A stretch of 64,000 nt of DNA, from positions 1 to 64,000 of the forward strand of contig QHYH01000142.1 in NCBI GenBank assembly GCA_003223215.1, written 5' to 3'. The notes under the pieces were generated by a model, which was not told the origin of the DNA, made no database searches, and was given only the letters and a program-made list of their open reading frames with translations. Source of the DNA: Acidobacteriota bacterium. Lineage in GTDB: Bacteria > Acidobacteriota > Terriglobia > Acidiferrales > UBA7541. The translations under genes and the position numbers were made by a program. Of this stretch, positions 1 to 64,000 are shown piece by piece (within the stretch, counting starts at the first letter, position 1; every line of letters begins with the position of its first letter).

Positions 1-61
1 GCCCGCTCGTCCGCAAGGGTCGTTGCTACCAGCAGAGCCGTAGAGCCCCTGCCCTTGAGGC

Positions 62-85
62 ATGGAGATATGGAGATATGGAGAT
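62..85. repeat. 8-bp tandem repeat, three copies
   Basis: Three perfect head-to-tail copies of ATGGAGAT, followed by a further AT. It lies just upstream of the transposon remnant. I see no coding role. Confidence 0.8.
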
Positions 86-107
86 ATAAGGCTCCGTTGA
101 CAAGGCA

Positions 108-272
108 AAAGCGCGCGTCGTGCACTTTGCCCTGGCCGAGGGACGCTCGGCATCTGCCTGTGGAGGCACGATAAGACCTAAGCGCAAGCTTAGGCGCGCG
201 CCCGTGAAGCAGGAACCATCGTTGGAGACGAGCAAGCAATTGCTTGTAACTCCAAAGAATCCCCGCCGTGTA
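108..272 (+). pseudogene. TnpB C-terminal fragment (IS200/IS605 family)
   Basis: The frame read from 108 contains the segment SASACGGTIRP followed by RAPVKQEPS. An ACG box followed at short distance by VKQEP is what I recall of the extreme C-terminus of IS1341-type TnpB proteins, the RNA-guided nucleases of IS200/IS605 elements. Everything upstream of this tail is missing: the frame has a stop at 87-89 and no RuvC motif is present. The assignment is supported by the structured DNA that overlaps it, namely a GNRA-loop hairpin and the GC-rich hairpin of the element's right end. The whole is therefore the 3' remnant of an insertion element, not a functional gene. The homology is recalled, not searched. 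Confidence 0.6.
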
Positions 273-290
273 GGCGCGGGGAGTCTCAAC
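150..290 (+). ncRNA. Putative reRNA (omega RNA) scaffold and right end of IS200/IS605 remnant
   Basis: Ordered hairpins lie over the TnpB tail: GCCT/AGGC at 156-167; CCTAAGC/GCTTAGG with a GCAA tetraloop at 177-194; a 14-bp palindrome CAAGCAATTGCTTG at 233-246; and a right-end hairpin with stem CCCCGC/GCGGGG at 261-281. The last is followed by AGTCTCAAC, which resembles the junctions of IS605-type right ends. In this family the RNA made from the 3' end of tnpB ends at the right end, and the flanking bases act as guide, here from about 290. Whether this relic is transcribed is unknown. Confidence 0.5.
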
Positions 291-2001
<1,711 letters not shown>

Positions 2002-2124
2002 CTTGCTTGAGGGGCGATGGCCGCGAGGCTCCGAACAAACCGGGGTTTGCCTGCGTATTTTGCTTTGGCGAGGGGTTCCTTCTGCTTGCCCTTAAGGCGA
2101 ATTCCGGCTGAGGGAGTTTGCATA

Positions 2125-2394
2125 ATGTTGTTCCTGATCTTCTCGGTTCTGCTGTATTTCCTGCCGACGATCATCGCGCGCGACAAACCCGACGCGACGG
2201 CCATTTTCCTCGTGAACCTGCTCTTTGGCTGGACCATCATCGGCTGGTTCGTTGCCCTAATTTGGGCCTGCGCTGAGCAAAGGTACGCCCCGGTGCGAGC
2301 CGTTCTGGTAAGTTCCGGCCGGTTCTGCAGCCAGTGCGGTAGGCTGTCGCCTTACGGCGCACATTTCTGTTCGGCCTGCGACAGGGCGGTGTAA
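2125..2394 (+). CDS. Small membrane protein, superinfection-immunity-like, with C-terminal zinc ribbon
   Basis: The 89-residue protein has two hydrophobic helices: LFLIFSVLLYFLPTIIA at the N-terminus, then AIFLVNLLFGWTIIGWFVAL. This is the pattern of the Imm superinfection-immunity family (PF14373), a widespread bacterial membrane family named after a phage T4 protein. A short zinc ribbon follows (CSQCG, then HFCSAC), presumably cytoplasmic. The start is ATG 2125 after GAGGGAG; the upstream in-frame codons from 2017 look like leader DNA. Despite the name, chromosomal members have no proven immunity role. Function is unknown. Confidence 0.75.
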   Translation: MLFLIFSVLLYFLPTIIARDKPDATAIFLVNLLFGWTIIGWFVALIWACAEQRYAPVRAVLVSSGRFCSQCGRLSPYGAHFCSACDRAV

Positions 2395-2418
2395 TTGGCG
2401 GATTCCCGGGAAGTGCGA

Positions 2419-3120
2419 GTGACAAAACCAGAATCCGGCGAGGTTCTGCGCGAGGAGTTCAACCGCTGGGCGGAAGCGGGCCGCGGTGAGGGCATGGAGC
2501 AGGAGCACCTGCCCATCACCTTGCCGGTCCTCGAGAAGATGCAGCTTGCGCCGGCGGACAATGTCCTCGATGTGGGGTGCGGTGCGGGTTGGCTTTCGCG
2601 GCGGCTGGCGAAGCTGGTGCCGCAAGGGCGCGTCGTCGGAATGGACGTTTCTGACGAAATGATTCGCCGCGCCCGCCGTGCCAGCGTCGATTTTGAAAAC
2701 TTAATCTTCGTCACCGGCGAAGTAGAGGAGATTCCCTGGGAGCCGAATTTTTTCTCTCATGTCATTTCCGTCGAATCGGCTTATTACTGGCCCGATTCTG
2801 TCGCCGGCATTCGCGAAATCTTCCGGGTGCTGAAGCCCGGCGGCTCGGCTTGGATCCTCATCAACTACTATCGCGACAATCCGCATGCTCATCAGTGGGG
2901 CGGTTTGCTCGCGGTCGAAACACACTTGCTCTCCGCAGCGGAATGGAGCGAACGGTTTCGCGCTGCCGGTTTCGGAAATGTGCAACCCGAACGAGTCCGA
3001 GACCATTCTCGAACGCCGGAGGTTTACACCGGCCGGTGGTTCCGCGACGCGGCCGAGCTTCGCGCGTTCAAAGCCGAAGGCGCGCTCCTGGTCCACGGCG
3101 CCAAAGAAGGAAAGGCATAG
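2419..3120 (+). CDS. Class I SAM-dependent methyltransferase
   Basis: This is a Methyltransf_11/25-type protein of about 233 residues. Motif I is VLDVGCGAGWLSRRL, the acidic end of strand 2 is VVGMDVS, and the post-motif region is FRVLKPGGSAWILI. The substrate cannot be inferred; the SVESAYYWPD stretch after the SAM fold resembles small-molecule or lipid methyltransferases. GTG 2419 has GGGAAG five bases upstream and is preferred, although the frame is open back to a TTG at 2395 that abuts the preceding stop codon. It is co-directional with the small membrane protein upstream and the dehydrogenase downstream. Confidence 0.85.
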   Translation: MTKPESGEVLREEFNRWAEAGRGEGMEQEHLPITLPVLEKMQLAPADNVLDVGCGAGWLSRRLAKLVPQGRVVGMDVSDEMIRRARRASVDFENLIFVTGEVEEIPWEPNFFSHVISVESAYYWPDSVAGIREIFRVLKPGGSAWILINYYRDNPHAHQWGGLLAVETHLLSAAEWSERFRAAGFGNVQPERVRDHSRTPEVYTGRWFRDAAELRAFKAEGALLVHGAKEGKA

Positions 3121-3167
3121 CAAATTCACTTGCCGCGTGATAAACGCTTCTCCCGGGCAGCTCTCGT

Positions 3168-4043
3168 ATGTCATTTTTGAGCAGCGGCGTCGCGGTCGTA
3201 ACCGGGGCGGGCTCGGGCATTGGCAGGGCGCTCGCCGAACGGCTGGCGGCCGCGGGCTCGGCGCTGGCGCTGGCCGACGTCGACGAAGCGGGCTTGCAGC
3301 AAACCGCGCAATTCCTCGACAAAACCGGCGCCTTAGTTACAACCCATGTTGTCGACGTCGCGAAGGAGGACCGGGTAAAAGCTTTTGCGGCCGACGCGCA
3401 CGCGCGCCACGGGCGCGTTACGCTGCTCATCAACAACGCGGGCGTCGCGCTCCACGGAAATTTTGAAGAAATTTCGCTCGACGACTTCCGCTGGCTGATG
3501 GACGTCAATTTCTGGGGCGCGGTTTACGGCGTCAGGTATTTTCTGCCGTTGCTCGAGCGCGAGCCGCGGGCGCATATCGTCAATCTGTCGAGCGTGTTCG
3601 GACTCGTCGCGCCGCCGGGGCAGGCGGCTTACGCCGCAAGCAAATTTGCCGTGCGCGGCTTTACCGAAGCGCTGCGCCACGAACTGGAAGGCAGCCGCGT
3701 AGGTGTGAGCTGCGTTCACCCGGGAGGGATTCGAACGTCCATAGCACGCCACGCGAGGCTCGGCGAGCGGACACCTCCGGAAAGGCAGGAAGAGAGCGTC
3801 GCGCGGTTCGAACGATTGGCTCGCACGCCTCCGGAAGCGGCCGCAGCGCGAATTTTGCGCGGCGTGGCACAGGACGAGTCGCGCATCCTTATCGGAGTGG
3901 ACGCTTACCAGATCGATGTCTTGCAGCGTCTGCGCCCTGCTTCGTACTGGAAGCCGCTGGCGAAGAAGTTGGAACAAGTCGCGGCAAGCCAGGCAGCCGC
4001 GGCCAAAGAAGCCGGTAAACAAAGCACGGTTGCTAAGCGCTGA
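3168..4043 (+). CDS. SDR-family NAD(P)-dependent oxidoreductase
   Basis: This is a classical short-chain dehydrogenase of 291 residues. It has the cofactor motif TGAGSGIG near the N-terminus, NNAG in the core, catalytic Ser in NLSSVFG, and the YAASK active-site motif. The Lys- and Ala-rich C-terminal extension after about residue 255 is unusual for a minimal SDR of about 250 residues and looks disordered or membrane-peripheral. It follows the methyltransferase by 47 bp and could be co-transcribed. The substrate is unknown. Confidence 0.9.
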   Translation: MSFLSSGVAVVTGAGSGIGRALAERLAAAGSALALADVDEAGLQQTAQFLDKTGALVTTHVVDVAKEDRVKAFAADAHARHGRVTLLINNAGVALHGNFEEISLDDFRWLMDVNFWGAVYGVRYFLPLLEREPRAHIVNLSSVFGLVAPPGQAAYAASKFAVRGFTEALRHELEGSRVGVSCVHPGGIRTSIARHARLGERTPPERQEESVARFERLARTPPEAAAARILRGVAQDESRILIGVDAYQIDVLQRLRPASYWKPLAKKLEQVAASQAAAAKEAGKQSTVAKR

Positions 4044-4181
4044 CGCCCCCACGATGGCTGTTTTGTTCCCGCTCTTGGAGCCGAGTCTTCCCCTACAAAG
4101 GGCCAGAAAGGAAGCGCCAAAGGAAGCGTCGGAGGACTTTACGAAGCAGGTTCGTTCCGCTGTTATCCCGAGCGATGTGTT

Positions 4182-4210
4182 TTGACGGAGGTTCCTGCTA
4201 CATATATACT
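4182..4210 (+). promoter_or_regulatory. Sigma-70-type promoter of nuoB
   Basis: TTGACG (4182-4187) and TATACT (4205-4210) are separated by exactly 17 bp. Transcription would start near 4217, giving a leader of about 33 nt with GGAG at 4237 before ATG 4250. This is one of the best promoter matches in the window and implies that nuoB is transcribed on its own. Confidence 0.7.
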
Positions 4211-4249
4211 CCCCAAAGCGAAGCAACCCGTTAACTGGAGCCACGTTCT

Positions 4250-4810
4250 ATGGGTGTTCTGGACCAGCGGTTCGAAAAGAACTTCATGATTACGTCGGTC
4301 GACTACGTGTTCAACTGGGCGCGAAAGAGCGCGCTTTGGCCGCTGACGTTTGGCCTGGCGTGCTGTGCCATCGAGATGATCGCCTCGACCACTTCGCGGT
4401 TTGACATGGCGCGGTTCGGCGCCGAAGTTTTCCGGCCGTCGCCGCGGCAGGCGGACCTGATGATCGTTTCCGGAACCGTCACCCTGAAGATGTCGCCGGT
4501 GATTCAGCGGGTGTGGGCGCAGATGCCAGACCCGAAATGGTGCATCTCGATGGGGGCATGCTCGAGCGTGGGCGGCCCGTTCAATACTTATTCTGTGTTG
4601 CAAGGCGTGGACCGCATTGTTCCCGTAGATGTGTACATCGTGGGGTGCCCGCCGCGGCCGGAAGGGCTGTTCTTCGGGTTGATGAAGCTGCAAGACAAGA
4701 TTGATCAGATGACGCTGGCGAAGCGCCCCACGGAAATACGCCTGAAGCCGGAAATGGTGGAGGATTTCAAAAAGGGCGTGATGGTGGCGCAGACGCCAGA
4801 GCCGCGGTAA
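4250..4810 (+). CDS. nuoB: NADH-quinone oxidoreductase subunit B, solitary
   Basis: The 186-residue NuoB-family subunit holds the terminal iron-sulfur cluster N2, which passes electrons to quinone in complex I. The four expected ligands are visible: tandem Cys38-Cys39 (GLACCAIEM), Cys104 (MGACSSVGG) and Cys133 (IVGCPPRPE). Length and sequence match full-length NuoB. It is oddly isolated: the preceding gene is an SDR and the following one a Rieske ferredoxin, with no nuoA, nuoC or nuoD nearby, and it has its own strong promoter. It is either a dispersed complex I gene or a paralogue serving another complex. Confidence 0.93.
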
Positions 4811-4918
4811 AGAGTAAAGGAAATCGGAAAAGGAAGGTAGAAGAGGCCCTTCTTCGAATCGTGGAGGATACGGACGCCGTTCCCGGGTTCCCGTCGGTCG
4901 AGTTCGCATCGTGCCACG

Positions 4919-4942
4919 ATCGCTCGCTGCGCTCGGAATGAC
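4919..4942. repeat. Dispersed intergenic repeat fragment
   Basis: The segment around CGCTCGCTGCGCTCGGAATG, preceded by CCACGAT, translates on the reverse strand as RHSERSER. I recall this peptide as a spurious one produced by a small intergenic repeat in many soil genomes. It sits between nuoB and the ferredoxin gene. Only one copy is in this window. Confidence 0.4.
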
Positions 4943-5006
4943 GGCGCGCAAGGTTTTCGACAAAGTTTCTTTTCTTGGACACTTACTTCCTCGGGAGAAG
5001 ATCACG

Positions 5007-5312
5007 ATGGCGTTCGCGCGAACGGCAAAGACCAATGAAATCACTGCCGGAACGATCCGGGAGTTTCAGGTGGAAGGCAAGGCCATAGCCTTGGCGAACG
5101 TCGGGGGCAAATACTACGCCATTAACAATACCTGCCTGCACCGGGGCGGGCCGCTCGGCCAGGGAGTCCTGAACGGAACCATCGTGACTTGCCCCTGGCA
5201 TGGCTGGGAATACGACGTCACGACCGGGAAGGTGAAGCAGAACCCGGCCGTGGGAGTCGATTGCTACCCGGTCGAGGTGCGGGGAGAAGACATCTTTGTC
5301 GACGCTGGTTGA
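5007..5312 (+). CDS. Rieske [2Fe-2S] ferredoxin
   Basis: This 101-residue single-domain protein is a non-haem Rieske ferredoxin. The cluster is bound by CLHRGG (Cys43, His45) and CPWHGWEYD (Cys62, His65), with the usual 16-residue gap. It resembles the ferredoxin components of oxygenases and the small subunit of nitrite reductase (NirD type). There is no signal peptide, so it is cytoplasmic. ATG 5007 follows CGGGAGAAG and is preferred to the longer open frame starting in the repeat upstream. Its redox partner is unknown; the Rieske oxygenase at 40.4 kb is far away. Confidence 0.9.
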   Translation: MAFARTAKTNEITAGTIREFQVEGKAIALANVGGKYYAINNTCLHRGGPLGQGVLNGTIVTCPWHGWEYDVTTGKVKQNPAVGVDCYPVEVRGEDIFVDAG

Positions 5313-5476
5313 TCTGCCCTTATCTTGATGAAAATAAAAGCGATAGTCTGATTTCAAAGGAAGCCGTCGCGCTGCCATCTTTCCACAGCGAAGCGACCCT
5401 TTCTCGGGTTGACGCCTACATTTTTGTTTCGCTTTTTAAACACCACCGTGTATAGTTCTGCGGGCTCTAAGCCTCA

Positions 5477-5935
5477 ATGTCGATAACGCCTGTTCAACGA
5501 CACTATTGGATCTTCAGCGCGGACCCTCACCACTATCACTGGGACACGCTTTTCGTAAAAGGAAAAGAGATGTGGCATGGGGCGGGGGCCAAGCCGGACG
5601 CCATCCGCGCGCTCAAACAGGTGCGCAAAGGCGACCGCGTGCTGTGCTACCACTCGGCGCCGGAGCGCGCGCTCTATTCGATCGCGGAGGTCACCCGGGA
5701 TCCTTATTCCGACCCGCACGACCACAAGGGCAAGAATCTGGTGGCCGACCTGCGGGCGTTCGAAAAGCTGCCCCGCCAGGTCACGCTGGGAGAAATGCGC
5801 GGCAATGCCGCGCTCAGAAAAATGAAGCTGCTCAAGAACGTGAGGCTCCTTATTTCGTCCATCAGTGACGCGGAATACCAGGAGATTTTGCGCATGGCCG
5901 GGATCGTGCCCACGCCGGGAATTCCTTTGCCCTGA
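5477..5935 (+). CDS. EVE domain-containing protein
   Basis: The 152-residue protein is almost entirely one EVE domain, a PUA-like fold related to YTH domains that binds modified bases in nucleic acids. Visible features are HYWIFSADPHHYHWD at the N-terminus, the GDRVLCYHSAPERALYSIAEV core, and a C-terminal VRLLISSISDAEYQEIL segment. EVE proteins often associate with modification-dependent restriction, but no nuclease or methylase is adjacent here. It sits alone between the ferredoxin and a cyclase gene. Confidence 0.85.
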   Translation: MSITPVQRHYWIFSADPHHYHWDTLFVKGKEMWHGAGAKPDAIRALKQVRKGDRVLCYHSAPERALYSIAEVTRDPYSDPHDHKGKNLVADLRAFEKLPRQVTLGEMRGNAALRKMKLLKNVRLLISSISDAEYQEILRMAGIVPTPGIPLP

Positions 5936-6068
5936 CGCGCGTTAGCTCTGCATTTCTCGAGATTCGAGAGAAACGCAAAACGAGGGCGGGCTTGCTTCGC
6001 TGATTCCAATCGTGGCGCCGAATTCGGGCGCCCGGCCGCACAAGGCTGCTGGCCATCGGCGGGATGCC

Positions 6069-6782
6069 ATGCTTGAGGAACTGACCAGCGGCAAAATACG
6101 GGTGATCGATCTCGGCTATGCGATCAACGACAAGTTGGTTCGCTGGCCGGGCGACGAAAAAGTGTTTGAAGCGAAGGTAAACGCTTCGGTCGAGAAAGAT
6201 GGATACTTCACACGAAGCTTCTGGACGCTCGAGCATTACGGGACGCATCTGGATGCTCCGGTGCACTTCCAACCGGGAAAAACGACCGTCGACGAGATTC
6301 CGGTGAAGCAGCTTTTTGGACCCGCCGTGGTGCTGGATGTGCGGGCCGATGGTGCGAAGGATGCCGATTACCAGCTTCCCGGGGCGCGCGTCAAGGAATG
6401 GGAGAAGCGGCACGGGCGGATTCCCGAAGGCGCGATTGTGCTGCTGAGAACCGGATGGTCGGCACGGTGGCCCGATGCCGGGAAGTACCGGAATCAGGAC
6501 GCTCAGGGAAGGATGCATTTTCCTGGTTTTTCCGTGGACGCGGCGAAACTGTTGATCGAACGGAAAGTGAGCGGCCTGGGATCGGACAGCATGAGCGTTG
6601 ACTGCGGGGCTTCGGCGGATTTTGCGGTGCATCACCTGGCGCTAGGTGCAGGGCTGTATCATCTGGAAAATCTTGCGGATTTGAGCGCGCTGCCGGAAAC
6701 GGGAGCGTTTCTGGTGGTGGCGCCGATCAAGCTGGAGGGCGGCTCGGGCGGACCGGTAAGAGTTTTCGCCCTGGTGCCGTGA
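6069..6782 (+). CDS. Cyclase-family protein (kynurenine formamidase-like)
   Basis: This PF04199 metal-dependent hydrolase of about 237 residues carries the signature EHYGTHLDAPVHF, whose His and Asp residues bind the divalent metal, plus a conserved C-terminal HHLALGAG segment. Family members include KynB N-formylkynurenine formamidase and isatin hydrolase; without a kyn cluster the substrate is open. An in-frame GTG at 6012 gives a longer form, but the added residues look non-native and ATG 6069 fits the family start. Confidence 0.85.
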   Translation: MLEELTSGKIRVIDLGYAINDKLVRWPGDEKVFEAKVNASVEKDGYFTRSFWTLEHYGTHLDAPVHFQPGKTTVDEIPVKQLFGPAVVLDVRADGAKDADYQLPGARVKEWEKRHGRIPEGAIVLLRTGWSARWPDAGKYRNQDAQGRMHFPGFSVDAAKLLIERKVSGLGSDSMSVDCGASADFAVHHLALGAGLYHLENLADLSALPETGAFLVVAPIKLEGGSGGPVRVFALVP

Positions 6783-7025
6783 GGAAGGGCTGTTCTGCAA
6801 CCTGTTTGCCGGCTTTGCGTCTTTATTGAGTTGACGGGTGTGGCGGATTCGCGCTTGCAATCCGGTTTGTAGACATTACGTGTTTGCTGGTCTTTCGGCG
6901 TCGCAGCGCTACCCCACAAGGACCGGGAGATGCCGGACGCACGCGGGCGGGCTGCGGGAGACGCGTTTTACACCTTGTTCCCGCATGCGACATGGGGAAT
7001 TTTGCACGGTTTTCTTGGAGGAGAC

Positions 7026-10000
7026 ATGCGCGTTCGAAGGGCATTACCGCTTGGTGCGTTGGTGGTGTTGACTTGCTCGGCAGCATCCCGGGGGGCGGAG
7101 GAGAGCCGCCTGCTGGCGCATTCTCCGACGCTCAGCAAGACGCAGGTGGTCTTCGCCTACGGCGGCTATTTGTGGAGCGTGCCGCGGGAGGGCGGTGACG
7201 CGCGGCAACTCACTACCGGCGGCCACGAAGGGGCGCCGGTGTTGTCTCCAGACGGAAAGTGGATTGCGTTTACCGGGCAGTACGACGGGAACATCGATGT
7301 GTTTGTGATTCCCGCCGAAGGCGGCGAACCGAAGCGGCTGACCTGTCATCCCGGTGCGGACATCGCGGACGGCTGGACGCCGGACGGCAAAAAGGTGCTG
7401 TTTCATTCGAACCGCGAATCGTATGCGGATTTTGACCGCGTGTACACCGTTCCGGTGGAAGGCGGCCCGGCGGAAGTGCTGCCGATGTGGCGAGGGGAAG
7501 CTGCGTGGTTTTCGCCGGACGGAGGGAGCATCGCCTATGTCCCCAACGAGATCTGGCAAACTTCGTGGAAGCGCTATCGAGGAGGACAGAGCACGCCGAT
7601 TTACATCGTCCGGCTGAGCGATCTGGCTCTTGAAAAAGTACCGCGCGAGGATTCGAATGACAAGCATCCCGTATGGTTCGGCGACACGGTCTATTTTCTT
7701 TCCGACCGCAGCGGGCCGGTGACGCTGTTCGCCTACGAAAGAAAAACGAGAACGGTCAAGCAAGTCATCGACAACAAAGGTCTTGATTTCAAGTCGCTTT
7801 CCGCGGGCCCCGACGCCTTGGTTTACGAGCAGTTCGGCGGAATTTACATTTTCAATCCGTCGAGCGGCAAATCGGCCAAGGTGGACGTTCGCATCGCTGG
7901 CGATCTGCCGTCCACCCGGCCGCACTACGAAAAAGTAGCCGACCGCATTCAGAACGCCGGGATCTCTCCATCCGGCGCCCGCGCGGTGTTTGAAGCGCGC
8001 GGCGAGATCTTCACGGTGCCGGCGGACAAAGGAGACGCCCGCAATTTGACGCACACTCCTCGCGTGGCCGAGCGTGATCCCGCGTGGTCCCCGGATGGCA
8101 AGTCGATCGCGTTCTTTTCCGACGAATCCGGGGAGTATGAGCTGCACATCGTGGATCAATCGGGACTGGGTGCGGGCAAGAAAATCAATCTTGGGAATCC
8201 GCCATCGTTTTTCTACGCGCCACTGTGGTCGCCGGACAGCAAGAAAATTGCATATACCGACAAGCGCTTAAACCTGTGGTACGTGGACCTGGAAAAAGGC
8301 ATGCCGGTAAAAGTTACCACGGACCGCTTCGACGATCCAACTTCCACGATGAATGAAAGCTGGTCGCCGGACAGCAAATGGCTGACCTACTCGAAGTTCC
8401 TCGGGAATCATCTTCGTACCGTGTTCGTGTATTCGCTCGACGCCGGCAAGGAATCGCAAATCACCGACGGCATCAGCGATGCCCGCTATCCCGTCTTCGA
8501 CAAAGGCGGCAAGTGGCTGCTCTTTGCCGCCAGCACCGATGTGGGACTCTCTTCTGGCTGGCTCGACTTGTCGAGCTTCCAGCATCCCATCCTAAGAAAC
8601 ATTTATGCGGCGGCTTTGAAGAAAGGCGATCCTTCGCCGGTCGAGCCGCAAAGCGACGAAGAGAAAACAGCGGAAGAGAAGAAAGATGCGGGAGGGGACA
8701 AGGCCAAGGAGGCGGACCAGAGGAAAGCGGGAGAGAAGGGGAAAGAAGGCGAAAAGAAAAAAGAAGAGCCCGCTAAGGTGGTCATCGATCTGGACGGCAT
8801 CGGCCAGCGCATCGTTTCGCTTCCCATGAAAGCCGCGCGGTACGAAGGCCTGGACGCCGGGAAAGCAGGAACGCTCTTTCTTACCGAGATTGTGGACGTG
8901 CCGCGCTTCGGACAGCCCAACCCTGCGACCGTTTCGAAGTTTGATTTCACAACGCGGAAGACCGAGCCATTTCTCAGCGGAATTCGAGCCTTCGCAGTTT
9001 CTGCGAATGGCGAGAAGGTTCTCTATCGGCAGGGCGAGGGATGGTTTATTGCGGGAACCGCGGCCGCACCAAAGCAGGGGGACGGCGCGCTGAAACTGGA
9101 CGGCATGGAGACTTACGTAGATCCGCGCGAGGAATGGAACCAGATGTACCACGAAGTATGGCGCATCGAGCGCGATTTCCTCTACGACCCGAATCTGCAC
9201 GGGCTCAACCTGGCTGCCACCGAGAAGAAATACTCGGTGTATCTGAAAGGCCTGGGTGGCCGCGCCGATCTCAACTACCTGTTCGACGAAATGCTTGGCG
9301 AAATCACCATCGGACATATGTTTATTGCCGGCGGAGATACCCCCAAGCCCAATCAAGTGAGAGGCGGCCTGCTGGGCGCGGATTACAAAATCGAAAACGG
9401 CCGTTACCGCTTCGCGCGCATCTACAACGGCGAGAATTGGAACCCGGAATTGCACGCGCCGCTGACACAGCCCGGCGTGGACGTGAAGGTGGGCGATTAC
9501 TTGCTGGAGGTGGAGGGGCGCGACGTGCGCCCGCCCGCGGAAGTCTACAGCTTTTTCGAGAACACTGCCGGCAAGCAAATCAAAATTAGGGTGGGCCCGA
9601 GCCCCGACGGCCAGGACTCGCGCCAAGTGACGGTCGTGCCGCTCGGGAGCGAGTTTGCTCTGCGCAACCGCGCTTGGGAGGAAGACAACCGCCGGAAAGT
9701 GGATGAGCTCAGCGGCGGGAAGCTGGCCTACGTGCATGTTCCGGACACCGCCGTGGGCGGTTGGCTCAACTTCAACCGCTTCTATTTCGCGCAAGTCGAC
9801 AAGCAGGGAGCGGTGATTGACGAGCGCTATAACCACGGCGGCGAAGTGGCGGATTACATTATCGATATGTTGAAGCGGCCGCTGCGCAACTGCGCCGTCT
9901 CACGCGAAGGTGAGAAGTTCTGCTCGCCGCTGGCGCAGATCTACGGGCCAAAAACCATGATCATCAACGAAATGTCGGGGTCGGGCGGCGACGCGCTGCC

Positions 10001-10325
10001 GTGGATGTTCCGGCAGGACAAAGTGGGTCCGTTAGTCGGTACGCGCACGTGGGGCGGTCTGGTGGGTATCTACGGTTATCCGCCGCTCATGGATGGCGGC
10101 TTGGTTACCGCGCCGCGCGTGGCGATTTACGGCCTGCATGGCGAATGGGAAGTGGAGAACCACGGCATCCCGCCGGATATCGAGGTGGAGAATGATCCCG
10201 CGTCCGTGGCCGCCGGGCACGACCGACAGTTGGAGAGGGCCGTGGAAGTCACCATGGAGGCGTTGAAGAACCATGCCGTCGTGATTCCGGACCATCCGCC
10301 GTATCCGAATTATCACAAGAAATAG
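7026..10325 (+). CDS. Secreted tricorn-type S41 protease
   Basis: This is a protein of about 1099 residues. ATG 7026 has a strong GGAGGAG and opens a Sec signal peptide (MRVRRALPLGALVVLTC), so the product is exported. The N-terminal half contains repeated WSPDGK/WSPDSK blades of WD40-like propellers, as in tricorn proteases and TolB. A Lys/Glu-rich low-complexity linker around residues 540-585 separates it from the second half. The C-terminal part has a PDZ-like segment (GVDVKVGDYLLEVEGRDV) and the S41 peptidase core with nucleophile region NEMSGSGGDALPW. Tricorn degrades oligopeptides; here it probably scavenges peptides in the periplasm. Confidence 0.93.
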   Translation: MRVRRALPLGALVVLTCSAASRGAEESRLLAHSPTLSKTQVVFAYGGYLWSVPREGGDARQLTTGGHEGAPVLSPDGKWIAFTGQYDGNIDVFVIPAEGGEPKRLTCHPGADIADGWTPDGKKVLFHSNRESYADFDRVYTVPVEGGPAEVLPMWRGEAAWFSPDGGSIAYVPNEIWQTSWKRYRGGQSTPIYIVRLSDLALEKVPREDSNDKHPVWFGDTVYFLSDRSGPVTLFAYERKTRTVKQVIDNKGLDFKSLSAGPDALVYEQFGGIYIFNPSSGKSAKVDVRIAGDLPSTRPHYEKVADRIQNAGISPSGARAVFEARGEIFTVPADKGDARNLTHTPRVAERDPAWSPDGKSIAFFSDESGEYELHIVDQSGLGAGKKINLGNPPSFFYAPLWSPDSKKIAYTDKRLNLWYVDLEKGMPVKVTTDRFDDPTSTMNESWSPDSKWLTYSKFLGNHLRTVFVYSLDAGKESQITDGISDARYPVFDKGGKWLLFAASTDVGLSSGWLDLSSFQHPILRNIYAAALKKGDPSPVEPQSDEEKTAEEKKDAGGDKAKEADQRKAGEKGKEGEKKKEEPAKVVIDLDGIGQRIVSLPMKAARYEGLDAGKAGTLFLTEIVDVPRFGQPNPATVSKFDFTTRKTEPFLSGIRAFAVSANGEKVLYRQGEGWFIAGTAAAPKQGDGALKLDGMETYVDPREEWNQMYHEVWRIERDFLYDPNLHGLNLAATEKKYSVYLKGLGGRADLNYLFDEMLGEITIGHMFIAGGDTPKPNQVRGGLLGADYKIENGRYRFARIYNGENWNPELHAPLTQPGVDVKVGDYLLEVEGRDVRPPAEVYSFFENTAGKQIKIRVGPSPDGQDSRQVTVVPLGSEFALRNRAWEEDNRRKVDELSGGKLAYVHVPDTAVGGWLNFNRFYFAQVDKQGAVIDERYNHGGEVADYIIDMLKRPLRNCAVSREGEKFCSPLAQIYGPKTMIINEMSGSGGDALPWMFRQDKVGPLVGTRTWGGLVGIYGYPPLMDGGLVTAPRVAIYGLHGEWEVENHGIPPDIEVENDPASVAAGHDRQLERAVEVTMEALKNHAVVIPDHPPYPNYHKK

Positions 10326-10379
10326 CAAAGAATGTTTCTCGCGGGACAGCGCATGCCGGGTGCCGGCCGTCGCGAGCTT

Positions 10380-11183
10380 CTAGCTCCCCGGATTTGCGCT
10401 GATCGTTTTCGAGAGCATCCAGGTGAGAAGCTCCGGTTCCGCGTAGGCCTTCTCCCAGGAGTTGTGGCCGACGCCCGGATATTCCGTGTAACGGACTTCA
10501 CCGCCAAGCGTCTTCATGGCCTCGTTCATGCGGCGCGATTCGGTCACGGGGACAACGGGATCGTCGCCGCCGTGAAAGATCCACACCGGCGTTTTGCCGA
10601 TTTTTTTGGCTGCTTCTAGGTAAGGCGAATTGTCGTCGGGCGGCTGCATACGGGCCATATCGGGCATAAGGATGCCTCCGCAAATGGGGGCGATGGCCGC
10701 GAATTTTCCCGGATACTTTCCCGCCAGATACCAGCTTCCGTAGCCGCCCATGGACAGCCCGGTGAGATAAATTCGAGTTCGATCGCCATTGAACTCTCTT
10801 TGCGCCTCGGCGAGCGCCGCCATGGCAACGTCTGCCATGGTGGACCCGGCCCACCAAACATTCTTGCGGCACTGCGGCATCACCACGATGGCCGGGAAGC
10901 GGCTGCGGTCCCGGCGAATCGCGGTGCCAACGCCGACCTCGGTTTCGATCAAGCCGTCGTCGCCGCGTTCGCCGGCCCCATGAAGGAACAAGACGACGGG
11001 CCACTTTTTCTTCTTTGTCCAATTGTCCGGAACGAAGACCTGATACTTGTACTCGGTGCCCGCGACGGTTACCGTGCGATCGAGAAAACCCGTCTCGATT
11101 TTTTTGGCTTTTGCCGGCGGAACAGCCAGGGCCATGGCGGTTAAAAGCAACAGGTACACGAGGCTTTTCCGCGAGACGCGCAC
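10380..11183 (-). CDS. Secreted alpha/beta-hydrolase (PHB depolymerase / prolyl-oligopeptidase-like esterase)
   Basis: The 267-residue protein has an N-terminal signal peptide (VYLLLLTAMALAVPPAKA). The fold landmarks are VVLFLHGAGERGDD for the oxyanion region, GLSMGGYGSW with the nucleophile Ser, FHGGDDPVVP with the acid, and GVGHNSWEKA with the catalytic His. It matches periplasmic LpqC/depolymerase-like esterases. The start is a GTG with a near-perfect GGAGGTGA upstream. It is convergent with the tricorn gene, 54 bp apart. The substrate is not determinable. Confidence 0.88.
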   Translation of the reverse strand: MRVSRKSLVYLLLLTAMALAVPPAKAKKIETGFLDRTVTVAGTEYKYQVFVPDNWTKKKKWPVVLFLHGAGERGDDGLIETEVGVGTAIRRDRSRFPAIVVMPQCRKNVWWAGSTMADVAMAALAEAQREFNGDRTRIYLTGLSMGGYGSWYLAGKYPGKFAAIAPICGGILMPDMARMQPPDDNSPYLEAAKKIGKTPVWIFHGGDDPVVPVTESRRMNEAMKTLGGEVRYTEYPGVGHNSWEKAYAEPELLTWMLSKTISANPGS

Positions 11184-11315
11184 GAGTCACCTCCAAGCGC
11201 AAAACTGTAACATGAGTTTCACGAAACGGAGCCTGCCTTTGTGCGGAAGTCGGAAGCTTGTCGCTTGGGAGAGCATTACCATTCCCGCTGTGATATTTTG
11301 AAAGTCCTTTTTCCC

Positions 11316-12242
11316 ATGCCGGAGCTTCCTGAAGTCGAAACAGTAGCGCGCGGATTGCGCCAGGCCGTCCTCGGCCGGCGCATTCTGTCGGTGGCGCTCG
11401 GAAAAACGGATTTCATCGACGATCCGGCAGCGCTCGAGGAGCACTTGCCCGGGCGCGCCATCGAGGCCATCGAGCGCTACGGGAAGTTCATGTTGTTGCG
11501 CCTGTCGGCAGTAGCTGGAGCGAACGACAATCACCGCGAAGGTGACGCCAAGCGGGCATCCTTGCTGGTGCACCTGGGAATGACCGGGCAGATGGCGCCA
11601 AGCCCGGCGGCAAAGCCTCGCGAAAAACATACGCATGTCTGCCTGCTGTTGGACGACGGCCGCGAACTCCGCTACACCGATGCGCGGCGCTTCGGGCGGA
11701 TTGCCTATTTGACGGAAGTGCCGCTCGAACAGGAATTGACCCGTTTTGGCGCCGACCCGCTGGAAATCGGCAAAGAGGAATTTGTGAAAAGAATCCGCGA
11801 GCGGCACGCGCGCATCAAGGCGCTGCTTCTGGACCAGAGCGTGCTCCGCGGCGTGGGCAACATTTACGCCGATGAAAGCCTGTGGCGGGCGAAGATTCAT
11901 CCCTCGCAGCTCGGCGCGAAGTTGACTTGCCGGCAAGCGGAAACCCTGTGGCGCGCGCTGCAAGAAATCTTGCGTAAGGCCATCGTACTGCGGGGTTCCT
12001 CCATCTCCGATTTTCTTGATGCCGAGGGCCAGCCGGGAGAATACCAGCGGCGCCATCGCGCTTACGGCCGCGAAGGAAAGAACTGCCAGCGGTGCAAAAC
12101 CGCGATTCGGCGCGGCATTGTGGCGGGGCGAAGCAGTTACTTTTGTCCGAGCTGCCAGCGGGCGCCGCGTGGATTTACGGTTTTGCCGTTGCCGCCGCGA
12201 ACCGCCCGCGTGCGCTCGCCGAAGCCGCGGCGCGCGAGCTAA
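11316..12242 (+). CDS. mutM: Formamidopyrimidine-DNA glycosylase
   Basis: This is a bifunctional DNA glycosylase/AP lyase that removes 8-oxoguanine and formamidopyrimidines. The mature N-terminus [13 protein letters not shown] supplies the catalytic Pro1 and Glu2 (after Met removal). The helix-two-turn-helix region has [18 protein letters not shown], and the C-terminal zinc finger is CQRC with its partner CPSC. At 308 residues it is longer than the usual 270 because of an insertion near residue 72 and a basic C-terminal tail after the finger. It is five bases upstream of dtd and shares a likely operon with two more nucleic-acid-maintenance genes. Confidence 0.96.
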
Positions 12243-12247
12243 CCTGT

Positions 12248-12697
12248 ATGCGCGCCGTTCTCCAGCGAGTCAGCCGGGCGAAGGTCACCGTGGGGGGGCG
12301 CATCACCGGCGAGATTGGCCCGGGGCTGATGATTTTGCTCGGTGTCGGCCGCAGCGACAGTTCGGCGGTGGTCGGGCGAATGGCGGAACGATGCGCGAAC
12401 CTGCGCATTTTTGAAGACGATCAGGGCAAAATGAACCGCTCGCTGCTGGACGTGAAAGGCAGCGCCCTCGCCGTCTCGCAATTCACGCTGTACGGCGACG
12501 CGCGCGGGCAGCGGCGGCCGAGCTTCATCACCGCGGCGCCTCCGGAACTTGCAAGAGCGCTCTATGATGAATTTTGCGAGGCGCTCCGCCAATTGGGTGT
12601 TAGCGTCGCCACGGGAATTTTTCAGTCCATGATGTCCGTGGAGCTGGTCAATGAAGGTCCGGTCACAATCCTCCTCGATTCGGACAATACCTTCTGA
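12248..12697 (+). CDS. dtd: D-aminoacyl-tRNA deacylase
   Basis: The protein of 149 residues hydrolyses D-amino acids wrongly attached to tRNA. It begins [15 protein letters not shown] and has the DTD active-site motifs [17 protein letters not shown] and, near the C-terminus, the Gly-Pro motif [11 protein letters not shown]. It is full-length for the family. The gene starts five bases after mutM, with its end overlapped by the next gene, so the four genes from mutM to the GNAT protein look like one transcript. Confidence 0.96.
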
Positions 12698-13427
12698 GGG
12701 TTCGCTGGCAGAGCGGAAAAAGGGCGGCGGCTGGACTTGTGCGAGAGCGCTCGAGGAATTGCGGGCTCTCGGCGAGCGGCGAAATGTGGACGGCATGGCG
12801 CGCTTCGGAATCCGCGCGAAAGTCGTCTACGGCGTGGCGAAGCCAAAAATGGATGAACTGGCCCGCCGCATCGGGAAAGATCATCAACTGGCGCTCGAAT
12901 TGTGGGCCAGCGGCGTCCATGATGCGCGGATTCTGGCGGGTATGATCGATCTGCCGCGGGAGGTTTCCTCGGAGCAAATGGAAAGATGGGTGCGCGATTT
13001 CGATAATTGGGACGTTTGCGACGGCACGTGTTGCCATCTCTTCGTGTTCGCTGCTCCGGCATGGAGGAAAGCGATGGCCTGGAGCCGGTGCGGCCCAGAG
13101 TTCATCAAGCGGGCGGGGTTTGCACTGATGGCTTACCTGGCGTATCGGGACAAGCAGGCGGCCGACGCGCAGTTTCGGAGAGTGTTGCCGTTGATCGAGC
13201 GAGAGGCGTACGATGACCGCAATTTCGTGAGAAAGGCCGTCAACTGGGCCTTGCGGAACATCGGTAAAAGGAATTTGCGATTGAACCGCGAAGCCACCCG
13301 CACAGCCGCAAGGATTCGCCGGCAAGACTCGCCCTCCGCCCGGTGGATTGCGGCGAACGCGCTCCGCGAACTTAAAAGTGCGGCCGTGCAGGCGCGATTG
13401 CGGCGAAGGGCAAGCGCAGGCCAATGA
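12651..13427 (+). CDS. DNA alkylation repair protein (AlkD-like HEAT-repeat)
   Basis: The family is PF08713, whose members flip out or excise alkylated bases using a HEAT-repeat scaffold. Recognisable segments are [22 protein letters not shown], where AlkD-like proteins have the G-V-P/K region, [16 protein letters not shown], and [17 protein letters not shown]. The family's usual DxxD/WD aspartate is present in NWDVCDG. ATG 12651 overlaps dtd by 47 bp and has GGAG upstream, so translational coupling is possible; a later start near 12795 would still keep the domain. It likely works with mutM against damaged bases. Confidence 0.88.
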
Positions 13428-13879
13428 CAGCGAATGGAAAAGGCCCAGAACTGAAAATTCGCCGCGCGAAGAGCGCGGACGCGCCGCGGCTGGCAGAACT
13501 CGCGACCGAGCTTGGCTATCCATCTACATCCGCCGAGCTCCGCCAGAGGCTGCGGCGGATCAGCCCCGCCACGCAAAATGCGGTGTTCGTTGCGGAAGCA
13601 AAAGACTCCGGAGTTGTCGGCTGGCTGCATGTGAGCAAACAGGCGCTCCTCGAGAGCGACATGCGTGCGGAGGTGAACGGGCTGGTCGTAAAGGAGGGAC
13701 ACCGCAGCCTTGGCGCGGGCGCACGGCTGCTGGGAGCCGCCGAGGATTGGGCCCGCAAACACGGATGCAAGAGCATGTCGGTCCGTTCAAACGTGATCCG
13801 CGAGCGCGCCCACAAGTTCTACGAACGCAACGGCTACGAGCACTACAAAACGCAAAAATCCTTCCGCAAGCCGCTCTAG
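13424..13879 (+). CDS. GNAT-family N-acetyltransferase
   Basis: The 151-residue Acetyltransf_1 protein has the acetyl-CoA-binding region NGLVVKEGHRSLGAGARLL and the C-terminal FYERNGYEHYKTQKSF. Its ATG overlaps the preceding stop as ATGA, which indicates translational coupling to the AlkD-like gene. The substrate is unknown; it could acetylate a small molecule or a protein terminus. Confidence 0.88.
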   Translation: MTANGKGPELKIRRAKSADAPRLAELATELGYPSTSAELRQRLRRISPATQNAVFVAEAKDSGVVGWLHVSKQALLESDMRAEVNGLVVKEGHRSLGAGARLLGAAEDWARKHGCKSMSVRSNVIRERAHKFYERNGYEHYKTQKSFRKPL

Positions 13880-14041
13880 ATTGCGGCCCAGTCTGTCGTT
13901 CTGGGGTTCACAAACTCCTACGGAGACATCCTTTTACGCGCGACGTTGCGGTTTGGCGGAAGCATGCCTGGTCGAGAAGAATGCCGCCCGCACGGCTAGG
14001 ATTCCTGTTTTGAAAGCAGCGGGCGAGTTTTAATCAATATT

Positions 14042-14060
14042 TATATCGTACTACGATATA
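14042..14060. promoter_or_regulatory. Perfect 19-bp palindrome, probable MarR operator
   Basis: TATATCGTA-C-TACGATATA is a perfect 9-1-9 inverted repeat ending 8 bp before the start codon of the MarR-type regulator. It is AT-rich in an otherwise GC-rich region and has the size expected for a winged-helix dimer. Repression of its own operon, including the two ClC genes, is the simplest reading. Confidence 0.75.
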
Positions 14061-14068
14061 CTAAGAGC

Positions 14069-14551
14069 ATGGCAAAGGGGCTGTCTACCGCCGAGTACCA
14101 GGCCCTCGCGGAACTGCGCTACCGCATTCGCAAATTCTTGCGCGAAGGAGACACGGTGGCGAGCGAGACCGGGCTCGAACCCCAGCAGTATCTGCTTCTG
14201 CTGATGATTCGCGGAATTCCCAACCGACAGGAGGCCACCGTCAGCAACCTGGCGGAGCGGCTCGTGCTGAAGCACCACAGCGTCGTGGAACTGATTGACC
14301 GCATGGAAATTCACGGATACGTGCGGCGCAGCCGCAGCCGCGAGGATCGCCGGAGTGTTCTGGTGTCGCTGCTGCCGCGCGGAGCGAAATTGCTCGATCA
14401 GGTGGCGCAGCACCGCGTCGGCGAATTACGCGCGTCCGGGGCGGCACTGGCCAACGCGATCGCGGCGCTTTTGAAAAACAGCCATGCGCTTCACGGAAGA
14501 AAGATTCGAAGCATTCCTCCCAAGAAAGGATTGGAAAAGAGGCGTGGATAA
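14069..14551 (+). CDS. MarR-family transcriptional regulator
   Basis: The 160-residue regulator has a MarR winged helix. The recognition-helix region is ATVSNLAERLVLKHHSVVELIDRM, followed by the wing VRRSRSREDRRSVLVSLLPRG with the family's typical D-R-R wing motif. Flanking helices form the dimer. Its start lies just after the palindrome at 14042-14060, suggesting autoregulation. Its 3' end overlaps the first ClC gene, so it most likely controls chloride or halide transport. The ligand is unknown. Confidence 0.9.
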   Translation: MAKGLSTAEYQALAELRYRIRKFLREGDTVASETGLEPQQYLLLLMIRGIPNRQEATVSNLAERLVLKHHSVVELIDRMEIHGYVRRSRSREDRRSVLVSLLPRGAKLLDQVAQHRVGELRASGAALANAIAALLKNSHALHGRKIRSIPPKKGLEKRRG

Positions 14552-16430
14552 GGTTCAGAAGAAGGTTTCTTGGGACGACCCCGAATACGTCGAAACCGAG
14601 GCTCGCCATCGGGAAGAGCTGGGAGATTTTTCCACCACGCTTCGCGTGCTGCCGATCTCCGCGCTGGCCGTCGGCATCGGCGTCCTTTGCGCCTATGTGG
14701 CACTGGCGCTTCTGCGTTTAATCGGACTCTTCACCAACTTGTTTTACTACGGTCATTGGGGTGGTGCGCTCGTTTCACCAGCGGGAAATCATCTCGGATG
14801 GTACGCCGTTCTCGTTCCTGTTGGGGGCGGACTGATCGTCGGGCTCATGGCGCGATACGGCTCGGAACGCATCCGCGGCCACGGCATCCCGGAAGCCATT
14901 GAAGCGATTTTGATCAATGGCAGCCGCGTGGAGCCGAAGGTCGCCTTCCTCAAACCCGTTGCTTCGGCCATTGCCATCGGATCGGGCGGGCCGTTCGGCG
15001 CCGAAGGCCCGATCATCATGACCGGCGGCGCGTTTGGATCGATGATCGCGCAGCTCTTTCATTTGACCAACGCGGAGCGCAAGACGCTGCTCGTGGCTGG
15101 GGCCGCAGGTGGAATGTCGGCAACGTTTGCCGCGCCGGTGGCATCGGTGCTGCTTGCCGTCGAACTCCTGCTGTTTGAATGGAAGCCCCGCAGCCTGGTT
15201 CCCGTGGCCTTGGCCAGCGTCGTGGCGGACGTGATGCGCCGCTATATTTTGGGATTCGGTCCAATGTTTCCCGTGCCCAGGCATCCTCTGCACATCGGCC
15301 CCCTAAGTTTGCTGGGCTGCGCGCTCGCCGGTTTGCTGGCTGGTTGTCTTTCCGCGCTCCTCACTCTCTCGATCTACAAGGTGGAAGACCGGTTTCAGAA
15401 ATTGTCGATTCATTGGATGTGGTGGCCGCTCGTCGGCGGGCTGGCTGTTGGTTTGGGAGGCATGATTTTCCCGCAAGCGCTTGGCGTCGGCTACGACACG
15501 ATTGCCACGCTGCTCCAAGGCGCGGTGACCACCAAAGTGATCCTCGGCGTGCTCTTGGTGAAATGGTTTATCTGGGCGGTGTCGCTCGGCTCCGGCACTT
15601 CGGGCGGAGTACTGGCGCCGTTGCTGATGATGGGCGGGGCGCTCGGCGGACTCGAAGCGATGTTCCTGCCCCACGAGGGCGCGGGCTTCTGGCCGCTGGT
15701 CAGCATGGGTGCCACACTGGGTGGCACGATGCGCGCGCCATTTACAAGCATCATTTTTGCGTTCGAGCTTACGCAAGACTCAAGTATCCTTCTCCCGTTG
15801 TTGATCGCAAGCGTGGTTTCGCATACCTTCACGGTATTGACGCTGAAGCGCTCGATCCTGACCGAAAAAGTGGCGCGGCGCGGTTATCATTTGAGCTCGG
15901 AATACGCGGTGGATCCGCTGGAAATCCTGTTCGCCCGCGATGTGATGCGCACGAAGGTGGCGGTGCTGCCGGCCTCGAGCAGCCTGTCGGAATTCCAGAA
16001 AGCTCTGACGGACCACCGGCAAAGCCAGCGGCTTCTGCCTGTCGTGGACGGCGACGGGGTTCTCGTCGGAGTCGTGACGCGCGGCGACATTTATAAACTC
16101 TTCGACCAAGGCGACGAGTCGCTGCTGCGCCGGCCTCTTCGTGACGCGGTCCACCGGAAAACCGTGGAAGCGTACCCGGATGAGCCGTTGCGCTCGGTCG
16201 TCTATCGAATGGCGGAAAAACGGATAACGCGCATGCCGGTGGTCGACGCCGATACTCGGAAATTTCTTGGCCTGATCGCGCTCGACGATTTGTTAAAGGC
16301 TCGCGCGCGCCATTTGGAGGAGGAGAAGCGGCGAGAGCAAGTCTTGAGCCTGCGGGTTTTCCTGCCCGGAGGCGGAGGCCAGGAGGAGACCGAAACGCAG
16401 GATCAGGCGGAAACGCGCGCGGCGTCGTGA
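14484..16430 (+). CDS. ClC-type chloride channel/transporter with tandem CBS domains
   Basis: The 648-residue membrane protein has about ten hydrophobic helices and the ClC pore motifs GHGIPE, GAEGP (with the gating Glu that couples H+ exchange) and GTSGGVLAP. The C-terminal 150 residues hold two CBS domains (DVMRTKVAVLP and HRKTVEAYPDEPLRSVV), which bind nucleotides in this family. An ATG at 14484 overlaps marR by 68 bp; GTG 14544 would reduce the overlap to 8 bp and is an alternative start. With the gating Glu present it is probably a Cl-/H+ antiporter. It is co-transcribed with a second ClC. Confidence 0.93.
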   Translation: MRFTEERFEAFLPRKDWKRGVDKVQKKVSWDDPEYVETEARHREELGDFSTTLRVLPISALAVGIGVLCAYVALALLRLIGLFTNLFYYGHWGGALVSPAGNHLGWYAVLVPVGGGLIVGLMARYGSERIRGHGIPEAIEAILINGSRVEPKVAFLKPVASAIAIGSGGPFGAEGPIIMTGGAFGSMIAQLFHLTNAERKTLLVAGAAGGMSATFAAPVASVLLAVELLLFEWKPRSLVPVALASVVADVMRRYILGFGPMFPVPRHPLHIGPLSLLGCALAGLLAGCLSALLTLSIYKVEDRFQKLSIHWMWWPLVGGLAVGLGGMIFPQALGVGYDTIATLLQGAVTTKVILGVLLVKWFIWAVSLGSGTSGGVLAPLLMMGGALGGLEAMFLPHEGAGFWPLVSMGATLGGTMRAPFTSIIFAFELTQDSSILLPLLIASVVSHTFTVLTLKRSILTEKVARRGYHLSSEYAVDPLEILFARDVMRTKVAVLPASSSLSEFQKALTDHRQSQRLLPVVDGDGVLVGVVTRGDIYKLFDQGDESLLRRPLRDAVHRKTVEAYPDEPLRSVVYRMAEKRITRMPVVDADTRKFLGLIALDDLLKARARHLEEEKRREQVLSLRVFLPGGGGQEETETQDQAETRAAS

Positions 16431-18238
16431 AATTGCCGAAACTCTGTTTTTTCATCCCAGACCTCGCGACAAAAACAAAAGCCATGAGCGCAAGTCGACC
16501 AGCCTCCAAAAGCCGGTGGGGCGTTTCGTCGCCACAATGGGCGGCCATCCTGCGGGACCGCGAAGGGCAAGTGTTCCTGGTTTCGACACTGGTGATTGGC
16601 GCACTGGTGGGCCTGGCGGTCGTGGCGTTCATTTTGTTGACGGAACGCTTTGGCAACAAGTTGTACCCCGCGGCGGGAATGGGGCTGCGCCGGCTGCTGG
16701 TGCCGGTGGGCGGCTCGCTGGGGATGGGCTATTTGTTGTACCGCTACTTTCCGGATGCGCGCGGCAGCGGCGTGCCCCAGACAAAAGCGGCTTTGTACGC
16801 GCGCGAAGGGAATATTTCGTTCGGAACGGTCATCGGAAAATTCTTTTGCACTTCGGCCACGCTTGCCAGCGGTATTCCCCTCGGGCGCGAGGGCCCGGCG
16901 GCGCAAGTGGGCGCGGGAATTGCCTCGGTGCTCGGAAGGTGGCTCGGGCTTCGTACCGAGAAAGTGAAAGCGCTGCTGCCCGTGGGCGCAACAGCGGCGA
17001 TTGCGGCCGCGTTCAACACACCGCTCGCGGCCGTGCTGTTTTCGCTGGAAGAGGTAGTGGGCGATTTGCACGCGCCGGTATTGGGGTCGGTGGTGCTGGC
17101 TTCGGCGACTTCGTGGGCGATGTTGCGGTTGCTGCTCGGAAATAATCCGCTGTTCCACGTACCGCAATATCAATTGGTGAATCCGGCGGAATTCGGGATT
17201 TACGCGGTGCTGGGAGTGGCAGGCGGATTGGTTTCGGTAGCGTTCACGAAGTTGTTGTTGGGGATGCGCGCACGGTTTTTGAAGTTTCCGAGGAAGACGC
17301 TTTGGTTTCAGCCCGTGGCGGGCGGGGTAGTGGTAGGAACCATGGGCTGGTTCGTGCCGCAGTTGCTGGGCGTGGGCTATGACCATGTCGGCGAGGCGCT
17401 GAACGGCGCAATGGCTCTGAAGCTGATGGCCCTGTTGCTGGTGCTGAAACTGGTGGCGGTGGCTGTGAGCTACGCGTCGGGGAACGCCGGAGGAATTTTC
17501 GGGCCGAGCCTGTTTCTTGGCGCAATGCTCGGCGGGGTGGTGGGCAACGTTGCGAATCACTTCTTCCCCCATACTGTGGGAACCCCGGCCGCCTATGCGC
17601 TGGTGGGAATGGGCACGGCGTTTGCGGGGATCGTGCGCGCGCCCATGACCTCGGTGCTGATGATTTTCGAGATTACGCGGGACTACGCGGTGATTGTGCC
17701 GCTGATGATTTCCAACCTGGTGAGCTTTTTCATTTCCTCCAAACTGCAGCCGAAAGCAATTTATGACGAACTGGCTTATCAAGACGGCATTCACCTGCCA
17801 AGGGCGGAGTCCCGGCAGCAGGAAATGCAGCGGCAGGTGCAGCACGCGATGCGCGAAGCCACGGAAGTTTTTCAGGTCGACACGACCGTCGAGGAAGCCT
17901 TGGAAAGAGCGAGATTCAGCGGATTTAGAGCGTGGCCGGTCTCGGACCGTAACGGCGTAATCGGGGTCGTAAGCCTCGCACGCTTGCGACAATGGGCCGG
18001 GGAAGGCTCGGCGGGCAAAGCCTTGCGTGAGCTTGTGGGCGCGGACGGTTTTCCTCACGTGCATATTGATCATCCGCTGCATATGGCTTTGGATCGTATG
18101 GGAGCGAGCCAACTGGACCTGCTGCCGGTAGTGAGCCGGGCCAATGTGCACCAACTGAGAGGGGTGGTGACGCTCGAAGACATCCTGGCGCAGTATGGCG
18201 TCGCTCGGGCGGCGGAGAGTCTGCCAAAGGGCAGATGA
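16427..18238 (+). CDS. Second ClC-type chloride transporter with CBS region
   Basis: This 603-residue paralogue begins with GTG overlapping the previous stop (GTGA); a later ATG at 16484 is possible. ClC signatures are GSGVPQTK, GREGPAAQ with the gating Glu, and NAGGIFGPSLF. C-terminal residues 470-595 form a CBS pair (FQVDTTVEEALERARFSGF and HIDHPLHMALDRMGASQLD). It is clearly diverged from its neighbour, so the pair is an old duplication or two separate acquisitions, perhaps different subunits or tuned to different ions. Confidence 0.93.
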   Translation: MKLPKLCFFIPDLATKTKAMSASRPASKSRWGVSSPQWAAILRDREGQVFLVSTLVIGALVGLAVVAFILLTERFGNKLYPAAGMGLRRLLVPVGGSLGMGYLLYRYFPDARGSGVPQTKAALYAREGNISFGTVIGKFFCTSATLASGIPLGREGPAAQVGAGIASVLGRWLGLRTEKVKALLPVGATAAIAAAFNTPLAAVLFSLEEVVGDLHAPVLGSVVLASATSWAMLRLLLGNNPLFHVPQYQLVNPAEFGIYAVLGVAGGLVSVAFTKLLLGMRARFLKFPRKTLWFQPVAGGVVVGTMGWFVPQLLGVGYDHVGEALNGAMALKLMALLLVLKLVAVAVSYASGNAGGIFGPSLFLGAMLGGVVGNVANHFFPHTVGTPAAYALVGMGTAFAGIVRAPMTSVLMIFEITRDYAVIVPLMISNLVSFFISSKLQPKAIYDELAYQDGIHLPRAESRQQEMQRQVQHAMREATEVFQVDTTVEEALERARFSGFRAWPVSDRNGVIGVVSLARLRQWAGEGSAGKALRELVGADGFPHVHIDHPLHMALDRMGASQLDLLPVVSRANVHQLRGVVTLEDILAQYGVARAAESLPKGR

Positions 18239-18346
18239 CTAAGCCAATCCCCGGGCTGTGGCGCTCTTTCCGTTGCGAGCGCGAGCGGAAAGCCGCGACG
18301 CGGTTGGGACTGTTAAACTGTTCCATCGCGGAGCGGGAGAATAGCG

Positions 18347-18737
18347 ATGGACGAGCAAGAGTTTGATGCGTTGTTCCAGCAGCCCTTTGGAAGGGAAGAC
18401 TTTCAGAGGGCGGAAGCTGGACTGGGCCGCTGCGGGACACTCGCCGCCGCGCTTTTCGGTAGAACGCCCGAGGACCTGTGCCGTCAGCTGGTTGCTTTCC
18501 CATCCGGAAATCCCTTCGGGCTTTACCTTGGCGGATTTCCGGGACCTCGAACGGCACGCGCAGACGATTTCAGGCTTGGTTTTAAGCGGTTCGAGCAACC
18601 CACGTTTGGTGTGGCTGTCTCCATGGTTGACGCAGTTCGCGTCGGCCACCATCACGGTTGATGGGCAAGGTTACACGGTATGGGAAGCGCGTTCGGAGAT
18701 TGTTCGCCGTGCGATTGAATATTTGGAAAGGCGCTGA
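18347..18737 (+). pseudogene. Small unknown gene split by a frameshift
   Basis: ATG 18347 follows GGGAGA at good spacing and reads MDEQEFDALFQQPFG and onward. That frame runs to 18661 but loses protein-like character after about 18500. The frame ending at 18737 takes over with TLADFRDLERHAQTISGL and ends WEARSEIVRRAIEYLERR. The simplest reading is one gene of about 128 codons with a +1 (or -2) shift near 18480-18510, either real or a sequence error. I do not recognise the family. Confidence 0.45.
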
Positions 18738-18742
18738 GGACG

Positions 18743-18767
18743 GCGGCCCGCCTTAGAAGGCGGCCGC
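18743..18767. terminator. Strong GC-rich hairpin between convergent genes
   Basis: CGCCTT/AAGGCG (18749-18762, loop AG) is extended by GCGGC/GCCGC with one bulged C. It lies between the frameshifted gene and the convergent hydrolase. There is no T-run on either side, so it may act as an mRNA-end stabiliser instead of a true intrinsic terminator. Confidence 0.4.
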
Positions 18768-18819
18768 ACCAACTGCGCTCCAGGCGTGCGGCCAGTGCTT
18801 TATGAATGTGACGTGACCA

Positions 18820-20805
18820 TCAATGAAGGCCGGTTGGCGGGGAGCCGACGGCGTGCGCGGGCACCACGGTGACGGTGATCTGCGAAGGATATTGCCGGGA
18901 ATGATGGACCGTGTTGTGGGCGACGACGCCGCGTGATTCGTCGTAATTGTTGCCGCCGGTGTTGAGATTGCGGTCGAAGCGCGGGAAATTGCTGCTGGAA
19001 ACTTCGATGCGAAGCCGGTGACCGGCTTCGAAAAAGTTGCTGGTGTTCAGCGGCTGCAGCGTCACCTTGTAGACTTTACCCGATTCCATCCAGACAAGCG
19101 GTTTGTCGTAGCCGTCGCGATAGCGCATGCGTTGAATGGTTTCGTCAAGGTTGTAGGCCCTCCCGTCGGGGTACACGTCGAGGACCTTCACCGTAAAGTC
19201 CGTGTCTTTGGCGTCGGACGAGAAGTAGAGCGTCGGAATCATCGGACCGGACACTTCGGTGCCTTCCTTGAAGGGCTCAGAAGTGAAAACCAGGATGTCG
19301 GAGCGCGCTTCCATCCTGCGCTGGTCGAACGCCCCGGCCTGAACAGCGTCGCCCGTGCAACACACATTGCCGCCGTAGGAAAGCACGGGATTTATGGGAT
19401 CGTAAGTAAACGTGTCAGGCTTATCGGCTTCTGCCGGAGAAGTCACGAGCAAGCCGTCTCCCGTCAAAGAGTTGGCATGGCCAGCACTGGATAGAAACAT
19501 GGTCAGCGGGTGTGCGCTGGCGAGCGGCCAAGTGTCGGAAGACTGCCACTTGTTGATGCCCATCGTGTAGTACGTGACTTTCGGAAGCGCATCGAGCCGC
19601 GGGCTCTTATCGCCTTTGAGGAAGCGGTCAAAAAAGCTATAGATAATTTCCTGATAGTCAAGCCGGGCATCGCCCATGCTGCGTTCTCCGACGATGGTGT
19701 CTTCGGTCGCGCGTGTGTAGGCGCAGTGCGTGACAGGAGCGATGATGGCCCACTGCTGGTTGGCGATCTCGCCCTTGGCGTTTTTGCGGACATGATTGAA
19801 AAGAGCAAGATTCGGGCCAATCGAAACGTCGTACCAAGACATGAACCATAGCCCGGGGACATTGAGCGGCATATCGTCGTGATAGAGGCCGCCTTTGTAC
19901 CAGGCGGGATCGTTTGGAGTGCGCTTGATCATGCGGCCGCCGGTGGGGACGGGCATCGCATCGGCGAAAATTCCAGGAGGCCCGTCGACCGCCTTCAAGA
20001 TGTCTTGTTCGGGGAGATGCCAAAGAGCTTTGGACCATTCGACGGGAGGAAGCTGCTGCGCGAGGTCGAAGGATTTTGACTCGCGGATGAGGTCGGCCTG
20101 CGAGCTATCGGCCGGGAACATGGGCCGCACCTGGTTCTGCTCGCCATAGAGCCAGGCGATGAACAGCATCTGGACAGCGCCGCCGCGGTACCAGTTGCCC
20201 TGCTCGTAATAGGGCGCGACCCGGCCGACACCGGCGCCGAACCCCTGAACGTTCATCGCGGCATGCGCGGGATTTCCCATCGCTGCGATGCCCATCTGGT
20301 ATTCGGCGGTCGAAGAGCAGCCGGTGGTGCCGACTTTGGTGTTCGACCACGGTTGCGAGGAAATCCAGCTGAGCGCGTCGTCGCCGTCAGTGCGCGGCGC
20401 GCCAAGAATGTCGTAATTGCCTTCGGAAAAGAAGTGGCCGCGCTCGTTTTGAATCACATACGCATAGCCGCGTTTGATTGCCGTCAGGATGGTGGTCATG
20501 TCCGCGGGAACTCCGTTGCGTATATCCCAGAAGTTGAAATTGTACGGCGTGCGAACCCAGATGGTGGGGACTTTGCCGGGGGCGTTTTTGGGGCGGTAGA
20601 TGTCGGTGGCCAGCCGCACGCCGTCGCGCATGGGCATCAGCACCTTGCGATCGATGACGGCCAGGGCTTCGAGTTCCTTCTCGGTTTGCATGCGTTGTTC
20701 TTTTTGTGCGGGCGTGAGGGGTGGCTGCTGAGCTCGTGCGACGGCCAAAGCGATGGTCGAGACAAAGGCACAAGCCAGGAATACTCTGACGGTAGATTTC
20801 CTCAT
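18820..20805 (-). CDS. Secreted CocE/NonD-family hydrolase
   Basis: The 661-residue protein has an N-terminal signal peptide ([17 protein letters not shown]). An X-Pro dipeptidyl-peptidase S15-type alpha/beta-hydrolase domain follows: [18 protein letters not shown], then [12 protein letters not shown], then the nucleophile region [12 protein letters not shown], and a His in [10 protein letters not shown]. The C-terminal third is the jelly-roll PepX_C domain ([20 protein letters not shown]). Relatives include cocaine esterase and acyl-amino-acid hydrolases. It is monocistronic; substrate unknown, probably ester or amide bonds in the periplasm. Confidence 0.92.
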
Positions 20806-21153
20806 CGGCTGATTCCCTCTCGAGAAACGGGAGTGTGATTATGCCCCATCCGGTCCTGTGCGGGAAGGAAGTGATCGACAAGCGGCCGAACCTAGAGACT
20901 CAACTTAGCGATGGGTGTGCCACGATTTTGCATCATCCTTGCGTGCTCGAAGGAGCTTCTCTCGCCTCGCTGTTCGGAGACGCAGAGCGCGGCGGGCAAG
21001 GGATCGCTGCCTATCTCAAGTAAAATCTAGCATCCGGCCCGGGTAGAGTACTGACGTCCCTACGGGTACTGACGTCCATTGACTCCGTTTCATCGGCTGT
21101 GTTACCCATAAGTGCGTTCACTTTGTGGCTTCCAGGGAGCCGCATCGCGAAAC
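20806..21153. other. Divergent intergenic region
   Basis: This separates the minus-strand hydrolase from the plus-strand anti-sigma gene. A 62-codon frame at 20835 has no homology I recognise. The clear feature is the direct repeat listed separately. I see no convincing promoter pair. Confidence 0.5.
21048..21077. repeat. 12-bp direct repeat, 18-bp period
   Basis: GTACTGACGTCC occurs at 21048-21059 and 21066-21077. It is in the leader region of the anti-sigma factor gene. It could be a regulator-binding site on one helical face or a small duplication. Confidence 0.7.
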
Positions 21154-21639
21154 ATGACTGCGGGCGCCAAACATCTCGAAATCACACTGGAGACGCAGGT
21201 CGAGAGCGTCAATCTTGCCGAGGAGATGTGTCTGCGCGTCGCGGAAGCGGCGGGATTTGGCGAGGATGACTGTTATCGCATCGGGATGAGCGTACGCGAG
21301 GGAGTCATCAATGCGTTCCACTATGGAAACCAGGAGCGGCCGGAGAAAAAAATCTATCTCGCCGTGGACATTACCTCGGAAAAACTGATCATTCACGTGC
21401 TGGACGAAGGCAGGGGATTCACTCTGGCCGATGTGCCAGACCCTCTGGCGGAAGAGAATCTGCTGAGCACTTCGGGGCGCGGGATTTTTCTGATGCGCGC
21501 GTTCATGGATGAGTTCGACGTGGTCACCGGGCGGACCGGCGGAGCGGAAATTGTGATGTCCAAGAACTTGCCGGTGCCCGGCGGCAATTCAACGAACGGC
21601 CGGGGCGGAGAAGGAACGGCGCCCAAGCAGGGAGCCTGA
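21154..21639 (+). CDS. RsbW-type anti-sigma factor kinase
   Basis: A GHKL ATPase of about 161 residues, of the serine-kinase anti-sigma type. The N box is MSVREGVINAFHYGNQ, G1 is VLDEGRGFTLADVPDP, and G2 is STSGRGIFLMRAFMDE. In the RsbW/SpoIIAB system such a protein binds a sigma factor and phosphorylates an STAS antagonist, which is encoded 21 bp downstream. I chose ATG 21154; a GTG at 21112 is possible. No sigma factor gene is adjacent, so the target is elsewhere. The PP2C-type phosphatase at 34.9 kb could close the cycle. Confidence 0.92.
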   Translation: MTAGAKHLEITLETQVESVNLAEEMCLRVAEAAGFGEDDCYRIGMSVREGVINAFHYGNQERPEKKIYLAVDITSEKLIIHVLDEGRGFTLADVPDPLAEENLLSTSGRGIFLMRAFMDEFDVVTGRTGGAEIVMSKNLPVPGGNSTNGRGGEGTAPKQGA

Positions 21640-21660
21640 GGAACAGGGAGTTCAGGAAAT

Positions 21661-22002
21661 ATGGCGCTACAAGCCACGTATCGCGATGCCGGGCCGGTTA
21701 CGGTTGTGGATTTGAGCGGGCGCATTACTCTCGGCGACGGCAGCGCGCTACTGCGCAAGACGATTCGCGGGCTTCTTCAGGATGAGAGGAAGAAAATCCT
21801 GTTGAACCTTGCGGATGTCGATTACATCGACAGCTCCGGAATCGGCGAACTCGTCAGCGGGTTCACCGCGGTGAAGAATCAAGGCGGCGAATTGAAGCTG
21901 CTCCAGCTGACAAAGAAAGTACGCGACCTTCTTCAAATCACAAAACTTTATACAGTGTTCGATATTTATACCGACGAGAACGCGGCCATTCGCAGTTTTT
22001 GA
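21661..22002 (+). CDS. STAS-domain anti-anti-sigma factor
   Basis: The 113-residue protein is a single STAS domain of RsbV/SpoIIAA type. The conserved phosphorylation site is in YIDSSGIGEL (Ser58/Ser59). It is 21 bp after the anti-sigma kinase and surely its substrate. When unphosphorylated it should sequester the kinase and release the sigma factor. Confidence 0.93.
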   Translation: MALQATYRDAGPVTVVDLSGRITLGDGSALLRKTIRGLLQDERKKILLNLADVDYIDSSGIGELVSGFTAVKNQGGELKLLQLTKKVRDLLQITKLYTVFDIYTDENAAIRSF

Positions 22003-22115
22003 TGGCGCTCCGTGTTTTAACCTGACCCGGCAAAGAATCGCTTGATTCCGGGCGACGCGCTCGTCCCCCTACCAAAGGCTCGCCTCCAGGACTCCGCTGC
22101 GGCACAATCTCTTGG

Positions 22116-23252
22116 ATGGATCAGGCGGCGGACACCATTTGGATTGCAGAGCAGGCGAAGGGGATCGGATTCGACTTGTGCGGCGTGGTCCGCGCGGAAA
22201 AATTCCCGGAGCTCGAAAACACCAAGGACTGGCTCAAACGCGGTTACGCCGGAGAAATGAACTATCTTTTCGACCCGCGCCGTGAAGATCCGCGCGGGGC
22301 TATGCCGGGAGTACAGAGCGTTATCGTTTGCCTGCTCAACTACAACACCGATCACCCACTTTCCCTGGACGCTAAACCCCGAGGCCAAGAGCATGACCCG
22401 AGGGGCTGGATTTCGCGTTACGCCTGGGGCGACGACTATCATGATGTGCTGAAGGAGCGGTTGCAGGCGCTCGTCGTGCTGCTTCGGGAACGCTTCCCCG
22501 AACCCTTCGAGGCTCGTGCCTATGTGGACACGGGACCGGTACAGGAGCGCGTGGTTGCGAAGTACGCGGGCCTGGGCTGGCTGGGAAAGAACACCTTGCT
22601 GCTCAATCAGGCGCTGGGCTCGTACTTTTTCCTCGGTGTGATTCTAACGACCCTGGATTTGGAACCGGCGCTCGGTGAAGGAGAAACGCCGCCGCCGGAC
22701 CTGTGCGGGAGTTGCCGGAGATGTCTGGAGGCCTGCCCGACGCAAGCGTTCGTCGAGCCTTATGTCATGGACGCGCGCAAGTGCATTTCTTACCTGACCA
22801 TCGAATTGCGCGGCAGCATTCCCAAGGAGCTTCGCGAGCCCATGGGCAATCATGTCTTTGGCTGCGACATCTGTCAGGACGTTTGCCCGTGGAACCGCCG
22901 CGCACCGGCTTCCCCCCTTGTGGAATTTCAACCGAGAGCTTTGCCTCGACACCGGGAGAAGGCATCGGAAGCGGCTTCGCAGGCCGAGGAGGATTCTCTT
23001 TTCATCCCCGGGCTCGATTGGCTCTTGACGCTCAGCCAGGAGGACTTTCGCCGGGTTTTTCGCGGCAGCCCTCTGAAGCGCGCCAAATGGCGCGGGCTGG
23101 TGCGCAACGCCTGCATCGCGGCGGGAAACTCCGGCATCCGGCCGGGCGGCACGAGCTACGCCCGCATCCTGGTTTCCTTACAGAAATTGGCCGCGTGCGA
23201 CGATGCGACCGTTGCTGAATCTGCCCAATGGGCGCTCTCGCGCATCCAATGA
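22116..23252 (+). CDS. queG: Epoxyqueuosine reductase QueG
   Basis: This cobalamin- and iron-sulfur-dependent enzyme makes the last step of queuosine synthesis in tRNA. The 378-residue protein has the QueG N-terminal domain (GIGFDLCGVVRAEKFPEL), the central VDTGPVQERVVAKYAGLGW motif, and two [4Fe-4S] ligand sets, CGSCRRCLEACPT and CDICQDVCPWN. Length fits the family. No other que genes are present in the window. Confidence 0.96.
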   Translation: MDQAADTIWIAEQAKGIGFDLCGVVRAEKFPELENTKDWLKRGYAGEMNYLFDPRREDPRGAMPGVQSVIVCLLNYNTDHPLSLDAKPRGQEHDPRGWISRYAWGDDYHDVLKERLQALVVLLRERFPEPFEARAYVDTGPVQERVVAKYAGLGWLGKNTLLLNQALGSYFFLGVILTTLDLEPALGEGETPPPDLCGSCRRCLEACPTQAFVEPYVMDARKCISYLTIELRGSIPKELREPMGNHVFGCDICQDVCPWNRRAPASPLVEFQPRALPRHREKASEAASQAEEDSLFIPGLDWLLTLSQEDFRRVFRGSPLKRAKWRGLVRNACIAAGNSGIRPGGTSYARILVSLQKLAACDDATVAESAQWALSRIQ

Positions 23253-23350
23253 ATGTGCAGCGGAAAAGCAGCGGACCAACGAACCCGCGAACCGGGGGCC
23301 GCGCGGCGGCCAGCTTCACCAGCCCGGCCGGGGGCGGCCGGGGGATCTGA

Positions 23351-23381
23351 TTACCAATCCCCATGGCGCTCGGGGTATAAT
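23351..23381 (+). promoter_or_regulatory. Possible promoter of superoxide dismutase
   Basis: A perfect TATAAT (23376-23381) is preceded by TTACCA (23351-23356), with a 19-bp spacer that is longer than ideal. It would give a leader of about 175 nt before GTG 23563. Confidence 0.4.
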
Positions 23382-23562
23382 CGCTGCCGCTGGCCAGCTA
23401 GCCCTCCGCGCTACCGAGGTTCCATGAATCGCCGCAAAATTCCTTTCTCAATCGAGTTTCGCCGGCGCTGGGTTGCTCGGGACAGAAAAGATTCGACGGG
23501 ATCCTCTCGGCGCTGGCTGCGTGACCACTGCGGACTCAAATCTCACTCTGGAGGAAAAATCC

Positions 23563-24177
23563 GTGGCATTTAGCGTGCCCCCGCTTCCTTATCCTTTTGA
23601 CGCACTGGAACCCTACATCGACGCCAGAACGATGGAGATCCATCACGACAAACATCACGGCGCCTACGTTACGAATCTGAACAAAGCCCTGGAAGGCCAG
23701 TCCGCGCTCCAGGCCAAGTCGATCGACGACTTGCTGAAAGGACTCGATGCCGTCCCCGAGAATATCCGCGCGGCCGTCCGCAACAACGGCGGCGGCCACT
23801 GGAACCACACGCTGTTTTGGACGCTGATGAAAAAAGGCGCGGGGGGCGAGCCCAAAGGAGACCTTGCCGCGGCCATCAAGTCCTCCTTCGGATCGTTTGC
23901 CGGCTTTCAGGAAAAGTTTACCGCTGCCGGCCTGGGCCGTTTCGGCTCAGGCTGGGCGTGGCTGGTCGTGAAAGACGGAAAGTTGGCGGTAGATTCGACC
24001 CCCAATCAGGACACGCCATATTTGCTTGGCGCAAACGCCAAAGTGGTGCTGGGCCTGGATGTCTGGGAGCACGCCTATTATCTGAAATACCAAAACGTAA
24101 GAGGCGACTACATCAAGGCCTGGTGGAACGTCGTGAACTGGGACAAAGCCGCGGAACTTTTTGCAGCGGCAAAGTAA
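23563..24177 (+). CDS. Fe/Mn superoxide dismutase
   Basis: The 204-residue cytoplasmic enzyme dismutates superoxide. All four metal ligands are visible: His27, His82 ([11 protein letters not shown]), Asp166 and His170 ([12 protein letters not shown]). The GGGHWNH context is more usual in Mn-type enzymes, but metal choice cannot be fixed from sequence. The start is GTG 23563, preceded by GGAGG at eight bases; the longer open frame to 23473 lacks SOD-like residues. It is followed by a clear intrinsic terminator, so it is monocistronic. Confidence 0.96.
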
Positions 24178-24204
24178 CCGCTTTCGAGACAGTCTCAAAA
24201 AGAA

Positions 24205-24238
24205 AAGGTCCTCGACTAAGCCGAGGGCCTTTTGTTTT
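24205..24238 (+). terminator. Rho-independent terminator of superoxide dismutase
   Basis: A 10-bp stem, AAGGTCCTCG with CGAGGGCCTT (one G-U pair), has loop ACTAAGC and the tail TTGTTTT. It lies 28 bp after the stop codon. It also separates this gene from the convergent LuxR gene. Confidence 0.85.
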
Positions 24239-24262
24239 CCACAAGATTCGAACGGCTGGAGG

Positions 24263-24883
24263 CTAAGCCATCAATTGCCGTTTGGCCAGGGGAACGATGG
24301 CGGCAGTGCGCCGCGGCGCAGGGTAATCCTTTATGGGCGGAGCATAGGAACGAGCGTCTCTCGCGGCTACGGGCTTGGGATCGGGAACTACTCCCATTGC
24401 GTGCCGCGCCGCTTCGCGAACCAGCTCCATGCGGCCGCGCACCTGGAATTTTGCCAGCAAGGACGAAACGTGAAATTTCACGGTCCTTTCCGAAAGGTTG
24501 AGATGCGAAGCAATTTCCTTGTTCGAGAGACTCTCCGAAACACCGGCAAGAACTTCCTCTTCTCTGCGGGTTAGCCGCACCTGGCCGTGAACGGCCTTGC
24601 CTGCCTCAAGCAGTTGGCCGGCTTTTTCCATAAGGTTTTCTAGCATGTCGTTTTCTGCCTGAACCAAAACGGCGTAGTCACTGGGGCTCTGGCCCCGAAT
24701 CAGGCAGTGCATGGCCAGCAGTCCGGCCGCTTGATCGACCGGGAGACGGCCGTCGGGCCCGGCCTGTACATGGAAATGGGCTACTCCAGAGTTCTTTTCG
24801 TAAAAGAAGAAGGTATTGCGGTGGGAGATAGGCCGGGCAGTCAACAACTGATGCGGATGGTCACTTCTGCGGATTACCTTCAC
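24263..24883 (-). CDS. LuxR-type response-regulator-like transcription factor, orphan
   Basis: About 206 residues. The helix-turn-helix of the LuxR/FixJ type is complete: LTRREEEVLAGVSESLSNKEIA, then LNLSERTVKFHVSSLLAKF. The N-terminal part is not a recognisable receiver domain; FFFYEKNSGVAHFHVQAGPDG looks more like a small sensory or PilZ-unrelated beta domain. A Pro- and Arg-rich tail follows the HTH. I prefer the second GTG (24883), which has GAGGGG at good spacing. Target genes are unknown. Confidence 0.8.
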   Translation of the reverse strand: MKVIRRSDHPHQLLTARPISHRNTFFFYEKNSGVAHFHVQAGPDGRLPVDQAAGLLAMHCLIRGQSPSDYAVLVQAENDMLENLMEKAGQLLEAGKAVHGQVRLTRREEEVLAGVSESLSNKEIASHLNLSERTVKFHVSSLLAKFQVRGRMELVREAARHAMGVVPDPKPVAARDARSYAPPIKDYPAPRRTAAIVPLAKRQLMA

Positions 24884-25381
24884 GTGCACCCCCTCAGAAT
24901 GCAGCCTCGTGATGGAACCGAAGCCAATGAGTTTTTAGTAGTTCGTTCTGTGCCCCTTGACGAGGCCGGATCCCCAATTGAGTAACTCGCCCGTACGTGA
25001 ATGCAATGGTGGCAGTCGAACCCGTGCTTGTTACCCAATCAACGCCAGCAAACAGGTTGGGCAAGGACTCCCTGAAGGTCCGTTTGGTGGACGTTCTGCC
25101 GAACTGATTCAAGCGTTGCAAGCAATCTTCCGCAATTCAAAAAATGCAAGTCTTTCACAGGCTGGGGTTTAGACCCCAATAATCTGAGTACTGTACCCTC
25201 GTTGCGGGTAGGAATTTCACGGCATGCGAATTTTTTCCACGAAAATTTGGCGAAGTCGATCGTCATGTGCACTGCGCAAATCGCACGAAACACGCAAGAA
25301 ATCAAGAGTTGTTGAGTCTAGACGTTGCTCCTCCACTTGTTGTGAAAAACTCTGCTGGAATCTGAGAAGAACCATCAAAGA
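24884..25381. other. Intergenic region, no supported gene
   Basis: About 500 bp with several short frames and none convincing. A hairpin TGGGGT-TTAG-ACCCCA sits at 25163-25178 without a T-run. The plus-strand segment near 25010 translates to GGSRTRACYPINASKQVG, which resembles spurious peptides seen in intergenic repeats. Confidence 0.5.
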
Positions 25382-26569
25382 TCAAAACACCCGAGTTTGT
25401 TGCGGGCTAATGAGTTCGTATCGCAGGCCGCGCCACCGGATTTTGCGCGTCAGCGAAGAGTTAACAAAGTTTGCCAGGTAGAGGAACGGCATGAAAAGGG
25501 GAAGCAGGACATAGTCTGAAGCCATTCCCATGATTTGCGCGCGTGCATTGGGCAAAGCTTCGGTTACACCCGTAAGGCGCAGCCCTCCTCGCATAGCGGA
25601 CAGCAGCAAGGGAAGGAAAGTCAGGATCACCAGTGGCAGGGCCGGCCTTCCCGCGACGAGCGTGGTGAGCGTCACATAGCAGCCCAGCAGCAACGTCAGG
25701 CAATAAAGAAGATGCGTGAGCGCTGCCGCCCTCCACATTTTGCTCGCGTAGACACGCGTGATCAGGATTTGCCGGTTCGTGAATTCCAGCAATCCCGCAA
25801 AGTCCGTCTCCACATAGGAGATGGTCAGGCTCTCCGGGATGAACACGATGGAGCGTCCGGTTCTTTCGAGCGCGCGAGTCAATGAATAATCGTCGCTTAC
25901 GGAATTCTTCCATTCCTCCAGCACGCCCGATTGCTCGAAAGTAGCGCGCCGAATCGCCGTACCTCCGCCCCAGCAGAAATTCCTGGCCTTCTCGCCGAGC
26001 ATGGTGACAACCGGCACATTCCAGGCTGCGAGAAGCCGCGTCGGCAGATTGCCGTTATTGGGGATCAGCCAGCGCATCGTGCTCGTGGCTCCGACCCGCG
26101 AATCCGCCAGCGGGGCAACCAGATGGTGCAGCCAGTGCTTCCCGGGCCGGCCATCGGAATCGGCAAACACCAGCACCTCAAATTCTTCGGGCAGTTGTTC
26201 GACGCCGGTTCGCAGATTGTTCACCTTCTCACCGCAATTCACGGCTTTCCCGGCAATCACGATTTTTGTCTTGACGCGAGAACTCTTCGCGACCCGTTCA
26301 ATAATGCTGCGGGCGGGATCTTTCTCCGAGGCGAGGATAAAAAAGATTTCGTAGTTCTGGCGTTCGAATTCCGTCAACGAAACCAGGTTGCGCTCGAGCC
26401 CCGGCTCGATACCCTTGCATGGGCAGAGCACGGCCACGCGCGGCGCGTAGAATCCGGGATCGCCGTACAGCCGCCGGCGCACGTAGGCGAGCCAGCGCAT
26501 GGCTTGCCAGACGAGATAGGCGCCGAGCAGGATCTGGATGATTGCCAGTATGTAGAAGAGTGTTTCCAC
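25382..26569 (-). CDS. Membrane glycosyltransferase, ceramide glucosyltransferase-like (GT21)
   Basis: The 395-residue protein has an N-terminal membrane helix, a GT-A domain and three to four C-terminal helices. Motifs typical of GT21/GT2 are CPCKGIEPGLERNL, the DxD-like FADSDGRPG, the GGTAIRR acceptor loop, SDDYSLTRAL, and the QILITRVY (QxxRW-like) element. Relatives glucosylate ceramide or hopanoid-type lipids (HpnI family). It stands alone on the minus strand, so the lipid acceptor is unknown. Confidence 0.88.
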   Translation of the reverse strand: METLFYILAIIQILLGAYLVWQAMRWLAYVRRRLYGDPGFYAPRVAVLCPCKGIEPGLERNLVSLTEFERQNYEIFFILASEKDPARSIIERVAKSSRVKTKIVIAGKAVNCGEKVNNLRTGVEQLPEEFEVLVFADSDGRPGKHWLHHLVAPLADSRVGATSTMRWLIPNNGNLPTRLLAAWNVPVVTMLGEKARNFCWGGGTAIRRATFEQSGVLEEWKNSVSDDYSLTRALERTGRSIVFIPESLTISYVETDFAGLLEFTNRQILITRVYASKMWRAAALTHLLYCLTLLLGCYVTLTTLVAGRPALPLVILTFLPLLLSAMRGGLRLTGVTEALPNARAQIMGMASDYVLLPLFMPFLYLANFVNSSLTRKIRWRGLRYELISPQQTRVF

Positions 26570-26693
26570 TTTCTTTCAAAGAATAGCAGAGGAGGATTGT
26601 TCACGGAGCGCGGATAAAGCGGCTAGAATCGCAACCGTCAACGGTTGTGAAGGACGGTTTCATGAGCCGTTCCATTTCTTCAAGGAGAGACAA

Positions 26694-27035
26694 ATGCCAA
26701 GAGTCGATGCGGGAATGGTTACTTGCGGGCTGGATTTGCCGGGGTATCGGATTGTGAGGAATTTCGGGATCGTTCGCGGAATCGTGGTGCGCTCGCGCAG
26801 CCTGATCGGAAATCTTGGGGCTGCGCTGCAAACGATTTGGGGCGGCAATATCACTCTTCTTACGAATCTGTGCGAGAGAACGCGCGAGGATGCCTTCGAG
26901 CTTCTTTTGCAGCACGCCGGCGAGCATGGCGCCAATGCCGTGATTGGCATGCGCTACGACGCCACGGAAGTGATGCAAGGCGTTACCGAAGTTCTTGCTT
27001 ACGGCACGGCCGTGCACGTGGAGCGCCTTGCCTGA
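26694..27035 (+). CDS. YbjQ/UPF0145-family protein
   Basis: The 113-residue protein matches the UPF0145 family, with VTCGLDLPGYRIVRNFGIVRG at the start and HAGEHGANAVIGMRYDATEV near the end. Proteins of this fold form pentamers and have been called heavy-metal-binding, without proven function. AAGGAGAG precedes the ATG. It is 52 bp upstream of the kinase and probably in the same transcript. Confidence 0.9.
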   Translation: MPRVDAGMVTCGLDLPGYRIVRNFGIVRGIVVRSRSLIGNLGAALQTIWGGNITLLTNLCERTREDAFELLLQHAGEHGANAVIGMRYDATEVMQGVTEVLAYGTAVHVERLA

Positions 27036-27087
27036 ATCATTCGCCGCATTTCGGGATGCGAACGGAGTGGTAAACTTCGAGCCTGTC

Positions 27088-29865
27088 ATGTTTTGCTTAG
27101 CTTGCGGTACCAAAGTTCCTGAAAACGCGAGGTTCTGCTCGTCCTGCGGCCAGGCGATGGAATCGGACACGGGAACGATGCTAGTGGACCAGGACAGCAG
27201 CTTTCCAGGTGAAACCATTTCGCCTCGAGCGTCCACGCCGCGCAAGCCGCCCGCTGCGCCCGCCCCTTTGCGCCATCCGCGTGCGACAGGGAGTCCGAAC
27301 CCGCTGACGAGCTCGGACCCCATCGGTGGCGGCCGGTTCACTCCCGGGCAAATCCTTGCGGAACGCTATCGCATCGTGGCGCTCGCTGGCCGGGGCGGAA
27401 TGGGCGAGGTCTTTCGCGCGGAGGACCTGACGCTTGGCCAAATCGTCGCCATGAAGTTCCTCCCCGAGCGGCTTTCCCAGGACGCTCGGGCGCTCGCGCG
27501 GTTCCACGCCGAGGTACGCAACGCGCGGCAGGTTTCACATCCGAACGTTTGCCGCGTTTTTGATATTGGCGAAACGGACGGCACACTGTTCCTGACGATG
27601 GAATACGTGGACGGTGAGGACCTCGCTTCCGTGGTGCGCCGCATCGGGCGGCTCTCGCCGGACAAGGCTACGGAAATCGCACGCCAAATTTGCGCCGGGC
27701 TGGCGGCGGCTCACGAACGCGGCGTCATTCATCGCGACCTCAAGCCCGCCAACATAATGCTCGATGGCGCCGGCAAAATCCGCATCACCGATTTTGGGCT
27801 GGCGGGAATTGCCGCGAGCATCCAGGGCGAGGAGGCGCGCGCTGGAACGCCGGCCTACATGGCTCCGGAGCAACTGGCGGGCAAGCAAGTCACCACCAGG
27901 AGCGACATCTACTCGCTGGGTCTGGTCCTCTACGAAATCCTCACCGGCCAGCGCGCCTTCGAGGCGTCCACGCTCCGGGAGCTGGTGCGCTTGCGCGAGT
28001 CGGGAACCATCACCCATCCTTCCACGTTGGTTCGCGATCTCGATCCGCTAATCGAGCGCGTGATTCTCCGATGTTTGGAGAGCGATCCGGACAAGCGGCC
28101 CGCTTCCGCCTTGCAAGTGGCCGCCGCCCTTCCTGGCGGCGATCCTTTGGCCGCAGCGTTGGCCGCCGGAGAAACACCTTCGCCTGAAATGGTTGCCGCC
28201 GCCGGAGCGACCGAAGGCATCAAGCCGCAGGTGGGGCTCGGGCTGATTGCCACGGTGCTCCTTGGCCTGGTCGCGCACATGTTTCTGGCCGACCGATACA
28301 AAATTCAAAATCTCACGCCGTTCGAGAAGTCGCCAGAGGTGCTTCTCGCCCGCTCCGAGGAGATTACTCAACAGCTGGGATTCTCAGAAACGCCCGCGGA
28401 CAGCGCCTATGGGTTCTTCACGGACTTTGATTACCTGAATTACATTCAGGAACACGACAAATCGCGGGCGCGCTGGCAGCGCCTGTCATCAGATCGTCCG
28501 CCTACGATGGTCTTCTGGTATCGCCAAAGCCCCCGGGAGATCGCGTCCTCCGATTTTTTCAACTTCGCGGGCAACGTGACGCTCTGGGAGCCCCCGTCCG
28601 ATACAACCGGCATGATCAGCGTATGCCTGGATTCCCGAGGCCGACTCCTATTCTTCAAACGCATCCCGCCGGAGCACGATCCGCCGCGCGGCGCTTCTGG
28701 CCCGCCGGATTGGCCCTCGCTGTTCTCCGCGGCGGGTCTCGATCCCGCGACCTTCACCGCCGCTGCTCCCGAGTGGTCGGACCTTTTGTATGCCGATACG
28801 CGCGCGGCATGGACCCGTGAAATCTCGGCCCCGATTCGTTCGACCGAGCGCGTCGAGGCCGCAGCCTACCGTGGGAAACCGGTTTATTTCCGGGTTTTGT
28901 ACCCTTGGGCTGACCCGTGGCGCGATCGGGCTCATCAACCGTCAAGTCATCAAAAACTCGCCAACATCGTCGGAATCGTGGTGTTCGCGGCCCTGCTTGT
29001 CGGAAGTGTCTTGCTTGTCAGAAGAAACGTCCGGCAAAAGCGGGGAGATGAAGCCGGTTCTTGGCGTTTGGGCAATTTCCTGTTCTTTGTGTTTCTTACG
29101 ATGTGGGCGCTACAGGCGCATCACCTGGCCTCGCTCGGTGAATTCGGGATGATCGTCCTCGCGCTGGCTTGGGCCTTCCTCATCTCTACCTTCGCGCGGC
29201 AACTCTATTTTGGTCTCGAGCCATTTGTTCGCCGCCGCGATCCGCATACCTTGATCAGCTGGGCGCGCCTGATCAGCGGGAAGATTCGGGATCCGCTCGT
29301 AGGCCGGGACATTTTGATTGGTACCGCTTATGGTGTCTTGCTGGGAGCCTTCGAGTCCGTGGACAACATTGTTCTTCCGCTCTTTGGAGGCTTGCCGCCG
29401 CAGCCCGGAACGGCCTCGATGGAGAGCCTTCTGGGCGTGCGCCCCACGCTCGGTTCGATCTTTCGCTACACCTGGGCCTACGTGCTGTTTTCTTTGGGAG
29501 TTTTTTTCATTCTTTTCCTGCTGAGGCTCGTGGTTAAAAAGGACTGGATAGCGGCGATCGTGATCGTTTTCCTTGGCGCTGTCACGAACACGGGAGGCGA
29601 CTACTTTTGGTCGACCTTTTTGTTCTCAGCGGTCATCTGGCTTTCCATCTACCTGGTGCTGCGGCGCTTCGGATTGCTCGCCCTGGTTGTCGGGCTCGTC
29701 GTGCAGAACACGCTCGTGACCTTCCCGATGACCACGCACTTGAGCCGCTGGTATGCCGGGGGAGCGATCGCGGGGATCCTGACCGTTGTCGCTGTCGCGC
29801 TCTTTGCCGTGTACCACGCCTTGGCGGGCCAGCCTTTGTTTAGCACCAAAGCTTTGGACGACTAG
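27088..29865 (+). CDS. Ser/Thr protein kinase with N-terminal zinc ribbon and multi-pass membrane domain
   Basis: The 925-residue protein has three parts. Residues 3-21 form a zinc ribbon (CLACG, CSSCG). Residues 94-355 are a Hanks-type kinase with GRGGMGEV (101-108), the ATP-binding Lys123, HRDLKPAN (215-222), DFG (235-237) and the MAPEQ motif. After one helix near residue 405 comes a likely extracytoplasmic segment, then about eight membrane helices to the C-terminus. Such PknB-like kinases are abundant in Acidobacteriota; the membrane region resembles no transporter I can name. It probably senses a signal across the membrane. Confidence 0.9.
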   Translation: MFCLACGTKVPENARFCSSCGQAMESDTGTMLVDQDSSFPGETISPRASTPRKPPAAPAPLRHPRATGSPNPLTSSDPIGGGRFTPGQILAERYRIVALAGRGGMGEVFRAEDLTLGQIVAMKFLPERLSQDARALARFHAEVRNARQVSHPNVCRVFDIGETDGTLFLTMEYVDGEDLASVVRRIGRLSPDKATEIARQICAGLAAAHERGVIHRDLKPANIMLDGAGKIRITDFGLAGIAASIQGEEARAGTPAYMAPEQLAGKQVTTRSDIYSLGLVLYEILTGQRAFEASTLRELVRLRESGTITHPSTLVRDLDPLIERVILRCLESDPDKRPASALQVAAALPGGDPLAAALAAGETPSPEMVAAAGATEGIKPQVGLGLIATVLLGLVAHMFLADRYKIQNLTPFEKSPEVLLARSEEITQQLGFSETPADSAYGFFTDFDYLNYIQEHDKSRARWQRLSSDRPPTMVFWYRQSPREIASSDFFNFAGNVTLWEPPSDTTGMISVCLDSRGRLLFFKRIPPEHDPPRGASGPPDWPSLFSAAGLDPATFTAAAPEWSDLLYADTRAAWTREISAPIRSTERVEAAAYRGKPVYFRVLYPWADPWRDRAHQPSSHQKLANIVGIVVFAALLVGSVLLVRRNVRQKRGDEAGSWRLGNFLFFVFLTMWALQAHHLASLGEFGMIVLALAWAFLISTFARQLYFGLEPFVRRRDPHTLISWARLISGKIRDPLVGRDILIGTAYGVLLGAFESVDNIVLPLFGGLPPQPGTASMESLLGVRPTLGSIFRYTWAYVLFSLGVFFILFLLRLVVKKDWIAAIVIVFLGAVTNTGGDYFWSTFLFSAVIWLSIYLVLRRFGLLALVVGLVVQNTLVTFPMTTHLSRWYAGGAIAGILTVVAVALFAVYHALAGQPLFSTKALDD

Positions 29866-30461
29866 TTCATCCACACCGGTTTGTTCGAGTAGCCGGAGGC
29901 TTCGCATACCTGGACGGCAAGGTTTTCGAGCTCTGCCAACGCGCAGCTGGCGGCCATGCGCGCTTTCTCGAGGAACGAGGAGTCCAGCAAAAATGCGCAG
30001 CGGTCCACAAAAGGATGATTCGCCGCTTCGAACGGTTTCGGAGAGCGCCGGGCGGGGGCCGTCCTTGCCAAAAGGTCTTCGTACAACTGCAAGTCCTTTT
30101 GGAAATCCAGCGCGTCGCCCACGCTCCAGCCTTGCTGCCGCACCAGTGACGCGAGGAACTTCTTGTGAAAGAGCGCGGCTTCTCGCCGCGCCATGGGGCG
30201 CGGCTTGGACCGGCCCTGTGCCCGAGGCTCATCGCAGACAATCTCCAATGCGCGCACGCTCAACGCCAGCAAGGCCTCGCGATCGAGCAGCGCCAGTAAA
30301 TCGCGATACATCACCGCGTGCGCTTGGAGAGCTTGGCGTTCATTCTCAAGAACATAGGAATCCGCGAACCGCCGCACGATGCGCTCGCGGAGCAGCGCTA
30401 AGTGAAGCTGCCGGGCAAGTGCGGCCGCCGCATCCGCCATGGATTGGCGTCCCTTGGCCAT
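29862..30461 (-). CDS. Conserved-looking protein of unknown function
   Basis: This is an all-helical, Ala/Leu/Arg-rich soluble protein of about 199 residues. Charged helices such as RERIVRRFADSYVLENERQALQAH alternate with hydrophobic faces. No catalytic motif or signal peptide is visible and I do not recognise the family. The frame extends to 30533, but ATG 30461 gives a more natural N-terminus; neither has a clear ribosome site. It overlaps the kinase stop codon by 4 bp in convergent orientation. Confidence 0.6.
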   Translation of the reverse strand: MAKGRQSMADAAAALARQLHLALLRERIVRRFADSYVLENERQALQAHAVMYRDLLALLDREALLALSVRALEIVCDEPRAQGRSKPRPMARREAALFHKKFLASLVRQQGWSVGDALDFQKDLQLYEDLLARTAPARRSPKPFEAANHPFVDRCAFLLDSSFLEKARMAASCALAELENLAVQVCEASGYSNKPVWMN

Positions 30462-30509
30462 GTGTCGCGTACATGGTAGCAGGAGTTCGCCCTGGTCTCG
30501 CGCGATGTG

Positions 30510-30544
30510 GCGCAAAGAGAAAAAGCCCGGCAAATCGCGCCGGG
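30510..30544 (-). terminator. Rho-independent terminator, probably of lon
   Basis: On the minus strand CCCGGC-GCGATTT-GCCGGG is followed by CTTTTTCTCTTT. It is about 205 bp beyond the lon stop codon. The plus strand has only TTTA after the stem, so it is mainly a minus-strand terminator. Confidence 0.6.
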
Positions 30545-30749
30545 TTTATGACCATTCGATGATTAGAAATCATTCAGGAGCGCCCACGCAACCTCATCAT
30601 GCACTTTCGCGCGAAGCGATTTCGGCAGAAACGCCCTCGTTTTTGGTTACTTTATGCCCGCAACGATACCCTCCAGCGAAAGCGCCCTTCCATGGCTTTC
30701 CGTCACCGATCTTCGGGTAGGCGCCAAACCAGTCGCACCTTCGAGCGCT

Positions 30750-33176
30750 TTAGTGGATGGCTCTTGGGCTCCCCGGCCCAAGGCGCTCGGCTTTCGATTC
30801 CGGCGCCGGAGCCAGTGGCTGGGCCACCGGCTCCTTTTGCAGCGCGTGATCGAGCACTTCGTCGAGCGTGTGGACGTAGGTGATCTTGATATCGCCGAGA
30901 ATATCGGGTGTAAGGTCGGCCACGACGTTGGGCTCGTTGTCCGCCGGTAGCAGCACTTCCTTGATCCCCGCGCGTTTGGCGCCAAGCACCTTTTCCTTGA
31001 CGCCGCCGATCGGGAGCACCACGCCCGAAAGAGTCATCTCGCCGGTCATGGCGAGGCGATCCTTCACCGGCCGCCCGCTGAGCAGGCTGACCAGCGCAGT
31101 TACCATGGCCGCGCCCGCCGAGGGACCGTCCTTCGGCACCGCGCCCGACGGCACGTGGATGTGAATGTCCTGCTTGCGGAAGAAGTCCGGATCGATGCCG
31201 TAGCGGTCCGCGTTCGCGCGCGTCCAGGTCAACGCGGCGGTCATGGACTCCTGCATCACTTCGCCCAAATGCCCGGTCATGGTGAACTGCTTGCCGCCGC
31301 GCATGCGCGTCGCTTCGATGAAGATGATGTCGCCGCCCACCGGCGTCCACACCAGCCCCACCGCCACGCCCGGCCGCTTGACGCGCTCCTCGACTTCCTT
31401 TTCGGTGCGGAATTTCGGCACCCCCAGAAACTCGCGCACCACTTCCGGGGTGACGGTCATTTTCTCCGTTTTGCCTTCGGCGATTTTGCGGGCCTGCTTG
31501 CGGGTGATCGTGGCGATCTCGCGCTCGAGGTTGCGGACTCCCGCCTCGCGCGTGTAGCTGTGGATGATCTCGCGCAAGCCCTCGTCGGTGAAGTGAATCT
31601 GTTCGTCCACTTTCAACCCATGCTCGCTGGCCTGTTTCGGAATCAGGTACTTGTGCGCGATCTGAAGCTTCTCTTCGCCCGTGTATCCGGGCAGCTCAAT
31701 GATTTCCATGCGGTCGCGCAGCGGCTCCGGTATGGGATCCATCCAGTTCGCGGTAGCGATAAACAGCACCTTTGACAAGTCAAACGGCACGTCCAGGTAG
31801 TGATCCCGGAAGGAATTATTTTGCTCCGGATCGAGCACTTCCATCAGGGCCGAGGACGGATCGCCGCGGAAGTCGCGTCCTAGCTTGTCGACTTCGTCCA
31901 GCATCATTACCGGATCGTTGCTTTCCGCGCGCTTCAGCCCTTGAATAACTTGTCCGGGAAGCGCGCCGATGTAGGTCCGGCGATGTCCGCGAATCTCCGC
32001 TTCATCGTGCATTCCGCCGAGCGAGATGCGCACGAACTTGCGTCCCAGCGAACGCGCGATGGACTTGCCGAGCGAGGTTTTGCCCACGCCCGGAGGGCCG
32101 ACAAAGCACAGGATGGGCCCTTTCATCCCCGGTTGCAGTTTCTTCACCGCCAGGTAATCGAGGATGCGTTCCTTCACCTTTTGTAAATCGTAGTGGTCTT
32201 CGTCCAGAATATCGCGCGCCTTGGCAATGTCGATTTCCGCAGCACCGGAGGATTTGCTCCACGGCAGCGCGGTCATCCATTCCAGGTAGGTGCGCGAAAC
32301 CATGTACTCGGCCGAAGCCGGGGTCATTTTCGCCAGGCGCTTCAGCTCGCGCTCGCATTCCTTCTTGGCTTCCGCCGGCATTCCGGCTTCTTCCACCTTC
32401 TTCCGCAGCTCATCGATTTCCTGCGTCGAGTCTTCCGACTCGCCGAGTTCCTTCTGAATGGCCTTCATCTGCTCGCGCAGCAGGTATTCGCGCTGGTTCT
32501 GGCTGACCTGCTCCTGCACCTGCTCGTGAATTTTCGAGCGCAGCTCGAGAACTTCCAGCTCCTTCGACAATTCGCGGATCAGGATTTCCAGGCGCTTGCG
32601 GACGCTCGCCGTCTCAATCAGCTCCTGGCGCAAGAGCGTGGAAAGCGAGGGCAGCATTCCGGCGATGAAGTCCGCGAGCTCGCCGGGGTCCTCGATGCTC
32701 ATCGCCTTCGATTGCAGGTCGTCTGACAACTGCGGCGAGTGGCTCACCACTTCGCGGAACAGATCCTGCGCATTTCGTTGCAGCGCCTCGAGCTCCGCGT
32801 CCACTTCGCCGAGGATGTCCGGCTCGGGCTTTACTTGCGCTTTCAGGAACGGTCGCAGGTTCACGAGCTCGACGATCTGGATACGCTGGAGGCCTTCGAG
32901 GAACACCACCACGTTGCCGTTGGGCATTTTTACGGTTTTGTGCACGCGCGCCAGCGTTCCCACTTTGTGCAGGTCGGCGGCAGCGGGATCCTCAATCCGC
33001 GGATCGAGCTGGGCGACCACGCCCAGCAGCTTTTCCTCGCCTTGCAAGGACCCAACCAGCGCCAGAGAGCTTTCCCGTCCCACCGTCAGAGGCAACATGG
33101 CGCCCGGAAAGAGCACCGTATCGCGAACCGGCAGGACCGGGAGAACCTCAGGTGTTAAAAACGTTTTCTCAGCCAT
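30750..33176 (-). CDS. lon: ATP-dependent protease Lon (LonA)
   Basis: The 808-residue cytoplasmic AAA+ protease removes misfolded and regulatory proteins. Order: LAN N-terminal domain (LPVLPVRDTVLFPGA), coiled-coil region around residues 200-280, Walker A GPPGVGKT (360-367), Walker B MMLDEVDK (424-431), and the protease domain with catalytic Ser686 (PKDGPSAG) and Lys729 (GGVKEKV). It is full length. It has its own promoter about 120 bp upstream and a distal terminator. The region after the stop stays open in the same frame for about 50 codons. Confidence 0.98.
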   Translation of the reverse strand: MAEKTFLTPEVLPVLPVRDTVLFPGAMLPLTVGRESSLALVGSLQGEEKLLGVVAQLDPRIEDPAAADLHKVGTLARVHKTVKMPNGNVVVFLEGLQRIQIVELVNLRPFLKAQVKPEPDILGEVDAELEALQRNAQDLFREVVSHSPQLSDDLQSKAMSIEDPGELADFIAGMLPSLSTLLRQELIETASVRKRLEILIRELSKELEVLELRSKIHEQVQEQVSQNQREYLLREQMKAIQKELGESEDSTQEIDELRKKVEEAGMPAEAKKECERELKRLAKMTPASAEYMVSRTYLEWMTALPWSKSSGAAEIDIAKARDILDEDHYDLQKVKERILDYLAVKKLQPGMKGPILCFVGPPGVGKTSLGKSIARSLGRKFVRISLGGMHDEAEIRGHRRTYIGALPGQVIQGLKRAESNDPVMMLDEVDKLGRDFRGDPSSALMEVLDPEQNNSFRDHYLDVPFDLSKVLFIATANWMDPIPEPLRDRMEIIELPGYTGEEKLQIAHKYLIPKQASEHGLKVDEQIHFTDEGLREIIHSYTREAGVRNLEREIATITRKQARKIAEGKTEKMTVTPEVVREFLGVPKFRTEKEVEERVKRPGVAVGLVWTPVGGDIIFIEATRMRGGKQFTMTGHLGEVMQESMTAALTWTRANADRYGIDPDFFRKQDIHIHVPSGAVPKDGPSAGAAMVTALVSLLSGRPVKDRLAMTGEMTLSGVVLPIGGVKEKVLGAKRAGIKEVLLPADNEPNVVADLTPDILGDIKITYVHTLDEVLDHALQKEPVAQPLAPAPESKAERLGPGSPRAIH

Positions 33177-33302
33177 AGTCTCCCCAGTCTATCAGCGGGG
33201 CCCTCTAAAAGCCCCTTCTCCGAGATTAGATGCAGCCAAAGTACAAATGTTGCTCAACAATGAGATGGCTGCTAGCACTAAATCTTAGTCTCTTGCGCTC
33301 AC

Positions 33303-33331
33303 ATCCTACGCCAATTCTCGGGCGATTTCAA
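33303..33331 (-). promoter_or_regulatory. Promoter of lon
   Basis: On the minus strand TTGAAA (33331-33326) and TAGGAT (33308-33303) are 17 bp apart. The upstream element reads CTTGAAA, which also matches the -35 of heat-shock (sigma-32) promoters, but the CCCAT-type -10 is absent. The start would be near 33296. Confidence 0.55.
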
Positions 33332-33395
33332 GATATCCATCTAACGTTTGTATTTTCTTTTACTTACACCTAAAGTTCATGTCTTACGGTCGTGC

Positions 33396-34769
33396 TTACC
33401 TGGTTTCTCCGGCGCCAAAATTCCTAAGGACATACTCCTTCGCCTCTTCCTCCGTTCTGATTTGCCCTTCCAGCTGGGCGTCTTCGACGCCCCTGAGGAT
33501 TTGAGCAAATCGAGGGCCGGGGCGATAACCCATGGCGAGCAGGTCGTCCCCGGTCAGCAGTCGCGGAGGCCGGACCTGCTCTGGGGGCGTGTCGTCGAGG
33601 AACCGCTCGACGAACCGATACGAATCCAGCTGGCCGTGACTCGACAGGCAGTCGAGGCGGTGGAGTTCGAGATGCTCGTCGAAGTTCGGCAGGCGCACAA
33701 ACCTCTTCAACGTGGCCTTGCGCATCGAACCCACGTGGCCAAACCTCATGTGATTCGCCACCAGAGCGGCAATCTGCCCGATCTCGTCGTTGGAAAAGCG
33801 CAGCCGCCGGCAAATCTCTTCCGCCATGCGCACGCCCACGTCCACGTGGTGATTAAAGCGGATGCGATCACCGGTCTCGGCGGCCGACTGGAAGGTCGGC
33901 GGCTTCCCGACGTCGTGCAACAATACACCCCAAGCCAGCGTCGGGGAAGCACCCTTCTCCAGCTTTTCGAGCATCAGGCACGTGTGAATCCACACGTCGC
34001 CCTCCGGGTGGAATTCCGGAGGCTGCTCCACGCCCTTCATCGCCCGAATCTCCGGCAAAACCTGACCGAGAAGCCCAGTCTCCTCCAGCAATTCGAAGGC
34101 TCGGCGCGCAGCCCCTTCGGTCAGCATCTTCGTCAGTTCTTCGCGCAGGCGTTCGGGAGAGACTTGCTGAATTTCCGAGACGTGCCGGCGCATGGAACCT
34201 AGCGTCGTCTCTTCGATTGCGAAGCCGAACCGCGCCGCGAAACGGACCGCTCGCATCATCCGCAGTTTGTCTTCGGCAAAGCGGCGATCGGGATCGCCAA
34301 TGGCGCGAACCAGGCCCGCGTGCAAGTCCTTTTGTCCGCCGACGAAGTCCAGTACTTCGCCGGTGTCGTGCCGCATCAGCAGCCCATTGATTGTGAAGTC
34401 CCGTCGCTCGACGTCTTCTTGCGGCGTCTGCGAATAAACCACGCGGTCGGGATGACGCCCGTCGCTGTAACCGACGTCGGAACGAAACGTGGCGACCTCT
34501 ACCTTCAAACCGTTCTTCGGGATCAGGATGACGCCGAACTGCGCGCCCACGGCGACGCTCTCCGGAAACAGGCCGGCGACTTCGACCGGCGTCGCGTCCG
34601 TGGCCACGTCGTAATCGGCTGGGTCGCGTCCCAGAAGCAAGTCGCGCACACACCCGCCGACCAGCAACGCCTGGTATTTGTGGCGTTCGAGCATCTCGCA
34701 AATCGCATTGGCCAGTGCCCGGCTCGTCATACCACCAGGCAATCTATAAGCAACGTTCCTCTTCAGCAT
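33396..34769 (-). CDS. cca: CCA tRNA nucleotidyltransferase (HD-domain type)
   Basis: The 457-residue enzyme adds or repairs the 3' CCA end of tRNA. The class II nucleotidyltransferase core is LLVGGCVRDLLLGR with metal-binding DYDVATDATP; ERRDFTINGLLM and the RMMRAVRFAARF motif follow. A C-terminal HD domain (LLHDVGKPP) suggests phosphohydrolase activity as in longer CCA enzymes. AAGGTG precedes the ATG. Poly(A) polymerase is an alternative for this family, but the motifs favour CCA addition. Confidence 0.92.
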   Translation of the reverse strand: MLKRNVAYRLPGGMTSRALANAICEMLERHKYQALLVGGCVRDLLLGRDPADYDVATDATPVEVAGLFPESVAVGAQFGVILIPKNGLKVEVATFRSDVGYSDGRHPDRVVYSQTPQEDVERRDFTINGLLMRHDTGEVLDFVGGQKDLHAGLVRAIGDPDRRFAEDKLRMMRAVRFAARFGFAIEETTLGSMRRHVSEIQQVSPERLREELTKMLTEGAARRAFELLEETGLLGQVLPEIRAMKGVEQPPEFHPEGDVWIHTCLMLEKLEKGASPTLAWGVLLHDVGKPPTFQSAAETGDRIRFNHHVDVGVRMAEEICRRLRFSNDEIGQIAALVANHMRFGHVGSMRKATLKRFVRLPNFDEHLELHRLDCLSSHGQLDSYRFVERFLDDTPPEQVRPPRLLTGDDLLAMGYRPGPRFAQILRGVEDAQLEGQIRTEEEAKEYVLRNFGAGETR

Positions 34770-34899
34770 CCATCACCTTAGGGTAGCTCAAGTTCGAGTT
34801 CCAGCGCGTGGCCACGCTACGACGAAGGGGCTGCCCGGAGCGACACTTCCCTCGAATCTTTTTGCTTGGAGCTTATGACAACCGACAGCTAAGAACCGA

Positions 34900-36060
34900 T
34901 TATTTGCTGCGGAACACCAGGCAGGTAATATCGTCCGCTTGCCGCGTGCCGCCCACGAATTGATCGACGCGTTCCATTAAATACCTCAGGCACAGATGCC
35001 CGCTCCAATCCGGCAAACCCCGGACGGTTGCAAGCCAGCGCTCGTTTCCAAATTCTTCTCCCGACGCGTTGAACGCCTCGATGACTCCGTCGGTAAAGAG
35101 AATCAGCGCGTCGCCCGGCCGCAGCTCCAGGGAGGCAGTTTCGTAAGTCGCATCCACTTTGATTCCGAGCGGAAGCCCTCCGATTTCGAGCTTCTCAAGC
35201 GCGCCGTTCGCCCGGCGCAGAATCGGCGCATTGTGCCCGGCGTTCACGTACGTGAGGCGCCGCGAGGCCGGCTCATATTCGCACAGAACCGCGGTGGTAA
35301 ACCGCCGCCCATCCAAGCTATAGGCGGAGGCATAGCGGTTCAGCCGCGTCACCAACTCCGCGACCGGCGCACCTTCGCCGGCAATGGTGCGAAGACTCGC
35401 CTGCAAGGTGGCCATCAGCAGCGCCGCGGGGACGCTTTTTCCCGCCACGTCGGCAATCACCACCACCAGTCTTTCGCGGTTTTCGGGGTCCGGGTAGAAC
35501 GCGTCATAGTAATCGCCGGCAACGGAATTTTGCGGCCGGGTGGCAAAGGCGATGTCCGCGCCCGCAACTTCGGGAGCCTGCGAAGGCACGAGCCAGCTTT
35601 GAATTTCACGCGCGATTTCCAAGTCGCGCTTCATGGCCACTTTGTCCGCCAGCTCCAGCGAAAGCAGCAGCAGGAAGATCAGCGCGGCGAACGATTCGAA
35701 CTTGAATTGAATCCCGACGTCGTGCCCGAACTGGAAGGTGAATCCCGACATCAGCAACATCGCCAGGGCGAGGAGTAGCAGCACGCGCCGCGCGGGCGTC
35801 ATTTTCATCAGCGTCGCCCAGAAAATATCCTTGGCGACATAGAACGGCCGGCGCCACCGCGGGAGCTTTTGAATGGCGTCCCAATCGACGTCTTTACCGT
35901 AGAAGCCGTAGCCCGCGCGGGCATCCGCGGCAAATTGCGACCACAAGTCGTCAAGTTGGCGCCCTTCGCTGATGCGCTCCCAGAATTCGCGCACGCGATG
36001 GAACGCGCCCCCGGGAGGGGCTGTGGAAGATACACCCGGACTTGGAGAGGCGCCGCTCAT
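34900..36060 (-). CDS. Membrane-anchored PP2C-type (RsbU/SpoIIE) phosphatase
   Basis: The 386-residue protein has a cytoplasmic N-terminal segment, two membrane helices near residues 90-135 (RVLLLLALAMLLMSGFTF and FAALIFLLLLSLELA), a short linker, and a SpoIIE phosphatase domain. Metal-binding motifs are SVAGDYYDAF, VIADVAGKSVPAALLMA and LFTDGVIEAFN, ending ADDITCLVF. Such phosphatases dephosphorylate STAS proteins and so activate sigma factors; the RsbW/STAS pair at 21.2-22.0 kb is a candidate partner. It has no fused sensor domain beyond the helices. Confidence 0.9.
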   Translation of the reverse strand: MSGASPSPGVSSTAPPGGAFHRVREFWERISEGRQLDDLWSQFAADARAGYGFYGKDVDWDAIQKLPRWRRPFYVAKDIFWATLMKMTPARRVLLLLALAMLLMSGFTFQFGHDVGIQFKFESFAALIFLLLLSLELADKVAMKRDLEIAREIQSWLVPSQAPEVAGADIAFATRPQNSVAGDYYDAFYPDPENRERLVVVIADVAGKSVPAALLMATLQASLRTIAGEGAPVAELVTRLNRYASAYSLDGRRFTTAVLCEYEPASRRLTYVNAGHNAPILRRANGALEKLEIGGLPLGIKVDATYETASLELRPGDALILFTDGVIEAFNASGEEFGNERWLATVRGLPDWSGHLCLRYLMERVDQFVGGTRQADDITCLVFRSK

Positions 36061-36139
36061 GGGAATAATCGGACGGAGAGCAGATTATAAGACATTCCGC
36101 TTGCTGCTTCAAAACGGGGGGCTTCCCGGGCCCTTGCGC

Positions 36140-37384
36140 TTAGTCCTCGCGCTTGTTCAGATCCTCAGCCGAGAGCGAGCCGCCAAATTGCACTTTGCCG
36201 AAACCGAAGCGGTCGCGCAAACGGTCGGCGGCCTTGGTGAGTCTTGCGAGCTTTTCGCGGCGTTCCGCCTCCAGCAGATCGAGTTGGTTGTTGCCGTGCG
36301 TGAAGCCGCTCAGGCTTACTCCGAGCAGACGAACCTTCCTTCTCGTGTCGCGATGCTCGCGAAAAAGGCCCTGGAACACGGCATAAATGTCGGCATCGAG
36401 TTGCGTAGGCTCCGCAAGCGTTTTGGCGCGCGTGTGGGTTTCGAATCCAGTGTAACGAATCGTCAGTGTGAGTGTTCGCGCGGCCAGCCCCGCTTCGCGC
36501 AGCCGCTTGCAGGCCTTTTGCGAGAGGTGGCTGAGCGTCGTGGTCATTTCGTTGCCATCGTTGGTGTCTTCTCCAAACGTGTGATTGTGCGAGATGGACT
36601 TTGGTTCCGCATCGATCACAAATTCGTAAGAATCGCCGCCGCGCGCTTTGCGGTAGAGCGCCTCGCCCCACTGCCCGAAAATCCTTTCCAGCTTTTCCTG
36701 GGGAACCGCCGCAAGCTGCTCGACGGTTTCCAGTCCCAGCGCGCGCAGGGCTCTCTCGGTGACTTCGCCGATGCCAGGAATCTTTCGCACCGGGAGCGGC
36801 GCTAGGAAACGGGCTTCGCCGCCTGGCGGAACCCACACGAGGCCGCTTGGCTTGGCTTGGTCGGAAGCGACTTTTGCGGTAAGCCGCGTCGTGGCGAGTC
36901 CGCCTGAGCAGGGAAGACCGGTGCTTTCCTTGATCGTTCGAAGAAGTTTGTCCGCCGCGGCCAGGGGCGGACCATGCAAGCGCTCTGTTCCAGCAAGATC
37001 GAGATAAGCCTCGTCGATGGAAACCATTTCGACGACCGGAGAAAATTTCACAAGAATAGAGGCGACGCGGTCGCTCCATTTGCCGTACTTTTCGTGATGG
37101 CCGTCGAGAAAGATCGCGTGGGGACACAGCCGGCCCGCCGTTCGCAGGGGCATTGCCGAATGAACACCGTATTTTCGCGCTTCATAGCTGGCCGCGGTGA
37201 CCACGCCGCGCTGATCCTTCTGCCCGCCAACGACAACGGGTCTGCCGCGCAGTTCCGGCCGCTCCAGCAATTCGACGGAGACGAAAAAAGCGTCCATATC
37301 CACGTGCAGAATGGACGCCGCCGCCTCCGCCGCCCGCTCCTCTAGCGGCCCATGCTTTGCACGAAACCTAGCCAGCTCCGGCAT
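36140..37384 (-). CDS. dinB: DNA polymerase IV (Y-family)
   Basis: The 414-residue translesion polymerase has the catalytic motifs HVDMDAFFVSVE and SIDEAYLDL, the helix-hairpin-helix IPGIGEVTERALRALG, and the little-finger domain to the end. It is longer than E. coli DinB (351 residues), with an extra C-terminal region (ERREKLARLTKAADRLRDRF) before the usual end. It starts 57 bp after prmC ends on the same strand. No LexA box is obvious. Confidence 0.95.
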   Translation of the reverse strand: MPELARFRAKHGPLEERAAEAAASILHVDMDAFFVSVELLERPELRGRPVVVGGQKDQRGVVTAASYEARKYGVHSAMPLRTAGRLCPHAIFLDGHHEKYGKWSDRVASILVKFSPVVEMVSIDEAYLDLAGTERLHGPPLAAADKLLRTIKESTGLPCSGGLATTRLTAKVASDQAKPSGLVWVPPGGEARFLAPLPVRKIPGIGEVTERALRALGLETVEQLAAVPQEKLERIFGQWGEALYRKARGGDSYEFVIDAEPKSISHNHTFGEDTNDGNEMTTTLSHLSQKACKRLREAGLAARTLTLTIRYTGFETHTRAKTLAEPTQLDADIYAVFQGLFREHRDTRRKVRLLGVSLSGFTHGNNQLDLLEAERREKLARLTKAADRLRDRFGFGKVQFGGSLSAEDLNKRED

Positions 37385-37440
37385 GGCCTTAGCCTACCCC
37401 GGACATTCCTGGGCCTCAACCTTTTCCGACGAAGCGTTAC

Positions 37441-38469
37441 CTATGACCGTTCGGCGGCGAAGACGCGGGGGATGCCGGCGAGGTCGTTGGTCACACTCAC
37501 TCCGGTCCAAGCCGGTGCGTCGAGCAGAGGCTTTACGGCGGGCAGACTGTCGTGGCCGAGTTCGAGGACGAGAATCCCCCGCGGCAGTAGATATTTTGCC
37601 GATTGCGCGATGAGATCGGCGTAGAGTTCGTAGCCTGCCTCGCCGCCGTAAAGCGCGATTTCCGGTTCGTGCTCGCGGACTTCGCGCATGAGCGTTGCGG
37701 CTTCGCGGCGGCCGACGTAGGGCGGATTGCTGACAACTACATCGAAGCGAAACGGCGAGTCTCGACCAGTGGGATGAGGAACGCCAAAGGATTGCGGATC
37801 CCCGTTGCGGAGTAGCTCGCACGGAACGATTGCAGTGGTGGAAGGATGAGGAAGAACGTTGGCGGCAAATGGCGTCGCAACGACAAGGTCTTCCAATAAA
37901 TCGGATTGGAAGAAAAGCATGCGATCGGAGACGCCGTGCCGTTCGGCATTGCGACGAGCCACTTCAAGGGCGGCGCCGGAAATGTCCAGGGCGAAAAGGA
38001 TTGCGCCAGGGAGCGCTTTTGCCAGGGCAATGGCAATGCACCCGGAGCCGGTGCCCACATCGGCAATGCGCAATCCTTCGCCGCTAAACGGTTGACGCCG
38101 TCCAGCACGAATTTCACGAGCCGCCAGGCGTTCCAGAGCAACTTCGATGACGTGTTCAGTCTCCGGGCGCGGGATCAAGACATCCGGCGTGACTTCGAAT
38201 TCGAGGCCCCAGAATTCCTGTTTGCCGGTCAGATGCTGGGTCGGTTCACCCGCCGCGCGACGACGAATGAGCGCGGAATAGTGCTCGGCATTCACCAGAG
38301 ATATTTCTTCTTCGGGATGGGAATACATCCATGTGCGATCGCGGCCCAAAACATGAAGCAGTAGCAGTTCCGCGGCAAGCGTGTAGGAAGGCACCTGGGC
38401 ATCACGCAGCTGCGCGATGCCCGATTTTATCAGGGTGCGAACGGATTTTGCTTCGGAAACGCGGTTCAT
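37441..38469 (-). CDS. prmC: Release factor glutamine methyltransferase PrmC
   Basis: PrmC methylates the GGQ glutamine of peptide release factors. The SAM motif is IADVGTGSGCIAIALA and the catalytic motif SNPPYVG. At 342 residues it is about 50 longer than usual. The surplus, about residues 197-240, sits just before NPPY and contains two similar segments, NVLPHPS and GVPHPT, encoded by a 10-bp direct repeat 72 bp apart. The start ATG overlaps the stop of the repeat protein by 4 bp. Its substrate RF1 is encoded two genes upstream. Confidence 0.95.
   Translation of the reverse strand: MNRVSEAKSVRTLIKSGIAQLRDAQVPSYTLAAELLLLHVLGRDRTWMYSHPEEEISLVNAEHYSALIRRRAAGEPTQHLTGKQEFWGLEFEVTPDVLIPRPETEHVIEVALERLAAREIRAGRRQPFSGEGLRIADVGTGSGCIAIALAKALPGAILFALDISGAALEVARRNAERHGVSDRMLFFQSDLLEDLVVATPFAANVLPHPSTTAIVPCELLRNGDPQSFGVPHPTGRDSPFRFDVVVSNPPYVGRREAATLMREVREHEPEIALYGGEAGYELYADLIAQSAKYLLPRGILVLELGHDSLPAVKPLLDAPAWTGVSVTNDLAGIPRVFAAERS
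37772..37853. repeat. 10-bp direct repeat, 72 bp apart, inside prmC
   Basis: GGATGAGGAA occurs at 37772-37781 and 37844-37853. The period is a multiple of three, so the frame is kept. It marks the unusual insertion in front of the NPPY motif and could be the scar of an in-frame insertion or duplication. Confidence 0.6.
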
Positions 38470-38972
38470 CCAATGAGACTTTCTTTTTGCTTGCCGCCGC
38501 TGGACTCGTCTCGGCCTAGCGCAACGCCTGGTCCTGCATACGCCCACCGGCCAATCACAAGACTCCCTAGAGCCGCCTGGCCAACCGCGACGGCTCCCAG
38601 AGTCAACCAACCCACCGACAATCCACCGAGGGAAAGGAATCCAACGCTGATGCCTCCGAACGAGATGACTCCCGCGCTGACCCCGCCTACGGCGATGATT
38701 CCCGTGGCTAAGCCGCCGTAGGCGATGACGCCATGCGCCCTTCCCCCCATCGACGATAGCGGCATGCCCACAATTTGAATCGGGGAGTTGTACAATCGAA
38801 CGTGCCTGCCGTCGGCGCGATAAACGGCAATGTCGCCGACTACAATCGCAGCTAGCTGGATCACCCCGACAAAAACAATGATGCTTAAGATGGCTTTGCG
38901 AAGTTGCCGAGGGTTGCCGCCGAGTCTCCGCATCCATTCGGGACCGGGTTCAGAGCCGGGGCGGGTCAGCAT
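38466..38972 (-). CDS. Membrane protein with seven decapeptide glycine repeats
   Basis: The 168-residue protein has one clear hydrophobic helix (ILSIIVFVGVIQLAAIVV, about residues 29-46). From residue 81 to 150 it is built of seven 10-residue units of the form G-x-x-x-x-G-G-x-x-x (GVIAYGGLAT, GIIAVGGVSA, GVISFGGISV, GFLSLGGLSV and three weaker copies). The spacing of Gly suggests a glycine-zipper helix bundle in the membrane or a beta-solenoid. It sits between prfA and prmC with a 4-bp overlap to prmC. Function is unknown. Confidence 0.75.
   Translation of the reverse strand: MLTRPGSEPGPEWMRRLGGNPRQLRKAILSIIVFVGVIQLAAIVVGDIAVYRADGRHVRLYNSPIQIVGMPLSSMGGRAHGVIAYGGLATGIIAVGGVSAGVISFGGISVGFLSLGGLSVGWLTLGAVAVGQAALGSLVIGRWAYAGPGVALGRDESSGGKQKESLIG
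38523..38732 (-). repeat. 30-bp coding repeat, seven units
   Basis: The units encode the decapeptides of the membrane protein. Protein-level similarity is clear for the first four units. DNA identity is lower, which suggests old repeats kept by selection on the protein, not recent slippage. Confidence 0.7.
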
Positions 38973-39007
38973 GCGGCGCCTCCTTACGAAAAGAATGCTT
39001 GCCAGGA

Positions 39008-40099
39008 TTATGCCTCAGCAAGTTCCTGTTGGAGGCGCTCGGCTTCGTAATGGGAAACCAGCGCGTCCACGAGCGGTGCGAGTTTGCCGTCCATGACCTC
39101 GGTCAATTGATGGAGCGTCAGGCCGATGCGGTGATCGGTCACGCGGTTTTGCGGAAAATTGTAGGTGCGGATTTTCTCGGATCGGTCGCCGCTTTTGATC
39201 TGCCCGCGGCGCTCTGCGACGATGGCCGCTTGCTGCTTTTCCTGCTCGAGTTCGTAGAGGCGCGCGCGTAGAACGCGCATGGCCTTTGCGCGATTCTTGA
39301 TTTGGGATTTTTCGTCCTGTTGCGAAACGACCAAGCCCGTAGGCAAATGTGTGATACGCACGGCGGAATAGGTGGTGTTCACAGACTGGCCGCCGGGGCC
39401 GGAGGAGCAGAAAGTGTCGATGCGCAGATCTTTCGGCTCGATCTTGATGTCGATTTCGTCGGCTTCGGGCAACACGGCGACCGTTGCCGCCGAAGTGTGG
39501 ATGCGCCCTTGCTGCTCGGTCGCGGGAACGCGCTGTACGCGATGCACGCCGCTTTCGTATTTCAGCCTGGAATAAACCTTGTTCCCCTGAATCGCGGCAA
39601 CCACTTCTTTCATTCCCCCAAGCGAAGACGGCGAACTTTCGAGGACCTCCACTTTCCAGCGCTGCGTTTCGGCGTAGCGCGAATACATGCGGAAAAGCTC
39701 AGCGGCGAAAAGCGCGGCTTCGTCGCCGCCCGTGCCGGCGCGGATTTCGATGAGCACGCTTTTCTCCTCGTTGGGATCCTTGGGAAGAAGCAAAAGTTTC
39801 AGCTCGCGCTCGACGGTTTCCTTGCGCGCAGCGAGCGCTTTCTCTTCGTCGTGCGCCATCTGCTTCATCTCGGCGTCGTCCGCTTCGAGGAAGAGCTGAT
39901 GCGCCCCGGCGAGATCTTTCACGATTTGCTTGTATTCGCGATGTTTCGCGACGATTTCCTCGAGCTCGGCATGCTGCTTGGCGATCTTCTGAAAGCGCGC
40001 GGAATCACCCACGACTTCCGGCGAAGAGAGCTGCTGCGTCATCTCCTCGTAGCGCGAATCGAGCTGGTCCAACTTTTCGGTCAGTGTAAGAACGGCCAT
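39008..40099 (-). CDS. prfA: Peptide chain release factor 1
   Basis: The 363-residue RF1 terminates translation at UAA and UAG. The GGQ motif is [17 protein letters not shown], and the codon-recognition region is [11 protein letters not shown], as expected of RF1 and not RF2. The length is standard. It is first in a minus-strand run with the repeat protein and prmC, the usual prfA-prmC pairing with an inserted gene. Confidence 0.97.
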
Positions 40100-40361
40100 A
40101 GCAACCTCAGTTTCCGGTTCGAAGCTTTAGATTGAAAGCAAATGAAAGAAGGCAAAAGAGTTTTAGAGAAGTTGTTTTGAGTTGGTGCACGACTGAGGGC
40201 TCCCGGCGCGGGAGCGGAAGGCGAGTCAGCTAATAAAATGCCGCGTACATCCGTTGGCTCTACTCAAAGAATAGCGCTGAACGGCGAAACTTGCAATTGG
40301 AGGGCGGAGCCGCGGAGCCGTTGCCCGCGTCGAACGCGCTATACTACGATGCGCATAGAGT

Positions 40362-41477
40362 ATGAGTGAAGCGGTGCGCACCATCTTGCAGCCGGACGTG
40401 GAAGCCACGCGCGAAGCTGGGCACGAGGCGGATCCGGGGTTTTTGTGGGATTTTTGGTACCCGGCCGCGCGGAGCACGGAGATTCGCGCGCAAAAAGTCA
40501 TCAAGGCGCTCTTGCTGGAAGTGCCGCTGGTGTTGGGGCGCACAGCAGAAGGAAAAGCCTTTGCGCTGCGGGATGCGTGTCCTCACCGGGGGATTCCGCT
40601 TTCCTACGGTAGAGTCGACGGCAAGGTAGTGGAGTGCTGTTACCACGGCTGGCGGTTCGATGCGTCGACCGGCCAGTGCGTGGAAATTCCCTCGCTTACT
40701 TCCCAAGACAAGTTGAAAGTGGAGCGAATCTTCGCCGGGCATTATCCCTGCGAGGAGCGCGACGGCTACGTTTGGGTCTACATGAATGCCCCTGGCTCAC
40801 GATTGCCGGAGAGTATCCCGGAAGCACCAGGGCTCAAAGTGTTCAGCGAAAAATACAAGATTACTCATCTGTCGTGCGACCTGCCTTCGCACATGGACCA
40901 CGGGATCATCGGGCTGATGGATCCGGCGCACGGGCCGTTTGTGCATCAGTCGTGGTTTTGGCGGAAGGGCGCGAGCATTCACGAAAAAGCGAAGCGGTTC
41001 GAGCCGATCCCGAACGGCTTCCGGATGAGCCCGCACATGCCGAGCGCCAACAGCGCGCCATATCAGTTGCTCAAGAAAATTACCGGCGAGCCGGTGACGA
41101 CGACGATCGACTTTGTGCTGCCTAACCTGCGAACGGAGATCGATCAGAGCGGGAAGCTGTGGTTTTCGAGCCGCGCGACGGTGACGCCGGTGCGGCGCGA
41201 CTTGTGCCGGATTGATTTTGTGGCGGCGTGGAATCTGCCCTTCCCGGTTTTCCTATTTCGCCCGTTCGCGAGAAAATTTTTGCGCCAGGATCAGGAGACG
41301 ATGATCCAACAGGCGGAGGGACTGAAGCACAACCCAAGGCTGATGCTGATTGACGACGCGGACCGACAAGCGAAATGGTATTTTGCATTGAAGGCCAACT
41401 TGCTCGAGTCGCGGCGCACGGGCGCGCCGATGGTGCATCCGATCGACGGGCCGGTGACGCTGCGCTGGCGCTCGTAG
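40362..41477 (+). CDS. Rieske non-haem iron oxygenase, alpha-subunit-like
   Basis: The 371-residue enzyme has an N-terminal Rieske domain (CPHRG with Cys73 and His75; CCYHGW with Cys92 and His95) and a catalytic domain where the mononuclear iron is probably held by HMDHGIIGLMDPAHGPFVH (His180 plus a later His) and a C-terminal Asp. It resembles vanillate O-demethylase and pheophorbide a oxygenase-like monooxygenases. There is no adjacent reductase. It is divergent from prfA across a 262-bp gap in which I see no clear regulatory site. Substrate unknown. Confidence 0.88.
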   Translation: MSEAVRTILQPDVEATREAGHEADPGFLWDFWYPAARSTEIRAQKVIKALLLEVPLVLGRTAEGKAFALRDACPHRGIPLSYGRVDGKVVECCYHGWRFDASTGQCVEIPSLTSQDKLKVERIFAGHYPCEERDGYVWVYMNAPGSRLPESIPEAPGLKVFSEKYKITHLSCDLPSHMDHGIIGLMDPAHGPFVHQSWFWRKGASIHEKAKRFEPIPNGFRMSPHMPSANSAPYQLLKKITGEPVTTTIDFVLPNLRTEIDQSGKLWFSSRATVTPVRRDLCRIDFVAAWNLPFPVFLFRPFARKFLRQDQETMIQQAEGLKHNPRLMLIDDADRQAKWYFALKANLLESRRTGAPMVHPIDGPVTLRWRS

Positions 41478-41786
41478 GGAGGTGACCCTTCGGTGGGGTA
41501 ACCCGTGATCCCGGAAAACCCCGTCTTTTAGTCCTAAGTTAGCCTGGGTACCCCTGCAGCCCTTCTGTAAGTGTTGATTCTAAAGGGCTCACGATTAACA
41601 AAAATTGTTGCTATTATAGCTTCCCGGAAGAGGCACTTCATAGCCCCAATTTGCAGGACGGAGCAGGAACATGACCGTTCGCCAGGATGCGATCCTTCAT
41701 TCTGCGAGGCATGACTGTGCGAGGCCTGTGAATTGGACAGGCGACGGCGTGCTGACCGTTTCAAATGATCCGAGAGCCGGCGGAAG
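41478..41786. other. Intergenic region between convergent genes
   Basis: About 300 bp lacking a supported gene. It contains GGGTAACCC-type short inverted repeats just after the oxygenase stop and an AT-rich island around 41590-41620. A 72-codon frame at 41671 looks non-native. Confidence 0.45.
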
Positions 41787-42446
41787 TCAACGCAGAGAGG
41801 AGAGATCGAAGCTGCTGACAACGTGCTGCTCGCCCGGGGCGGAAACCTCAACCTCGGTTTTGACGGAGTCCACTTCTTCGGCGGGATAAGTAAGCCAGAC
41901 GTACGCGCCGACAAAGGCGCCGTCCTCGGAATAGATAGGTTGGCCATCGACGGAGTTGGGTTCGATGGTCTTTTCCCCCTCGCGGAGGACATAGTCGAAG
42001 TCATTATCCTTCCAAAAATCCAAAGCGCGCGGAGTGAACCGGTCGCCTTCGGTCGAGCGTTTGCTCTTTTGCTGGGAAGCGACCGCCGTGTAGGTAGGTG
42101 TGAATTCAATGCGGACCCGAACGCGAATGAGGTCGCCGCGATCCTGGTAATCCTTCCAGGCCTGCTGTGCGCTATAGCCCGCGGTATTTTGATGGGAGAG
42201 CTCGACAACCTGTGCGTAAGGAGTAAGCAACTGGATCTCGGAGACGTACGGGCCAGCCTTAGGGAAAGGCAGATGGCGGGTGTAGCCGCTAAAAAAGTCG
42301 ACGATTTTCTGGTCCGTACGCTGGCCGAGGAAGTAGGCTTCCCGAACGGCCTGGTCGGACAGGGGCGTGTCGAACGGCAGAGCCGGCGTGGACAGAAGCA
42401 ACGCCGAAGTGAGGAGCGCCAGAAAAGCCCGAAAAGCTGGCGGCAT
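41787..42446 (-). CDS. Secreted protein of unknown function
   Basis: The 219-residue protein starts at an ATG preceded by AAGGAG and has a signal peptide (FRAFLALLTSALLLSTPALP). The mature part is beta-rich, with DFFSGYTRHLPFPKAGPYVSE, RVRVRIEFTPTY and VGAYVWLTYPAEEVDSVKTEVEV. No catalytic motif or lipobox is evident. I do not recognise the family. It may be a periplasmic or outer-membrane-associated protein. Confidence 0.75.
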   Translation of the reverse strand: MPPAFRAFLALLTSALLLSTPALPFDTPLSDQAVREAYFLGQRTDQKIVDFFSGYTRHLPFPKAGPYVSEIQLLTPYAQVVELSHQNTAGYSAQQAWKDYQDRGDLIRVRVRIEFTPTYTAVASQQKSKRSTEGDRFTPRALDFWKDNDFDYVLREGEKTIEPNSVDGQPIYSEDGAFVGAYVWLTYPAEEVDSVKTEVEVSAPGEQHVVSSFDLSSLR

Positions 42447-42638
42447 CGAGAATCTCCTTATTCTATTGGACGGTTGGGATAATGGGGCGGTTTCGGAAGT
42501 GCGACGAGAGCGAAGCCAAATTCGCACCGCGTTTGTCCCCAGAAGAAACAGAATCTACGGTGAACTAGGGGCCCCGGTGATGTCGGCACCTTTCTTGCCA
42601 CAGAATCCTCAGACAGAAGCGACGGGTTTAGCCAGTGT

Positions 42639-43033
42639 TTGAGACTTGTGTTGTTCCTCGCACTGCCGTTGTATGGCTGTCCTCGGGAGGGTCAACGGGG
42701 CCAAAGCCGATCATCCAGCCGCCGAGCATCACGGCGCAGCCGACGAACCAAATCGTAGCTGTAGGCCAGACGGCGGCGTTTATCGCTGGAGCAAGCGGGA
42801 CGCCGCCATTGAATTACCAATGGAACAAGAAGGGAACGGCGATTTCAGGAGCAATCAGCACTTCCTATACGACTCCGCCCGCCGCACTCGGGGACGACGG
42901 GGCAACTTTCACCATGACAGTGACCAGCGCGATTAACTCTGCTACCAGCATGGCGACCGCGCTGAAGGTGTTGCCCGCGCCCCCGCCTCAGGCGGGAGAT
43001 TTGAGATTCCAGCAGGTGGACGCACCTTACTAG
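42639..43033 (+). pseudogene. Broken lipoprotein with Ig-like domain
   Basis: TTG 42639 opens a frame that reads as a lipoprotein signal, MRLVLFLALPLYGC, with the lipobox Cys codon at 42678-42680. A -1 step at that point enters the frame SSGGSTGPKPIIQPPSITA and a typical bacterial Ig-like domain (VAVGQTAAFIAGASGTPPLNYQW, then TFTMTVTSAINSA). This frame stops at 43033 just after AGDLRFQQVDAP, where I would expect a further domain. The gene thus appears both frameshifted and truncated. Confidence 0.65.
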
Positions 43034-43076
43034 CTGTTCCGTCTGACCATGGAACGAGGCAGCTGTCTGCAAGGTT

Positions 43077-44666
43077 TCAGATGCGGCGCGGGGTGTTGGG
43101 GAAATCGAGCCAGACTTTGACGCCGCAGAAGTGGGAACCTTCGGTGCAGATGGGGGTGGTGATGCCGGCGCGGAGATGGCAGGGCGGGCCGATGTAGCGT
43201 GCAAGTTCGGGATGGACTTCACGAAGCTGAGCGATTTCGTCCATGGAGGCTTGAAAGATTTCTTCCTGCGCGTTGAAGCAGGTGCGCATGGTCCATTTGT
43301 GGAGAAGGTGGAGAAGCGATCCGGATTCATGCAGGCGGATGGACTTGGCGTTGGGGAGAAGATAGAGAGCGATTTCGAGCGGCACGCCGCGGTCGAGCAG
43401 CTGATTTTTCGCGGACCACGCTTCCTGCATGGCGCGGTCGTAGGTTTCCTTGGCGCGCGGGTTGGCGGCGACAAGCGCGGGCGTGATGTAGTCGGGCTCG
43501 CGCGTGTCGGCAAGCGTGAGCAGCGGACGCGAGCCGGGGACCATGCGATGGCGCTGGTCCTGACTGTCGGCGGTGTGGCTGATTTTCTTTGCGAACGTGT
43601 AATTGGCGTGCTGGAGCGCGCGCATCATCGGCGCGTGCACGCCCACGTTGAGCGTTTCAAGGCGATAGAGATTGCGCGCAGGGTTGAGGAGGCGATCGAG
43701 GGCGTCGGCGTCGGAACATTGCGAGGCGGCGAGGCCGGCGACAGCGCGATAGGATTCGGCGATGACACCGAGAGCGTTGGGGGAGTAGTCGACAAGGCGA
43801 GAAGTTTTGCCGTACAGCTTGACGTCAAATTCGCGGGCAAAGGATTCACCGGCGTTCGGATTTTGAGGAATTGACTTCCACTCGGGAAGTTCTTCGAGCG
43901 GTTCCGTTTCGAAACGATCGAAAAATGGAGCGTCCAGCGTTTTTACCTGCGAAACCATTTCGCCGATGATGGCGCGGGCTTCGCTCGGCGTGTCGGAAGC
44001 CGAGCACATGCGCCATAGGCGGTGCAGGACAATGCCGGAGAGGGTGTGCACCATCGTGGTAAAGGCAGCGATAGGAAGAACATAGCGGGCGATTTCAATG
44101 GCGCGCTTTTCGGCGGAGCGTTCGATCTTTTGAAGGCGCCTGGGATGGGACATGGGGCTGACGTGCCAGATGTCGTAGAGGATGTTGCGCGCGTCGCCGA
44201 TCAGGAGCGCGGAAAGCTCGCGGTAGTAATTCCAGGCGCGGCAGATGGCGCCTTCGTAAATTTCTTTGGACTTTTCGTCGAAGAAGAGCGAGACCGGCGG
44301 AACGTAGGCTTGAGCGCGGTCAAGACGCACATAGCGCTGGCTCTGCTGTTCGGAATTATAAAACGGATGTGCGTGAAGAAAAGACCAGACAAATTGGCGG
44401 CTGACGTTTTCCAGCCCGAATTCAAAATGCGCGTGCTGGTAGACGGTGTGGTGGCCGCTGTAAAACGTGGCGGCGCCGACGTTGAGGCGCTGCTTGTCGG
44501 TGATTTCTTCCGGCGTGATCAAGCGCGGGGCGTAGCAGGTGCGCGCGGCGGCAATGGCGGAGTCGAATGGATGGGCGAAAGCATTGCGGAGGGTGACGCG
44601 AGGCGGTGCGGATTCGACAAGTTCGCCAGGACGCGAGCTGTCAAACATGCGAGATTGTGTAGCCAC
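43077..44666 (-). CDS. thyX: Double-length flavin-dependent thymidylate synthase (ThyX-like)
   Basis: ThyX makes dTMP from dUMP using FAD and methylenetetrahydrofolate. The usual protein is about 220-300 residues; this one is 529 and looks like two ThyX-type halves. The first has QHAHFEFGLENVSRQF and then SEQQSQRY (residues 98-112). The second has QHANYTFAKK, ISHTADSQDQRHR (363-375) and a C-terminal FNAQEEIFQ. The canonical RHR before the conserved Ser is HAH in the first half and absent in the second. No thyA is visible in the window. Whether both halves are active is open. Confidence 0.88.
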   Translation of the reverse strand: MATQSRMFDSSRPGELVESAPPRVTLRNAFAHPFDSAIAAARTCYAPRLITPEEITDKQRLNVGAATFYSGHHTVYQHAHFEFGLENVSRQFVWSFLHAHPFYNSEQQSQRYVRLDRAQAYVPPVSLFFDEKSKEIYEGAICRAWNYYRELSALLIGDARNILYDIWHVSPMSHPRRLQKIERSAEKRAIEIARYVLPIAAFTTMVHTLSGIVLHRLWRMCSASDTPSEARAIIGEMVSQVKTLDAPFFDRFETEPLEELPEWKSIPQNPNAGESFAREFDVKLYGKTSRLVDYSPNALGVIAESYRAVAGLAASQCSDADALDRLLNPARNLYRLETLNVGVHAPMMRALQHANYTFAKKISHTADSQDQRHRMVPGSRPLLTLADTREPDYITPALVAANPRAKETYDRAMQEAWSAKNQLLDRGVPLEIALYLLPNAKSIRLHESGSLLHLLHKWTMRTCFNAQEEIFQASMDEIAQLREVHPELARYIGPPCHLRAGITTPICTEGSHFCGVKVWLDFPNTPRRI

Positions 44667-44849
44667 GTTGGCAAGGTATTTTACACGGGTGCGAAGGATT
44701 TAACAGAGAGGACTAGACAGAGCCAGACAGAGCCAGAGAGAGCATGGAGGCCACAGCGCAAGGAGCAAAGAAAATGTGGGACAGACCTTCTTGTCTGTCC
44801 CCGGGGAAGCATTGCTCACAAAGAAGAAAGATAGAGAGGAAGCTCTGTC

Positions 44850-45083
44850 CTATTTTTTGGCGGTGCCTGCTTTGGAGGCGGCGTCGGCGTATTTCTTGTT
44901 GAAGCGCTCGACGCGGCCGGCGGTGTCCACAAGTTTCTGCTTGCCGGTGAAGAAGGGGTGGCAATTCGAGCAGATTTCCACGCGCATCATGTCGCCTTTG
45001 ATGGTCGAGTGCGTCTGGAACGTGTGGCCGCAGGCGCAGTGCACCGTAACGGCGTGATAGTCGGGGTGAATACCGGGTTTCAT
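44850..45083 (-). CDS. rpmE: 50S ribosomal protein L31 (zinc-binding form)
   Basis: The 77-residue protein begins [12 protein letters not shown] and carries the zinc ligands Cys16, Cys18, Cys38 and Cys41 ([21 protein letters not shown]). This is the C+ form of L31, whose replacement by a C- paralogue saves zinc in many bacteria. I chose ATG 45083 over the open frame to 45128. It has its own promoter and a leader with a strong hairpin. Confidence 0.95.
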
Positions 45084-45119
45084 GGGGCTGCCTTTCGTCG
45101 CGTCCGGTCTCGACGGCAA

Positions 45120-45136
45120 ACCCGGCAAAGCCGGGT
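45120..45136 (-). promoter_or_regulatory. Hairpin in the rpmE leader
   Basis: On the minus strand ACCCGGC-TTT-GCCGGGT is a 7-bp stem with a three-base loop, followed by TTGCC. It lies in the roughly 80-nt leader between the predicted start and the rpmE ATG. It could be an L31-type autoregulatory element or an attenuator. Confidence 0.5.
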
Positions 45137-45172
45137 CTTACGGCCGCGTCGCTAGGTCGCGAGCAATTCCCC

Positions 45173-45200
45173 ATGATACGCGAAGAATCGAATTTCGCAA
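45173..45200 (-). promoter_or_regulatory. Sigma-70-type promoter of rpmE
   Basis: On the minus strand TTGCGA (45200-45195) and TATCAT (45178-45173) are separated by 16 bp. Transcription should start near 45166. Confidence 0.6.
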
Positions 45201-45349
45201 AATGGCAGGAGCAGAGCAGAGAAACAGCGATCGGAGGGAGGGATCGGAAGCCGAGCGCAAAGGACCTCGGACTTCCTTCCAGGGCCAGGGCTAGATAGAT
45301 TTGGCGCAGAGCACGGCGCCATATGGAGGGGGTTAGGTGAGGGGGTTAT

Positions 45350-45837
45350 ATGTTGAGTTTCAGAAAAGTCGCCATTGTCGTGGGAGCTTTGCTTCTCGGT
45401 CCGCTGGGGATGGCATGAAGGCCGGGGATTTGGCGGGAGGCGCGCGAGGCGAGATTGATGCGTTCAACAAGAAGTTCGTCGAGCTGCATTTGAAGATGGA
45501 CACACCGGGGATCATGGCGATGTGGGCAGAAGACGGCGTGGATTTGATGCCGGGGGAGGCACCGCTGGTGGGCAGAAAGACCATCACGGCGTGGGTTGAA
45601 AACGTTCTGGCGAAGATGCCGGGATACAAAGTGACGAAAGAGGAGATGGTGTTTCACGACATTCAAGTGTGCGGAGACTGGGCGACCGAGTGGGCGACAG
45701 AGCATCAGGTGGCGCAGGCTCCGGAAGGGAATCCGAATCTCGACGGATACGGGAAGATGGCGCTGGTGCTCCATCGCGAGGCTGGCGGCGGGTGGAAAAT
45801 CCAGCAGGAAATGTGGAATGCTTCGCCGAAACCTTGA
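45350..45837 (+). pseudogene. Exported SnoaL/DUF4440-like protein, frameshifted at the signal peptide
   Basis: ATG 45350 reads MLSFRKVAIVVGALLLGPLGMA and stops at 45416-45418. The mature domain continues in the -1 frame from an overlapping ATG at 45415: KAGDLAGGARGEIDAFNKKF, MWAEDGVDLMPGEAPLVG, and WKIQQEMWNASPKP. This is a SgcJ/EcaC-type SnoaL-like fold of about 140 residues. Either one base is missing between signal and domain, or the two frames are coupled through ATGA and the protein is cytoplasmic. Function within this fold is not predictable. Confidence 0.7.
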
Positions 45838-45892
45838 AATAAGTGAACAGCGCGCCGGCCGAACGCTTTGCGCTTGTGTGTGTGAATCCGGG

Positions 45893-46399
45893 CTAATTTT
45901 CGTCGAACCGCCATCGGGTGACGGCATCGGCGAAGTTTTCCGCGTGTTCGTCTTGCGCAAAGACGACCTGGGGCTGGACGCGAAAGACACAGCCATTCGC
46001 AGCCATCAGAAGCGGCTCCACGTCGCCGCCGTATTTGGAATTGTAAATTTTAGCGAGCTGCTTCCAGACCGAGCGATCCGTGATTTCCTCCGCGGTGCCT
46101 TCCAGAATGACAGCTTCGTCGGCTTTTTCGGTTCCAATGACAACGCGGGGGACCGCGGCGATGTTTTTGGCCTTGCGCGTGCGCGGGCCGGTGCTGAACC
46201 AGAAGGCGTCCCGCCACCAGATTCCCCAGACAATCATGAGGTGCGGACGGTGATCGGGCCGCGAGCTGGCAATCCAATAATTGTGCGATTGCTCGAGGCG
46301 CTCGACGGCCCAAGACCAGGGTTTCAGGCTGGACATGTCCTCGGGTGGCTTGGTGAGGGCATCGGGCCAATAGGGCCGGCTGACTCTTGGTTCGAGCAT
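45893..46399 (-). CDS. Pyridoxamine 5'-phosphate oxidase-family flavoprotein
   Basis: This 168-residue PPOX-class split-barrel protein has WIASSRPDHRPHLMIVWGIWW, then FSTGPRTRKAKNI, and VILEGTAEEITD, matching FMN- or F420-binding enzymes. It is not PdxH, which has different substrate residues. The partner and substrate are unknown. It is a single gene convergent with the SnoaL-like gene. Confidence 0.85.
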   Translation of the reverse strand: MLEPRVSRPYWPDALTKPPEDMSSLKPWSWAVERLEQSHNYWIASSRPDHRPHLMIVWGIWWRDAFWFSTGPRTRKAKNIAAVPRVVIGTEKADEAVILEGTAEEITDRSVWKQLAKIYNSKYGGDVEPLLMAANGCVFRVQPQVVFAQDEHAENFADAVTRWRFDEN

Positions 46400-46517
46400 G
46401 GTGCGTCCTTTCGAGATCGCAGATCGAGAGGGATTGTAGCAGGCGGTGAGCGAGGCCGTCAGAAGGAATCCGCAGACGAATCAGAACCGGAGATCCAAGA
46501 CCGGAGAAAATCGCGTT

Positions 46518-47801
46518 TCAGGAAACGAAAGAGCAGCCGATGCGCGTGCCGCCCTGCGCGGTCTGCTGCCTCCACACGGGTTTCAGGTTGACCCTCACGG
46601 GAGGGAGAATCGGGACGTGCAGGACCGCGAACAGACTTTCCGGAAGATTTTCCTGGGAATCCAACTCGATGGCGACGCCGCCAAAACCCAGGTCGAGGAC
46701 GCGAGCACGTAGCGACCCTTGTTCACTTAGGACGGCATAGGCGTTGGTGCCGGCCATGGAAACGCGCTCGGCTTTACGCTGAACGGCGAACATGCGGGGC
46801 GGGGAAATCACCGGTGCATGGGCTGGAGGAGGGCTAACCGTGCCGCGGGCCTCAGGGTCGCTCTCTGGTTTTTCGGGCGCGCGCATGGTTTCGATGGAAA
46901 TGGGCGGAGGGAGTGGACCGGGAGATTCCAGCGAAACCGCGGGGCCGGGAGCCTGGTCAGCCGAGGGGACCGTTTCAATGCGATCGGCGCCGTCAAGGGT
47001 TTTCTTGTGATTAGCGTGCTTTTGGCGGTACAGGCGCTCATCGGCGATGCGAATCAGTTGATCGGCCTGCTCTGCGTCTTGCGGAAAAATGGCAATGCCA
47101 TGATCCATGCTGACGGCAACTTGCAACTGCAGCGGCTGGAGGATCTCGACAAATACCGCTTCGACGCGGCGGCTGAGCGCAAGAGCTTGCTGCGCGTCCG
47201 TTTGCGGCAAGAGCAAGGCGAACTCATCGCCTCCGATGCGGAAGGCCGAGTCGGAAGTGCGCAACGCTTTCTTGAGCGTTGCCGCCGTGGCGCGCAAAAC
47301 CTCATCACCGCGGGGGTGGCCGTGTTTGTCGTTTACTTCTTTGAAGCGGTGCAGATCCAGAATCACCAGGCTCAGCGGCTGCGTGTAACGGCGCGCACGA
47401 TTCAATTCTTTTTCGAAAGATTCTCCAAAAAGCCTGCGGTTGTAGAGGCCGGTCAGGGGATCGGTGACCGCATTCAATTCGAGCTTCTTGAGTTCCTCGT
47501 ACTCCAAGATGATAGGCACACGGAGAAATCCGGAAGTAGCGAGCACATCCATAAGAGCCGCCTTCAGAACAACGGGACGGCCCGCTTGATCGGTGAGGGC
47601 CCGACGGCGATTGAGCATTTCGTCCCAGATTTGCACACACTCAGATTCGCGCAATTCAACGTGACAGATTGCGCGGAGAAAGCGCTGGAGAAATTGTCCC
47701 CGCGCGGGCAGGTCGAGACTCTCGAGTGTATCCGCAAGCAACTCGAGATACGTGTCCTCGATCGGCAGACGCGGGGGCGCGAGGGCGCCGGAGCTGGGCA
47801 T
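46518..47801 (-). CDS. Diguanylate cyclase with C-terminal PilZ domain
   Basis: The 427-residue soluble protein has an N-terminal helical region, a GGDEF domain with intact active site GGDEF (190-194) and the product-inhibition I-site RTSD (181-184), a Pro-rich linker (about 275-335), and a PilZ-like domain with RKAERVSM and VLDLGFGGVAIEL. It should make c-di-GMP and perhaps bind it at two sites. There is no membrane segment or classical sensor. It is adjacent to a second PilZ protein and to the polysaccharide regulators, which suggests local c-di-GMP control. Confidence 0.9.
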   Translation of the reverse strand: MPSSGALAPPRLPIEDTYLELLADTLESLDLPARGQFLQRFLRAICHVELRESECVQIWDEMLNRRRALTDQAGRPVVLKAALMDVLATSGFLRVPIILEYEELKKLELNAVTDPLTGLYNRRLFGESFEKELNRARRYTQPLSLVILDLHRFKEVNDKHGHPRGDEVLRATAATLKKALRTSDSAFRIGGDEFALLLPQTDAQQALALSRRVEAVFVEILQPLQLQVAVSMDHGIAIFPQDAEQADQLIRIADERLYRQKHANHKKTLDGADRIETVPSADQAPGPAVSLESPGPLPPPISIETMRAPEKPESDPEARGTVSPPPAHAPVISPPRMFAVQRKAERVSMAGTNAYAVLSEQGSLRARVLDLGFGGVAIELDSQENLPESLFAVLHVPILPPVRVNLKPVWRQQTAQGGTRIGCSFVS

Positions 47802-48045
47802 ATCCGGTATAAACCTAACCTCTGCCTATCCCCGCGGGGAATGGGGCAAGCATGTAAATTGTTCTACAAACATTTGGAGCAACCAAGAGACCATTGGTAC
47901 TGGACCTTGGCGGCCTCCGCATGACTAGACCTCAGTGAGCCGGGCATCCTAATATAAGATGCGGTGAAAAACGAGGCAAAAACTTAGCAAAGTGCGCTCG
48001 GACAGACAGCGGATGTAACAAAAGTATCCAGCGGGGATGGCAGCC

Positions 48046-48372
48046 CTATTCCAACGGGTGGAAAAATTCTAGGCCGAACAGGCGTGCATCCCCCACCTTG
48101 TTCTGTCTGAGGACACGGGCAAGAATAGGGGGAGTCGCCTTGGGAACAAAGCCGGAGGATAGCAGAGAAGGAGCCGGGATGGTGAGATGGATCTTCTGGT
48201 TCGCTCGCAGAGCATGTTCGCAGGTGATGCAGGCGCCAAATGCGCTGATGTCTAGGGTCTTAGTAAGCTCAATGAATTCAGCCCCGGAGGCATCCGTGCC
48301 GCGCACGAAAACGGGAATCTGAAGCCGTAGGCGGGGCGAGCGCCTTATCGAGCGAGTCTCTACGGCGTGCAT
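48046..48372 (-). CDS. PilZ-domain protein
   Basis: About 108 residues. The PilZ-type motif RRSPRLRLQIPVFV is followed by TKTLDISAFGACI, which is the R-x3-R plus D/N-x-S-x2-G pattern of c-di-GMP receptors. The frame is open to 48465, but ATG 48372 has GGGGGA close upstream and starts at the domain. It probably serves as a single-domain c-di-GMP adaptor. Confidence 0.78.
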   Translation of the reverse strand: MHAVETRSIRRSPRLRLQIPVFVRGTDASGAEFIELTKTLDISAFGACITCEHALRANQKIHLTIPAPSLLSSGFVPKATPPILARVLRQNKVGDARLFGLEFFHPLE

Positions 48373-48685
48373 TTCCCCCGTTGCGCGATTCACAGAGCCC
48401 TCGGACAGTACGAAAGATATAGTACGGGATAGCGAGCATCTTGAGGGCCAGACAAGCTTATCCAAAGAAACATTAAGTCGCGTATTGAGAATAACTTCCT
48501 AGCTGTTCGCAGATGCGGAAAGGATTTTCATTCGACGGTTAGGGCTTTAAGATCCACTGGATTTCCGTAAATGTGCAAATGGAACGCTTTTACCATTGAC
48601 TCGACAGGGAACACTCTGTAAGGATGTGCATTCCGGCAAGGGAAAATATTTACCACACTCGCAAAAGAGAAAACTGAGCTAATAG

Positions 48686-49909
48686 ATGACCGGAAGGATA
48701 GCCATGCCCCCCGTGGCCGAAGATCGCAATCGCCGACCTCTTCCCCTAGGGGCGGTCAGACAAGTCTTGGATATTCTTGAAAAGTCATTAGTTGTCGCCG
48801 ACCGCAGCGGAGGTCTCGTGCTGGTAAACGCGCGGGCACGCCGTTGCTTGGAGACCCAAGGATTCACGGAAACCGACGAACTGAATCTCTTCAGTGATCT
48901 TCTCAAGATGGATGCAGCCGACATCTTCAGGCAAGTGGAAAGGGGGGAGCACGAGGTCAACGTGCGGATCGGCCCGGCGGAGAAAAGAACGTCGATGCGG
49001 ATTCGTTGGATGCCGGAATCCGATTGGCTGGTGGCGGAAATCCAAAATGCGGACGGGCAGGCGGGCGATTCCGAAACGCAGCTTACCGTGCAAGATCTGC
49101 TCCAGGAACGGGAGATTACTTACAGGAACCTGCTGGCGGCCTACCTGAAATTACAGGAAGTGAACCGGCAGAAAACCGTGTTTCTGGCTTCCGCCGCGCA
49201 CGAATTGAAGACGCCGCTGGCGGTGATCAAGGGTTATTACGACTTGTTGCTCGCGGGTTCGCTCGGGCGGCTGACGGACAAGCAGCGAGACATCCTGGAG
49301 GAATCCAAAGAGAGTTGCGAACGATTGGTGCGCCTGGTCTCCATGTTCCTGAACTATTCGGCACTGGAGAGCGGCAAGCTTGTCTTGCAACTGCGCGAGA
49401 ACGATTTGCGCGATTGCCTGGATGAGCTTTCCAAGAGGTGGTTTGAGGCCTTTCAGCGCAAAGGAGTGCGCCTCGAAGCGAAGATTGACCCTTCCATACC
49501 GACATTCCGTTTCGACTATCAAAAAGTTCAGCAGGTTGCCGCGAATTTGCTCGACAATTCCTTGAAGCACAGTCCGAGCGGCGGCACAGTGGTGCTGCGG
49601 GCGGCGCCCCATTTCTGGGAGCGCCGCGTCGCCACCATGGCGCCTTTGCAAGAGCGCCGGAGGTTTCGCCTGCCACGCCCGAACAGCGTAGAAGTCAGCG
49701 TGAAAGACTCCGGCACGGGCATTTCTGCCGAACATCATCAGGAAATCTTTGAGGATTTCGTGCGAGTAGACAGGAATACTTCGGGGATGGGACTAGGGCT
49801 GGCAATTGCCAAGCGACTCATCCAGGCGCACCGCGGCAAGATCTGGGTGGAGAGCGACCCGAATGGGGGAAGCCGATTCACGTTCTTATTGCCGATGGAT
49901 CAAGGCTAA
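48686..49909 (+). CDS. Soluble sensor histidine kinase with PAS domain
   Basis: The 407-residue kinase has no membrane helix. An N-terminal PAS-like domain (VLDILEKSLVVADRSGGLVL) is followed by a short coiled coil, a HisKA domain with phospho-accepting His172 (SAAHELKTPL), and a HATPase with NLLDNSLKHSPSGG, VKDSGTGIS and GMGLGLAIAKRL. The response regulator begins 34 bp after its stop codon, so the two are a two-component pair. The gene order resembles PrsK-PrsR of exosortase-associated polysaccharide loci, although PrsK itself is membrane-bound. Confidence 0.93.
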   Translation: MTGRIAMPPVAEDRNRRPLPLGAVRQVLDILEKSLVVADRSGGLVLVNARARRCLETQGFTETDELNLFSDLLKMDAADIFRQVERGEHEVNVRIGPAEKRTSMRIRWMPESDWLVAEIQNADGQAGDSETQLTVQDLLQEREITYRNLLAAYLKLQEVNRQKTVFLASAAHELKTPLAVIKGYYDLLLAGSLGRLTDKQRDILEESKESCERLVRLVSMFLNYSALESGKLVLQLRENDLRDCLDELSKRWFEAFQRKGVRLEAKIDPSIPTFRFDYQKVQQVAANLLDNSLKHSPSGGTVVLRAAPHFWERRVATMAPLQERRRFRLPRPNSVEVSVKDSGTGISAEHHQEIFEDFVRVDRNTSGMGLGLAIAKRLIQAHRGKIWVESDPNGGSRFTFLLPMDQG

Positions 49910-49943
49910 CGTCGAGAAAATCTCGCAGAAAAGAGAAGAAGCG

Positions 49944-51401
49944 ATGGGTGAGAAAGAAAAAGTTCTGGTGGTGGATGACGAGCCGAGCATTCGCAAGTAC
50001 CTGCAGACCCTTTTGGAAGTAGACGGGTTCGAAGTCGAGACCGTCAGTTCCGGCAAGGAAGCCTTGAACAAAGTGACCAAAGGCGAGCGACCAGACTTCA
50101 TCATTCTGGATGTGCTGATGCCGGAGATGAACGGGATTGACACGCTAAGAGAGCTGATGGAGATCGACCGCACTCTGAATGTGATCATGCTGTCTTGTTC
50201 GAACGAAGTGGGGACGGTGGTAGAGGCCATTCGCATCGGCGCGCACGACTACCTTACCAAGCCATTTGAAAAAACCGAGCTGGATGCGGCGATGCTCAAG
50301 TCGCGCCAGAAGAAACAGTTGGCAACCGAGAATCAGGCGCTCCGGGATTACTGCGTCCAAGTGACGGAGGATTTGAGCTTTTTGGCGGCGAGCCCGCAGA
50401 TGGTGCGAATCCGGCAGCAGATCCTGCAAATCGCTCCGGTGGACGTGCCGGTTTTTATTTGTGGCGAAAGCGGCGTGGGAAAAGAAGTTGTCGCGCGGAT
50501 GATTCACTTGCGTTCGAAGCGGCGCAACCAGGCGTTTGTGAAAGTGAACTGCGCGGCGCTGCCGGGAGAGCTGCTGGAATCGGAACTGTTCGGATTTGAG
50601 CAAGGCGCCTTTACTGGTGCCGTGAGGAGCAAGCCCGGTAAGTTCGAAATGGCCAACAAAGGCACGATTTTCCTGGACGAAATCGCGGAGATGACCACGC
50701 ACCTGCAGGCCAAACTGCTCCACGTTTTACAAGATCACCAGTATTCGCGGCTGGGTGGGCGGCATGTGGTGGAGACCGACGTGCGCGTGCTGGCAGCCAC
50801 GAACGTGGACGTACATGAAGCGATGAAATCGGGACGCTTTCGCGAGGATTTGTATTACCGGCTGAATGTATTGTCCATCAACGTGCCCCCGCTTCGGGAA
50901 CGCACGACGGAAATTCCGCTGTTGTTTCAACATTTCCTCCAGAAGTACAGCGAAAAATACGGGAAGCCCGGGCAGCCGCCATCCAAGCATTTGCTGGATG
51001 CGGCCGTGAACTATCCCTGGCCTGGAAATTTGCGCGAGCTGGAGAACTTCGTAAAGCGTTATGTGATTCTCGAAGATGACGAGGGCAGCCTGCGCGAATT
51101 GGTGGAAATGTCCTCCACCCGGCAGCGCACTTCGCCGCGCGAAGAACCGCCGCCACCAAAAGACCAAGGGCTCAAAGCCCTTGTGCGCGGCTTGAAGGAT
51201 GAAGCGGAGATGGAAGCGATCGCCGACGCGCTGGAAAAGACCCGCTGGTGCCGGAAAGACGCCGCGAAGATGCTGGGAATCAGCTACAAGGCGTTGCTTT
51301 ACAAGATGCGGCAGTTCAATCTGGATACTCCGCGAACGCGGAAATCCGCGACGGCGCCAGGGGCTGAAGAGAATTCGGCAGTGGGAACAAGAAACGGCTG
51401 A
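49944..51401 (+). CDS. NtrC-family sigma-54-dependent response regulator
   Basis: The 485-residue protein has an N-terminal receiver with phospho-acceptor Asp56 (IILDVLMPEMNG), an AAA+ domain with Walker A GESGVGKE, sigma-54 contact loop GAFTGA, and an intact Walker B FLDEIAEM. A C-terminal Fis-type HTH (KDAAKMLGISYKALLYKM) completes it. It should remodel the sigma-54 holoenzyme at -24/-12 promoters when phosphorylated by the kinase just upstream. Two more proteins with similar HTH lie downstream. ATG 49944 is chosen. Confidence 0.95.
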   Translation: MGEKEKVLVVDDEPSIRKYLQTLLEVDGFEVETVSSGKEALNKVTKGERPDFIILDVLMPEMNGIDTLRELMEIDRTLNVIMLSCSNEVGTVVEAIRIGAHDYLTKPFEKTELDAAMLKSRQKKQLATENQALRDYCVQVTEDLSFLAASPQMVRIRQQILQIAPVDVPVFICGESGVGKEVVARMIHLRSKRRNQAFVKVNCAALPGELLESELFGFEQGAFTGAVRSKPGKFEMANKGTIFLDEIAEMTTHLQAKLLHVLQDHQYSRLGGRHVVETDVRVLAATNVDVHEAMKSGRFREDLYYRLNVLSINVPPLRERTTEIPLLFQHFLQKYSEKYGKPGQPPSKHLLDAAVNYPWPGNLRELENFVKRYVILEDDEGSLRELVEMSSTRQRTSPREEPPPPKDQGLKALVRGLKDEAEMEAIADALEKTRWCRKDAAKMLGISYKALLYKMRQFNLDTPRTRKSATAPGAEENSAVGTRNG

Positions 51402-51573
51402 CCGTCCTCGGTAGCGATGCGCGGGCCAGGCAAAAACAAGAAAACGATATACTCGGGTCCTTGAGTTACCTTGGCTTGCGCAAGAAACCTGAATCAGCCC
51501 TCGGGGGAGCGAGAACTTAATTCAAAGAAGGGAACGCGGCCGCGAGAAACGGCCCGCGGAGTGTAGCGGAAAA

Positions 51574-51921
51574 ATGGGGGGCGCCAACGAGCGTCGAACG
51601 ACTCGGCGCTATGATCTATCGTTGCCGGTCCTTGTTCGTATTCCTACGGAGAAGGAATCGGATTCCAAGAAGGGCAATACCCGCGACATCTCGACGCGCG
51701 GACTGTATTTTGTAATGGATCAAGATCCGCAAGCTGGCTCCCAACTCGATCTGGTGCTGACATTGCCAACGGCAATAACCAACGGCAAAGAGGTTCTGGT
51801 GCACGCATTCGGAAGAGTCCTCCGTGTCGAGCCGCGTATCGAAGACGGCAATGCGCGAATGGGTGTTGCCGCGGTCATTGACAAATACGATATCGTGCGT
51901 GCGGAGGCGGCACGAGCCTAG
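51574..51921 (+). CDS. PilZ-domain protein
   Basis: The 115-residue PilZ protein has ERRTTRRYDLSLPVLVRI with the R-x3-R site and NTRDISTRGLYFVM with the D-x-S-x2-G site. It lies about 170 bp after the sigma-54 regulator. Alone or by protein contact it likely transmits c-di-GMP to the polysaccharide machinery. Confidence 0.85.
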   Translation: MGGANERRTTRRYDLSLPVLVRIPTEKESDSKKGNTRDISTRGLYFVMDQDPQAGSQLDLVLTLPTAITNGKEVLVHAFGRVLRVEPRIEDGNARMGVAAVIDKYDIVRAEAARA

Positions 51922-52084
51922 TGCCGATTCTTTGGCCCCGAAGAGTTTCCGCAAACCAGTCCCCGAACCAGTCCTTCCCGCCTCAAGAACAGGCTGATTG
52001 GGAGCCCACTTTGATTTGCAACCCACCTTGCTTCTAGGTCGAAATAGGCCTAGTATCCGGCTAAATTACCTGCGGAGGTGTCCA

Positions 52085-52519
52085 ATGAGGGTTGGCGATT
52101 TGATCGAGTCCCGCAAGGAAGTCTATACCGTCTCGGAAGAGTCCAGCGTTCACCAGGTGGCCCAGTATCTGCGAGCCAAAGAAGTACGCACGGTTGGCGT
52201 GCTGGGGGCGGACGGCAGGCTCACCGGTGTCATTTCGCAGAGCGACATTTCCGACAAAGTGGCTGCCGAAAACAAGTGTCCGGCATGGATGAAAGCCTCG
52301 GATATCATGACCCGTGAACTGGTTACCGTCACGGCGGAAAGGACGCTTGATGAGTGCCTGCTGCTTATGGAGCAAAACGGGATCTTCCATCTGATCGTGC
52401 TGAACGAGGTGGGGGAGTTCCGGGGGATGCTCTCGGTCAAAGATATTTTGCGTGTGGTAGCCTCGGATGAAAAGGCCAGAGCTGACCTATTCGAGGCTTT
52501 TATCTTTCCCCCGCGGTAA
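52085..52519 (+). CDS. CBS-domain pair protein
   Basis: The 144-residue protein is two CBS domains in tandem: YTVSEESSVHQVAQYLRAKEV to GVISQSDIS, then IMTRELVTVTAERTLDECLLLM to MLSVKDILR. Such modules bind adenine nucleotides and sense energy state. GGAGGTG precedes the ATG. No catalytic domain is attached, so it is a stand-alone sensor with unknown partner. Confidence 0.9.
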   Translation: MRVGDLIESRKEVYTVSEESSVHQVAQYLRAKEVRTVGVLGADGRLTGVISQSDISDKVAAENKCPAWMKASDIMTRELVTVTAERTLDECLLLMEQNGIFHLIVLNEVGEFRGMLSVKDILRVVASDEKARADLFEAFIFPPR

Positions 52520-52936
52520 AGCATCCGGGCGGGTTGTCGGACAAGAGCCGGGACCGCTCGAATCCCATGGAGTGGCTGACGTGCGCTGCACGGCATCTGT
52601 TTATCCGGTAACGACGTTTCAACTGCGGGCGCGCCGTAACATCCTGAGCCTCGCACCGGTAGATGCGAACCAATAAAAGCCGCCACCGCCCGTTAGCAGG
52701 ATATTCACGGACGAGTCCGTCACGCTTTACCCCGCCTCAAAAGACCGAGTCCACGACTGTTAGCGCCAGTGAAAAACGGCGCCATTCTCGCCGGTTTTGG
52801 CCGGGGCCAGTGATCCAGAGCCCCGCTGGTAAGGACGCGGTAAGAATTCTAAATTAGTTTCTAAATCTTGCACGCCGCTGCGCTTCGATTTAAATTCGTC
52901 GGCAGGAGTTTAACTAATTTCCGTTCTTGGCTTTCG
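52520..52936. other. Non-coding stretch
   Basis: About 400 bp without a supported gene. It includes the inverted repeat ACGGAC-GA-GTCCGT near 52710 and several GC-rich CGGCGCC/GCCGG stretches around 52775-52810. Composition turns AT-richer near 52850, where a promoter for the next gene may lie. Confidence 0.4.
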
Positions 52937-53224
52937 ATGTTCAACTCCAGCGCCAAACTCGCTCGTTTGCTCTCGCGGACAGAATACCGAACCTGTGTCG
53001 TGTTCCTCATGCAAGATCACTCTACCCACCGGGTCTACCGCCTATACGACTTCAACAAATCCCAACAGATCACGCCAGGCCAATACTACTGCGTGTCGGG
53101 AAAGGTCAACAGTGCGGACAAACTGTACCTGGTCATCGAGTCGGTCAAGATGGACACAAAACACTGCCGGTGTTCCACAACTCCTGCTCCTGCTGGCGGC
53201 GCGGGAGGATGGCTCATGAAGTAA
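52937..53224 (+). CDS. Small protein of unknown function
   Basis: The 95-residue frame has a plausible protein composition: CVVFLMQDHSTHRVYRLYDF followed by ITPGQYYCVSGKVNSADKLY and a Cys- and Ala-rich tail. The beta-rich core is reminiscent of an OB-fold, but I cannot assign it. No good ribosome site is visible. A second small frame at 53209-53373 overlaps its end and is doubtful. Confidence 0.4.
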   Translation: MFNSSAKLARLLSRTEYRTCVVFLMQDHSTHRVYRLYDFNKSQQITPGQYYCVSGKVNSADKLYLVIESVKMDTKHCRCSTTPAPAGGAGGWLMK

Positions 53225-53678
53225 AGATCGACGTTGCACGGGAAAAACTAGAAATCAAGCCTGCTTGTTCTTGCGCAACAACAGGCAGCCCATGGGTGTG
53301 TTCCAAACTCGCCGCCGGGCCAAGTGGCTCAACCCAAACCGGCGAAAGTGGATCCCTTTTAAACCGGCGCTAACACACGACAAAAAAAGCCGAGATGGCG
53401 GTGCTAATGATAATCGTGAAAAGCCCGTTTTCGAGGCCCATTTTGCAGGCCCGGGAGTTGCTGAAGCAGGGAGTGAACTACCGTGCTTCGGTCGTCAGAA
53501 GGGAAAAATGTTTTCGTACCGCAGAGAAATTCCTTGCTATTTCTGGTCCGGAAGAAATCGCGTCCCTTTGCCTTGCGGTACTATAACTTTCTTGTTCTGC
53601 CTTCATCTAAGTGATTATAAACAGAACGGTTAGCCGGTTTGCGCGGTCAAGTGTGATCTTGGCGCCACACCCCTTTAA
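53225..53678. other. Mostly non-coding stretch
   Basis: Short frames occur at 53209-53373 and 53395-53586. The latter reads RELLKQGVNYRASVVRREK and could be a small helical protein, but it lacks a ribosome site. I do not call either. Confidence 0.35.
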
Positions 53679-53694
53679 TGGCCGCTAGTGTGCT
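53679..53694 (+). promoter_or_regulatory. Possible sigma-54 promoter before second AAA+ regulator
   Basis: TGGCCGCTAGTGTGCT has GG and GC separated by 10 bp, as in -24/-12 promoters, with TGGC and TGC(T) matching. The ATG is 30 bp downstream. The match is moderate and could be chance. Confidence 0.35.
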
Positions 53695-53723
53695 TTCCAT
53701 CCTGCTAGACCATGTAGGCTGAC

Positions 53724-54800
53724 ATGTCTGTCGAAAAGAGAAGACCGACCGCGGGCCAACAAGCGGCCATCCTGCCGCCGGAAGAGGTATTGTTTGGCCG
53801 GTCCGAAGCCATGAAACAGGTGCGGAGGCGCGCGGCGAAAATCGCCGGAACGGGCATTCCGGTGCTCCTGTACGGGCCGAAGGGAAGTGGCAAAGAGGTT
53901 CTCGCGAGATGGCTTCATAGTCATTCCGCAGTATCGAATGGCCAGTTCGTTAAGGTGAATTGTGCGGCGATTCCAGGGACCCTGCTGGAGAGCGAACTTT
54001 TCGGCTTCGAAAAAGGTGCGTTTACCGGGGCGCACGCGACAAAGCCGGGAAGGGTGGAACTCGCAGACCATGGCACGTTGTTTCTTGACGGCGTCGCAGA
54101 CCTCGATTTACCTTCCCAGAGCAAACTTCTGCAGTTTCTTCAGGATGGCCGCTTTTCACGAATCGGTGATGAATCGGAGAGGTCAGTCGATGCACGGCTG
54201 ATTTGCGCCACGGACAAAGACCTTGGCGAGGAGATTGCCCAAGGCAGGTTCCGCCTGGACCTGTACTACCGAATTAATGTTGTAGGCCTGAAGTTGCCGC
54301 CATTGCGGGAACGCCGCGAAGACATTCCGCTGATGGCCGAGCATTTTCTTGCGCGTTGCCAGGAACAATTCAGCGTGCGACCTGAGCCGCTCAGCAGGGA
54401 GGCGCTGCACTACCTGCAGTACACAGAGTGGCCAGGAAACATCCGAGAGCTTTCGAACGCCATCGCGCGGTACGTCGTTATCGGACCGGAGGCTTTGATG
54501 AGAGAGGACTTGGAACGGTCCGCTCATTCATGGCCCGGGCCAGACAAGAATGAAATCGTTCCTCTGAAGAGCTTATGCAGAGAAGCCATCCGGGCGGGTG
54601 AAAAAAACATTATCCTCGCGGCGCTGCGCGCCAATCGCTGGAATCGCAGGAAAGCGGCTCAGGAGCTGAAAATCAGCTACAGGCTGCTCATTTACAAGAT
54701 TCGTGATGCTGGTTTGATTCCCCAAAAGAAGGGCCGCACAGCCTCAAGATCAAAAAGCGAGATCGGGCCAGCGCCTTCGTCCAAGAACTGGAAAGACTAA
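53724..54800 (+). CDS. Sigma-54-activator-like AAA+ protein without receiver domain
   Basis: The 358-residue protein consists of an AAA+ domain and a Fis-type HTH (RRKAAQELKISYRLLIYKI) with only about 20 residues in front. Walker A is GPKGSGKE (51-58) and the GAFTGA loop is intact (98-103). Walker B reads FLDGVADL: the usual Glu after Asp122 is Gly123. That Glu normally activates water for ATP hydrolysis, so turnover may be slow or need a partner subunit. With no receiver it is either constitutive or controlled by another protein. Confidence 0.9.
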   Translation: MSVEKRRPTAGQQAAILPPEEVLFGRSEAMKQVRRRAAKIAGTGIPVLLYGPKGSGKEVLARWLHSHSAVSNGQFVKVNCAAIPGTLLESELFGFEKGAFTGAHATKPGRVELADHGTLFLDGVADLDLPSQSKLLQFLQDGRFSRIGDESERSVDARLICATDKDLGEEIAQGRFRLDLYYRINVVGLKLPPLRERREDIPLMAEHFLARCQEQFSVRPEPLSREALHYLQYTEWPGNIRELSNAIARYVVIGPEALMREDLERSAHSWPGPDKNEIVPLKSLCREAIRAGEKNIILAALRANRWNRRKAAQELKISYRLLIYKIRDAGLIPQKKGRTASRSKSEIGPAPSSKNWKD

Positions 54801-54923
54801 TTCCCGGGCGTTTGTCGGGCGCTGAGCAACCAACCGAAGATTGTCCGGTAAACACGCAATCCACGCTCGCCTGCTCCAACGAGAGACATCATCCCCACAC
54901 CCCGAACGATGGCGCAGACACGA

Positions 54924-55880
54924 CTACTTTCTTTCGCGCGCCGGCTGACTGTGCTGGCTAATGCGGAAGCGTGAGAGGACCTCGCCAAGATTTTGAATGA
55001 ACGCTTCGGAATTGTAGAGCTCGGCGCTGGTGCGCAGACCCTCGGGCGTAGCAGTAGGTTCGACCACATCCAACCGAAATTCCCGTGCGACGTCCTCGAC
55101 GATCTTCGGCTGAATGGGCCGCTGCTGTTCAACGTATGCGTTGATTAACGCATGCTCACACAGCAGGTTCACTACACGAGGAACCCCCAGTGAATACAGG
55201 TGTATGGCGTCCCTGGCGGCCGGACTGAAAATAGGCGGCCCGTTCGCCGCTGCTCCTGCGATTTTCAACCTTTCGAGGACGTAGGAGTGCGTCTCTTCCT
55301 TCGTTAGAGGGCCGGTCTTGCAGCGAATCATGATGCGTTGTCGCAGCTGTCTTAGCTGAGGCAAATTTAGCTTCTCTTCAAACTCGGGCTGGCCAGAAAG
55401 TACAATTTGCAACAATTTCTCCGTATACGTCTCCAAGTTCGTGAGCATCCGAATCTCTTCAAGCACCGCAAACGTCAGGTTTTGCGCCTCGTCGATGATC
55501 AATACGCAGGTTTCACCTGCCCGGAATCGCTCCACGAGCCATTGATTTAGCTTAATTAGTTGCTGGCTCTTGGAACTGGATTCGCAGCGAATTCCGAATT
55601 CTGCCAGTACAAAGTCGAAGAACTGGCTCGAATTCATCCGGGAGTTGAACAAAAACGCTGTCTTCGCGGCGTTCTGGTGCAGCCAGTCGAGAAGTCGGTT
55701 GACGAGCGTTGTCTTGCCTGTTCCCACCTCGCCCGCAAGGGTGACAATACCTTTTCGGGTCTGAATGCCGTACATCAGACTAGACAAGGTTTCCTCAATC
55801 TGTTTCGTAAGAAACAGATACCGGGGATCCGGATTCACATTGAACGGGTTTGCTTTTAGTTCAAAAAATCTCTTGTACAT
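54924..55880 (-). CDS. ExeA-like AAA ATPase of polysaccharide/exosortase loci
   Basis: The 318-residue ATPase begins MYKRFFELKANPFNVNPDPRY, a signature start of ExeA/GspA-type and XrtA-associated ATPases. Walker A is GEVGTGKTT (50-58), Walker B VLIIDEAQN, and sensor-like LSGQPEF follows. The C-terminal region lacks the peptidoglycan-binding domain of true ExeA. In exosortase (PEP-CTERM) polysaccharide loci this protein sits near wzz and the tyrosine kinase, exactly as here. Start ATG 55880. Confidence 0.9.
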   Translation of the reverse strand: MYKRFFELKANPFNVNPDPRYLFLTKQIEETLSSLMYGIQTRKGIVTLAGEVGTGKTTLVNRLLDWLHQNAAKTAFLFNSRMNSSQFFDFVLAEFGIRCESSSKSQQLIKLNQWLVERFRAGETCVLIIDEAQNLTFAVLEEIRMLTNLETYTEKLLQIVLSGQPEFEEKLNLPQLRQLRQRIMIRCKTGPLTKEETHSYVLERLKIAGAAANGPPIFSPAARDAIHLYSLGVPRVVNLLCEHALINAYVEQQRPIQPKIVEDVAREFRLDVVEPTATPEGLRTSAELYNSEAFIQNLGEVLSRFRISQHSQPARERK

Positions 55881-56009
55881 GGTCTCTCATATATTTCGCC
55901 ATGCGGAATTCCATCCATGCTGTCAAGCTCTGGTCACGTGTGCTGCGACCGTGATTGATCCCCGTCGACTCCACTTCGTAAGCCAGCTGCGCCGATGATT
56001 CCACCGCAC

Positions 56010-57017
56010 TCAGGTCGCCGCTGAAACAACTGGTCGTGTTCCATTGGCGTGGTGCTTCTCCGTGCTGCTCCTTTCCACCCCCTGCTTCCCCTCCAAGCCT
56101 GCTTGCTTGATCTTGTAGAGGAGCGATTTGTAGCTGATCTGTAGCTCTCGGGCCGCTCGCTTCCTGTTCCAATGCGTCCGTTCGAGCGCCTCCGCTATCA
56201 AGTCACGCTCCGCCTGGCGCGACGCCGTTCGAGCTGCTACTTTCAAAGGGACGCCCCGCGGCTCCTGGTCGAGGGTGGGCAACCGCAGCTCGTCCATTGC
56301 CCTTCGGGAATCACCGAGCAATACAATCCTTCTCGAAAAGTTCTCCAATTCCCGGACGTTCCCCGGCCACTCATGGGCTCCCAGGAATTCTCTTTCCTCG
56401 TCGCTCAAAGGCGGAGCCTGCCGTCCTAACTCCTCAGCATGTTTCGCCAGAAAATGCTCCATGAAGGGGAAGATGTCCTCCTTCCTGTTTCTCAGCGGCG
56501 GGAGGCGGAGGCAAACTCCATTGATTCGAAAATACAATTCCGTCCTAAACCTCCCCAATGCGACTTCTTTCTCCAAGATGCGCAACGTCGACGAGATGAT
56601 GCGAAAGGGGCTGGGAGTCGGCTGGTCCGTCTCTCCCTCCGGGAAGAGTTCAAGTAGTGACTTTTGACCTTCGAGATCCAATTCATCGATTCCGTCTAGA
56701 AAAACAGTTCCTCGACCGTCCGGGGAACTTCCCTCCGACACCCTCAAGCTCGATTTCAAGACGCCGAGCACTTCCGTGTGTGCGGCCGCTCTGCAGTTGA
56801 CTTTCTTTAGCGGTGCAGCTCTTTGTCCGGAGAGTAGGTGAATCACACGCCCGTAAACATTCTTCCCGGTTCCGCTCTCCCCCGTCAGCAGCACGGGTAT
56901 GTTCGTACCGGCGATTTCCCCCACGATCGCATTCAACTTCTTGATCGCGGGCGAGTGGCCGGGAACAAAACCAGTGTTCCGGGGCAGAGGCCAGAGGCGT
57001 GTCGGCAACGGGGTCAT
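56010..57017 (-). CDS. Degenerate sigma-54-activator-like AAA+ protein lacking GAFTGA
   Basis: The 335-residue protein has Walker A GESGTGKN (46-53), arginine-finger region GRFRTELYFRI, and Fis-type HTH RKRAARELQISYKSLLYKI. Between VNCRAAAH and the Walker B it is about nine residues shorter than its relatives, and the GAFTGA loop is absent. Walker B is FLDGIDEL, with Gly109 in place of Glu. It probably cannot activate sigma-54 alone and may repress, act with sigma-70, or form mixed hexamers. GAGG precedes ATG 57017. It is divergent from wzz. Confidence 0.88.
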   Translation of the reverse strand: MTPLPTRLWPLPRNTGFVPGHSPAIKKLNAIVGEIAGTNIPVLLTGESGTGKNVYGRVIHLLSGQRAAPLKKVNCRAAAHTEVLGVLKSSLRVSEGSSPDGRGTVFLDGIDELDLEGQKSLLELFPEGETDQPTPSPFRIISSTLRILEKEVALGRFRTELYFRINGVCLRLPPLRNRKEDIFPFMEHFLAKHAEELGRQAPPLSDEEREFLGAHEWPGNVRELENFSRRIVLLGDSRRAMDELRLPTLDQEPRGVPLKVAARTASRQAERDLIAEALERTHWNRKRAARELQISYKSLLYKIKQAGLEGKQGVERSSTEKHHANGTRPVVSAAT

Positions 57018-57620
57018 AATCCTCGACCGGAGGCAAGCAAATCTGCTTCCAGGTCGATCACCGTTTGAGCGCCGACTCGTATCGGCTAAGGTGTTTGATT
57101 TCAGCGAGCTACAATAAACAGACCGCTGATCCCTCTCGCCGGTACTGTGCTTGTGTCGCAATTTATGCCCAAAAGTTCCAGAACTTTTCGCTCATTCTTC
57201 CTGCCCGGAAACTCCGAGGACACGCAGAACGAGCTTGCCGGTCGAAGCGGCGAGGAACGCCGGGAGTTCTAAGGTTCAGAAAACACGCACCTTGATACCC
57301 GTTCTGCGAGACGTTGGGACGATCAAAGAAGCCTGGTTTGCAGGCGTAGGACCCCGCGTGAGGCTTGGTTGGGCGCACGGATGAAGAACGCCAGGCACGC
57401 ATTCGAGGCCGCGGAAGCGGTTGCCAAATTGGCGATGAGCCGGGTTCTTGAACAGCTGACCCCATTTTTGGGATATTTTGGATAAGAAACTTCCCTTTCT
57501 GGAGGTAAAGCCTGGCGGCAGCGATCTCTTGGTTCTTGCTCCCAGAAGACTGGGTAGTTGTAAGTTATTCATCATAGAATGATATCTACAGTCTTTGCGA
57601 GGGCTCCAACCGAGAGTCCG
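57018..57620. other. Long divergent control region upstream of wzz
   Basis: About 600 bp without a supported gene, between the minus-strand AAA+ regulator and wzz. Short open frames look non-native. CCCA-TTTT-TGGG is a small inverted repeat near 57465. The length suits enhancer sites for sigma-54 activators, but I could not define a repeated binding motif. Confidence 0.45.
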
Positions 57621-57636
57621 TGGCAACTGGCGTGCA
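57621..57636 (+). promoter_or_regulatory. Sigma-54 (-24/-12) promoter of wzz
   Basis: TGGCAACTGGCGTGCA matches the sigma-54 consensus at TGGCA and TGCA, with GG and GC 10 bp apart. It lies 30 bp before ATG 57666, which leaves room for a start near 57648. Three sigma-54-type AAA+ genes lie within 14 kb. Confidence 0.55.
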
Positions 57637-57665
57637 GCTCGGTCACGGAATAGAAAGGGACATGA

Positions 57666-59165
57666 ATGGTTCGCGATCGCGAATTCACGGTCGCCGATGT
57701 CAGGAGAGTTCTGCGCAAGCATTGGTGGATCATTCCTGTTTGCGGGGTGGGCTGTGCGGCACTCAGCGCATCGGTCGCAAGGCAACTTCCTAAGAAATAC
57801 ACATCCCAGGCCGTTGTGCTCGTGGGCAAACCCACGGTCGATACGGAATACGTGAAGCCCGTCGTCGACGAGGGTTTGAACCAACGCCTCGCCTCGATGA
57901 AGGAGCAGGTTCTAAGCCGGACCCGCCTCGAGCCGCTCATTGAAAAACTTGACCTCTACCACGCGGATCGCGGCAAGCTCCAGATGGAGGACTTGATTGA
58001 ACGCCTGCGGGCGGCCATCGAGATTTCTTCCCTTGAACCGATGCCCGGGACGCAAGATCGGAGTATCCCGGGGTTTTCAGTGCAGGTGACCTTCGACAAT
58101 CCGCGAAGCGCTCAGGGGATTTGCACTGAAGTAGCGTCGATCTTCAGAGAGCAAAATGCACGAGCTCTGGAGCAAACGGCGGTGCGCACGGCATCGATCA
58201 TTGGTCAGCAGCTGGCGGAAGCGAAGGCGAAGCTTGATGAACAAGATGCCAAGCTGGCCCAATTTAAGCGTCAATACATCGGATCCCTGCCGCAAGAAGG
58301 GCAAAGTAACCCCAGTTTATCGTCGACTCTGAACTCGCGGTTGAAGGCAAATACGCAAGCCTTAAGCCTAGCACAGCAGGATAAGGCCTTCGATGAATCT
58401 CACTTGAGCGAGGCGACGGCCAATTCCAAGGTATCCCGATCGAAGGCGAATCCTCAAACTCTTGTGGAGCAACTGCGGGCCGAACAGGACCAATTGACGG
58501 TGCTCGAGTCGCGATATACGGCCGAGCACCCTGATGTGATCAAAGCCAACAATCGCATCATGGAGCTCAAGAAGAGGATGGCAGAAACGTCAAATTCCGA
58601 TAAGACTCCAGCGCCATCACAAACGGCATCGCAGGCGCCTCAGATTCAGCAACTGCGCTCGAAGCTGCGCCAGGATGAAGTTAGGATTGCGGATCTTACC
58701 AGGCAGCAGACGAAAATCCAAGACCAGATGCGACTTTTGGAAGGGCGCGAGCAAGCCAGCGCGATGGTGGAGCAACAACGAAAAGAGCTGACGCGGAATT
58801 ACCAGAGCGCACTGGACGCTTACAACGATCTCCTGAAGAAAAAACAAGATTCTGCAATGGCAATAGACCCGGCTCATCAACAGGAAGGCGAGCAATTTCG
58901 CGTACTGGATCCGCCGAGCCTTCCGACGAAGCCGTCATTCCCCAAGATGCTGTATTTTGCAGGTGGCGGACTAGGAGGAGGGGTGCTGTTGGGTTTGGCC
59001 GTCCTATACTTGCTCATGGCAATGGACAACACCCTGCACACGGAGAAGGAGGTTGAGATGTATCTAAAGCTTCCTGTCCTTGGCAGTTTGCCCGTTATGG
59101 AATTTTTTGCTGGACGGACCGGAGATGCGAGGCCGCTGAAGCGATCTCTGCTTGGGAAAGACTGA
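57666..59165 (+). CDS. Wzz/GumC-type polysaccharide chain-length protein
   Basis: The 499-residue inner-membrane protein has an N-terminal helix (residues 20-38), a large periplasmic coiled-coil region, and a second helix near 430-452 (LYFAGGGLGGGVLLGLAVLYLLMAM). The PEFPTKPSFP-like motif before the second helix is DPPSLPTKPSFP, a hallmark of the family. It sets chain length or forms a periplasmic channel adaptor for exopolysaccharide. It lacks a fused kinase, which is encoded next. AAAGGGA precedes ATG 57666. Confidence 0.93.
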   Translation: MVRDREFTVADVRRVLRKHWWIIPVCGVGCAALSASVARQLPKKYTSQAVVLVGKPTVDTEYVKPVVDEGLNQRLASMKEQVLSRTRLEPLIEKLDLYHADRGKLQMEDLIERLRAAIEISSLEPMPGTQDRSIPGFSVQVTFDNPRSAQGICTEVASIFREQNARALEQTAVRTASIIGQQLAEAKAKLDEQDAKLAQFKRQYIGSLPQEGQSNPSLSSTLNSRLKANTQALSLAQQDKAFDESHLSEATANSKVSRSKANPQTLVEQLRAEQDQLTVLESRYTAEHPDVIKANNRIMELKKRMAETSNSDKTPAPSQTASQAPQIQQLRSKLRQDEVRIADLTRQQTKIQDQMRLLEGREQASAMVEQQRKELTRNYQSALDAYNDLLKKKQDSAMAIDPAHQQEGEQFRVLDPPSLPTKPSFPKMLYFAGGGLGGGVLLGLAVLYLLMAMDNTLHTEKEVEMYLKLPVLGSLPVMEFFAGRTGDARPLKRSLLGKD

Positions 59166-59193
59166 GTCGAGATAAGAAGCAGGCGAGGACAGA

Positions 59194-60144
59194 ATGAGTC
59201 GCATTCATGAGGCGTTGAAGAGGGCCGCCGAAGAGAGAGCCGCGCAGCTTGCAGCCGGAAGCGAAGCCAGCTCGGCCGATGTCCGCAGCGAACTTGAACT
59301 GCTCAGGCGGGGTCCCGAATGCACAGGGCCTGCAGTCTCCGCCCGGGGTACGACGAGCGGGAATGAGAATACCCTTCTTTGTTTTGAAGAATTAGGAAAG
59401 CGATGTGTAAAACTGGAGTGGCAGATCGACCCACACAATAGCGTGTTTGTAAACGCAAGGCCAGGGCAAGAAGGATCGGAACGGTTTCGTACTCTGCGCT
59501 CGCGCCTGGACAAAATTGCATCAACCCGCAAGCTAAAAAGGGTTCTTCTAACGAGCGCTGTGGCTGGAGAAGGAAAGACGTTTGTGGCGTTCAATCTTGC
59601 GCAATCGATTGCACAGCAACCGGACCTTCGCGTCTTGCTCGTTGACGCAGATTTGAGGTCGCCTCGATTACACCATTTGTTTGGAGCGCCGATCTGTCCA
59701 GGACTCTCGGACTACCTGCGAGGGGATGTAGATGAGTACGCGATAGTCCAAAAAGGGATGAACGAAAGCCTTTTCTTGATTCCCGGCGGGAGCCTGGTGT
59801 CCAGCCCAAGCGAGGTATTGCGCACCGAAAGGATGAAGCAGTTGCTCAATCGGGTTACGCCGCTGTTCGACTGGATCATACTTGATTCTCCGCCTAGTCT
59901 ACGCGCAGATGATGCGGGGATTCTTGCCGATCTGGCGGATGGAGTCTTGTTGGTGATCCAAGCGGGTTCAACCGCCGCCCAAATTGCGGAGAGAACCGCC
60001 GCAGAATTCCAGGGAAAGAATTTGCTTGGAGTTGTGCTCAATCAGGTTGAAAAAAGAGACTGCTGGAATGATTACTATGGCGGTCGAATTGTGCAACTCG
60101 AGACCACGGACCGTGCACTGCCCGCCGGTGAACGGCTATCGTAA
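59194..60144 (+). CDS. CpsD/CapB-family BY tyrosine kinase
   Basis: The 316-residue protein has the bacterial tyrosine-kinase P-loop set: Walker A AGEGKT (124-129), A' VLLVDADLR (147-155) and Walker B WIILDSPP (227-234). The N-terminus MSRIHEALKRAAEERA is the helix seen in exosortase-locus autokinases. The C-terminal tail has only a Tyr-Tyr pair (NDYYGG), fewer than the usual Tyr cluster. It works with the Wzz protein encoded 28 bp upstream to regulate polymer export. Confidence 0.92.
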   Translation: MSRIHEALKRAAEERAAQLAAGSEASSADVRSELELLRRGPECTGPAVSARGTTSGNENTLLCFEELGKRCVKLEWQIDPHNSVFVNARPGQEGSERFRTLRSRLDKIASTRKLKRVLLTSAVAGEGKTFVAFNLAQSIAQQPDLRVLLVDADLRSPRLHHLFGAPICPGLSDYLRGDVDEYAIVQKGMNESLFLIPGGSLVSSPSEVLRTERMKQLLNRVTPLFDWIILDSPPSLRADDAGILADLADGVLLVIQAGSTAAQIAERTAAEFQGKNLLGVVLNQVEKRDCWNDYYGGRIVQLETTDRALPAGERLS

Positions 60145-60410
60145 CGCTCTGGTACAAAACGAACTCTGCCAGCTGATCGTAATAGAGCCATACAGGAAGC
60201 TTGGCGTGCTCATCGCCACGGAATTCACGTCGAAATCGCCGTCCCTGCATCCAGGATATTCCCTTACTCGACGCACGGTTTGATCCGTGGATCTCTGCTG
60301 TCCTCGTGGATAGCCCTTTAAGTAAAATGCAGAACGCATCGTCGACCGGCGTCCGAGTTGCCCGATGTGCAGTGGCTTGTACGGACGCGGTGCACGATTG
60401 TGGAGGGTGC

Positions 60411-61055
60411 ATGAAACAGGCGAATGACTTCATGCCTCGCGTGACTGAGTTGATCGAGGCATCGATCACCACAAAACAGGAACTGTTCCGCAGCAGAGAA
60501 ACCCTCTCGACGATAGCAAAAGTGTCCGAACTGCTCGTCAGCGCGTTACGGCAAGGTGACAAGGTTTTGCTGTTTGGCAACGGGGGTAGCGCTGCCGACG
60601 CGCAGCATATAGCCGCCGAGCTTGTGGGGCGCTTTGCGTTCGATCGGCCAGCCTTGCCGGCTTTGGCCTTGTCGGTGAACAGTTCCTGTGTCACTGCCAT
60701 TGGGAATGACCGGGGATTTGACCAAGTCTTCGCGCGGCAGCTGGAAGCTTTGGCTCGCCCAGGGGACGTCGCAGTGGGCATTTCGACCAGCGGCAATTCA
60801 GCGAACGTAGTGCATGCAATGTCGCAGGCAAGGGAAATGGGATTGCAGACCGTGGCGTTGACCGGGCGCACTGGCGGGCGCCTCAAGAACAGGGTTGATC
60901 ATTGCATCTGTGTCCCCTCAAACGAGACGCCGCGGATTCAGGAATGCCATATCTTGATTGGACACATCCTATCGGAAATTGTAGAAAGAGAATTGTTCAA
61001 TCAGCAAGGCCGCATTTCTCGGCCGCGACGCAGTCATCGATCGAAATCCTGGTAA
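60411..61055 (+). CDS. gmhA: Sedoheptulose 7-phosphate isomerase / SIS-domain protein
   Basis: The 214-residue protein has a SIS domain with LFGNGGSAADAQHIAAELVGRF and ISTSGNSANVVHAM, both typical of GmhA, the first enzyme of ADP-heptose synthesis. GGAGGGTGC precedes ATG 60411, so the open frame extending upstream is not used. It follows the kinase by 266 bp and would supply heptose for polysaccharide or LPS. A DiaA-like role is possible but less likely in this context. Confidence 0.92.
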   Translation: MKQANDFMPRVTELIEASITTKQELFRSRETLSTIAKVSELLVSALRQGDKVLLFGNGGSAADAQHIAAELVGRFAFDRPALPALALSVNSSCVTAIGNDRGFDQVFARQLEALARPGDVAVGISTSGNSANVVHAMSQAREMGLQTVALTGRTGGRLKNRVDHCICVPSNETPRIQECHILIGHILSEIVERELFNQQGRISRPRRSHRSKSW

Positions 61056-61450
61056 CGGTCAGTATCTAAGTCGTTGGGAGGAGACTAAGGTTTCCTGAAG
61101 AGCCCCTTTTGCTAGCGCGAATCGGCAGGTCGGGAACAGCTGGGTTTCTGCTGGCTGCCCGGTCTTGATCCGGAGGCCTGAGCGACTGCAAAACCTCATG
61201 GCAGCCAGCTGCCACGCCTACACAAATTGCGCCCTGAGGAGGACGGCTCGGCTGGAGCTAAACAACACGATCGGTAGAGCGCCATTCCGATACGGGTTAG
61301 GGCTCACCTGTTCGGGCATCTCGAGGGACCGGCGTACCTTTTTCGAGCGGCCAAGCGGTCGCGCAATCGAGGCCTCTCTCGGGAAATGGGCGAGAGCCAA
61401 AAAATGGGGGATGGTAACGGAATAACCGGTCCTGCGTCGAGGGATTTACC
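61056..61450. other. Intergenic region between gmhA and metH 3' ends
   Basis: About 395 bp with no supported gene and no clear terminator. The plus-strand frame at 61165 looks non-native. Confidence 0.45.
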
Positions 61451-64000
61451 TTAGCTGTCTTGCCCGGCGTCTCCGACCGAAAAGTAGGTGCAATCGGGAT
61501 GATGGAAAACCAGCGCGCTAACGCTGGCTTCCGGATCCATCATGAATCCTTCGGTGAGCTGCACGCCGATTTCTTCGGGCTTCAGCAGTTTCCAGATGCC
61601 GGCCTGATCTTCCAAGTTGGGGCAGGCCGGATAACCAAAACTGTAGCGCTTGCCGCGATAGCGGGAGGTGAAGCGCTGCGCCATGGTCATCCCCGGCGGA
61701 TCGCGGAAACCCCAGTCTTCACGGATGCGGCGGTGCACCCACTCGGCGCAGCCTTCCGCAGTTTCGATGGCAAGAGCCTGCAAGCCGTGGCTCAAGAAAT
61801 AATAGCCTTCGTTTTTTGCTTTTTCGGAGCGCTGGCGGACGCCCTCGCCGGCCGTCACGACGAAAAGCGCGAGATGGTCACGCTTTCCGTTTTGGGCAGG
61901 CAGGAGGTAATCGCTCAGGCAGAGGAAATCGCCCTGGCGCTGCCGGGCAAAGCGGAACGTGTGCAAGGGCTCTTTCGCGCCTGGCGCAAACAGAAGCAGC
62001 GACTCGCCTTCCGGCTCCGCTTCGAAGAATTGCCACACGGCGCGGATTTTCATGAGCGAAGCGGCTTCTTGCTTCACTTCCTCCACGCTTTCGAATAGCT
62101 CGATGGCTTTCGGATCGCGCTCCGCCAGATGCTTCTCGAAGTCGCCGCGGAAACCCAGGTGGCGCCCGTAAAGCATGTAGGGATTGATGTAGCCCCAAAT
62201 CTCGCGCAGGTCGGGCACGAGGCGGACCTTGCGGTCGAGATAGGACACCGGCGGAATCGGCAGATCAACGCGGATACGTGGCGAGCGCGCCACTTTTGGA
62301 AGGGGCGTGACGCCGACGGTGGTGGACACCTTGAAACCATTTCCGGACGCCGTGTGTTCCCGCAACACGGTTTCGCGGGTGGCCGGGTCCATCAACTGAT
62401 TCATCAAACGCAAGCCGGTCATCGCATCTTTGGCGTAGCAAACCGCTTTGCCGTAGCTCGGAGCAATTTTGGTCTCGGTGAATTTTGCGGACAGCGCCGC
62501 CCCGCCGACGAGCAGCGGAATCCCGATTCCCGCATCTTTTAAATCGCTGGCGGTCGTCACCATTTGCTGCGCGCTTTTCACGAGCAGCCCGGACAGGCCG
62601 ATGGCATCAGGGCGGTGTTCCTGATAGGCTTTGATCAATTCTTCCGGCGGCACCTTGATGCCGAGATTCACCACCTCGTATCCGTTGTTTTTGAAAATAA
62701 TCTCAACGAGATTCTTGCCGATATCGTGCACGTCGCCCTTGACCGTGGCAAGAACCACCTTGCCGCGCTTGGCGGAATCCGCTTTTTCCATGAACTGTTC
62801 GAGATAACTCACCGCCGCTTTCATGGATTCCGCCGATTGCAGTACTTCAGCGACGATTAATTCGTTGGCGTTGAAAAGGCGTCCCACTTCCGCCATGCCG
62901 GCCATCAGCGGCCCGTTGATGATGTCCAGCGGCGCGGCTCCCTCGGCGCGTTTGCGTTCGAGGTCGGCGATCAGGCCGTCGCGCGTGCCTTCGAGGATGT
63001 AATTCGCCAGACGGTCGTCGAGCGGCAAATCGGCGCCGCGAGCCTTTTCTTTTTTCTTGGCTGCGCGGAAGTGTTCGGTAATCGCTGCAATCCAGAATTG
63101 ATTGACGGCAGCGCGCTGTTCTTTGCTTTGCTGACGCCAGTCCGCAGGAGCGTCGAGCAGAAGGCGGGCATTGGGACGGTCTGCGGGCAGGCTCTTGGGC
63201 GGATGCGAGAACAGCAGGTTTTCCGCCAGTTCGCGCTCGTGAGCGGGGATGGAGGCAAAGCGCTCGATCTTCTCGGTGTTGACGATCGCCAGATCCAGAC
63301 CGGCTTTCGTCGAGTAGTAGAGGAAGACCGAGTTCACGACTTCGCGCGCGCCGGGCGGCAGACCGAACGAAACATTTGAGATGCCGAGAATAGTGCGCAC
63401 GTCCGGGATCGCCTGCTTGATCAGGCGAATGCCTTCCATCGTTTCAACCGCGCCGCCGATGTAGTTTTCGTCGCCGGTGGCGCAGGGAAACACTAGGGCG
63501 TCGAAGATGATGTCCTCTGGCGCAAAACCGTATTTTTCCGTAAGCAGCTTGTACGAGCGTTCGGCGATGGCCAGCTTGCGCTCGCGCGTGAACGCCTGCG
63601 CTTGAACGGGGTCTTCATCGATGCACCCGACGACCACCGCGGCGCCGTATTCATGCGCAATCGGCACGGTACGCTGGAATTTTTCCTCGCCGTCTTCGAG
63701 GTTGATGGAGTTGATGATGGACTTGCCCTGGCAATAGGTGAGGGCCAGCTCGATGCCCGCCGGGTCGGTGGTATCAATCATGATCGGCGGCTTTACTTTG
63801 CGAATCAGTTTTTCGTAGAAGAAAGGGATGTCTCGCTTCTCGTCCCGCTCCGTGCTTTGCAGACACACGTCCAGGACCTGCGCGCCGCCGCGCACCTGCC
63901 GCCGGGCAATTTCGCTGGCCTCCTCCCATTTCTCGTCGGCCACGAGGTTCTTGAACAGGCGCGAGCCAATGACGTTGGTTCGCTCTCCCACCAGCAGCGG
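61451..64000 (-). CDS. metH: Cobalamin-dependent methionine synthase, partial
   Basis: The reading frame continues past the right edge of the window, so only the last 850 or so residues are seen. Order from the edge: pterin-binding domain (GERTNVIGS, MIDTTDPAGIELAL, IGGAVETMEGIRLIK), B12 cap, cobalamin domain with the base-off ligand motif GDVHDIGKN, and SAM-activation domain ending RYSFGYPACPNLEDQAG. The homocysteine domain should lie beyond 64000. Start codon not in window. It transfers a methyl group from methyltetrahydrofolate to homocysteine. Confidence 0.96.
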   Translation of the reverse strand, partial: PLLVGERTNVIGSRLFKNLVADEKWEEASEIARRQVRGGAQVLDVCLQSTERDEKRDIPFFYEKLIRKVKPPIMIDTTDPAGIELALTYCQGKSIINSINLEDGEEKFQRTVPIAHEYGAAVVVGCIDEDPVQAQAFTRERKLAIAERSYKLLTEKYGFAPEDIIFDALVFPCATGDENYIGGAVETMEGIRLIKQAIPDVRTILGISNVSFGLPPGAREVVNSVFLYYSTKAGLDLAIVNTEKIERFASIPAHERELAENLLFSHPPKSLPADRPNARLLLDAPADWRQQSKEQRAAVNQFWIAAITEHFRAAKKKEKARGADLPLDDRLANYILEGTRDGLIADLERKRAEGAAPLDIINGPLMAGMAEVGRLFNANELIVAEVLQSAESMKAAVSYLEQFMEKADSAKRGKVVLATVKGDVHDIGKNLVEIIFKNNGYEVVNLGIKVPPEELIKAYQEHRPDAIGLSGLLVKSAQQMVTTASDLKDAGIGIPLLVGGAALSAKFTETKIAPSYGKAVCYAKDAMTGLRLMNQLMDPATRETVLREHTASGNGFKVSTTVGVTPLPKVARSPRIRVDLPIPPVSYLDRKVRLVPDLREIWGYINPYMLYGRHLGFRGDFEKHLAERDPKAIELFESVEEVKQEAASLMKIRAVWQFFEAEPEGESLLLFAPGAKEPLHTFRFARQRQGDFLCLSDYLLPAQNGKRDHLALFVVTAGEGVRQRSEKAKNEGYYFLSHGLQALAIETAEGCAEWVHRRIREDWGFRDPPGMTMAQRFTSRYRGKRYSFGYPACPNLEDQAGIWKLLKPEEIGVQLTEGFMMDPEASVSALVFHHPDCTYFSVGDAGQDS

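Follow-up and report, generated by a model that had tools for sequence, protein, structure and literature searches.

The nearest described systems are the YadA-like heads, the pentapeptide repeat proteins (PF00805), and the pentapeptide-repeat protein HglK. YadA-like heads (7o23, 3s6l, and 1p9h) are left-handed parallel beta-rolls of secreted trimeric adhesins, with 14-residue repeats (PMC9543794). Pentapeptide repeat proteins fold as a right-handed four-sided helix with 20 residues per coil, each side having five residues and two core positions two apart, and PMC8145042 gives their consensus as [STAV][DN][LF][STR][G]; HglK is described in the same paper as a protein of 727 aa with four predicted membrane spans and, in a separate C-terminal region, 36 repeats of AXLXX consensus. 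The gene analysed here encoded a different pentad repeat behind a single predicted membrane helix, and lay between the translation-termination genes prfA and prmC.

The repeat gene and the prfA–prmC locus

In the window (the whole 64,000-nt stretch of DNA that was analysed), the gene for a predicted pentad-repeat membrane protein of 168 aa occupied 38466..38972 on the minus strand, stop codon counted. It was preceded, 6 nt ahead of its ATG, by the Shine–Dalgarno sequence AGGAGG (38979..38984, minus strand; read from the sequence). Upstream by 35 nt lay prfA (release factor 1; 39008..40099, minus strand; NF001859/TIGR00019), and downstream lay prmC (release factor N5-glutamine methyltransferase; 37441..38469, minus strand; TIGR03534, E 5.9e-78), whose start overlapped the stop of the repeat gene as ATGA; both prfA and prmC passed the NCBIfam cut-offs. 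The coupling to prmC and the proximity to prfA reported in the initial annotation were thus borne out. PrmC itself displayed a hypervariable stretch directly ahead of NPPY, differing in length and sequence among relatives, and its frames ranged from 305 to 355 aa in the nine compared.

The sequence comparison was extended to 11 loci. AGGAGG or GGAGG stood before the start codon in all of them, and the ATGA overlap with prmC was kept in seven (the window, L006, L007, L010, L011, L012, and L013); the ATG of prmC lay 8–9 nt downstream of the repeat gene in L004 and L018, and the overlap could not be resolved in L005 and L008. Three close orthologue pairs (L004, L005, and L018; one sub-lineage only) gave dN/dS values of 0.04–0.13, by which measure close relatives of the repeat gene are under purifying selection. 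The strong ribosome site, the overlap with prmC, and the low dN/dS therefore together indicate a translated and selected gene.

A protein search of the window's genome plus 150 relatives gave matches in 14/151 genomes at E<=0.001. Intact orthologues were found in nine of the 36 genus genomes, counting that of the window, and in G084, from another genus of the family, and all 10 sat between prfA and prmC. G034 gave a second match which, like those in G050, G078, and G088, was another protein whose fetched flanks contained no prfA or prmC. No copy was found in 26/36 genus genomes, and one more kept a remnant (G024: an 86-aa frame at the same site, without repeats); several of the genus genomes are incomplete, such that some absences may represent missing data. 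Conservation of the position, as raised in the initial annotation, thus held for every intact orthologue found in the family, but the gene itself was absent from most genomes of the genus.

Across the 27 genus genomes where it could be measured, the distance from prfA to prmC was bimodal: 638–683 nt in seven, which had the repeat gene, and 102–272 nt in 20, in which prfA and prmC were adjacent without the repeat gene. Two of these 20 (G030 and G018, close relatives of the window) retained shreds of it, one keeping pieces of the N-terminus plus the C-terminal tail and the other the tail alone. In a PrfA tree of 40 rows, which did not contain the carriers G008 and G084, eight carriers were scattered in a 26-row clade and mixed with the three remnants G018, G030, and G024. 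Judged by eye, this tree suggested one gain followed by roughly nine to eleven losses, with exchange of the prfA–prmC region between lineages as a possible alternative to repeated loss; the gene is dispensable, whether by losses or by exchange. The slot also held other material: in L086 (G119), from another family of the class, a different hydrophobic ORF of 103 aa filled the prfA–prmC gap, and in L084 (G093) larger, unrelated ORFs were found there, so that the slot seems open to insertions.

The initial annotation had placed the gene within a translation-termination operon. The ATGA overlap conserved at seven of the 11 loci speaks for a factor of termination or of PrmC, a role that we nevertheless regard as very improbable: the gene is absent from most genus genomes in which prfA and prmC remain (20/27 of those measurable), it appears to have been lost repeatedly, unrelated ORFs take its place in other lineages (L084 and L086), and the module that it carries accompanies kinases and sigma factors elsewhere (see below). 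Because prfA and prmC stay when the repeat gene goes, adjacency to prmC does not imply joint work; the gene probably has no role in termination, and a tempting link, itself probably wrong, is thereby removed.

An alignment query of genome contigs recovered 11 loci, in records titled Acidobacteria group 2, Acidiferrum, Acidoferrales, and similar, plus one Rhodobacteraceae bin; a single-sequence scan of genome contigs gave no relative, an alignment search gave no match in viral contigs, and tblastn with two queries gave no match in plasmids with the BLAST low-complexity filter on. The locus from the Rhodobacteraceae bin (L032, bin UBA10424, 4001–4486) was a full-length window-type relative outside the phylum, with hydrolase-like and glutathione-transferase-like ORFs alongside (by eye), and neither prfA nor prmC flanked it; it would represent either a horizontal transfer or a mis-binned contig.

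Repeat architecture

The repeat had initially been described as seven decapeptide units G-x4-G-G-x3 forming residues 81–150. All seven decads did carry Gly at position 1, but only the four units within residues 81–120 followed the strict pattern: positions 6–7 were G-A and G-S in the units starting at 121 and 131, respectively, and A-G in that starting at 141. Moreover, the repeat began at residue 76, from which 14 consecutive Gly followed at a spacing of 5 up to residue 141. Shuffling the whole protein 20,000 times produced at most 9 Gly in such a run and, against the seven observed, at most 4 successive G-x4-G decads, and neither observed run was reached when only the last 108 residues were shuffled 20,000 times; the glycine repeat is not due to chance.

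The basic unit was the pentad G-x-[LIV]-[AS]-[VLI], not the decad, which had been perceived because GG falls in every other pentad. Gly pairs within residues 76–155 numbered 13 at spacing 5, 16 at spacing 10, six at spacing 4, six at spacing 6, and none at spacing 3 or 7; the earlier idea of a glycine zipper (GxxxG) clashes with these values, since it needs spacing 4, where six pairs were seen against 13 at spacing 5. Over 362 pentads of 32 proteins, the consensus was G (92%), G or a bulky apolar residue, [LIV], [AS] (86%), and [VLIF], the two percentages being partly built in, as the choice of runs required each pentad to open with G/A and to have a small residue or Pro in fourth place. These 32 proteins, also used in the face and charge analyses below, were a selection from the loci that left out near copies and doubtful cases (e.g., L005, L009, L011, L018, L035–L037, L042, L047, L049, L053, L056, and L061). 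Unbroken runs of 15–19 pentads (75–95 aa) were present in 11 of the 32, and by the same rule the window's own run comprised 12.

The window protein could be divided into four parts, all on the minus strand: (i) an N-terminal hydrophobic helix at about residues 27–50 (38823..38894), from hydropathy; (ii) an N-cap motif Y-x-S-x5-G-M-P-L at residues 61–72 (38757..38792), from profile and module alignments; (iii) the pentad-repeat domain at about residues 76–159 (38496..38747), a predicted beta-solenoid (see below); and (iv) a conserved C-terminal cap plus tail at residues 143–168 (38469..38546), for which the alignments gave the orthologue consensus YAYAGNGVAYG...GRQKExLxG. The window domain spanned 108 aa, against 117 aa in eight of 10 orthologues, 116 aa in one, and 98 aa in L032; aligned with the orthologues, it showed a 10-residue gap and one additional tail residue.

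An unnamed module shared with signalling proteins

The initial annotation knew no family for this repeat, and none emerged: no Pfam, NCBIfam, PHROGs, or PADLOC model matched the window protein, Pfam giving 0 families at E<=1 and at E<=10, PF00805 and PF05658 included. In the proteins scanned (four with PHROGs and three with PADLOC, whose sole match was the kinase fusion L041), the repeat region gave no match to these four libraries that was above cut-off or convincing, and strong matches fell on fused parts. The weak Pfam rows were a GLTT repeat (E 0.033, L051) and DUF1192 (E 0.016, L045), and the zinc ribbon of L033 scored 24.3 bits, below the cut-off of 27. No paper recognised as dealing with the YxS-GxPL pentad module was found in the literature searches.

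Two features characterised this wider module, namely an N-cap Y-x-S-x4/5-G-x-P-L and, behind it, a run of G-x-[LIV]-[AS]-x pentads; both were present in the window protein, the cap by profile alignment. The module profile found the window protein with E 2.6e-17, the match beginning past the cap at model position 29. In hhalign, the window-type domain (a profile of the orthologue-domain alignment, window protein included) aligned with the wider module at 99.6% probability and E 1.3e-23 with the N-cap aligned, the two profiles having 1.8 and 3.6 effective sequences, the shared repeat possibly inflating E, and the cap part being short. The profiles thus place the window protein in an unnamed acidobacterial YxS...GxPL module that is rare elsewhere.

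The orthologue profile had matches in 43 of 396 sampled Acidobacteriota genomes (not individually cleaned), and the module in 38 of 297 sampled Acidobacteriota genomes (not cleaned). Of 29 loci read (L033–L061), most had the cap Y-x-S...G-x-P-L or a variant, and several resembled fusions: (i) to Ser/Thr kinases in six (L039, L040, L041, L046, L047, and L055); (ii) to ECF sigma factors in three (L044, L054, and L060), with an acyltransferase in addition in L054; and (iii) to an N-terminal zinc ribbon in two (L033 and L042), these calls resting on Pfam for L041, L054, and L033 and made by eye for the others. Among Pseudomonadota, 11 of 299 sampled genomes were matched, with four clear members (L159, L160, L161, and L162), and another survey matched seven of 289 genomes, with one clear member (G535); L061, L101, L104, L106, L165, and L169 were discounted by eye as low-complexity or other-frame matches, and L166 was doubtful. 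An arrangement of ECF sigma factor, several membrane helices, and pentad module was observed in two phyla (L044, L054, L060, and L162; Pfam on L054 only).

With regard to the initial annotation, which made its proposal depend on the gene commonly adjoining prfA/prmC and on the lack of a functionally assigned family, no such family was found, but outside its lineage the module did not sit beside these genes: neither was present at the six non-orthologous loci tested (L014, L015, L016, L019, L032, and, as a doubtful match, L002). A repeat module that occurs in fusions with Ser/Thr kinases and ECF sigma factors was thus without a counterpart in all four profile libraries; a name for it would provide an annotation for many 'hypothetical' proteins as well as for the ends of signalling proteins.

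Predicted fold

The structure prediction proposed in the initial annotation returned strand through the repeats, read here as a putative beta-solenoid. For the window protein, AF2 gave a mean pLDDT of 63 (69–81 over residues 81–150; the other four of five models 41–48), with helix at residues 21–54 and strand at 79–159; the 117-aa domain of the orthologue L024 was modelled as nearly all strand with pLDDT 86 and pTM 0.67, three of the five models having pLDDT 28–33. Foldseek against PDB yielded no match at E<=0.001, the absence of a pentapeptide-repeat chain among the matches listed proving nothing, and a sequence search of solved structures gave a best E of 0.81. With VIA-align, YadA-like heads came top for the L024 model (Z 11.0, 10.4, and 9.3; rmsd 5.8–6.3; 100–111 residues aligned), in a range where, for repeats, Z below about 13 may mean merely a common arrangement. 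In two of these three alignments, 111–115 model residues ran alongside 159–163 residues of the 14-residue-repeat protein, a ratio that fits about 10 residues per coil; the third (3s6l), at 111 versus 132, disagrees with 10 to 14.

A sister family (L100, L102, L103, L163, L164, L168, and L016; all except L016 from searches around the Rhodobacteraceae bin) displayed hydrophobic GAxAL pentads that continued into charged ones such as GRLEI DELxV, and looks like one solenoid changing from an apolar to a polar surface. In 17 pentads of its polar runs (two from L166, an unlike low-complexity protein), positions 1, 2, and 4 were polar in 53, 88, and 82%, respectively, and positions 3 and 5 hydrophobic, the latter being required before a run was extended, which leaves only the polar result informative. 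This would make positions 3 and 5 the core and positions 1, 2, and 4 the outside; with Gly at position 1, Gly or a bulky apolar residue at position 2, and Ala/Ser at position 4, the exterior of the window solenoid would be apolar. An inward-facing position 4 was dropped given its polarity in the sister family.

These predictions have to be weighed against a Gly-rich alpha-helical transmembrane bundle, with the solenoid as an AF2 artefact. PMC11795689 does report that AF2, when given random sequences repeated perfectly, returns confident yet unrealistic beta-solenoids, in some cases with hydrophobic residues at the surface, and both the hydropathy of the repeats (1.1–1.7) and a chance-level weak match to V-ATPase subunit K (E 7.7) would suit a bundle. 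This reading is nonetheless quite unlikely: Gly pairs peaking at spacing 5 and 10 offer an alpha-helix no face, about 80 residues pass without a loop break, and the pentads of the sister family continue into polar ones. The best reading of the window domain is a narrow apolar beta-solenoid, as modelled. Two other folds were considered and dropped: the knotted solenoid, reported from one narrow bacterial group only (PMC13123833), and the beta-flower, an antiparallel barrel (PMC10584680 and PMC7618865).

Predicted membrane topology

That the protein is a repeat-built membrane protein, as initially annotated, was supported by the N-terminal helix predicted from the hydropathy and charge scan. K/R residues numbered five before and three after the window helix, and an excess before the helix was found in eight of nine window-type proteins (exception, L013), by which the window-type solenoid would begin outside the cytosol. 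The ECF sigma fusions displayed the reverse: the last helix ahead of the solenoid had its K/R excess after it in all three (L044, L054, and L060, the helices of L060 sorted by eye). Nine proteins had a helix following the solenoid; the excess lay on the far side of this helix in eight and was tied in one, two of the nine contrasts being 1 v 2 only. Together with the cytosolic nature expected of kinase and sigma parts, this charge pattern suggests that in fusions the chain crosses the membrane by way of the solenoid, which is a lead and not a result.

Such a solenoid would be all-apolar and two-sided, crossing the inner membrane end to end in place of a transmembrane helix, and one of its ends could bear a kinase or sigma factor in the cytosol. 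Its start would lie inside and its end outside by the fusion charges, and the hydropathy of the window repeats stays at 1.1–1.7 throughout with no hydrophilic loop. With a strand spacing of 4.8 A per coil and 10 residues per coil, runs of 15–19 pentads would measure 36–46 A, near bilayer thickness, but the runs of kinase and sigma fusions were shorter or irregular (5–13 pentads) and that of the window was 12; the two 1 v 2 contrasts weaken the charge argument, sidedness was not readable in 13 of 15 stand-alone proteins and the kinase fusion L040, which had no other helix, and an odd number of alpha-helices would yield an identical topology. A membrane-spanning solenoid is therefore held as tentative and rather doubtful. 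In the library of papers searched, no paper used a phrase for a beta-solenoid or beta-helix that spans a membrane or is embedded in one; if true, such a crossing would be a new way of building an inner-membrane protein.

The hydrophobic faces might instead be buried between subunits, not in lipid, in an oligomeric beta-roll outside or beside the membrane, resembling a YadA-head trimer or a larger stack. Position 5 of the GX face was polar (S and T counted) in 0/64, 1/32, and 1/85 cases, whereas the GG face admitted polar residues there, among them R, T, and S, in 17% of the pentads of window-type proteins and 26% of those of stand-alone ones, a contrast that one buried face, as in an oligomer, would also explain; the closest solved geometry is a trimeric head, and some stand-alone members had a heptad-like N-terminal stretch (L038, L043, and L045; by eye). 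In the kinase and sigma fusions both faces were apolar (GG-face position 5 polar in 3%), which together with their charge pattern and the empty YadA_head search of the window's genome (see below) leaves the oligomer unlikely.

The preferred reading, to which we give about an even chance, is an optional envelope protein that consists of a membrane helix and a narrow apolar beta-solenoid, serves as a scaffold or tether, and hitch-hikes in the prfA–prmC operon. A short cytosolic N-terminus would lead into one membrane helix, the YxS...GxPL cap, the solenoid, and the YAYAGNGVAYG cap; the solenoid would have sides of five residues, probably two of them giving 10 residues per turn, with pentad positions 3 and 5 as its core and an apolar exterior buried in lipid or against its own copies. 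The scaffold role derives from the fusions, as these suggest a membrane-bound module holding or sensing for cytosolic partners; a membrane-bound scaffold or tether could do the same job when fused to kinases and sigma factors. The gene itself would travel in the operon, co-translated with prmC yet unneeded for release-factor methylation.

Comparison with known systems

Compared to the unnamed acidobacterial YxS...GxPLVH...ARGIIAIGD module, the window type shared the N-cap and the pentads but was extended by an N-terminal membrane helix and by the YAYAGNGVAYG/GRQKE tail, and had no polar insert after the cap. The likeness of YadA-like heads to the L024 model was one of geometry only, a narrow parallel beta-roll at Z 9–11 (Z 11.0, rmsd 6.1, and 111 residues aligned for the predicted model); their repeats are of 14 residues compared with about 10 in the model, and, unlike these secreted adhesins, the window protein had no sequence-family match to them, a scan of the window's genome with the YadA_head profile (PF05658) giving no match at E<=1. 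Pentapeptide repeat proteins agreed in their five-residue sides and in two core positions two apart (the core here taken from the sister family), but their consensus was unmet at the surface, which here would be Ala/Ser, Gly, and Gly or bulky apolar. Their coil has 20 residues; for the solenoid modelled here, the alignment lengths in two of three VIA-align matches would suggest about 10. HglK likewise joins membrane helices to pentad repeats, but differs in its far greater length, its separate C-terminal repeat region, and its AXLXX consensus.
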